Origin: an uncultured Pseudomonadota bacterium
Lineage (GTDB): Bacteria; Pseudomonadota; Alphaproteobacteria; RF32; CAG-239
DNA length: 32,162 nucleotides
NCBI GenBank assembly: GCA_949292335.1
Contig: CASEYY010000008.1
Coordinates: 1 to 32,162 of the forward strand
Direction: 5' to 3'
Below, one piece after another: positions 1-32,162 of the stretch. A program made the translations under genes and the position numbers. Each line of letters opens with the position of its first letter. Position 1 is the stretch's first letter. The notes under the pieces were generated by a model. It was not told the DNA's origin. It worked only from the letters and a program-made list of their open reading frames with translations, and made no database searches.

Positions 1-313
1 AAAAATTACCCATTGACATATTACCCACATCACTCCCCGAATTCGGTAAAGAATTTTGAGCAAGTTGACTGGTGTTGTTTACCTCCTGATTTTGCTCTAA
101 TAATTTTTTTATTCTGGCATAAGGGTTGATTGAACCTGCAAAACTTGATTTTGTATCCGGCTCTGTGAAATTATTATAGGCCTGATTTTGAATATTTGCA
201 GTCAATGTATTTTGCATATTCTCAATATTTGGAGATATATGCGAATTGCCGAAGCCAAAATTGTTGTCAGGTGAGTTGCCCCAAAAGTTGGTGCTATATT
301 GCGGATAAACCAT
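1..313 (-). pseudogene. Truncated orphan copy of the shared toxin N-terminal region (runs off window start)
   Basis: Reading the minus strand from an ATG at 313 gives a frame open to position 1, starting MVYPQYSTNFWGNSP. It matches the central part of the shared N-terminal region of the proteins at 2196-2990 and 3909-5135 (motifs TNFWG, SPDNNFGFG, ISPNIEN) and also the linker motif SINPYARIKxLLEQN of the GH108 protein. The first 60 or so residues of the family, from MDxYxKYKSPLGY to the NNQGIT motif, are missing. They are replaced by an out-of-frame piece of the regulator gene (305-422). DNA identity to the intact copy is very high: 214-294 against 2714-2794 differ at 3 positions of 81. The C-terminal domain lies outside the window. 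I read it as a displaced or silent cassette; it could still be expressed if the ATG at 313 is used, but no ribosome binding site is seen before it. Confidence 0.7.
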
Positions 314-422
314 ATGACAAATTGGCAAGATGTTAGTTTCTTTCCCTGTTTTTGATTAATCAAAAATTGTTGATATTGGATTTTTTTGAAATATTCGCGA
401 AACGGTGCAAATTTTTTATCCC
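305..422 (-). repeat. 118-bp duplicated fragment of the XRE regulator gene
   Basis: Positions 305-422 match 6706-6823, inside the regulator gene at 6588-7271, with one mismatch (position 314). The matched part encodes the C-terminal region around FAPFREYFKK and QGKKLTSCQFV. On one side it is fused to the truncated toxin cassette (1-313) and on the other to the 66-bp repeat at 455-520. An 88-residue reading frame at 202-468 runs through it but is a chimera of these pieces and not a gene in its own right. Confidence 0.9.
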
Positions 423-454
423 ATAGAATCAATATTTTTGTTTGATATAGTTTT

Positions 455-520
455 ATTACTTTTATCAAATTTGGTTATCCATGGGTTGTTTATGGAGATA
501 TGGGATAGGCTTTAACCTTA
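455..520. repeat. Direct repeat A, copy 1 (module boundary)
   Basis: This stretch matches 3297-3362 in the same orientation, with about 9 differences over 66 bp and the shared core TTTATGGAGAT. The similarity extends weakly to 441/3281 with small gaps. The two copies bracket the module that holds the candidate toxin at 2196-2990 and the membrane proteins at 518-2120. The copy touches the 3' end of the membrane protein gene at 518-1402. Confidence 0.8.
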
Positions 521-1402
521 TTCTTTCTGCAATATATTCTTATCTGAGATATTCCAAAACCAAGCCATTGCTCCATAATAGACTAGGCGAATAACTGCGG
601 AAAATAAAATATAATATGTAAAAAAAACAAATCCTGATAATTCACTATAAAAGGTTCTAAAGAAAAATACTTCACCGGTTATGCAGCTTAAAGCCAAGGT
701 CAGACTTAATATTAATTTCCCGATAAAATATTTATTTTTTGAATGTTTTTTGTGGTTACAAATAGTTATGAATATTTGGGGTAACTTAATATAAATAAAC
801 CATAAGATAAACGGCACCAAAAGAATACAATAGAAAATTGTTGCAACTGACGGAAATATAAATAACGAAACTAAAAACAGCAAAATTCCCAAAAGCAACG
901 GATGCTTTTTTAAAATCTTAATATTTTTTTCTTCCGATAACACAAGTCGGTAAAGAGTGTAAAGAAACAGCATATACAAAATAAAAGGAGAAAACATAAA
1001 CAAAAGACCTATTATGGTATTTTTTATACTTTCATCTGTTATTATCAATAAATCTTCTAGGATAGTTCTTATTCCAAAAGCTGATATAAATATAATCATT
1101 TCAGGAATTAGAAAACGTAATTTACAGCTTAAAGGGAAAAAACGAACCGTAATAATTTTGAATAAAGTGTAATAAGTAAACACAAACCAGAAATACATAA
1201 ATAAATTTTTTTCAGCAAAATGACAAATTTGGTTTAAATCTTCTCTAAACCAATGAAAATAGCTACTCCATCCGAATTCTAAATAGTTGCCAACATCAAC
1301 ACATACCGAATTATCTCTCCCCATATCAGCAAAAAACCAGTAACTATTGATAACGAGGATAATAAATAACAATTCTAAAAAAAGATATTTGGCTATTTTC
1401 AT
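518..1402 (-). CDS. Multi-pass membrane protein, candidate immunity protein (paralogue of 1515-2120)
   Basis: A 294-residue hydrophobic protein with about seven predicted membrane segments (near residues 5-23, 68-88, 98-112, 128-150, 168-205, 228-250, 258-283). No known family is recognised. Its C-terminal half aligns with the protein at 1515-2120: both have FIFP or LIFP near the start of the block, a Gly-Glu pair inside a membrane segment (G243-E244 here, G78-E79 there), and about 28 residues later the motif R-[LI]-[VI]-x-Y-[GA]-A-M-x-W-x-W (from R272 here). The N-terminal half has no counterpart there and carries four cysteines in the first 95 residues. The ATG at 1402 follows an AGGA ribosome binding site. 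It is the third gene of the module headed by the candidate toxin at 2196-2990, 112 bp after its paralogue. Its role as toxin immunity is inferred from position and duplication only. Confidence 0.65.
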   Translation of the reverse strand: MKIAKYLFLELLFIILVINSYWFFADMGRDNSVCVDVGNYLEFGWSSYFHWFREDLNQICHFAEKNLFMYFWFVFTYYTLFKIITVRFFPLSCKLRFLIPEMIIFISAFGIRTILEDLLIITDESIKNTIIGLLFMFSPFILYMLFLYTLYRLVLSEEKNIKILKKHPLLLGILLFLVSLFIFPSVATIFYCILLVPFILWFIYIKLPQIFITICNHKKHSKNKYFIGKLILSLTLALSCITGEVFFFRTFYSELSGFVFFTYYILFSAVIRLVYYGAMAWFWNISDKNILQKE

Positions 1403-1514
1403 TGGTTAGATCCTTTATCGTTTAATTTTTCCACGATTGATTTAAGTAATATTCTTGAGCTTTTTTGCTATATTCATTAATAATTGCTGAGAGTAATTAT
1501 AAGTATTGAGAAGG

Positions 1515-2120
1515 TTACCATAAAGAATGTGTGTGCCAAAATTCTTTTAAAGTGTTCATTGATGTGTCTATTTCTTGTTGAACAGCTAAAGGAATAACAC
1601 AATTTCTATCCTCTAAACAAGCCAGTTGATAACTATCATAATCAGAACTTTCAGGAGCAATACTCATAAGATATACCAAACGACCTGTAGATATCATTGT
1701 TATAAATACAACAGTAATAATGCCCCATTTGATCTTGGGAAAAGGCCTAAAAATTTGGGGCTGCCATACCCAAATCATAGCAGCATAAGCAATTATTCTT
1801 AATATCAATATGAACAAGGCAATTACCAAAATAGACAACAAAACATTTTTGGGTAAGTATGCTAAAACAACCAAAGTTAAAATTTCACCCAGAGTTAAAA
1901 CCAAATTAAAAATAACAATAAGCGGAATTTTCCAGATTAGCGAGTAATTGGTAATATCTTGCAAATTGCCGTTAAAAACAAATTTCCAAATTAAAAAAGG
2001 AACAATAAACCCAACATAAATCGGTGGAATAATCATGATAAAAAATGCAAATGACCATGGAAATATTAACGTTGATAAAAGTAATCCTAAAGTAATAAAC
2101 GTTTTCTTTTTAGTTGTCAT
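1515..2120 (-). CDS. Multi-pass membrane protein, candidate immunity protein
   Basis: A 201-residue protein with about five membrane segments (near residues 8-30, 32-50, 63-90, 92-118, 132-152) and a hydrophilic C-terminal tail of about 50 residues with Cys168 and Cys174. The start ATG at 2120 is preceded by an AGGTGA ribosome binding site. It lies 75 bp downstream of the candidate toxin at 2196-2990, separated by a strong hairpin, and 112 bp upstream of its paralogue at 518-1402. The shared Gly-Glu in a membrane segment and the R-x-x-x-Y-A-A-M-x-W-x-W motif link the two. Tandem homologous membrane genes behind a variable-tail toxin are a usual layout for immunity arrays, and a membrane location would suit a periplasm- or membrane-acting toxin. 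No family name can be given, and a transport or holin-like role is not excluded. Confidence 0.65.
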   Translation of the reverse strand: MTTKKKTFITLGLLLSTLIFPWSFAFFIMIIPPIYVGFIVPFLIWKFVFNGNLQDITNYSLIWKIPLIVIFNLVLTLGEILTLVVLAYLPKNVLLSILVIALFILILRIIAYAAMIWVWQPQIFRPFPKIKWGIITVVFITMISTGRLVYLMSIAPESSDYDSYQLACLEDRNCVIPLAVQQEIDTSMNTLKEFWHTHSLW

Positions 2121-2160
2121 TATATCACCTATAGTTAATTTTTATAAAATAATAAATTAA

Positions 2161-2188
2161 GAATAGCCGATTTGTCAATCGGCTATTC
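2161..2188 (-). terminator. Perfect 12-bp hairpin between candidate toxin and immunity genes
   Basis: A perfect inverted repeat (GAATAGCCGATT, loop TGTC, AATCGGCTATTC) begins 7 bp after the stop codon of 2196-2990. On the minus strand it is followed by a T-rich but broken run, so it could be a leaky terminator, an mRNA-stabilising 3' end, or a device that sets the ratio of toxin to immunity message. It is not a clean intrinsic terminator. Confidence 0.6.
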
Positions 2189-2195
2189 ATTATTT

Positions 2196-2990
2196 TTAAG
2201 GAATTAAATGCTTATAGTTACTAGGTAAATAGTCACGACATACCTGTGTGTTGCCAGCTTTATAACCTCTCCAAGCAGATTGAACATCATTTTTGAAGTC
2301 TTTCCAATTATCCTGCAATATACCGCTCATACCGCCATATTGCTTTCTTAAATCTGGATTAGTTGTTTTTTTATAAAAATCAATAAGTTCTTTTCCTGCA
2401 CCACCGACGATGGTTTCTGCTAAAGATGTTAAACCTCCGCTGGCTCCTACACAACTAACTGCATTATGTTTGTTTACATCAGAAATCGGAATATTATGCA
2501 AATCTTGAGCTAATTGACCAGCCTGTTGAACAGATGGCGTTCCGTATTTTTTTGCTATACCGTAAGCTCCTTCTTTCTTGTATACGTTATATATATCATC
2601 TATAGTCTGTCCCAATTTTAAACCAAGTTGCAGCTTGATAGATGAAGGCACATCCTCGACTGCATTATCCACTAAATCTGCCCCAGCATTTTTAAGGCTT
2701 ACATTTTGGTTCCGCATATTCTCAATATTTGGAGATATATGCGAATTGCCGAAGCCAAAGTTGTTGTCAGGTGATTTGCCCCAAAAGTTAGTGCCATGTT
2801 GAGGATAATTTTTTGTTATCCCTTGATTGTTGTAGTTCTGGATGATTTGGTTTTCTCTTTGTTGACGAGCCATTTGATAGGCTATCTCATCACGCAATGT
2901 GAACCCGCTGTGGTCAACACCATAGGTATCAATATGATTTTTACCGGACTGATAGCCAAGCGGCGATTTATATTTTGCATACCAATCCAT
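2196..2990 (-). CDS. Candidate polymorphic toxin: shared N-terminal region plus unrecognised C-terminal domain
   Basis: A 264-residue protein with no signal peptide. Residues 1-95 are the region shared with the GH108 protein at 3909-5135 (KYKSPLGYQ, YGVDHSGF, AYQMARQQRENQII, TNFWG, NNFGFG). Residues 105-264 are unrelated to it. The C-terminal part contains K174-HNAVSC180, a Gly/Ala-rich helix-like stretch, GKELIDFYKK (199-208), and a late D-x-x-x-D-F-K-N-D segment (227-235). Its His, Lys-Glu and Asp pattern could be catalytic, but I do not recognise the family. Two mutually homologous membrane proteins follow it. The gene starts 18 nt after a strong terminator hairpin and lacks a good ribosome binding site (only AAAGAAA), so expression may be low, attenuated or absent. 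The N-terminus would be a delivery or adaptor region by analogy with polymorphic toxins; that is inference. Confidence 0.7.
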   Translation of the reverse strand: MDWYAKYKSPLGYQSGKNHIDTYGVDHSGFTLRDEIAYQMARQQRENQIIQNYNNQGITKNYPQHGTNFWGKSPDNNFGFGNSHISPNIENMRNQNVSLKNAGADLVDNAVEDVPSSIKLQLGLKLGQTIDDIYNVYKKEGAYGIAKKYGTPSVQQAGQLAQDLHNIPISDVNKHNAVSCVGASGGLTSLAETIVGGAGKELIDFYKKTTNPDLRKQYGGMSGILQDNWKDFKNDVQSAWRGYKAGNTQVCRDYLPSNYKHLIP

Positions 2991-3007
2991 TTTCTTTTTT
3001 CTTTGAT

Positions 3008-3042
3008 AAAAAAACGCCTTGGGCTTAAAAAGCCCAAAGCGT
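3008..3042 (-). terminator. Intrinsic terminator immediately upstream of the 2990 start codon
   Basis: A 13-position stem with one mismatch (ACGCCTTGGGCTT against AAGCCCAAAGCGT as read on the plus strand) is followed on the minus strand by seven T residues. It is a textbook Rho-independent terminator for minus-strand transcription, ending about 18 nt before the start codon of the candidate toxin. No gene on that strand ends just before it. Confidence 0.8.
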
Positions 3043-3050
3043 TGGAGTTA

Positions 3051-3087
3051 AAAACAAAAAAGCGGCCTAATCTTATAGGTCGCTTTT
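3051..3087 (-). terminator. Second tandem terminator-like hairpin
   Basis: The stem AAAAGCGGCCTA/TATAGGTCGCTTTT has one imperfect pair. On the minus strand it is followed by TTTTTTGTTTTT. It sits just upstream of the terminator at 3008-3042, giving two terminators in series in front of the candidate toxin gene. Confidence 0.65.
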
Positions 3088-3222
3088 CATGATACACTAA
3101 TGTACCATACCGATATTTGTATACCCACCCGACGGGTTAGTCAATATCTTGTGAAAAAATAAATTAAAAATTGTGGATAAGTTAACCTGTACTCAATGCT
3201 TGTTTTCACCAACTACCCGCTC

Positions 3223-3255
3223 CGAACCGGCACGGCCTTGCAGCCAACAGATTTT
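3223..3255 (-). repeat. tRNA-Leu fragment, likely attachment-site remnant
   Basis: Thirty-three bases match 8747-8779 inside tRNA-Leu(UAA), in the same orientation, with one mismatch at 3242. The matched part spans the T-loop and T-stem, the long variable arm and the 3' side of the anticodon stem-loop, the portion typically copied when a tyrosine recombinase integrates at a tRNA gene. The fragment lies in a 317-bp stretch without a gene (3098-3414). The rest of that stretch holds direct repeat A copy 2 and AT-rich sequence in which I see no further gene. Confidence 0.7.
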
Positions 3256-3296
3256 TTAACCCGTGGACACAATCGGTTTATTTGGTATAGGTTTTA

Positions 3297-3362
3297 ATTA
3301 CTTTTATCAAATCAGGCTATCTACGGGGTGTTTATGGAGATTTAGGATAGGTTTTAACCTTA
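3297..3362. repeat. Direct repeat A, copy 2 (module boundary)
   Basis: This is the partner of 455-520, about 86% identical over 66 bp and in the same orientation. It lies just upstream of the promoter region of the plus-strand gene at 3415-3912, so it may also carry regulatory sequence. I see no coding content in it. Confidence 0.8.
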
Positions 3363-3414
3363 TTTTCAACTTTTGAGATTATAATTATTATAACTTATCC
3401 TTAGGAGTTTGAGA

Positions 3415-3912
3415 ATGAAAAAGGTTGTTCTACTGTTTTTTAGTATATTATTTTTAAGTACAAATATTTTTGCACAAGAACCTGAGTATAAAAGCTCAAA
3501 CGAACCTGATGTTACGCGTATGGACACTCCAGAATTACGAGCTTATGCTGAAAAAAAAGCACAAGAAATGGATGATTATTGCACAAAAAAATGTATGAAT
3601 GATAAAGATCAAGAAACAACTGCCGGAATGGCTAAAAATGCATATGCCATGAATGAATGTATGTTTGATGCCGTTAAAGCCGAAATTATCAAAGGTTTTA
3701 ATGAAGAACAACAACAAGAAATGCTTGAGGTCGTAAAGCAATTACGAACATACACTTATAAATTCAGTGAAATTTATTTTAATGCAAACAAATATTGTTA
3801 CGGACGTTGTGGAACTATGGCATCATTATTCCCTATTGCTGATGAGGGAATAATGATGCGTGATTTGTTAGCCAGACTGCTTTTTTTAAATTGGCATAAA
3901 GGGGGGTACTAA
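3415..3912 (+). CDS. Secreted LprI-like (lysozyme inhibitor-like) protein, candidate periplasmic immunity protein
   Basis: A 165-residue protein with a clear signal peptide (MKKVVLLFFSILFLSTNIFA, cleavage before QEP). The ATG at 3415 is preferred over an in-frame TTG at 3409 because AGGAG sits 7 nt before it. The mature part has cysteines in CTKKC, MNEC and YCYGRC and ends with GTMASLFPIADEG...RDLLARL. The MNEC helix, the spaced second cysteine cluster and the final helix recall the DUF1311/LprI lysozyme-inhibitor family. That is resemblance by eye, not a firm match. The gene converges on the GH108 muramidase gene, their stop codons overlapping by 4 bp (3909-3912). A periplasmic lysozyme-inhibitor-like partner beside a muramidase is what an immunity protein against a cell-wall toxin should look like, though convergent orientation is unusual for an effector/immunity pair. 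Confidence 0.6.
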   Translation: MKKVVLLFFSILFLSTNIFAQEPEYKSSNEPDVTRMDTPELRAYAEKKAQEMDDYCTKKCMNDKDQETTAGMAKNAYAMNECMFDAVKAEIIKGFNEEQQQEMLEVVKQLRTYTYKFSEIYFNANKYCYGRCGTMASLFPIADEGIMMRDLLARLLFLNWHKGGY

Positions 3913-5135
3913 TAAATAGCCGCCTCATGATGACGTTTTCGCAATTTTTGAATACGATTTAAATTGCCTCTAAATTTATTTTGGTAACTTGGATTTTCTC
4001 TTTTCCAAGCTTCTTCGCGGCGATTTAAGAAATATTCATCTAATTTAGCTTTTTCATAGTCAGTTAGATTATTGAGAGCCGATATAGTTTCACTTCCCAT
4101 AACACTAACAGTATCTTCTGGATCAACCTTAACATGTTGCGAAGTAACTTCATTAAGCCCTTCCTGTAACCATCTGGCAATTTCATCAGGACTATGGTTA
4201 ACATAGGTATCATATATACTTTCTCTTAATATTTTAGATTTAATTTCTGGAATACGATATTGCGTATAAAAATCCATACAATAAATTGTATTTGCCTGTT
4301 CTCTGGTCAAATCATCAACTTTGTCCGGATACTTACCTTTATATTCAGGATGAGCAGCAAAAAAGTTATTCAGTGTACGTTGTGTAATTCCCATATTAGT
4401 CGGTTGGTCAATTTTGGTAGGATTAGTTTCTAAACCACCTTCAAATTCACTTACCATATCGCCAAGTTGATTGAAAATCTGCATATAAGGTTCTTCTGCA
4501 TTAATATTATTCAAATCTCTACACATTGGGCTATATATACTTTTTGATTTTAATGGCATATACAAGTCTTCATCATGCGGGAATTTAATATTTTCATGAA
4601 TAATATATGTTTGATTAGCAACATCACTCATCGTACTAGGGTTAGTATGTTGTGCTAATTGGTAAGAATTAGCGTCATTGCCAATCTTTTTAGGATATAA
4701 AGCAGAGTTAATTTCCTGGTTTTGAGTATAATCATTTTGTTCTAATAATTGTTTTATTCTGGCATAAGGGTTGATTGAATTGCTAAAACTTGAATTTGGT
4801 CCTGCCATTGCGGAAGTGCCATAAGCCTGATTTTGAACATTTGGCACGGGCGTGTTTTGTATATTCTCAATATTTGAGGATATTTGCGAAGAACCGAAGC
4901 CAAAGTTGTTGTCAGGTGAGTTGCCCCAAAAGTTGGTGCCTGGTTGCGGATAGTCTTGGGTTATGCCTTGATTGTTATAATTTTTAATAATTTGGTTTTC
5001 TCTTTGCTGACGAGCCATTTGATAAGCTAACTCATCACGAGTAGTAAAACCGCTGTGGTCAACGCCATAGCTATCAATATGATTTTCACCGGTTTGATAA
5101 CCAAGCGGTGATTTATATTTGCTGTAAAAGTCCAT
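3909..5135 (-). CDS. GH108-type muramidase with shared N-terminal toxin region
   Basis: A 408-residue protein starting at the ATG at 5135, after AAGGAG at good spacing; an upstream in-frame start at 5183 is less likely. Residues 1-95 are the region shared with 2196-2990. Residues 114-140 are a linker with SINPYARIKQLLEQN, also in the truncated copy at 1-313. Residues about 222-320 fit the GH108 lysozyme family: EFEGG with Glu232 as the likely catalytic acid, then NPT..DQPTNMGIT, YDTYVNHSP, and ARWLQEGLN. Residues 325-395 (DTVSVMGSETISAL, NPSYQNKFRGNLNRI) fit the peptidoglycan-binding half usually paired with GH108. It should cleave the glycan strands of peptidoglycan. There is no signal peptide, so it needs a holin or a secretion system to reach the wall. 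Phage endolysins of this family normally lack the long N-terminal extension. It converges with the LprI-like gene. Confidence 0.8.
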   Translation of the reverse strand: MDFYSKYKSPLGYQTGENHIDSYGVDHSGFTTRDELAYQMARQQRENQIIKNYNNQGITQDYPQPGTNFWGNSPDNNFGFGSSQISSNIENIQNTPVPNVQNQAYGTSAMAGPNSSFSNSINPYARIKQLLEQNDYTQNQEINSALYPKKIGNDANSYQLAQHTNPSTMSDVANQTYIIHENIKFPHDEDLYMPLKSKSIYSPMCRDLNNINAEEPYMQIFNQLGDMVSEFEGGLETNPTKIDQPTNMGITQRTLNNFFAAHPEYKGKYPDKVDDLTREQANTIYCMDFYTQYRIPEIKSKILRESIYDTYVNHSPDEIARWLQEGLNEVTSQHVKVDPEDTVSVMGSETISALNNLTDYEKAKLDEYFLNRREEAWKRENPSYQNKFRGNLNRIQKLRKRHHEAAIY

Positions 5136-5222
5136 GTTATTTCTCCTTATCTGATAAAAAGTTAAAATTACAATGGACATCATAAATTATTTTAAAAAGC
5201 CTTGTCTATCCGCTATAAAATG

Positions 5223-5255
5223 TAAAAGCTAGCTTTTGTGTGCTATGGCTAAAAA
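5223..5255. repeat. 33-bp direct repeat B, copy 1
   Basis: Matches 6582-6614 with one mismatch (5243). It corresponds to the last codons and stop of the regulator gene, with the perfect palindrome AAAAGCTAGCTTTT at one end. Here it overlaps the stop codon of the membrane protein gene at 5249-5764. The two copies bracket a 1,359-bp unit that contains the transglycosylase-like protein and its membrane partner. Confidence 0.9.
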
Positions 5256-5764
5256 AAGAAAAATAAGCTTATGAATGTTAAGATAATGAGTCCAAGTAAA
5301 CATAAGACTACATTAGGTTTTATATATTTTACAACAATTGCCACGACAAAAAAAGGCCACAGAAATTGTAAACTGCCTAACAAAGATGTATAAACCATTA
5401 CAAAATCTGACCATTTATATATATTGCCTAGCCAATAGATGATGAATACTACGCCAATTTCACTTATTCGCCACAACAATGAAGGAGACATACCTACTAT
5501 TTTACATCTGACATAATCAAATAAAAGATATAATATCAGATAAGATATATAAGCGGCAAAATAAAATTCATTTGTAAAAACGCATGGCTTTCCATCCAAT
5601 GCCTGATATAACTCGCCATACTTCCATAGAAGAATATCACAACTATCTCCCTGAGAATTATTTCCCCAAATGATGTCAAAAATAAATGAGGCTATGGCCA
5701 ACACAAATAAATACCACAACAAGTATAATAGTGTTCGTTTACTTATTATCAAACTTCTTGTCAT
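5249..5764 (-). CDS. Four-helix membrane protein, candidate immunity to the adjacent transglycosylase
   Basis: A 171-residue protein with four predicted membrane segments (near residues 9-31, 66-85, 97-118, 122-168, the last perhaps two helices) and a Cys-containing loop between the first two (CDILLW to KPCVF). Its ATG directly follows the stop codon of the transglycosylase-like gene (TAAATG, no spacer), so the two are almost certainly translated as a unit. The stop lies inside direct repeat B, and the protein ends in a run of Phe residues. No family is recognised. The coupling, membrane location and mobile-looking unit suggest an immunity protein guarding the periplasm. A phage holin is the main alternative, but holins are usually shorter and less variable in layout. 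Confidence 0.65.
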   Translation of the reverse strand: MTRSLIISKRTLLYLLWYLFVLAIASFIFDIIWGNNSQGDSCDILLWKYGELYQALDGKPCVFTNEFYFAAYISYLILYLLFDYVRCKIVGMSPSLLWRISEIGVVFIIYWLGNIYKWSDFVMVYTSLLGSLQFLWPFFVVAIVVKYIKPNVVLCLLGLIILTFISLFFFF

Positions 5765-6499
5765 TTATTTCTCCCAAGGTTTATTATCATATATTGTTTT
5801 GGTTCTGGCTCCAAAATCATTAACTTCCATAGCTCCGGTATCATTCCACATTGTTCCTACCTTATCGGGCGTCGGATTGTGTATAGAATTTTGAAGCTGT
5901 TTTATAACTTGTACACCCAATTTAATATTTTGCTCAGGATTATAGGTGTCATATTGGGTATTCTTAAAATTTCCCCAAGTTTTGCCTTGAATGTTCATTG
6001 GCATCTGAGAACTTGAAATATGTAAATAATCAGCTAAATCATTCAATACAAACTTATGTCCTGTTGCATCTTCATTATACATAATTGCTTTTACAAGGTT
6101 GGGATCTACATTGTATTGTTGAGCATATTTTTCAATTATGTCAAGATTTTCATTTACATTATCTCGGCCATATTTTTCTATTGTATACCAAGGCATGTCA
6201 TAATCGGCGTCAGGGTTGTTTTCTATATCAATAAATAAATTGTTGCCTTGTTTTATATTTTCAATCCTTTCCTCACTGCCCATATAATTATCATAAGGTT
6301 TTATGGATTGTTGCTCAATATTTTGTTGAACATTTCTAAAATAATCTTTTTGTTTGGAATCATAAACAACATTTCCGTTTGAATTTGTTAAATAATAACC
6401 TATAGAGCCATCATTTCGAGTATAGGGAACTATATTGGCATTATTTTTATTAATAGATGTTACATTTGTTCCAAAAATTTTTCCAAAAGATTTGCTCAT
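5765..6499 (-). CDS. Lytic-transglycosylase/lysozyme-like protein, candidate cell-wall effector
   Basis: A 244-residue protein without a signal peptide. Residues 1-115 are of unknown kind and differ from the shared N-terminal region of the other two toxins, with a short β-rich-looking part (YTRNDGSIGYYLTNSNGNVVY). Residues 118-242 look like a lysozyme-fold transglycosylase: YAQQYNVDPNLVKAIMYNE with Glu143 in the catalytic position, MPMNI in the place of the usual GLMQ motif, NPEQNIKLGVQVIKQL, then GTMWNDTGA and DFGARTKTIYDNKPW, matching the end of SLT-type domains. The assignment is from motif order only. The start follows an AAAGG ribosome binding site. The gene lies 88 bp after the regulator and abuts its membrane partner. 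The 1,359-bp unit is flanked by direct repeat B. Confidence 0.7.
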   Translation of the reverse strand: MSKSFGKIFGTNVTSINKNNANIVPYTRNDGSIGYYLTNSNGNVVYDSKQKDYFRNVQQNIEQQSIKPYDNYMGSEERIENIKQGNNLFIDIENNPDADYDMPWYTIEKYGRDNVNENLDIIEKYAQQYNVDPNLVKAIMYNEDATGHKFVLNDLADYLHISSSQMPMNIQGKTWGNFKNTQYDTYNPEQNIKLGVQVIKQLQNSIHNPTPDKVGTMWNDTGAMEVNDFGARTKTIYDNKPWEK

Positions 6500-6581
6500 T
6501 GAAATTACCTTTCATCATAAAGTTAAAAATACTATAAAAATCTGAAAAAATTTATTTGGCAAATCAATGACCTATAGTTAA

Positions 6582-6614
6582 TAAAAGCTAGCTTTTGTGT
6601 GTTATGGCTAAAAA
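6582..6614. repeat. 33-bp direct repeat B, copy 2
   Basis: This copy is the genuine 3' end of the regulator gene (stop at 6588-6590) and includes the palindrome AAAAGCTAGCTTTT. The copy at 5223-5255 appears to be the other border left when the transglycosylase/membrane-protein unit entered next to the regulator. Confidence 0.9.
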
Positions 6615-7271
6615 TTCTCGGTTATTAATAATTGCAAGTTGGGTTAATTTATTAATTCGGTTGTTTTTTGTATAAGGAATTTTGATGTCTTGAGGCATAT
6701 TGTCCATAAACCATCTGACAAATTGGCAAGATGTTAGTTTCTTTCCCTGTTTTTGATTAATCAAAAATTGTTGATATTGGATTTTTTTGAAATATTCGCG
6801 AAACGGTGCAAATTTTTTATCCCGAGACTGTGCTCTTTTTTGTGCTTCTTGAGAGCGATTTATTTTACAAAGGACCTCCACCGATTCTTTCCTACTGTCT
6901 TGCCAATGCTTTATTTCATCGGTTATGGTTAATATTATCCAGTTGGTTATTTGGCTTTGCAATGCTTTTGTATCCTGCATTTGATTAAATTTACGCAAGA
7001 TAAAATCAAGTAGACGTAACTTATCTATCTCAATAACACTGCTTGCCGATAAAAGTAATTCCGGCTCAACCTTAAAATAAGCCGCAAGTTTAGAAATCTC
7101 CGGTGTTATCAGCTCTAAAGATGAATTCTCCATCGTCTCCAAGGTCTTAATAGAAATTTTAGTCTTTGCAGCCAGAGTTTCTAACGACATTTTCTTAAAC
7201 TTACGGAAAAAGGCAATTTTGTTACCGGTATTTAAAATATATTCTTCCCAAAGCCTGTGATTTTGAGGCAT
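6588..7271 (-). CDS. XRE-family helix-turn-helix regulator
   Basis: A 227-residue protein with an N-terminal Cro/CI-type helix-turn-helix (about residues 16-74; SLETLAAKTKISIKTLETMEN is the core). The C-terminal part is basic (FAPFREYFKKIQYQQFLINQK, then INKLTQLAIINN), of unknown kind. The ATG at 7271 follows AAGGAGA; an in-frame TTG just before it is less likely. It heads the minus-strand toxin block and is the natural candidate for its control, but no operator can be proven. Pieces of this gene are copied elsewhere in the island: 118 bp at 305-422 and 33 bp at 5223-5255. It has evidently been carried along, or used as a homology arm, during rearrangements of the array. Confidence 0.75.
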   Translation of the reverse strand: MPQNHRLWEEYILNTGNKIAFFRKFKKMSLETLAAKTKISIKTLETMENSSLELITPEISKLAAYFKVEPELLLSASSVIEIDKLRLLDFILRKFNQMQDTKALQSQITNWIILTITDEIKHWQDSRKESVEVLCKINRSQEAQKRAQSRDKKFAPFREYFKKIQYQQFLINQKQGKKLTSCQFVRWFMDNMPQDIKIPYTKNNRINKLTQLAIINNREFLAITHKS

Positions 7272-7499
7272 CAACTCTCTCCTTATAAATATTACCTTTA
7301 TCTTATATAGGGAATAAATATCGCAGATGCAACTAATGGGAATTATTAACTATTAAACACACATACTTATTAGAAATTTTATATTTTATAATAAGTCCTT
7401 ATTTTTTAAGGCTTTTAACAACAAATCCGTTGATGGTTAAAATAAAGCCATTATAATTTTTATAAAATATTGTGTAACTATAATAACTTGGAGAATATT

Positions 7500-7685
7500 G
7501 TGGGTATAGGAAAACAAGCAAAAATATTAAACGCTAAGCAACAAACCATGGTCTTAGCCTATTTGGAAAATACTAGATATCCGCTCAGAAACAAAATAAT
7601 GTTTTTATTAAGCTTCAAAGCCGGTTTAAGAGCTAAGGAAATATCCCAACTCACATGGTCGATGGTATGTGATAGCGAAGGTTAA
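7500..7685 (+). pseudogene. Truncated tyrosine recombinase (integrase) fragment
   Basis: Sixty-one residues from a GTG at 7500 (GGAG at 7490-7493, spacing 6) through KQAKILNAKQQTMVLAYLEN and FLLSFKAGLRAKEISQLTW. The last segment carries the first catalytic arginine of tyrosine recombinases (AGLRAKEI). The remaining catalytic domain, with the H-x-x-R and Tyr boxes, is missing: the frame ends after CDSEG, where sequence from a WYL regulator gene begins. It is consistent with the relic integrase of an element inserted at the nearby tRNA-Leu. Confidence 0.75.
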
Positions 7686-8562
7686 ACGATATTGCAGAAA
7701 AATATCAAGTTTCTCGTCGCACGGCGGAACGTATGCGTGATATGATTATAACTCGTTTCCCGCAAGCAGAAGAAATTATTAGCGAAAACAATCAAAAACG
7801 CTGGTATATTCCGCAAGGCGTATTAAAGGATTTTATAAACTTTTCTGCCGAAGAATTATCGGCGTTAGAAACAGCTAAAGAGTTGTTTGAAAATAAGCAA
7901 ATGGCTGAAAAGAGTAGGGCACTTGAGAAAATTATAGCTAAAATCAGAGCTAGTATAAAACCCGATGCAATCAGACGGATTGAACCCGATACCGAAGCCT
8001 TGCTTGAAGCAGAAGGCTTTATTTGTCACCCCGGACCAAAGCTTGTAATAGATGAAAAGATTATAAATGCAATTCGGCAAGCTATTTTAGAATATCATCA
8101 AATTAGAATTAAGTATTATAACAAGAATACAGGTAAAATCAGTACCAATACCCTTAACCCTTATGGTTTTCTTTATGGTGAGCGCAATCACTACTTAGTT
8201 GCTCATCATGCTGACGGATATTATGGAAACGAAGTTCACAATTTTATTTTGAGCAATATTCGAGAAGTGGAAATATTAAACAGTGAATTGAAAACTTGCC
8301 TGATTTTAACTTGCAGAAATACGCCGAAGAATCATTTGGTGCTTATCACGAAGAGCCTTTCGAAGTTGAATGGTTGTTTGATAAAGAAGTATCGGAAGAA
8401 GCATCTCACTATATTTTTCATCCTACGCAAGCCATGATTAAAAATCCGGACGGAACATTAACCGTTAAATTCAGAGCCGGTGGCAGATTAGAAATGGATT
8501 GGCATCTCTACACATGGGGCAATCATGTGAAAGTCATTAAACCGGAAAATTGGTTATCTTGA
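7676..8562 (+). pseudogene. WYL-domain transcriptional regulator, 5'-truncated and frameshifted
   Basis: From about 7676 the second frame reads RRLNDIAEKYQVSRRTAERM, the helix-turn-helix of a WYL-family regulator whose first residues are lost at the junction with the integrase fragment. It continues through a helical linker and the WYL domain (IRIKYYNKNTGK, LNPYGFLYGERNHYLVAHH). Near 8285-8297 the frame breaks by one base. The other frame (8296-8562) then completes the family's usual end: LPDFNLQKYAEESFG, EVEWLFD, HPTQ, GRLEMDWHLYTWG, KVIKPENWL. Restoring one base would give a continuous C-terminal region, so this is a recent-looking pseudogene unless it is a sequencing error. Confidence 0.8.
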
Positions 8563-8680
8563 GTAATTGTCCATACCAAATAAGCTAAAATCACCATAAA
8601 ACATACGATAAAGACAGCTAAAATACTCTAAAAAAGTGGGACTATGGTGGGACAAATTTTTAATTTTATATCTTGAAATA

Positions 8681-8723
8681 AAAAACAAGGCTTTGAGCAA
8701 AATTGCTGAAAGCCTTTGTTTTT
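8681..8723 (-). terminator. Terminator of tRNA-Leu
   Basis: The stem AAAAACAAGGCTTT/AAAGCCTTTGTTTTT encloses a 14-nt middle part. On the minus strand it is followed by a T-run. It lies a few bases downstream of the tRNA 3' end. Confidence 0.75.
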
Positions 8724-8727
8724 AAAG

Positions 8728-8814
8728 TGGTGCGCTAGGCCGGAATCGAACCGGCACGGCCTTGCGGCCAACAGATTTTAAGTCTGCAGCGTCTACCAGT
8801 TCCGCCACAAGCGC
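8728..8814 (-). tRNA. tRNA-Leu (anticodon UAA)
   Basis: The minus strand folds as a class II tRNA: acceptor GCGCTTG with CTAGCGC and an encoded ACCA end; D-arm GGCGGAACTGGTAGACGC; anticodon stem GCAGA/TCTGT with loop CTTAAAA, giving anticodon UAA; long variable arm TGGCCGCAAGGCCGT; and T-arm GCCGG TTCGATT CCGGC. The acceptor stem has one U-U mismatch. A 33-bp part (8747-8779) recurs at 3223-3255. The gene separates the island from psd-pssA and is the likely integration site of the island. Confidence 0.95.
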
Positions 8815-8828
8815 ATAATCTAGACAAC

Positions 8829-8857
8829 CTTATACTAACCTTTTTATTTAATTGCAA
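8829..8857 (-). promoter_or_regulatory. Promoter of tRNA-Leu
   Basis: On the minus strand, TTGCAA (8852-8857) and TATAAG (8829-8834) are separated by 17 bp, placing the start of transcription near 8822, some 8 nt before the mature 5' end. The rest of 8858-9023, up to psd, shows TTGACA at 8976 and AT-rich sequence, but no pair I can call for the plus strand. Confidence 0.6.
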
Positions 8858-9023
8858 GCCTATTTTTTCTCTTTATCATCTTATTTTTGATTAAATGGTT
8901 TTTGGGGTTGTTTTTTTTTGTCTTTTGTGCTTCTCTTACCTTGTTATAAATTAAACATCGGTGAAAAAACGACAGTTGACAGCGTCACGGTTTTTTTGAC
9001 CTTAAACTTATAAGGATAGTAAT

Positions 9024-9734
9024 ATGATTAAAACTTTTGATATTTCTTGGAAAGACTACCTGCTTCCAAATATTCATCGTGAAGGGTGGAGGTTCGTCGG
9101 AATTTTTGCGGCAATAACTGCGTTATTGGCAATACTTTGGGAACCTCTGGGATGTATCGGCTTGGTTATTACGGTTTGGTGTTATTATTTCTTCCGCGAT
9201 CCGCAACGCGTTACTCCGGATATCGATAATGTTGTGGTATCTCCAGCCGACGGTATCGTGCAAATGATTGCTAAAGTGAAAGCTCCCGAGGAACTTAATA
9301 TGGGCGATGCTACCTTTACCCGCGTCAGCGTCTTTATGAGCGTCTTCAATGTCCATGTTAATCGGGCTCCCGCAGAGGGTAAAATTACTAATGCCGTCTA
9401 TGTACCTGGAAAATTCTTTAATGCTACTCTTGATAAAGCCAGTAAAGATAATGAACGGCAGCTCTTGGCTATGAAAACTAAATCGGGAAAAGATATTTGC
9501 TTCGTGCAAATCGCCGGCCTTGTCGCCAGAAGAATCGTGTGTGATGCTCAAATCGGACAAGAATATAAAGCCGGTGAACGTTTCGGTATGATTAGGTTCG
9601 GTTCCAGACTTGATGTCTATTTGCCCGAAGGGGTTGAGCCGCAAGTCGTACTGGGACAAACCATGGTCGCCGGTGAAACCGTTATCGCAAATTTGGCTTC
9701 TGAGGCTAAGGCCGTTGAGGGAGTGATAAGATAA
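9024..9734 (+). CDS. psd: Phosphatidylserine decarboxylase
   Basis: A 236-residue short-form Psd that decarboxylates phosphatidylserine to phosphatidylethanolamine at the inner membrane. An N-terminal hydrophobic segment lies near residues 22-55 ([18 protein letters not shown]). [28 protein letters not shown] and [10 protein letters not shown] are characteristic blocks. The self-cleavage site is G193-S194 in RFGSRLD; Ser194 becomes the pyruvoyl group of the small subunit (43 residues). The ATG at 9024 has an AAGGATAG ribosome binding site. Its stop overlaps the start of pssA by one base (TAATG), so the two consecutive steps of phosphatidylethanolamine synthesis are translationally coupled, in the order psd-pssA common in alphaproteobacteria. 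Confidence 0.97.
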
Positions 9735-10513
9735 TGGAAAAAATTAATCAAAAATTGCAAATGTCAAAGCAAAAATTAAAAGCTTTGCCGTTTCGTAAAA
9801 TCGCTCCCAATATCGTAACCTTGTTGGCTTTGTGTGCCGGGGTTACTTCTATCAGATATTCTATCCAAGCAGATTGGGCTAAAGCCGTTATTTGTATATT
9901 TGTTGCAGCTTTCTTCGACCTCTTGGACGGCAGAGTGGCCAGAATGTTGAAAGGTTCCACTAAATTCGGTGCCGAGCTTGATTCTCTTTCTGATTTTGTC
10001 AGTTTCGGTGTGGCTCCGGCAATCTTGCTATATCAATGGACATTGTTTGATTTGCCTAAATTCGGTTGGTTCTTCTGCCTTTTAATGTCTATCGGTATGG
10101 CCATGCGTTTGGCCAGATTCAATACCATGCTTGACGACGAGCCGCAACCTGAATATTGGAACCATTTCTTTGTCGGCGTTCCGGCTCCGGCTGCTTCGGC
10201 TTTGGTGATGATGCCGTTGATGATTTCTTTTGATTTTCCCGAACTCAACTGGCTTATTCGCTCAAATGCTTTTTGTGCAACATTGATGGTAATCGTTACT
10301 TTGCTTATGGTAAGCAGAATCCCTACTTTCTCTACCAAAAAGCTTAAAATCCCTACCTATATGTTCGTTCCGTTGATGTTGGTAGTGGCTTTGTTTGCCA
10401 GCTTTATCATCTCACAACCTTGGTTGACATTGGGGTTGATGACTTTGCTGTATGCTTTGTCAATCCCGGTAGGAATTATCGTGTTTTACTATGAAAAGAA
10501 AAAGTACGAATAA
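9734..10513 (+). CDS. pssA: CDP-diacylglycerol-serine O-phosphatidyltransferase
   Basis: A 259-residue integral membrane enzyme that joins serine to CDP-diacylglycerol, giving phosphatidylserine for Psd. The CDP-alcohol phosphotransferase motif D-G-x2-A-R-x8-G-x3-D-x3-D is complete: D65, G66, A69, R70, G79, D83 and D87. About seven membrane segments follow the basic N-terminus. The ATG overlaps the psd stop codon. The gene ends 2 bp before a bidirectional hairpin terminator shared with uvrB on the other strand. Confidence 0.97.
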   Translation: MEKINQKLQMSKQKLKALPFRKIAPNIVTLLALCAGVTSIRYSIQADWAKAVICIFVAAFFDLLDGRVARMLKGSTKFGAELDSLSDFVSFGVAPAILLYQWTLFDLPKFGWFFCLLMSIGMAMRLARFNTMLDDEPQPEYWNHFFVGVPAPAASALVMMPLMISFDFPELNWLIRSNAFCATLMVIVTLLMVSRIPTFSTKKLKIPTYMFVPLMLVVALFASFIISQPWLTLGLMTLLYALSIPVGIIVFYYEKKKYE

Positions 10514-10515
10514 CT

Positions 10516-10544
10516 AAAAAAGGCGGTGTAACAACCGCCTTTTT
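10516..10544. terminator. Bidirectional terminator between pssA and uvrB
   Basis: The stem AAAAAGGCGGT/ACCGCCTTTTT has a 6-nt loop and A- and T-runs on both flanks. It can stop transcription from either side of these convergent genes. Confidence 0.9.
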
Positions 10545-10546
10545 CG

Positions 10547-12529
10547 TTAACTCCTGAGATAAGTGTTTTCCAGTTGCTTTATCTTGTCGCGGTACAAAAT
10601 TGCTTTTTCAAAATCAAGATCAGAGGCCGCTTGTTGCATCAGCTTGTTGTATTCTTTCATCTTCTTTTCAAAGTCTTTGAGATCTGCAAGATTATCTGCT
10701 TTGGGCATATCGCTATCTTCTTTGGCGGTCATCTCCTCCATGACATCAGAAACTTTTTTCTTGATGGTTTGCGGAGTTATACCGTGTGTGATGTTGTATT
10801 CAACCTGCTTTTTGCGTCTTCTTTCGGTTTCTTCTAAGGCTGTTTGCATTGAACCGGTTATGGTGTCGGCGTACAGTATTACTTTGCCGTCGGCGTTACG
10901 GGCAGCTCGCCCTATGGTTTGTATCAATGAACGCGTGGAACGCAAAAATCCTTCTTTGTCGGCATCCAAAATGGCAACCAGCGAGCATTCCGGTATATCC
11001 AGACCTTCACGGAGCAGGTTAATCCCAACCAACACATCAAAAATCCCAAGCCGTAAATCTCTTATAATCTCAATGCGTTCAAGAGTGTCAATGTCAGAGT
11101 GTAAATAGCGAACCTTAATACCGTTTTCATTTAAGTATTCGGTTAAATCTTCGGCCATTTTTTTGGTTAGAGTAGTAACCAATACACGATTACCGGCCGA
11201 TATAGTTTTTTTACATTCGTTCATTAAATCATCAATTTGATTGGCAACCGGTCTGACCAAACATAGCGGGTCGGTCAATCCGGTAGGGCGAATAATCTGC
11301 TCGGTAAAAATACCGTGACTTTGCTCTAATTCCCAATCTCCGGGGGTGGCCGAAACAAAAATTGTTTGCGGCCGCATCTGATCCCATTCGGCAAATTTCA
11401 GCGGTCGGTTATCTACACAGGAGGGGAGGCGAAAACCATATTGAGCCAGAGTTGACTTACGATTGAAGTCTCCCCTATACATGCCTCCGATTTGCGGAAT
11501 CGAGACATGACTCTCGTCAATAAATAAAATGGTGTCTTGAGGTAAATATTCAAATAATGTCGGCGGCGGATCTCCGGCCTTGCGTCCGGTCAAGTATCTG
11601 GAATAATTTTCTATTCCCTTGCAGTGGCCGGTGGTTTCTAGCATTTCCAAGTCAAAACGCGTCCGTTGCTCAATTCGCTGTGCTTCAAGCAATTTGTTTT
11701 CCTGCTTAAATATTTCGGTTTGTTCGGCCAGCTCTTTTCTGATGCCTAAAATCGCCTGAGAAACTGCCGGTCGGGGCGTAACATAGTGGTTGGCCGGATA
11801 AACCGTAACTTTACTTAAAGACATGGTCTTTTTACCGGTCAGAGAATCAATCTCATCAATACTTTCTATTTCATCGCCAAAAAAGGATATTCGCCAACCG
11901 CGGTCTTCGTAGTGAGCCGGAAAAATATCCAAAATATCTCCGTGTATACGGAAAGTTGAACGTACGAAATTTTGTTGGTTCCTTTCGTATTGTAACTCGG
12001 TCAGACGCAGGCTGATTTCCTTGGGCGAAATTTCTTGTCCGACCTCAAGCGGTAGGGTCATGGCCGAATATGATTCAACATCTCCCAAACCATATATGCA
12101 AGAAACCGAAGCTACTATTATTACATCTCGGCTTTCCAACAGCGAACGGGTGGCCGAGTTACGCATACGGTCGATTTGTTCATTAATGGCCGAATCTTTT
12201 TCGATATAAGTGTCGGTTTTAGGCACATATGCTTCCGGCTGATAGTAATCATAGTATGATACGAAGTACTCAACATGATTATCGGGAAAAAATTCTTTCA
12301 TTTCGGTATAGAGCTGTGCCGCTAAGGTTTTATTGGGGGCCATGATTAGGGCCGGTCTGGAGCTTTCTTCTATTATTTTAGCCATGGTATAGGTCTTGCC
12401 GGAACCGGTTACTCCGAGCAAAACTTGATCCCGTTTACCTTCATGTAAGCCGGTTAAAAGCTCTTCAATCGCTTGCGGTTGGTCACCGGCAGGCGAAAAC
12501 GGAGAATGTAATTTGAATATACCTGACAT
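10547..12529 (-). CDS. uvrB: UvrABC system protein B, nucleotide excision repair helicase
   Basis: 660 residues, close to the usual 665-675. UvrB takes over damaged DNA from UvrA, verifies the lesion and recruits UvrC. Walker A GVTGSGKT (39-46), the hydrophobic β-hairpin region [12 protein letters not shown], the DESH helicase motif (DESHVSIPQ), [21 protein letters not shown] and the Q-x-x-GRAAR motif are all present. The C-terminal UVR motif ([20 protein letters not shown]) is the UvrC-binding part. The start ATG is one base after the stop of the upstream TPR gene, so uvrB appears to be the last gene of the flagellum-linked minus-strand run, an unusual place for a repair gene. Confidence 0.98.
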
Positions 12530-12530
12530 T

Positions 12531-15047
12531 TTATTCCAGATTGCTTTCTTTTAGAGAATCGGTATAAAATTTGGAAAAATTATTAAAGTCATTTACATCA
12601 TTTAATATTGTGTTGATGGCTCGTAAGTTTACTTCATCTTTTTCCAAATGATTGGTTAAAACATTAAATACACCGACATAAGGCGTATCTTTGAAATAGG
12701 GGGCAAATTTATTGCGTAATCTTACCAAAACCGTTTCTTTGCCGGCTTGTTTTAATGCCGTGGCCCAATCTAATATATAACCGACTTGTTCTTGAGACAA
12801 CTTTTGTCCGGGTTTGGGCTCTTCTATAAGATATTTTATTGTATTGGAGGCATTATCCCAGTCACCGGAGTTCCAGTATATGTCGAAACGATTAAGCAAT
12901 GAATTCTTACTGTAATCTTCGGCCAATATATTCAGAGCTTCTTCTTTCATGCCTAGTGCAGTGTAGGCTCTGGCTGCGATAATGCGTCGCGGATTAATGG
13001 TCGCATTTTTCAGGTTTGGTGCATCCGTGGCTTCCAGTATGTCTAACGCTTCTTGCGGTTTGTTATCAAATAAATAAATAATAGCCAGACGAGAGCCTAC
13101 TCGAGCCTTATTGTCGTTACTCAAATTGTCTTTGGCCAGCAATGAAAAGAGCAACTCTTGAGCTCTGGGTAATAAGTCAACTGCGACCAGACGATCGGAA
13201 AGTTTTTGAATTATTATATTTCGTTTGTCGCTTTGTTTGGCAAGCCATTTGAAATCATTATACAAAGCCAAAGATTTAATCGGTGATAAATTTTCATCGG
13301 CGTGATTGCTGACAAAAATATCTTCAAATATTTTGACCATTTTTCTGATTACCGGTTTTCTCTGGTCGGCGGTGGTAAAATATAATTCATCGTTTAATGT
13401 TTTTAAGGCATTGTAATAGTCTTTGTCTTTGATGTATATGTCCGACAACTTATTTAGCAATCTTATTTTAAAATCCTTATCCCCCCAGGCATAGCGGAGC
13501 TTTTCAAGCTCTTGAATAGCCTCTTTGGTGTCGATGTAATTAACCAGTTGGCTTAAGATGGTGTAATTTAGGCGAGCATAGGACGAAAACATGGAGGAAT
13601 TGGAGTTGACGATTTTTTTGTATTCTTTTATGGCATTGCGGATATATCCTTGCATTTCCATCCTTTGAGCTGCCAAATAAGTAATTTGCGGAGATAAATC
13701 CCGTACACGATCCGGAACCGAACTTAAGATATCTATAAAGTTTTGGGAGGATAAATCATCTCCGGTCGCGATGGCATTGCGAGCGGCAATAATTGCAACT
13801 TCATCTTTGATGGCTTGCGGGTAATCTCTCATCAGTGATATGTGGGCAAATAATACGGAGTTGTTCTTCTCGTTGGTTTCATAAGCACTTTGGGCTATGG
13901 TTTTCCAGAATACTCCTTCTTGGGTCTCTTGCAGCTTGCCGTGCGAAAAATCTTTGACGGCCTCGGTATAGCGGCGAGCCAAAAAATTGGCAATTCCCGA
14001 TAAGGCATAAAATCTGTCTTCTTGGGTTTCCGGAAGGTTTAGCTCTCGCATTTGGTTTAAAATATAAAGCGCTTCAATACCTAGACCATTGTATATATAA
14101 TACTTTGCCAAATCCATTCTTAAAGTGTTTTTTATCTCAGGAGGAGCCGCCATAATCTGCTTCTTTATTCCGTCAACAACATCAATAAATTTACCATTCA
14201 TTTGATTTTGCGGTATTTGCAAATCAAAAGCATTGGAGTGTGAACTTTCAAAGCCGACACCGGTTTGTTTTTGGTTTCTTTTTAAGGCGTCAAGGTTGCC
14301 GGTAATATTCAAACTGCGGCCTCTGGCTTTAAGCGTTATGCCCGAGTTACCGCGATTTAAAAGCAAATCGGGTGAGTTTATTACAAAGGCCATACCTTGT
14401 GAGGTAGGTAAAATATCAAAATCAGGGTAGCGATAAAAACTATTAAAACCAAGTCCTAATTCCGAGGTCGTGGATATTGATATAATATCACCGATATCTG
14501 GATCAATAATGGAAAGGGTGTTTCCGGTTTGTTGATTGGGAATGAACAAGTATGACTGCTTTAAGCTGTCATATTGGGTAAAGATGGTTACATTTTTTAC
14601 TTCAAATTTAGGCGGGCGGCCGGTATATAAGTCTACAATCCACAGCAAACCTTCTTTACGAAGTGAATATTTGACGCCTTTCTCCGGCTCTATTATTACT
14701 ATGCTGCCTCCGGGGTGGGGCAGAGTAAAAATCTTATTAGCCAAGCCCAAAGATTCTTTTTCCAAGGCTTCGGCGTCAAAACGGTTGGGGCGGTCAAATA
14801 CAATCCATATCTTGTCGTTTCTTTTGAAGGCAGCTAAACTAACCGGAGCATTCCAGTTGAATCGCAGACTGGCTATCTTATCTTCTTCGCTTTCGGAAAC
14901 GGTATCTGTAGCGGTTGGGGTGGATAATACCGGAGGGGAAAATATTTCTTCTTGGGCTGAGGCCGGCAACGGAAAGGCAGTAAAAATACTCAACAAGAGA
15001 ATACTGTTTAGTAAAGTATAAAAAAATGTGTTCTTTTGCTTTGTCAA
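12531..15047 (-). CDS. Secreted TPR-repeat protein of the flagellar cluster
   Basis: An 838-residue protein with a signal peptide (hydrophobic core [14 protein letters not shown], cleavage after ASA near residue 31). Residues about 55-155 form a β-rich domain ([32 protein letters not shown]) resembling AMIN-like domains. Residues about 290-830 are helical repeats of TPR type ([57 protein letters not shown]). It should act in the periplasm as a scaffold. The start is a TTG at 15047 with only a weak ribosome binding site; no ATG fits. It lies 19 bp after the MotE-like gene. Large TPR proteins recur beside alphaproteobacterial fliL-fliM clusters, so a part in flagellar assembly or motility is likely, but the exact function is unknown. 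Confidence 0.75.
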
Positions 15048-15066
15048 TTTTATCTGCTTCTACCGG

Positions 15067-15711
15067 TTATATGTTGTTCCCTATTAATTCGGCGGTGACG
15101 GCTTGAGCTTTTTCGGAGTTCATTTGGGATAATATTGCCGAGGAGGCCGAAGGTTTCATTCCTTTGAGAATAGCTACCGTAATTTCTATATCCATGGTGT
15201 TGAAAATACGAGCGGCGTCTTTCGGTTTCATTGAGGAGTACAGCTTGACCAGAGAATCAAGATTTTCTTGCTCTTTTTGGCTATATTGCTCAATCAGTTT
15301 TTTTAATCTTTGTTCATAATCTTTCATTTGCTGTAATTTTTTATCTATTTCGCTCTCGGCTACCTTGAGCTGAATGGCTCGTTTGTCGATTTCTTTGGCT
15401 CTTAAGTCAAGAGCTTCCCTCCTTTCGGCCAGCTCTTGAAGTATCATTATTTCGGAGCTGGTAAATGAGGTCGCTTTGGGTTGTTGCTGGTTAGAATTTG
15501 AGTCTTTTTGCAAAACATCTGTCAATTCGGCGGTCTCTTTGCTGACTTGTTCTTCTTCGGCTAAGGCTTCCGCGGCGGCAGAAACATTAATTTTTTGGGC
15601 AGAATTTTGGTTGTAGAGGTCAACAACATTGGTTACCTTTATGCTTAGAGACAAAAAGGATACAAATATAAATACGGGAAGTAAGCGAATTTTTATTTTT
15701 GATTTTGACAT
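15067..15711 (-). CDS. MotE-like flagellar protein (MgtE N-terminal-type domain)
   Basis: A 214-residue protein with an N-terminal membrane anchor or signal (residues 8-27), a low-complexity Glu/Gln/Ser-rich part, and a coiled coil from about residue 78 to 150 (LAERREALDLRAKEIDKRA onward). At the end is an MgtE N-terminal-type helical domain (YSSMKPKDAARIFNTMDIEI, LKGMKPSASSAILSQM). This layout matches MotE of rhizobia, a periplasmic chaperone for the motor protein MotC, and related proteins of alphaproteobacterial flagellar operons. The ATG at 15711 follows GTAGG. It lies 8 bp after the DUF6468-type gene in the fliL-fliM run. The symbol is left blank because orthology to MotE is not certain. 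Confidence 0.75.
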   Translation of the reverse strand: MSKSKIKIRLLPVFIFVSFLSLSIKVTNVVDLYNQNSAQKINVSAAAEALAEEEQVSKETAELTDVLQKDSNSNQQQPKATSFTSSEIMILQELAERREALDLRAKEIDKRAIQLKVAESEIDKKLQQMKDYEQRLKKLIEQYSQKEQENLDSLVKLYSSMKPKDAARIFNTMDIEITVAILKGMKPSASSAILSQMNSEKAQAVTAELIGNNI

Positions 15712-15719
15712 TGCAATAC

Positions 15720-16172
15720 CTACTTTATAGACCTTAGGGCTTTTAATAATTCCAGTTCGGCGGCGGCTCTGTCTTTGGCCAACGAACCTTCTGCAGCATC
15801 AACATAGTCGGTGGATTCACTGCTCTCTGTTGTTTGGGGCTTAATGTTGCGAGAAGTGCTGATGACATTTTCTAACCTGTCGGCTAAAGAATCTGCTCGT
15901 TCATTGATAAAAAGCAAATCATTTTTTAATTCTTTGGCACTGTCAACTACTTCTTTTAAGCCTTCGGATGAGTGCTCGGTAGCTGTTTTAAGTTTGGGAA
16001 TAGAGTTCTCAGCCTTGAAAGTGGCTTCATTCAAAGCCGAAACAAGCTGTGCCAAACTTTTTTGATTTTGCCGCAGAGCATTCAGACTCTTGTTGAGATT
16101 GTAGGAATAGATAATCATCGGTATCAAAAGGGCTATGATGATTATATTGATAATTAATTCCAAATTAGCCAT
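15720..16172 (-). CDS. DUF6468-type membrane-anchored coiled-coil protein
   Basis: 150 residues from the ATG at 16172 (MANLELIINIIIIALLIPMI); a TTG at 16193 would add MKERLKK but is less likely. One N-terminal membrane helix (residues 4-24) is followed by a long amphipathic coiled coil (about 28-110) and an acidic-to-basic tail. The layout fits the small family of alphaproteobacterial flagellar-operon proteins known as DUF6468. The start overlaps the fliM stop by 8 bp (ATGGCTAA), which implies coupling to fliM. No enzymatic motif is seen; a structural role near the motor is inferred from context only. Confidence 0.7.
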   Translation of the reverse strand: MANLELIINIIIIALLIPMIIYSYNLNKSLNALRQNQKSLAQLVSALNEATFKAENSIPKLKTATEHSSEGLKEVVDSAKELKNDLLFINERADSLADRLENVISTSRNIKPQTTESSESTDYVDAAEGSLAKDRAAAELELLKALRSIK

Positions 16173-17169
16173 TTTTTTCAGCCTTTCCTTCAACCCGTAT
16201 TACGACATGGTCTTCGTGACGCCCCATAGAACCTTTAAGTAAAGGTACATCACCGCAGAAAATGTTTACTTGTTCTTGTGGGGTGATGTCAAGAGGCAGA
16301 AACGAGCCTTTTTGCCATGAGGAAACATCACTCAATTTGGCGGTAGTTTCTTTTAATACGGCCTTAATTTCGACATCGGTTTCCCATAGCTGAGACATAA
16401 GGTGATTTTCCCAGATAGTGTCGCGACCGAACCTTTCGCCCATAAACATTTGCAACAACAATTCACGAACCGGTTCAAGCGTGGCATAGGGTATCATAAG
16501 ATCAATTTTGCCGCCGCGATCTTCCATATCAATGCGTAAGTGTGCGACGATAACCGCGTTGGACATACGGGTAATGGTGGCAAAACGAGGGTTGGTCTCC
16601 AGACGATCAAAAACAAAGCCAACCGAGGTAACGGGGTCAAAGGCCGTTGATAAATCGCTTAAAATAAGTTGGATTATTTCTTTTACAATGTTGAGTTCTA
16701 TCGTGGTATAGGGACGACCGTCAATCCGCATGGCCGCGGTACCGCGGCGACCTCCGAGCAGTACATCTACCATCGAGTATATCAAAGAGCTGTCAAGGGA
16801 GATTAAGCAATAATTATCCCATTCTTCGGCCTTAAATACGCTGAGAAGGGTAGGCAAAGTGAGCGAATCTATGTATTCACCAAAACGCATGGATTCTATG
16901 GAATCTAATGAGACCTCGACATTGTCTTGGGTGAAGTTTCTTAATGAAGTGGCCATCAGACGAATCAAACGGTCAAACACAATTTCCAGCATGGGTAATC
17001 TTTCGTATGATACCATGTTGGAGTTTAAGATGGCCTGTACTCCGTTTTTGTGAGAATATTCATCTTCCGAGGAAGATCCGTAGCCAAGAAGAGAGTCTAT
17101 CTCGTCTTGGTTTAGTATTTTAGAATCTTGGGTCTCACTGTCATCAATATTTTGATTGTCGCTTGTCAA
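16165..17169 (-). CDS. fliM: Flagellar motor switch protein FliM
   Basis: A 334-residue C-ring protein that binds CheY-P and FliG and controls rotor direction. The N-terminus has the conserved switch segment ILNQDEIDSLLG (18-29, CheY-P binding). The middle domain carries LPMLEIVFDRLIRLMATSLRNF, the GGRRG motif (LLGGRRGTAAM) and MRIDMEDRGGKIDLMIPYATLEP. The C-terminal SpoA-like domain (VEIKAVLKETTAKLSDV to VNIFCGDVPLLKG) contacts FliN. The start is TTG at 17169 with AGAGG upstream. It lies 24 bp after fliL and overlaps the next gene by 8 bp. Confidence 0.95.
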   Translation of the reverse strand: MTSDNQNIDDSETQDSKILNQDEIDSLLGYGSSSEDEYSHKNGVQAILNSNMVSYERLPMLEIVFDRLIRLMATSLRNFTQDNVEVSLDSIESMRFGEYIDSLTLPTLLSVFKAEEWDNYCLISLDSSLIYSMVDVLLGGRRGTAAMRIDGRPYTTIELNIVKEIIQLILSDLSTAFDPVTSVGFVFDRLETNPRFATITRMSNAVIVAHLRIDMEDRGGKIDLMIPYATLEPVRELLLQMFMGERFGRDTIWENHLMSQLWETDVEIKAVLKETTAKLSDVSSWQKGSFLPLDITPQEQVNIFCGDVPLLKGSMGRHEDHVVIRVEGKAEKNG

Positions 17170-17193
17170 GTCAATTACCTCTTAAATCTTGGG

Positions 17194-17697
17194 TTACTGT
17201 AGTTCAAACACACTAAAGTTAAGGCCTTTTATCTTCACCGGTGCACTCACCAGATTAAACCTGTATAAAAGTTCTTCTTTAAGCCAGTAAAGGCCACTGG
17301 AGCCTAATAATTCTTCATATCTCAATTCGACCATATGGCTTAGTATGGAATCGCTGAGCTTGGAAGTCAGAGCTTCAATTATGCGAAGGTTTTCAATACT
17401 TGAGAGCTCTAAAGTTACTTTCAGACGTAGCTCATGCGAGCCGTCTTGGCCTTTTATGGTATATTTTACTTCCGGAAGGTCGTAAAAAGCCGTTACTTCC
17501 TCAGATGAATCGGAATATTGGACGATGTTGTAGTTGGAAGAAATAGAATCGTAGGAGGTGTTTAGGGCAAAATAGGCTCCCACGGTAATACCTATAATAA
17601 CCAAAATCGGCAACAGCAACAGCATTATCATTTTGCGTTGCGGCTTAGGGTTTGCGGTGCTTTCTTCCTCGTTTTCTATGTCAGTATCATCTATCAT
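17194..17697 (-). CDS. fliL: Flagellar basal body-associated protein FliL
   Basis: A 167-residue protein: a cytoplasmic acidic N-terminus, one membrane helix (about 24-46, IMLLLLPILVIIGITVGAYF) and a periplasmic stomatin-like domain (TAFYDLPEVKYTIKG, LRLKVTLELSS, ALTSKLSDSILSHMVELRYEEL). FliL stabilises the stator at the rotor and supports torque under load. It is the first gene of the minus-strand fliL-fliM run; the region 17698-17887 must contain its promoter and that of the divergent pilin-like gene. TACAAT at 17847-17852 is a possible -10 for the plus strand, but no -35 stands at a proper distance. Confidence 0.92.
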   Translation of the reverse strand: MIDDTDIENEEESTANPKPQRKMIMLLLLPILVIIGITVGAYFALNTSYDSISSNYNIVQYSDSSEEVTAFYDLPEVKYTIKGQDGSHELRLKVTLELSSIENLRIIEALTSKLSDSILSHMVELRYEELLGSSGLYWLKEELLYRFNLVSAPVKIKGLNFSVFELQ

Positions 17698-17893
17698 GAT
17701 TAATTACAGTATTTGTGGTTATCTCCCGATTTTGTTTTGTTTATTTTAGCCGATTATTTTTATAAATAAATGCAAATTTGTTACTTATTAAACCATTTTC
17801 GTCATTTGATAGTAATAATTTAATATATTTGAAACAATTTTTGTGTTACAATAGCATAGTGTAGGGTATGTTGAGGAGTGATGAGGAGTGTAT

Positions 17894-18577
17894 TTGTGGG
17901 TTGTATTAACTACCTTTTTGGCAATGTTGGCGGCTTTTGTCCTGCCGATAAGGGGAGATACTGACGAATTGGTTAATGTGCCCATAGCTCAGACCAAATT
18001 AACCCAAATGGTTATGAAACAAAGAGCCGGACAGAAATTGATTAAATACAATTCTTATCCTTTTTACAGCACTAAAGAAGAGCGTGAAGTAGGTTTTTCT
18101 TCCGGAGAATGGGATGTTTCTGCTTATTTGCCGGTTGGTTTTGAAGATAATGATGAGTATGTGACGGCTATGTATTGTGCCGAAGCAGAAAGTCCGACGG
18201 TACCGATTGATAATTGCAAAAAAACTGCCGCCGAACCCAGATGGAGGTGGTTGGTAACGACGGGACCGATACCGGAAAGATGGCAAAATGTTAATTTGAC
18301 TAAGGATGGTAACAGTAACCTGATGTCGGCAGAAATGAGTGCGGCTTTGCGAAATATGGTTACATCTTCGGAAATGGCAGGTTATGTTGCGGCAGGGGAC
18401 AGTGATAAATTTTATATAGACGGAAGCGAATTAAAAAGGCAAAATGAAGATATGTTGTATGTCATTAATTATCAGGGTGACGCGTATGAAATTCCGGAAA
18501 TAGTGGCCAATAATGCGGTTGGTGATTGTTTGGGTGCTTATGACGGATTGTGTATGGTTTATATTTCAAGGAACTAA
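17894..18577 (+). CDS. Membrane-anchored protein of the prepilin locus, unknown function
   Basis: About 227 residues. The start is uncertain: TTG at 17894 is best placed for the AGGAG at 17884-17888, while a GTG at 17888 in the same frame would sit on top of it. A hydrophobic N-terminus (WVVLTTFLAMLAAFVLP) is followed directly by a soluble extracytoplasmic part with four cysteines (MYCAE, DNCKK, GDCLGAYDGLCM) and tryptophans (WRWLVTTGPIPERW). It lacks a Gly-x4-Glu prepilin motif, so it is more likely a single-anchor protein or a degenerate minor pilin. It ends 12 bp before the large prepilin gene with the same orientation and is almost certainly co-transcribed; an assembly partner or cap of that protein is a reasonable guess. 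I do not recognise the family. Confidence 0.7.
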   Translation: MWVVLTTFLAMLAAFVLPIRGDTDELVNVPIAQTKLTQMVMKQRAGQKLIKYNSYPFYSTKEEREVGFSSGEWDVSAYLPVGFEDNDEYVTAMYCAEAESPTVPIDNCKKTAAEPRWRWLVTTGPIPERWQNVNLTKDGNSNLMSAEMSAALRNMVTSSEMAGYVAAGDSDKFYIDGSELKRQNEDMLYVINYQGDAYEIPEIVANNAVGDCLGAYDGLCMVYISRN

Positions 18578-18589
18578 GGGAGAGTTGCT

Positions 18590-21550
18590 ATGAGAAAGTT
18601 TGCTAAAAATAATATACTGCAGAAGGGCAGCATGATGGTGGAGGCTCTAGCAATGCTCGGGCTTATTACCATGGTAACTCCGATATTGTATAAAAAAGCA
18701 GCCGAGAGAACAACTGAGTTGCAGGATATTAATGTGGCTACTCAGCTGAGAATGGTTTCTAAGGCAGTTGATAGCTATTTGGCTGATAATTATGTGAGTA
18801 TAAGTGAGGATCATTCCGGCGGTGCCGATGAATTTTTTGAATTGTCGGACAGCGAAATGGCCGAGCTTGAAAATTATATGCCGCACGGTTTCAAATATGA
18901 TCAGTCAAAGCTGTTTGATGATTTTAAGGTCGGGGTGAGAAAACAGGTCGTACCCGATGTCAACGGTAATGACCATTTTATCTATACTTCGGCAATATTA
19001 GCTCCGTTGAAAAACGAGTTGTCTATGATGCGGTCTTCAAAAATTGCCTCGATGGTCGGTGCCGGCGGCGGTGTGTACAGGGGCGGAAGCTTGCAGGGCG
19101 TGCAAGGAACCTGGACTGCCGATTTGGATGCAAACGGCTATGATTTCAGTGACACCGGAGATTTGAAAGAGGGAAGTTTGGCTGTGATTTCCGATGAAGC
19201 TATCAGCTCGGTTAAAGGTGATGTAAGCTCTGCCGATGTGTTGTACAGGGTGGATACCGGTGATATTGATAAAAATACCATGCAGACAACTCTGTATATG
19301 GGCGGAAATGATGTCGATGAAGTAGCGAAGTTGATTGCCCAGTCTGATAAAATTACTATTGGAAATGATGAAAATGATGGCGGACTTTTGGTCAACGGTG
19401 CAACCGAATTGGCAAATACTTTAAATGTTACCGGAGCAGCAACTTTGGAAGATACCTTGGATGTGACGGGTGCTACGGAATTGGCTAGCACTTTAGATGT
19501 GACGGGTGCTACAACTTTGAATGATGCGTTGACTGTTGGGGGACTGTCTACTTTGAAAAAAGGTGCCGATGTTTCGGATCATCTTGATGTTGTGGGTAAA
19601 ATGTCACAGTCTGGCGGTGATGCTAAGTTTAATCCTAAAAGTATGTTTGATGTATATGTTAATGCTGGAGGTGCTATAGCCAACATTCGCTCAGATGATG
19701 AAAATATTACTTTAACCCAAGGTAAAGGAATTGATATCAGGGCAGAAAAAGGATCCGTGGGATTGATTGGTAATGATACGGAAATAATTGGTGTAAACGG
19801 AGTGACCATTAGTGGTAAAGGAGATAATGGAGTAACAATAAATGCCCCAGATACAAAAGTGCTTCTTAATACTAAGCTGACTGACATGGCTGGCGATGCT
19901 AGGGTCAGAAGGAATTTGACGGTTGACGGAACTTTTACTGCCGATAAAGTACACGGAAAAACCTCTATCAGTGGCGGCGGAACTACTCCTGAGAATGCAA
20001 ATTTTTATGCTGACGCAAATAAAGTTGAAATTGACAAAAATAATTTTAGGGTTGGTTCTAGTGATAATTACCGCATTCTTGCAAATGCAGGAAATGTAAC
20101 CATGAAAGTCGGAACTCAAGCTGGGAAGATGTCTGGATTATCCATTGATATATTTTCAATGGAGGGAGTATCGGGTAATTCTAATCTTGTGATGTCTACA
20201 GGAGTAGCTGGGTTAACAACAGGCGGGCCTGATGGTACTATTCCTCCTTTGAATGGTTTTGGAGCTAAAAATAGATTCTTATTATATCAACGTAATGCGT
20301 TGATAAGTGCGGAGAATGATATACAATTGAAGAGTTTTAACAATGGTGATATTGCCATGGTGGCGGGTAATGTTCAGCTTGATGCTAATGGTTTGGCTTT
20401 GGCTAAAAGCGGCTCTACAATTTCGTCCGGTGCAGTTGGCGATGGTGCTATTGGTACCAGTGCTTTGCCTCCAGGCGCAGCAGTTGCGATATCACGTGAT
20501 GGTATCTTGGAAGTAAGAGCACCGACAAAAGATGTTAATGGGGGCTTTATCAGAGCCAGAAGATTGGTGAGTGATGTGCCTTATCCGAGTGGTGATGCTT
20601 TTCAAGGTTATGATAAAGATGGATTGGCGCCTGGTAAAAAATATGACTATTATCAGGTTAATCCAGCTTATACTTCAGTGATGAATGATATTAAACTGGC
20701 CAGCCGCGGCGGCGCCAGATTGAGCGATATCTTGCCGGATTTTATCAACAAAGGTATTTATGTGGTAGATAATACTTATCAAGATGCTTCGGTTGGTAAT
20801 TCTTGGCCTACTATATCCGGAGGAAAACCATCTACCGAACCGGCATCTTGTGATACAACCGCTTGTATCGCTTCTCCGTGGTTGGGTTTTGTACCGGCTC
20901 CGCAGTGTCCGAAAAATTATGCTAAAGGTATTACCATTACTCCTTTCCGTTGGCGTATGTCTGAGGTGTTTGCCGTTTATAATTTGCCAAGCCCGTCAAC
21001 CGGGTATGGCGACATTATTTCGGGAAAAGGGAATACAACTGGTAAAAAATTTAGAGAATACTTCTTTCGCTATACCGATCCACAAGAGGCAATGTTTGAA
21101 CTGTCAACAAACAGCAGCGATTCACATACCCATGTGCCGGAAAGCGGATATCCGATGACTTTCCAGACCAATACCTGGCTCAATACAACAATGGAAGCCG
21201 TAGGAACAAACATAACTGATTTGCAAGGGTGGCATGCAATTATGGGATTTGTTTATCGTCCGTTGGAATATGAAGATTTGTTGAATGATTTGAGTAGTCA
21301 GCCGATAAAGGAAGAAGATGTGTATTGGAATGTCTTTCCGGTGTATGCTCAAGAAATGGCCGGAGTGGCCAGTGTATACTGTATTTTCGATCGCTATAGA
21401 TTAGATGGCGGTACTCGTACTTGGGTGTGGGGAAGTGATACTCCTGTTTATCAATATGACCAGTTGAATAACTTCCAGTCGGGTTACACTAAATCAGGTA
21501 TGAATGACGACTTAAATGATCCGCAACTGGGTTATGATGATGTGTGGTAA
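18590..21550 (+). CDS. Large type IV prepilin-like protein with fibre repeats (tip adhesin-like)
   Basis: 986 residues. The N-terminus is a class III prepilin signal: a short basic leader, cleavage after Gly13 (QKG/SMMVEA), Glu at mature position 5 and a hydrophobic helix (ALAMLGLITMVTPILY). A pilin-like α/β part follows to about residue 200. Residues about 265-345 contain repeats of about 12 residues (LDVTGATELAST, LDVTGATTLNDA) like those of phage tail fibres and bacterial stalks. Residues 345-720 are β-rich and Gly/Asn/Asp-rich. The C-terminal 270 residues have four cysteines, many aromatics and motifs such as PQCPKNYAKGITI that recall PilV-type tip adhesins. Length and layout suggest a minor pilin carrying a receptor-binding fibre. 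AGGGAG precedes the ATG, and a strong terminator follows at 21575. No processing or assembly genes are in the window. Confidence 0.75.
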   Translation: MRKFAKNNILQKGSMMVEALAMLGLITMVTPILYKKAAERTTELQDINVATQLRMVSKAVDSYLADNYVSISEDHSGGADEFFELSDSEMAELENYMPHGFKYDQSKLFDDFKVGVRKQVVPDVNGNDHFIYTSAILAPLKNELSMMRSSKIASMVGAGGGVYRGGSLQGVQGTWTADLDANGYDFSDTGDLKEGSLAVISDEAISSVKGDVSSADVLYRVDTGDIDKNTMQTTLYMGGNDVDEVAKLIAQSDKITIGNDENDGGLLVNGATELANTLNVTGAATLEDTLDVTGATELASTLDVTGATTLNDALTVGGLSTLKKGADVSDHLDVVGKMSQSGGDAKFNPKSMFDVYVNAGGAIANIRSDDENITLTQGKGIDIRAEKGSVGLIGNDTEIIGVNGVTISGKGDNGVTINAPDTKVLLNTKLTDMAGDARVRRNLTVDGTFTADKVHGKTSISGGGTTPENANFYADANKVEIDKNNFRVGSSDNYRILANAGNVTMKVGTQAGKMSGLSIDIFSMEGVSGNSNLVMSTGVAGLTTGGPDGTIPPLNGFGAKNRFLLYQRNALISAENDIQLKSFNNGDIAMVAGNVQLDANGLALAKSGSTISSGAVGDGAIGTSALPPGAAVAISRDGILEVRAPTKDVNGGFIRARRLVSDVPYPSGDAFQGYDKDGLAPGKKYDYYQVNPAYTSVMNDIKLASRGGARLSDILPDFINKGIYVVDNTYQDASVGNSWPTISGGKPSTEPASCDTTACIASPWLGFVPAPQCPKNYAKGITITPFRWRMSEVFAVYNLPSPSTGYGDIISGKGNTTGKKFREYFFRYTDPQEAMFELSTNSSDSHTHVPESGYPMTFQTNTWLNTTMEAVGTNITDLQGWHAIMGFVYRPLEYEDLLNDLSSQPIKEEDVYWNVFPVYAQEMAGVASVYCIFDRYRLDGGTRTWVWGSDTPVYQYDQLNNFQSGYTKSGMNDDLNDPQLGYDDVW

Positions 21551-21574
21551 TTGTCTGTTACGGCAGTTATAGAT

Positions 21575-21602
21575 AAAGCCCCGCTGTGAAAAGCGGGGCT
21601 TT
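21575..21602. terminator. Bidirectional terminator between the prepilin gene and infA
   Basis: The stem AAAGCCCCGCT/AGCGGGGCTTT has a 6-nt loop and A/T flanks on both sides, and serves the two convergent genes. Confidence 0.9.
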
Positions 21603-21614
21603 GTCGGAAATAAT

Positions 21615-21836
21615 TTAATCTTTGTGGCGGAAAGTTATGCGCCCTTTGGTCAAGTCATAAGGAGTCATTTCAATATCAACCTTGTCACCAACCATCACAC
21701 GAATGCGAAATTTACGCATTTTGCCGGCCGTGTGAGCCAAAATCTCAACACCGTTTTCCAATCTGACACGGAACATGGCATTGGGTAGCTTTTCTATAAC
21801 TTCGCCGGTCAATTCCAGCAGTTCTTCTTTACTCAT
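21615..21836 (-). CDS. infA: Translation initiation factor IF-1
   Basis: 73 residues, near the usual 72. A single OB-fold: [40 protein letters not shown], and [21 protein letters not shown] are all canonical. IF-1 binds the ribosomal A site during initiation and modulates IF-2 and IF-3. It stands alone on the minus strand between a terminator and the repeat-rich spacer at 21837-22335. Confidence 0.98.
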
Positions 21837-21956
21837 CTATGTTTTCCTAATTGATTGAACTTTTTGTCGTTTATAATACGGTATTTATGTTTTGGCAAGA
21901 ATTTTTTGGTTGGTTTGTTGGATAGTGGGCAGAAGAAGCATTATCTTTTTGCAGTT

Positions 21957-22049
21957 ATTCTCGGGCGTGTTTTTCTTTGTTGTCATTCTCGGGCTTGTTT
22001 TTCTTTGTTGTCATTCTCGGGCATATTTTTCTTCTTGTCATTCTCGGGC
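21957..22049. repeat. Short tandem repeats, period 28 bp
   Basis: The decamer ATTCTCGGGC begins at 21957, 21985, 22013 and 22040, spaced 28, 28 and 27 bp, with T-rich, similar sequence between (GTTTTTCTTTGTTGTC). Two more copies stand at 22119 and 22147, again 28 bp apart. The units look like decayed or slipped half-copies of the palindromes described in the next entry. Confidence 0.85.
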
Positions 22050-22278
22050 TTGTCCCGAGAATCTAAGAGTGTGAGACCCTCGGAACAAGTCCGAGGGTGA
22101 CGGTAAAAAAGGATTGTCATTCTCGGGCATATTTTTCTTCTTCGTCATTCTCGGGCTTGACCCGAGAATCTATGTGCCACAGCTTATGAGATCCTCGGAA
22201 TGAATCCGAGGATGACGAGGCTGTGTGGTGTCCGAGGGTGACAGGAGAGAGGAGACCCTCGGGTCGGAGCCCGAGGGT
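22040..22278. repeat. Array of five palindromic intergenic repeats
   Basis: Five inverted repeats of 23-24 bp begin at 22040, 22076, 22147, 22191 and 22255. Two are of the type ATTCTCGGGCTTG-CCCGAGAAT; three are of the type ACCCTCGGxxxxxxCCGAGGGT or ATCCTCGG...CCGAGGAT. They alternate, and many are flanked by GTC or GAC, so pairs could fold into larger structures. This fits the dispersed REP-like palindromes found between genes of many alphaproteobacteria. The array fills most of the 500-bp gap between infA and ptsN; I see no gene there. Confidence 0.85.
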
Positions 22279-22284
22279 GTTGGT

Positions 22285-22313
22285 AAAAAAAAGCGAGGCC
22301 GCTCGCCTCGCTT
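22285..22313 (-). terminator. Terminator of the kdsD-ptsN operon
   Basis: The stem AAGCGAGGC/GCCTCGCTT is followed on the minus strand by eight T residues. It lies about 20 bp after the ptsN stop codon. Confidence 0.9.
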
Positions 22314-22335
22314 AACTTAAATTCAGCAACAAATC

Positions 22336-22782
22336 TTATGCTTCACTCAAAGTGGCATATATCTCCGGAATTTTGCTCATTTGACGCAACTTGTGGCATA
22401 TCCCTTCATCTTTTAATATTCGTGATAGCATGGCCAATGCCGTTAAATGATCGGCTCCACTCCCTTCCGGTGATATCAGAATAAATACCAAATCTACCGG
22501 CTTGCCGTCTATGGCGTCAAAGTCTACCGCCGATGACGGTTTCGCAAAAAATGCGTATACCTTGTCTAACCCGGTAAAGCGACTGTGCGGTAATGCCGTA
22601 CCTCCGCCAAATCCGGTCGAACCTAGATTCTCGCGTTCTAAAAGAGAATCAAATACCGTTAAAGCATCTAAAGCGGTAACTTCCGAAATACGACGCGATA
22701 CTTCTTGCAAGAAATCACGTTTACTGTTTCCGGAAACCCCCAAGAAAATGCTGTCTTCACTTAATATTGCGGAAATATTCAT
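22336..22782 (-). CDS. ptsN: Nitrogen-PTS enzyme IIA (PtsN)
   Basis: 148 residues from the ATG at 22782 (MNISAILSED), which fits the family; an upstream frame extension to 22821 would overlap hpf and is not favoured. The phosphorylated histidine is His66 in GGGTALPHSR. Other family blocks are LLERENLGSTGFG and VDLVFILISPEGSGADHL. PtsN receives phosphate from NPr and regulates potassium transport, nitrogen responses and stress. It lies 16 bp after hpf, in the conserved lptB-rpoN-hpf-ptsN order. Confidence 0.95.
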   Translation of the reverse strand: MNISAILSEDSIFLGVSGNSKRDFLQEVSRRISEVTALDALTVFDSLLERENLGSTGFGGGTALPHSRFTGLDKVYAFFAKPSSAVDFDAIDGKPVDLVFILISPEGSGADHLTALAMLSRILKDEGICHKLRQMSKIPEIYATLSEA

Positions 22783-22798
22783 AGCTGTCACTTCGTTA

Positions 22799-23353
22799 TT
22801 ATTTGGGCTCAACCCAACCAATGTTGCCGTCCTTGCGACGATATACCATGTTGAAGTTGCCGGTCGCCGTGTTCTTGAACATTAATGCCGATTCATTGTT
22901 CAAATCCATGTACATTACTGCTTCCGAAACCGTGCACACCGGAATGTTTGCTTCTAACTCGGCAATGGTCAACGGAGCGTCGTCAATGTCTATTTCTTCG
23001 GCTTCTTCGTTAATGGAAAAGACTGCTTCATTGGCAATCTCGGCTAATCCGGTCTTTCCTTTGTGGTCGTTTAATTTGGTCTTGTGACGACGTAGGCGAG
23101 TGGCTATGTGCTCGTTGGCCGCATCAAATGCCGAATAGGGATCGCCTGCCGAACCGGTGCCTTTTAATACTATGTTCTTGGCAGGATGAACCGTTACCTC
23201 GGCTACAAATACATCTTTGACTTTGGAAAAATTAACCGAGCAATTTATCGGTGCCGGAAAATATTTATTGACCGAATTCAAGACATTTTCTTCTACATGG
23301 TTGCGGAGTCTGTCCCCGATGTCAACCTGATTGCCTGATAATGTTATTTGCAT
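22799..23353 (-). CDS. hpf: Long-form ribosome hibernation promoting factor
   Basis: 184 residues: the N-terminal ribosome-binding S30AE domain (MQITLSGNQVDIGDRLRNHV, ANEHIATRLRRHKTKL), a linker of about 40 residues and the C-terminal dimerisation domain (VSEAVMYMDLNNESALMF, GNFNMVYRRKDGNIGWVEP). The presence of the second domain marks the long form, which pairs 70S ribosomes into 100S dimers by itself. It follows rpoN after about 137 bp that include an AT-rich stretch likely to hold a separate promoter. Confidence 0.96.
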   Translation of the reverse strand: MQITLSGNQVDIGDRLRNHVEENVLNSVNKYFPAPINCSVNFSKVKDVFVAEVTVHPAKNIVLKGTGSAGDPYSAFDAANEHIATRLRRHKTKLNDHKGKTGLAEIANEAVFSINEEAEEIDIDDAPLTIAELEANIPVCTVSEAVMYMDLNNESALMFKNTATGNFNMVYRRKDGNIGWVEPK

Positions 23354-23490
23354 ATTTCTTTCCTATTAATACATTGATATTTAATAAAATTAATCATTCA
23401 TAAATGCGAATGTATTCACATTTTCGTAAACAATCAAATACTATGTTATTTTACATAAGTCAACACAAAAGTCAAATCCTTATAACCACT

Positions 23491-24975
23491 TTATAACCGC
23501 TTTAATCGTTTGCGTTCGCCGGAAGTGCCGATTTGCATTTGCTCGCGATATTTGGCTATCGTGCGACGAGCTATCTTGATTCCTTCTTGTCCCAATATCG
23601 CCGCTATGGCGTCATCTGATAAGATTGCTTCGGGCTTTTCATTGTCGATTAGATTTTTTATCTTGTGCTTTATCGTTATGGTCGAGGTGTCTTCGTCACC
23701 AAGGTAACTCCCCGCCGCCGCGGAAAAGAAATATTTTAACTCAAATACCCCTCGCGGCGTTTGCATATACTTACCGGAAACAACCCGGCTGACCGTGCTT
23801 TCGTTAACTCCTATTGCCTCGGATATGTCTTTTAGTGTCATCGGCCTGATGTACTCAACCCCTTTTTCCAAAAAATTATACTGCCGCAAAACAATTTCTT
23901 CCGATACCTTCAAAATGCTGCCAGCCCTCTGGTTAAGTGCTTTTATCAAGAAATTGGCTTTACTTAAATTTTCTTTTATGTATTTATTGCTTTTCGTATC
24001 TTTGCTTATTTGTGAAATGTATCGACGATTTATTAATAAACGCGGCAAAGTTTGCGGATTTAATGCCACAAGATATTCACCAAGCTTGTTCCTCCTTACC
24101 AAGACATCGGGAATTATTTCTTGGTTCCTTTCGGCAAAGTATTCGGCTGTCGGCTTGGGATTAACCGATCTTATCTTTGATATCATATTTAACAAATCAT
24201 CTTGGCCGCAGTTGCATAATTTTTCAAGCTCTTTGAATTTGCGGGCGGCCAGCAATTCCAAATTGTCGAGTAATATCGACATCCCATCACTCAGCTCGCC
24301 TGTGTCGGCAAGCTGAATCCGCAAACATTCTTCCAAACTTTCGGCAAATATTCCCGCCGGTTCAAAATGCTTCATCCTTTCAAGTATTTTGCTTATATAT
24401 TCTTTATTTACTCGCAACTTGGCGGCAATAGTATCTAAATCTCCGCGGAAGTAACCGGCATCGTCAAGTTGCTCAAACAATATAAACCCTATCATCCGGT
24501 CTTTGGTCTGGGAAAAGGCGATTTCTATCTGTTCGCCGATTATGTCGTATAACGATTTTCCCGAAGAAGCTCTTTTTTCAATAAAATCAAAGGGATTATC
24601 GTCATCTCGTGAGATTTTGGCTTGGCCGTAGTCTTGCCAACCATCGCTTTCGTAATCGGCGTAACCTTCTTTGTCGGAGCCATAATCATCAAATTCATTT
24701 TGGTAGTCGGTTTCTTCGCCGCCGCTCAAATTCTCGTCACTAAATGAGGATTGCTCGTTGCCATAATCGTCTATATCGGGAACGGCTTTCTCTTCGGCCT
24801 GAGCAGTCAGAAAATCTTCTTCTCGCTCCAAAAGCGGATTGGAATTTAGTTCTTCGCTCAGCACATCGTTAAGCTCAAGATTGGTCATTTGCAGCAAATT
24901 AATCGCTTGCCTAAGCTGCGGGGTCAGCAAAAGCGATTGACTTTGCTTAATCTCAAGTTTGGGGGTGAGAGCCAT
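23491..24975 (-). CDS. rpoN: RNA polymerase sigma-54 factor
   Basis: 494 residues. Region I is the Gln/Leu-rich activator-responsive part (KLEIKQSQSLLLTPQLRQAI). An acidic region II of about 90 residues follows (rich in Asp, Glu and Tyr, 60-150). Then come the core-binding domain, the helix-turn-helix that reads the -12 element (LKDISEAIGVNESTVSRVV) and the RpoN box (ARRTIAKYREQM) near the end. It directs transcription of nitrogen and flagellar genes with enhancer-binding proteins. It lies 15 bp after lptB, the usual order. Confidence 0.97.
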   Translation of the reverse strand: MALTPKLEIKQSQSLLLTPQLRQAINLLQMTNLELNDVLSEELNSNPLLEREEDFLTAQAEEKAVPDIDDYGNEQSSFSDENLSGGEETDYQNEFDDYGSDKEGYADYESDGWQDYGQAKISRDDDNPFDFIEKRASSGKSLYDIIGEQIEIAFSQTKDRMIGFILFEQLDDAGYFRGDLDTIAAKLRVNKEYISKILERMKHFEPAGIFAESLEECLRIQLADTGELSDGMSILLDNLELLAARKFKELEKLCNCGQDDLLNMISKIRSVNPKPTAEYFAERNQEIIPDVLVRRNKLGEYLVALNPQTLPRLLINRRYISQISKDTKSNKYIKENLSKANFLIKALNQRAGSILKVSEEIVLRQYNFLEKGVEYIRPMTLKDISEAIGVNESTVSRVVSGKYMQTPRGVFELKYFFSAAAGSYLGDEDTSTITIKHKIKNLIDNEKPEAILSDDAIAAILGQEGIKIARRTIAKYREQMQIGTSGERKRLKRL

Positions 24976-24990
24976 CAGCTTTTATTTCCG

Positions 24991-25731
24991 CTACATCGAA
25001 AAGTTGTCGCCTAAATATACTTTACGGACATCTTCGTTGGCTACTATCTCCGAGGGAGTTCCTTCCATCAGAACCGTGCCGCCGTGCAATATATATGCTC
25101 GGTCGGTAATATCTAAAGTCTCTCTTACATTGTGATCGGTGATTAATACTCCTAAGCCGCGGTGTTTTAGCTGGGATACCAAATTACGAATTTCTCCGAC
25201 CGCTATGGGGTCAATTCCGGCTAAGGGTTCATCAAGCAAAATATAATTGGGTTGACTGGCTAAGGCTCGGGCTATCTCCAAACGCCGCCTTTCTCCACCG
25301 GAAAGAGATAACGCCGGTGATTTGCGTAAATGCGAAATCGAAAACTCGGTCAACAGCTCCTCCAACATATTTTCACGACGGCTTTCGTCATCAATTACCA
25401 TCTCTAAAATGGCCTTAATATTATCTTCAACACTCAATGTGCGAAATATGGATGCTTCTTGCGGCAAATAACCAATTCCCATGCGGGCTCGGCGGTACAT
25501 CGGTAAGTTGGTGATGTCTATCCCGTCAATGTGCACATCTCCGTAGTCGGGCGTTATCAGTCCGGTTACACAATAAAAACAAGTGGTCTTACCGGCTCCG
25601 TTGGGGCCTAACAGACCTACGGCTTCGCCCCTGCGGACATATAATGATACATTGCGTAAAACCGGTCTCTTTTTATATCTCTTGCCAATGTTAAAAACTT
25701 CCAGTTTGGCTTCTTGCGGAAATTGTCTCAT
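24991..25731 (-). CDS. lptB: LPS export ABC transporter ATP-binding protein LptB
   Basis: 246 residues. Walker A GPNGAGKTTC, Q-loop LPQEASIFRTLSVEDN, signature LSGGERRRLE, Walker B YILLDEPLAGIDP and the switch histidine in ITDHNVRETL are complete. As a dimer with LptF and LptG (not in the window) it powers lipopolysaccharide transfer to LptC and LptA. It begins 3 bp after the lptA stop. Confidence 0.97.
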   Translation of the reverse strand: MRQFPQEAKLEVFNIGKRYKKRPVLRNVSLYVRRGEAVGLLGPNGAGKTTCFYCVTGLITPDYGDVHIDGIDITNLPMYRRARMGIGYLPQEASIFRTLSVEDNIKAILEMVIDDESRRENMLEELLTEFSISHLRKSPALSLSGGERRRLEIARALASQPNYILLDEPLAGIDPIAVGEIRNLVSQLKHRGLGVLITDHNVRETLDITDRAYILHGGTVLMEGTPSEIVANEDVRKVYLGDNFSM

Positions 25732-25734
25732 GAA

Positions 25735-26493
25735 TTATTTTTCCTTCTTTTCCTTAAATACACCGCTGACACGACCTTTCTTCTTATCAGAAAGCATTTT
25801 GCTGACGCCGGTGTTTAAATTGCTTTGGGCTTTGGAGCCTTTCAAAATGTTGCCGCCTTGATTAATCACAACATTATCAAATAAATCTACCCGGCCGTCA
25901 AGAGCATAATAAGTACCTTTGTCGGCGGTGACCGTGGCGTCTTGGGAAACAACTTTTAAGTTTTGTTCCATATCAATCTTTTCTAAAACAAGTTTGCCGT
26001 TCTCTCCTTCGGTAAAATAGGCGGTCATTAAATCGGCGTATACCTTGTTGCCTTTGGCATCGGTCACAATAATGTTGTCGGTGGCAACGGCTTTTTTTGA
26101 ACTTTGGTAGTAGGTTATAGCTCCGTCGGCCTTGATATCGGCATCGGCAGTTTTTATATTGGCCGGAGCCCCTCTTAAGACAACTTCGTCTGAGTTTACA
26201 TCATAGGTTATGTCATTGCCGAAAGCTTGGGCTTCGGGTGATGAAAGACGAACATTCCCGACCCCTTCAACCCGTGAGAGCTTGTTTTTGATTTTGGGGT
26301 TGTAATAACCAATTAAGGTGTCGGCCTTTATGCTTAAATCATCTTTGGCCGCTACGGCGTTGCCTCTGGCTATCATCTTTTGTTCTTTTTGGTGATATTC
26401 AACACCGTTTTCGGCGTCTAAAGTTATATCTCCGGCCAAGGCTTCGGAAGTGATGAACAGACAAAAAATAACGAGAAGCAAATATTTTGACAT
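25735..26493 (-). CDS. lptA: LPS periplasmic bridge protein LptA
   Basis: 252 residues with a signal peptide (residues 1-20, cleavage after ALA). The OstA-type β-jellyroll repeats include ITLDAENGVEYHQKEQKMIARGNAVAA and a later TYYALDGRVDLFDNVVINQGGN. LptA subunits stack to bridge inner and outer membranes. The basic C-terminus (KKKGRVSGVFKEKKEK) is longer than in Escherichia coli. Its neighbours are lptC, 3 bp before, and lptB, 3 bp after. Confidence 0.92.
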   Translation of the reverse strand: MSKYLLLVIFCLFITSEALAGDITLDAENGVEYHQKEQKMIARGNAVAAKDDLSIKADTLIGYYNPKIKNKLSRVEGVGNVRLSSPEAQAFGNDITYDVNSDEVVLRGAPANIKTADADIKADGAITYYQSSKKAVATDNIIVTDAKGNKVYADLMTAYFTEGENGKLVLEKIDMEQNLKVVSQDATVTADKGTYYALDGRVDLFDNVVINQGGNILKGSKAQSNLNTGVSKMLSDKKKGRVSGVFKEKKEK

Positions 26494-26496
26494 GGG

Positions 26497-27159
26497 TTAC
26501 TCCTTCTTCAGACTGTCTTCTTTGATGACAATGTGGGTGCGACCGGAAAATTTTAGGATATTGGAATCTCCGTATAGTTCGGCACCCGATGATTGTATTT
26601 CTCCTAAAAATCCGCTGCCGGTGACGGTTGTGTCGGTGTAGCCAAATGATTGTTTGAAATCATAGAAAAATTCCGAGGTTTGCAGACTCATTCCGTCACT
26701 GTAAAACATTTCTATATGTTGTTTAAGCTGTAACAGAGATTTTTCTTGGTTAAACAATCCTAATGGGGCTTGAATGCTGACCCATTTGCCTTCCAAGGGG
26801 ATAATGGCTTCGGGCTTTGTCAAATCATAAAGTTTGGATCCGGGGGATACTTCTTTTATTTGTTCGACCGTAAAATTGTTAACTCGATTTTTTTTGTCGG
26901 TCAGGTAAATGGTGGTGTTTTCGACATTAAGCTTTTCTATGTCTCCTTTGTTTACCACAAAATCCAGACCAAATTCACGAATGTCATCTTGCAAAGAGGG
27001 AAACAGTAATAAAGTAACCGCCAATACCGCCGCTAATCCGGGAAGAGCCAGCTTGGCCAAAGAAACTATGCGGGTACGACGAGCAATCTCGGTCGGTGTT
27101 TCGTTCTTTGCCGATGTAGAGGTCTGGAAGTATTTGTCTATTTCTTTGGGGTCGAGCAA
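26497..27159 (-). CDS. lptC: LPS export system protein LptC
   Basis: About 220 residues with one N-terminal membrane helix (LALPGLAAVLAVTLLLFPSL) and an OstA-like periplasmic domain ending SSGAELYGDSNILKFSGRTHIVI. LptC takes LPS from LptFG and passes it to LptA. The start is uncertain: TTG at 27159 stands 12 nt after AGGAG, while a TTG at 27189 would overlap kdsD by 25 bp without a ribosome binding site. The position between kdsD and lptA supports the assignment. Confidence 0.88.
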   Translation of the reverse strand: MLDPKEIDKYFQTSTSAKNETPTEIARRTRIVSLAKLALPGLAAVLAVTLLLFPSLQDDIREFGLDFVVNKGDIEKLNVENTTIYLTDKKNRVNNFTVEQIKEVSPGSKLYDLTKPEAIIPLEGKWVSIQAPLGLFNQEKSLLQLKQHIEMFYSDGMSLQTSEFFYDFKQSFGYTDTTVTGSGFLGEIQSSGAELYGDSNILKFSGRTHIVIKEDSLKKE

Positions 27160-27164
27160 TTTAT

Positions 27165-28130
27165 TTATGCAACTCCTATACGCAAACAATCATGGATATG
27201 AATGATACCTATCGGTTTTCCGTTTTCAACCACAAAAAGCTGAGTAATGCCTTTGCCGGTATTATTCATTATGTTTAGAGCTTCGACGGCCAGCAAATCC
27301 GGAGATATGGTGCGGGGGTTCCTGGTCATAACCTCAGAAACTTTGCGATCTAAGACATCAGAAGATAAACATCTTCTTAAATCACCGTCGGTAATCATTC
27401 CTTTGAGAAAACCTTGTTTATCAATAATGCCGACACAACCGAGCATTTTGGAAGTCATTTCAAGCAAAGCTTCTTGCATGGAAGTATCTTCATTAACCAG
27501 TGGCATGGCATCGCCTTTATGCATTAAATCGGATACGCGTTGCAGAATTGCTCCCAATTTTCCTCCGGGATGTCTTTGTTTGTAGTCGGTTTTGCTAAAA
27601 CCTTTGCGTTCCATGAGGGCAACGGCCAAAACATCTCCCAAAACCAAAGTCGCGGTCGTAGATGATGTTGGGGCAAGACCTAAAGGGCAAGCTTCACCGT
27701 CGTCGGGAAGTTTTAATAAAATGTCGCCGGCCTTGCCAAGTGAGCTTTCGGGATTTTTGGTCATGGCTATCAGCGGAATGCCAAACCTTTTGCAATAAAC
27801 CAAAATGTCTGACAATTCTTTGGACTCTCCGCCATTTGATATGGCCAAAACCGTGTCGTCGGTGGTGAGCATTCCCAAATCGCCGTGGCTTGCTTCGCCG
27901 GGATGTACAAAAAACGAAGGAGTGCCGGTGGAGGCAAAAGTGGCCGCTATTTTGCGTCCGATATGGCCGGATTTTCCCATGCCGGTCACAATCACCCGTC
28001 CTTTGGTTTTTTGCAGCAAATCAAGAGATTGTGTTAAACTTTCATCAAAAGAATTTTCCATCATACGAAGGGCCTCAACTTCTTTGTCGATAGTGCGTTT
28101 GGCTGATGAAATATCAGGATTTTCTTTCAT
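27165..28130 (-). CDS. kdsD: Arabinose-5-phosphate isomerase (Kdo synthesis)
   Basis: 321 residues: a sugar isomerase (SIS) domain (GMGKSGHIGRKIAATFASTG, HPGEASHGDLGM, AISNGGESKEL) and, after about residue 205, two CBS domains (MPLVNEDTSMQEALLEMTSK and VSEVMTRNPRTISPDLLAVE). It converts ribulose-5-phosphate to arabinose-5-phosphate, the first step to Kdo of lipopolysaccharide. It is the first gene of the minus-strand kdsD-lptCAB-rpoN-hpf-ptsN cluster; its promoter must lie in 28131-28295. Confidence 0.95.
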   Translation of the reverse strand: MKENPDISSAKRTIDKEVEALRMMENSFDESLTQSLDLLQKTKGRVIVTGMGKSGHIGRKIAATFASTGTPSFFVHPGEASHGDLGMLTTDDTVLAISNGGESKELSDILVYCKRFGIPLIAMTKNPESSLGKAGDILLKLPDDGEACPLGLAPTSSTTATLVLGDVLAVALMERKGFSKTDYKQRHPGGKLGAILQRVSDLMHKGDAMPLVNEDTSMQEALLEMTSKMLGCVGIIDKQGFLKGMITDGDLRRCLSSDVLDRKVSEVMTRNPRTISPDLLAVEALNIMNNTGKGITQLFVVENGKPIGIIHIHDCLRIGVA

Positions 28131-28295
28131 AATGCAGTTCCCGTATAATTAGTGCCGTCTTAATACTCGCAGATTAAAATCTTAAATTTAAAACGCAAGT
28201 TTTTTTTTAATTTATGCAGAAATCCTCACTGTTTTTTAACCTTTATTGATGTATGATTCTCTCACAAAACGATTATTCTTAAAATTACTGGCAAT

Positions 28296-28691
28296 ATGAA
28301 AAAGAATTATTATGGCTGGATTGCAATTTTGTTACTTTTTTATGTGGCGGTTGCCGCTTGGTTGTATCTTACGGCTAAATCCGAAAATTATGGGACTGCG
28401 ATTTTGAGGCAAAGTCAGGGAACCTACTTGGTCGATGTCGATAAAGCCTCGTTTGCCGTCGATCATTTGTCTTTTAACTTGGGCAAAATGCAGGACGGAA
28501 TGATCGTAACATACTTCAAGGCTGCAAACACCAGCGGATTAAAAGTAACGGAGGGAGTTGTCGAAAGGGACAAAATGTTGCTCCTCTATGGCGTAACCAA
28601 ATTCTTGCAGGTGGCAGGATTGGTTACGATAGGGATGGTGTTGTTGTTCTTGTCAATGCACCATTTTAGTTTTAAGGATCGTTGGTTGTGA
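28296..28691 (+). CDS. Small two-helix membrane protein, unknown function
   Basis: 131 residues with a membrane segment at each end (about 8-26, WIAILLLFYVAVAAWLYL, and 101-121, FLQVAGLVTIGMVLLFLSMH) and a periplasmic or cytoplasmic middle part of about 70 residues (YGTAILRQSQGTYLVDVDKA). The family is not recognised. The ATG at 28296 is the only plausible start; no strong ribosome binding site is visible. It is divergent from kdsD and ends in a terminator that overlaps its stop codon, so it is transcribed alone. Confidence 0.7.
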   Translation: MKKNYYGWIAILLLFYVAVAAWLYLTAKSENYGTAILRQSQGTYLVDVDKASFAVDHLSFNLGKMQDGMIVTYFKAANTSGLKVTEGVVERDKMLLLYGVTKFLQVAGLVTIGMVLLFLSMHHFSFKDRWL

Positions 28692-28709
28692 GACCAACGG
28701 TCTTTTTTT
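28677..28709 (+). terminator. Terminator overlapping the stop codon of 28296-28691
   Basis: The stem GATCGTTGGT/ACCAACGGTC (one G-U pair) is followed by seven T residues. The stop codon TGA lies in the loop. Confidence 0.9.
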
Positions 28710-28735
28710 GCGGCTAAAAAACTGACAAAAAGTCC

Positions 28736-28764
28736 TTGACTTAATTTCTTTATGAGTCTAGAGT
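28736..28764 (+). promoter_or_regulatory. Promoter of the str operon
   Basis: TTGACT (28736-28741) and TAGAGT (28759-28764) are separated by 17 bp. The expected transcription start is near 28771, the first base of a hairpin. The -10 is imperfect, but the placement before rpsL is right. Confidence 0.6.
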
Positions 28765-28770
28765 GCCGAG

Positions 28771-28810
28771 ACTCAAAAAGGCGAGGAATCGCGTTTTTGT
28801 GAGTTTTTTT
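28771..28810 (+). promoter_or_regulatory. Terminator-like hairpin in the rpsL leader
   Basis: The inner stem GCGA/TCGC carries a GGAA (GNRA) tetraloop and is extended by AAAA/TTTT and CTCA/TGAG with small internal bulges, then seven T residues (28804-28810). It has the form of an intrinsic terminator or attenuator placed at the very 5' end of the message, 32 nt before the rpsL start codon. Confidence 0.6.
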
Positions 28811-28841
28811 GTTAATAACTAATACTTTAAGGAAATTTGTG

Positions 28842-29213
28842 ATGCCTACAATTAATCAGTTAATTCGTAAATCACGAACACCCAAAGTCAAGAGAAACAA
28901 AGTTCCGGCTTTGAAAGCTTGCCCGCAAAAAAGAGGTGTTTGTACAAGGGTGTATACTACTACCCCGAAAAAACCAAACTCCGCTTTGCGTAAAGTTGCG
29001 CGCGTTCGCTTAACAAACGGCTTTGAAGTAATCAGCTACATCCCTGGTGAAGGTCATAACTTGCAAGAACACTCAGTGGTGCTGATTAGAGGAGGCCGTG
29101 TAAAAGACTTGCCTGGTGTTCGTTATCATATCATTCGTGGTACCTTGGATACTCAAGGTGTGGCTAAACGTCGTCAACGTCGTTCTCTGTACGGCGCGAA
29201 GAGACCTAAATAA
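28842..29213 (+). CDS. rpsL: 30S ribosomal protein S12
   Basis: 123 residues from the ATG at 28842 ([12 protein letters not shown]); AAGGAAA lies 7-12 nt before it. An in-frame start upstream at 28809 lies in the leader and is not credible. S12 lies at the decoding centre. The sites of streptomycin-resistance changes are wild type: Lys in [12 protein letters not shown] and Lys in [13 protein letters not shown]. It is the first gene of the str operon. Confidence 0.99.
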
Positions 29214-29696
<483 letters not shown>

Positions 29697-29717
29697 TCGT
29701 ATTGCAAGGATAATAAA

Positions 29718-31793
29718 ATGGCTCGTACACATAAATTGGAAATGTACAGAAACATCGGTATTATGGCTCACATCGATGCCGGTAAAACTACAACCAGTGA
29801 ACGTATCCTTTACTATACCGGTCAAACTCATAAAATCGGTGAAGTGCACGATGGTGCCGCTACCATGGACTGGATGGAACAGGAGCAAGAACGCGGTATT
29901 ACAATTACTTCGGCTGCTACTACCTGTTTTTGGAAAGGCCACAGAATCAATTTGATCGATACCCCCGGACACGTTGACTTTACCGTTGAGGTAGAACGTT
30001 CTTTGCGTGTGTTGGATGGTGCCATTACCGTATTTGATTCGGTTGCCGGTGTCGAACCGCAGTCGGAAACAGTTTGGAGACAGGCTGATAAATACGGTGT
30101 GCCGAGAATTTGTTTTTGTAACAAAATGGATAGAATCGGTGCCAACTTCTATCGTTGCTTGGATATGATTAAAGATCGCTTGGGAGCAAGACCGATGGCT
30201 TTGCAGTTGCCTATCGGTTCGGAAGCTGATTTCAGAGGTGTGGTTGATCTGTTGAATATGAATGCAATCATTTATACCGGTGATACCGCTGATTCTCCGA
30301 TTGAAATTCAGGAAATTCCCGCCGATTTGAAAGAAAAAGCCGAGCAATATCACGCCGAGATGTTGGAAATGGCCGTTGAACAAGACGAAAAGGCTATGGA
30401 AGATTATCTCGAGGGTAAAGAAGTATCGGTTGAGGTTTTGAAAAAATGTATTCGTAAAGGTACTTTGGCTCAGGATTTTGTGCCGGTGTTCTGCGGAACA
30501 GCATTCAAAAACAAAGGTGTTCAACCTTTGTTGGATGCCGTAATTGATTATCTGCCTTCACCGGTCGATTTGAAAGATGTCGAAGGTGTTAAACCCGGTA
30601 CCGACGAGGTTATTACCCGTAAGGCCGATGATAATGCTCCGTTGTCTGCTTTGGCATTCAAAATCATGAACGACCCGTTTGTCGGATCTTTGACTTTTAC
30701 CCGTATTTATTCGGGTACCATGACTGCCGGTTCTTATATCTATAACTCGGTTAAAGATAAAAAAGAACGCGTCGGTCGTATGTTGTTGATGCATTCTAAC
30801 AAACGCGAGGATTTGAAAGAAGCACATGCCGGAGATATTATTGCTTTGGCCGGTTTGAAAGATACAACCACCGGTGATACTTTGTGCGATCAGAGCAATC
30901 CGATTGTTTTGGAAAACATGGTATTCCCCGAGCCGGTTATTGAATTGGCCGTTGAGCCGAAAACCAAAGCCGATGTCGAAAAAATGGGCTTGGCTTTGTC
31001 AAGATTGGCGATGGAAGATCCGTCTTTCAAAGTTTCTTCCGATCCGGATTCCGGTCAGACCATCATCAGAGGTATGGGCGAATTGCACTTGGACATTATT
31101 GTCGATCGTTTGAAACGCGAATTTAAGGTAGAGTGCAATGTAGGTGAACCTCAGGTCGCTTACCGCGAAACTATCACCAAACCTTGCGATATTGAATATA
31201 CTCACAAGAAACAGTCCGGTGGTGCCGGTCAGTTTGCTCGAGTTAAGATTAAATTTGAGCCGATTGAAGGTTATACCGGATTTGAATTTGAAAATACCGT
31301 TGTCGGCGGTAATGTTCCCAAAGAGTATATCCCCGGTGTTGAAAAAGGTTTGCGTTCGGCTATGGACGCCGGTGTTATTGCCGGATATCCCGTAACCGGT
31401 GTTAAGTGCAACCTTTACGATGGTGCTTATCACGAAGTCGACTCTAATGTTATGTGCTTTGAAATTGCTGCTCGTGCTGCCTTCCGTGAAGGTATGCGTC
31501 AGGCCAATCCGAAGTTGTTGGAGCCGATTATGAAAGTGGAAGTCGTTACACCTGAAGAATATATGGGTGATATTATCGGTGACTTGAACTCTCGTCGCGG
31601 TTTGGTCAATGGTATGGATCAAAGAGCAAATGCTCGTGTTATTGATGCTCAGGTTCCGTTGGCTAATATGTTCGGTTATGTTAATACTTTGCGTTCACTG
31701 TCTCAAGGTAGAGCTCAGTTTACCATGGTATTTGATCATTATGCCGAAGTACCTAAGGAAATCGCTGACAAAGTAAAAGCTAAGAATGCTTAA
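29718..31793 (+). CDS. fusA: Elongation factor G
   Basis: 691 residues, the full family length. GTPase motifs are G1 [10 protein letters not shown]2 [12 protein letters not shown]3 DTPGHVDF, G4 NKMDR and G5 near GTAFKN. Domains II to V follow in order, with the C-terminal domain ending in [23 protein letters not shown] drives ribosomal translocation and, with RRF, recycling. AAGGATAA precedes the ATG. It is followed by a strong hairpin and then tuf. Confidence 0.99.
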
Positions 31794-31804
31794 GTATAAT
31801 GCCT

Positions 31805-31836
31805 GAGGGAAGGGCGGCAAAAGTTGCCTTTCCCTT
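31805..31836 (+). terminator. Hairpin between fusA and tuf
   Basis: A 14-pair stem including four G-U pairs (GAGGGAAGGGCGGC/GTTGCCTTTCCCTT) with an AAAA loop, 12 nt after the fusA stop. No T-run follows, so it is more likely an RNA-processing or partial read-through structure than a full terminator. Confidence 0.55.
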
Positions 31837-31901
31837 GGGGCGAATTTTGGTAATATTTTATTTTAATTGTTTAACTAAACTAAATTTTATTGGAGAATAA
31901 A

Positions 31902-32162
31902 ATGGCAAAAGAGAAGTTTGAGCGGACAAAGCCGCACTGCAATATCGGAACAATCGGTCACGTAGACCATGGTAAAACCACTTTGACCGCAGCCATCACT
32001 AAAGTATTGGCTGAGGAAGGTGGAGCAAGCTTTACCGCATATGATCAAATTGATAAAGCTCCGGAAGAGAGAGCCAGAGGAATCACCATTTCTACATCGC
32101 ACGTAGAATATGAGACCAAGAACCGTCACTATGCACACGTAGATTGCCCGGGTCACGCCGAC
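31902..32162 (+). CDS. tuf: Elongation factor Tu (5' part, cut by window end)
   Basis: The first 87 codons of EF-Tu are present: [21 protein letters not shown]-loop GHVDHGKTT, the switch I region ERARGITIS and the start of DCPGHAD. EF-Tu delivers aminoacyl-tRNA to the ribosome. TGGAGA stands 8 nt before the ATG. The order rpsL-rpsG-fusA-tuf is the conserved str operon. Confidence 0.98.

Follow-up and report, generated by a model that had tools for sequence, protein, structure and literature searches.

The window analysed here, a stretch of DNA of 32,162 nucleotides, begins with a group of genes in which two effectors, each composed of a common N-terminal marker module and a C-terminal part of its own, are accompanied by membrane or secreted proteins, remnants and a further toxin-like gene. 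The features are as follows:

1..313, minus strand: remnant with marker residues ~62-95 and linker, ended by the contig edge
292..423, minus strand: fragment of an array-head gene, 5′ of the remnant in gene sense
518..1402, minus strand: 294-aa membrane protein (neighbour family 11)
1515-2120, minus strand: partner of effector 2, 201 aa, multi-TM, 3′ of effector 2
2196..2990, minus strand: effector 2, 264 aa, marker, helical linker and SAA/Lipocone-like C-terminus
2205..2552, minus strand: SAA/Lipocone-like domain of effector 2, residues ~147-262
2703..2990, minus strand: N-terminal marker module of effector 2 (A1 profile, E 2.1e-51)
3415-3912, plus strand: convergent partner of effector 1, 165 aa, Sec-like hydrophobic N-terminus
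3909..5135, minus strand: effector 1, 408 aa, marker, linker and GH108 muramidase-like C-terminus
4194..4457, minus strand: GH108 domain of effector 1, residues 227-314 (PF05838, 1.8e-11)
4851..5135, minus strand: N-terminal marker module of effector 1 (A1 profile, E 3.8e-52)
5249..5764, minus strand: 171-aa membrane protein (neighbour family 6)
5765..6499, minus strand: toxin-like gene with SLT transglycosylase domain (PF01464, 2.1e-6) and another N-terminus without the marker
6588..7274, minus strand: array-head gene, HTH-like N-terminus and conserved ‘KYAPFR’ C-terminal region

The N-terminal region common to both effectors covers about 95-96 residues and is 80% identical between them, and the profile search of the own genome that gave the E values listed above also returned a third full copy on a separate contig (C46, E 3.1e-49). 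The initial annotation had ascribed this N-terminus to three loci, which holds for these two genes, while at the third, 1-313, a copy shortened by deletion lies against the contig edge, with about 34 marker residues left (encoded at 206-307); the adjoining fragment 292-423 shares 86% identity with the product of 6588-7274 (residues 151-194). The start proposed for effector 1 at 5135 is preferred over the longer ORF extending to 5183, since AGGAG lies a few bases before this ATG. The assignment of its C-terminus to GH108 was borne out by a Pfam match of 44.8 bits against a curated cut-off of 21.2, and a match to a PHROG endolysin (E 5.7e-20) is confined to residues 212-401. As had been described, each complete toxin has a small secreted or membrane partner beside it. 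The gene 3415-3912 overlaps the end of effector 1 by 4 nt, and its product, predicted to be a periplasmic immunity protein, belongs to downstream family 14, all three members of which adjoin C-termini of cluster T1, where GH108 is found in each member scanned singly with Pfam. The product of 1515-2120, a predicted membrane immunity protein, falls into downstream family 4 with 8/8 members situated behind SAA-like C-termini of cluster T0. The gene 518..1402 appears as an additional immunity-like gene, its family being present in 5 of the 80 array records (the relatives set, the best 80 of 147) at a median distance of 190 bp to a marker gene. The C-terminal type of the SLT gene (cluster T11) occurs behind the marker as well, and the product of 5249..5764, whose family is found in 6/80 records, is its predicted partner. 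The ‘KYAPFR’ array-head protein, with an HTH_19 match of 3.2e-5 under the cut-off, may be considered as putative regulator or adaptor; its family occurs in 19/80 array records (median 114 bp to a marker gene) and in 18/22 marker-positive vs 3/14 marker-negative genus genomes (Fisher p 5e-4).

The module itself gave zero family matches in Pfam, PHROGs and PDB, which is compatible with the earlier opinion that this N-terminus is unlike recognised markers, and a phage structural or endolysin match of this region, looked for as counter-evidence, was not found. Zero credible matches were obtained for 19 copies of the module compared with Pfam, and so none to PAAR, MIX, FIX, Rhs or similar domains as far as Pfam has models of them; the plasmid sequences contained no match, and the search of open-access literature returned no published description of the module. 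Foldseek with the module model, which is of moderate confidence (pLDDT 72.7), found no match in PDB or BFVD. Judging from these comparisons, the module appears to be absent from every family library searched, the PDB and BFVD negatives being compatible with a known fold too. Chance similarity of the copies was ruled out by full-length matches of 1e-40 to 1e-52 across many genomes. Invariant columns number 19 across 71 module copies, the remaining 70 copies being 54-82% identical to that of the window, and none of 116 full marker copies has a hydrophobic stretch within its initial 45 residues. Within one alphaproteobacterial family 65 of 153 genomes are module-positive; in the class-wide sample of 385 genomes the window’s own genome is the sole match. 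With fragments counted, marker matches reach 20 per genome, amounting to 4 in the own genome and to 5 and 10 in two others, designated G004 and G010. Toxin domains of the same kinds also sit behind other short N-terminal regions.

Merging of two overlapping locus sets and their reduction at 98% identity resulted in 104 distinct C-termini behind the module, so that the single constant C-terminus which would have spoken against a polymorphic toxin layout was not what was found. After removal of five C-termini cut by a contig end, the 99 complete ones formed 19 clusters. Pfam assigned the 104 C-termini to SAA (19), GH108 (14), Tlde1 (8), VgrG3-like (2), PBECR2, a nuclease type (2), phage lysozyme (2), SLT (2) and pesticin (1), and NCBIfam holin-associated muramidase was matched by 14/104; most of the recognised C-termini look like envelope-attacking toxin types. 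Cluster T3 is lysozyme-like by pesticin and phage-lysozyme matches of two members, both below the cut-off, with no Pfam match in 3/6 members; clusters T4, T5 and T6 showed no recognised toxin fold. Mean identity of N-termini is 66.0% for pairs with the same C-type (343 pairs) vs 66.7% for pairs with different C-types (1935 pairs), and in the extreme case N-termini 98.9% identical carry C-termini 21.7% identical. Among 219 marker pieces 55 are N-truncated and 39 are C-truncated, some of them owing to contig ends or frameshifts. Such a pattern indicates exchange of cassettes by recombination behind the module.

Association of C-types with adjacent genes was assessed using all ORFs of >= 75 aa starting with ATG; if several lay within 450 nt, the nearest one in a family of two or more was chosen, and 11/99 effectors with no ORF at this distance were excluded. 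The family of the downstream neighbour predicts the C-type in 118/139 pairs vs 21.6 +/- 4.7 expected from shuffling (maximum 46 in 2000 shuffles), the significance being overstated by the shuffles as the species in the test are related. Without the largest cluster the same association holds in 58/71 pairs vs 6.7 +/- 2.5, while the upstream control barely tracks the C-type (25/91 vs 15.8 +/- 6.1, maximum 50). Partner families of GH108/lysozyme-type C-termini have one hydrophobic N-terminal stretch and the opposite strand, and those of SAA-like, Tlde1, T4, T5 and T6 clusters are mostly multi-TM. By genomic association, these toxin-specific genes are predicted to be putative immunity genes. The polymorphic toxin layout suggested in the initial annotation is supported by these numbers.

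The C-terminus of effector 2, described previously as an unknown domain distinct from that of effector 1, is indeed different and without a match in Pfam, but turned out to be SAA/Lipocone-like by residues and profiles. H175, E201, D204 and D231 are invariant over 30 alignment rows, corresponding to the His of H2, the Glu of H3, the Asp of H4 and the polar residue ending H3, and the SAA-like catalytic residues are retained in 36-38 of 38 sequences. In structure comparison effector 2 appears to match the SAA fold, the whole model having mean pLDDT 68.4 and pTM 0.52; plain Foldseek with this model gave nothing at E <= 0.001, and SAA was not among the 50 matches listed. The profile of the window subfamily by itself had no SAA match in PDB, and the route to SAA is an indirect one: hhalign joined this subfamily to an SAA-positive subfamily (93.3%, E 2.6e-7), which in turn matches human SAA1 at 2e-19. 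It is the residue pattern together with structure and profile comparisons that leads to the SAA reading. The SAW clade has an sNxxGR motif in H4, which is found in the KYKH subfamily but is missing from the window protein; the latter was therefore filed as SAA/Lipocone-like and not as prok-SAA proper. In the available part of the description of prok-SAA Lipocone toxins (PMC12419801), their immunity proteins are predicted at membrane or periplasm, as are the putative ones of the arrays. The type of effector 2, the 19/104 C-termini assigned to SAA and the His/Glu/Asp pattern are shared with the toxins presented there (PMC12419801), unlike which the window type lacks sNxxGR and has two extra conserved Cys. 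The N-terminal modules named in the same part of that paper are T4SS VirD4-binding, PAAR, WXG/LXG, T9SS and MuF, and the present module is not among them (PMC12419801). The arrays supply SAA/Lipocone toxins along with natural partner genes for probing the lipid-head-group activity proposed for the superfamily.

As far as comparison of sequences goes, the common module, many C-types, specificity of partners, exchange between N- and C-terminal parts and restriction to one lineage can be read from the data, and the features by which polymorphic toxins are known were found: one N-terminus on many unrelated C-termini, C-type-specific adjacent genes (as an association) and cassette exchange. We consider it probable that the genes listed above make up a single array, belonging to a polymorphic antibacterial toxin system that is confined to one gut alphaproteobacterial family. 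Each protein would be built of the module, a variable linker and an exchangeable C-terminal toxin, and the ~95-residue module, having neither signal peptide nor TM segment, would mark all of them for one common trafficking route. Recognised toxins would mostly hit the envelope by means of muramidases, the Tlde1 domain and the SAA/Lipocone domain, the last predicted to cut lipid-linked head groups, and the neighbouring toxin-specific membrane or secreted protein would shield the producer and its kin. Recombination would place new toxin-immunity cassettes behind the module, leaving truncated copies such as 1-313. Antibacterial action, immunity function, the periplasmic site and the role of the module as a trafficking or targeting signal are what we infer. 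This adds a marker-defined polymorphic toxin class, carried by uncultured alphaproteobacteria of the gut and rumen; some of its toxin domains belong to no recognised family, and in its large, mainly envelope-targeting pool many toxins adjoin a likely immunity gene.

The initial annotation also raised the question of the co-occurring secretion system. Among the machines searched, none is present in every marker-positive genome or positively associated with the marker, all genomes being drafts, where missing machinery genes may be assembly gaps. TssC was found in 0/20 genus genomes, own included, with a positive E. coli control; in the own genome there was no match for VirB10 (20 genus genomes searched), for contractile sheath and secretin (36 genus genomes searched) or for DotB, and DotH reached E 0.07 at best. 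The effectors might nevertheless be cargo of a known contact-dependent machine (T6SS, T4SS or contractile tail) with the N-terminus as its signal, like MIX, FIX and RIX, given that their repertoire (VgrG3-like muramidase, Tlde1, SAA, PBECR2) is partly shared with T6SS effectors and further polymorphic ones and that a Dot/Icm-like T4SS is present in 25/36 genus genomes. This is unlikely, since T6SS and T4SS effectors are expected to have their machine in the same genome, and the own genome, G004 and G010 gave zero matches for TssC, VirB10, DotB, sheath and secretin yet contain 4, 5 and 10 marker matches; nor is Dot/Icm positively associated with the marker, DotB being found in 13/22 marker-positive (absent in 9/22) vs 12/14 marker-negative genus genomes. 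According to the report on the bacteriocin carocin S1, its export proceeds via the flagellar type III apparatus (PMC2744703). A similar route is improbable here: FlhA is encoded in the own genome and in 22/22 marker-positive genus members, but its match is missing from 31/65 marker-positive genomes in the family-wide search of 153, these belonging to three other genera and several being rated 100% complete. T3S signals are polar, extended and helical, and in this respect the N-terminus of the module does resemble them. As a universal route T6SS, T4SS, sheath, secretin and flagellar export were all rejected, each being without a match in some marker-positive genomes.

That the module is a mere recombination-friendly conserved 5′ segment, serving cassette swapping or regulation and having no role in trafficking, would fit the common remnants and truncated copies and the frequent exchange, but seems quite unlikely considering its conservation at the protein level, in the 19 invariant columns across 71 copies, and its N-terminal position in effectors. 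Effectors aimed at eukaryotes, either rumen protists or the host, are very improbable: records of relatives name rumen and other gut sources and SAA is also an animal protein, but enzymes that cleave peptidoglycan, along with membrane or secreted partners specific to the C-type, indicate bacterial targets and self-protection. Least credible, and disfavoured as the main reading, is the origin from phage or prophage lysis cassettes, with muramidases as endolysins or virion lysins and the others as passengers. It draws on the PHROG endolysin match of the GH108 part, on the holin-associated muramidases among the C-termini, on a single array ORF with a Phage_Mu_F match and on one phage-collection record (MT838567) containing the module, which however is an unannotated ‘UNVERIFIED’ faecal scaffold where all genes seen are of array type. 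Viral contigs yielded no relatives, the module has no phage match, many C-types are other than lysins, and no phage structural gene was noticed on inspection by eye of the 45 commonest neighbour families.

For the polymorphic antibacterial system preferred here, we favour either colicin-like release with uptake via a conserved close-kin receptor that the N-terminal module would read, or else export of ABC/TolC type, and marker-positive genomes without a match for the five machines turn exit from the producer and entry into a rival into a testable question. More tentatively, and with confidence short of even, the module may define a family-specific delivery route outside known injection machines, bringing periplasm-acting toxins from a large exchangeable pool into close kin, with the ‘KYAPFR’ protein as dedicated regulator or adaptor. 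Colicin-type bacteriocins combine periplasm-acting toxins, membrane or periplasmic immunity and kin-limited distribution, and the present system would resemble them in these three traits and resembles them in size. MIX, FIX, RIX and WHIX are markers of T6SS, LXG of T7SS, and TANFOR belongs to Bacteroidetes; a conserved N-terminus, exchangeable C-terminal toxins and immunity genes, putative ones in the arrays, are common to all of them and to the arrays, but unlike them the module has no match in the families searched, turned up in a single alphaproteobacterial family and is tracked by no secretion machine searched. With Tlde1, VgrG3-like and pesticin-like envelope toxins the C-terminal pool shares domain families, differing from them in the N-terminal module and in the 0/20 result for TssC. 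As to the expression of the array, a terminator-like hairpin is located immediately 5′ of the effector 2 start, given which effector 2 may be silent.

The window is a single entire contig (C8) of a draft genome of 1.48 Mb, and it carries the following genes and remnants of the toxin array, in which effectors have an N-terminal region of about 95 residues (the marker) in common.

3909-5135, minus strand: effector 1, 408 aa, marker at the N-terminus
2196-2990, minus strand: effector 2, 264 aa, marker at the N-terminus
206-307, within 1-313: remnant with marker residues ~62-95 only
292-423: fragment of the array-head gene (whole gene 6588-7274), adjoining the 1-313 remnant
5765-6499: SLT gene, toxin domain without marker, behind another N-terminal region

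The initial annotation ascribed the same N-terminal region to three loci, which holds for the two effectors, 80% identical over their first ~96 residues, and fails for 1-313; because only residues ~62-95 are kept there and a fragment of the array-head gene adjoins them, this locus is a deleted marker copy with its C-terminus running past the contig end. An additional full copy, continued by a Tlde1-type C-terminus (Pfam, 2.5e-10), resides on another contig of the same genome (C46).

Fusion of this region to differing C-termini, proposed from the window, was borne out on a wider scale. Fetched loci together with the window yielded 219 marker pieces, of which 125 are full and the others cut, 55 on the N-side and 39 on the C-side, in some cases by contig ends or frameshifts. 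C-termini with 70 aa or more number 158, and 104 of them are distinct at 98%. Among these 104 Pfam (E <= 0.01) detected SAA in 19, GH108 in 14, Tlde1 and PG_binding_3 in 8 each, YkuD in 4, VgrG3-like, PBECR2, phage lysozyme and SLT domains in 2 each, pesticin in 1 and a few others, with PBECR2, pesticin, phage lysozyme, one Tlde1 and one SLT falling below the cut-off in scans of individual C-termini, while NCBIfam assigned holin-associated muramidase to 14. The last 115 residues of 99 complete C-termini formed 19 clusters (C-types), 6 of them single; GH108 was found in every singly scanned member of the cluster that includes effector 1 (T1, Pfam), and no recognised domain in T4, T5, T6 and others. 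One marker protein of 773 aa (L044:2564-4885, with relatives) has a PBECR2-like nuclease match of 5.6e-5, below cut-off, and its C-terminus is one of the few that may act inside the cell.

Mean N-terminal identity among 68 full-length effectors is 66.0% for pairs of the same C-type (343 pairs) versus 66.7% for different ones (1935 pairs); there are pairs with 98.9% N-terminal and 21.7% C-terminal identity and, conversely, pairs with 65% and 94%. The small secreted or membrane partner originally noticed beside each complete toxin, in the window a signal-bearing protein for effector 1 (3415-3912) and a TM protein for effector 2 (1515-2120), has counterparts beside many other effectors. A non-marker ORF is located within 450 nt downstream of 88 of 99 effectors, and pairs having a downstream family in common are of the same C-type in 118 of 139 cases (21.6 +/- 4.7 in 2000 shuffles, maximum 46), these pairs being non-independent owing to relatedness of the species. 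Removal of the largest cluster left 58 of 71 (shuffled 6.7 +/- 2.5, maximum 17), and upstream ORFs, taken as control, gave 25 of 91 (15.8 +/- 6.1, maximum 50). Typical partners are a convergent signal-bearing protein of ~150-165 aa for GH108 effectors, a protein with 2 to 6 TM segments for SAA-like effectors and a 115-aa 2-TM protein for Tlde1 effectors (5 of 6 members of that partner family). At the level of sequence, the reading as arrays of polymorphic toxins and immunity genes, with an N-terminal module specific to the lineage, is well supported.

The same toxin domains occur in 65 further ORFs devoid of the marker, 24 distinct ones having at least 45 residues before the domain and some of these 24 having other short N-terminal regions in common. 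A second module, 'RTNPxxGQSxYYYxxP ... IDVxxxTPNP', bears these domains in L029:7151-7834, L036:6143-6805, L129:3927-4910 and L142:5418-6566, in the last of which a Phage_Mu_F match (1.2e-7) comes after it.

The marker itself was regarded as unrecognised from the outset and stays so: 19 diverse copies gave no credible match in Pfam or PHROG, and 19-copy and 71-copy profiles gave none in PDB (best E 0.26 and 0.7). A structure model built from 71 sequences, of moderate confidence (pLDDT 72.7), consists largely of extended stretches and a single long helix, and found no match in Foldseek. Since residues 1-45 are free of any hydrophobic stretch in 116 full copies (Kyte-Doolittle, maximum 12-residue mean 0.25), a Sec signal or TM segment appears unlikely. 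A role of the module in trafficking is inferred. Within the family 65 of 153 genomes, spread over 6 of 16 genera, possess the marker, and in a class sample of 385 genomes its own genome was the sole match, four other family members included there being negative. Among 84,980 species, each represented by a single genome, 147 relatives were detected, and the best 80 of them, kept as 79 loci, come, going by record titles, from MAGs of uncultured Alphaproteobacteria, proteobacterium or Pseudomonadota, one labelled Azospirillum, with several from rumen or other gut parts of deer, yak or sheep and one from horse faeces. No relatives were found in the viral contigs searched. The human faecal entry MT838567.1 (L192), filed as 'Bacteriophage sp.', resembles a fragment of a bacterial toxin array, no phage genes being seen in its ORF list, and suggests that the system is present in the human gut too.

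Co-occurrence of a single secretion system with the marker, anticipated if the N-terminus denotes the delivery route, was not observed among the systems tested. TssC is missing from all 20 genus genomes searched, and VirB10 is present in 14 of 20, its own genome excepted. True DotB matches occur in 25 of 36 (a 26th listed genome was left out, its sole match, of 31%, being to a larger ATPase), with 13 present and 9 absent among marker-positive genomes and 12 and 2 among marker-negative ones (Fisher p 0.14); DotH was not found in the marker's own genome (best E 0.07). Contractile sheath was detected in 4 of 36 and secretin in 24 of 36 (13 of 22 marker-positive, 11 of 14 marker-negative), the own genome being in neither set. 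FlhA is encoded there and, in three genera, by each of the 34 marker-positive genomes; in three others the 31 marker-positive genomes gave no match. Because TssC, VirB10, DotB, sheath and secretin are all negative in G000 (the own genome), G004 and G010, having 4, 5 and 10 marker matches, and FlhA is missing from those 31 genomes, none of these systems, FlhA-type export included, is a route shared by all marker-positive genomes, assuming that the drafts are reliable on this point.

DotB and secretin are both absent from G000, G004, G010, G013, G020, G026, G030, G032, G058 and draft G029, a pattern resembling a joint loss within one sub-lineage. DotB alone is absent from G016, and secretin alone from G001 and G011. 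A Dot/Icm-like type IVB locus was met in gut alphaproteobacteria (L158, L159, L160); it contains, by Pfam scan of L158 alone, VirB8 (1.9e-17), CagX (1.5e-11) and a DotB-type ATPase (4e-20), along with two proteins exceeding 1,100 aa, beta-flower repeats being present in one of them.

The array-head gene, 6588-7274, whose product has an HTH-like N-terminus below the Pfam cut-off and may be a regulator or adaptor, belongs to the neighbour family met most often, in 19 of 80 records and at a median distance of 114 bp from a marker gene. This gene is present in 18 of 22 marker-positive genus genomes, counting one weak match (G016, 3.4e-5), versus 3 of 14 marker-negative ones (Fisher p 5e-4); in those three (G005, G022, G026) it may be a remnant of a lost array or have an independent role.

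A terminator-like hairpin of 14 pairs with a T-run (3013-3043, minus strand) ends ~20 bases 5′ of the effector 2 start, and expression of this effector may be attenuated or absent; the immunity-like gene of effector 2 has the region's best promoter-like match (2149-2178). Sites are overall no more numerous than in shuffles. GC content is ~0.29-0.36 across 1-9000 and 0.38-0.46 beyond, so that this segment is a possible island with its edge marked by an integrase fragment at 7470-7685 (phrog_216, 5.2e-11) and tRNA-Leu at 8728-8814.
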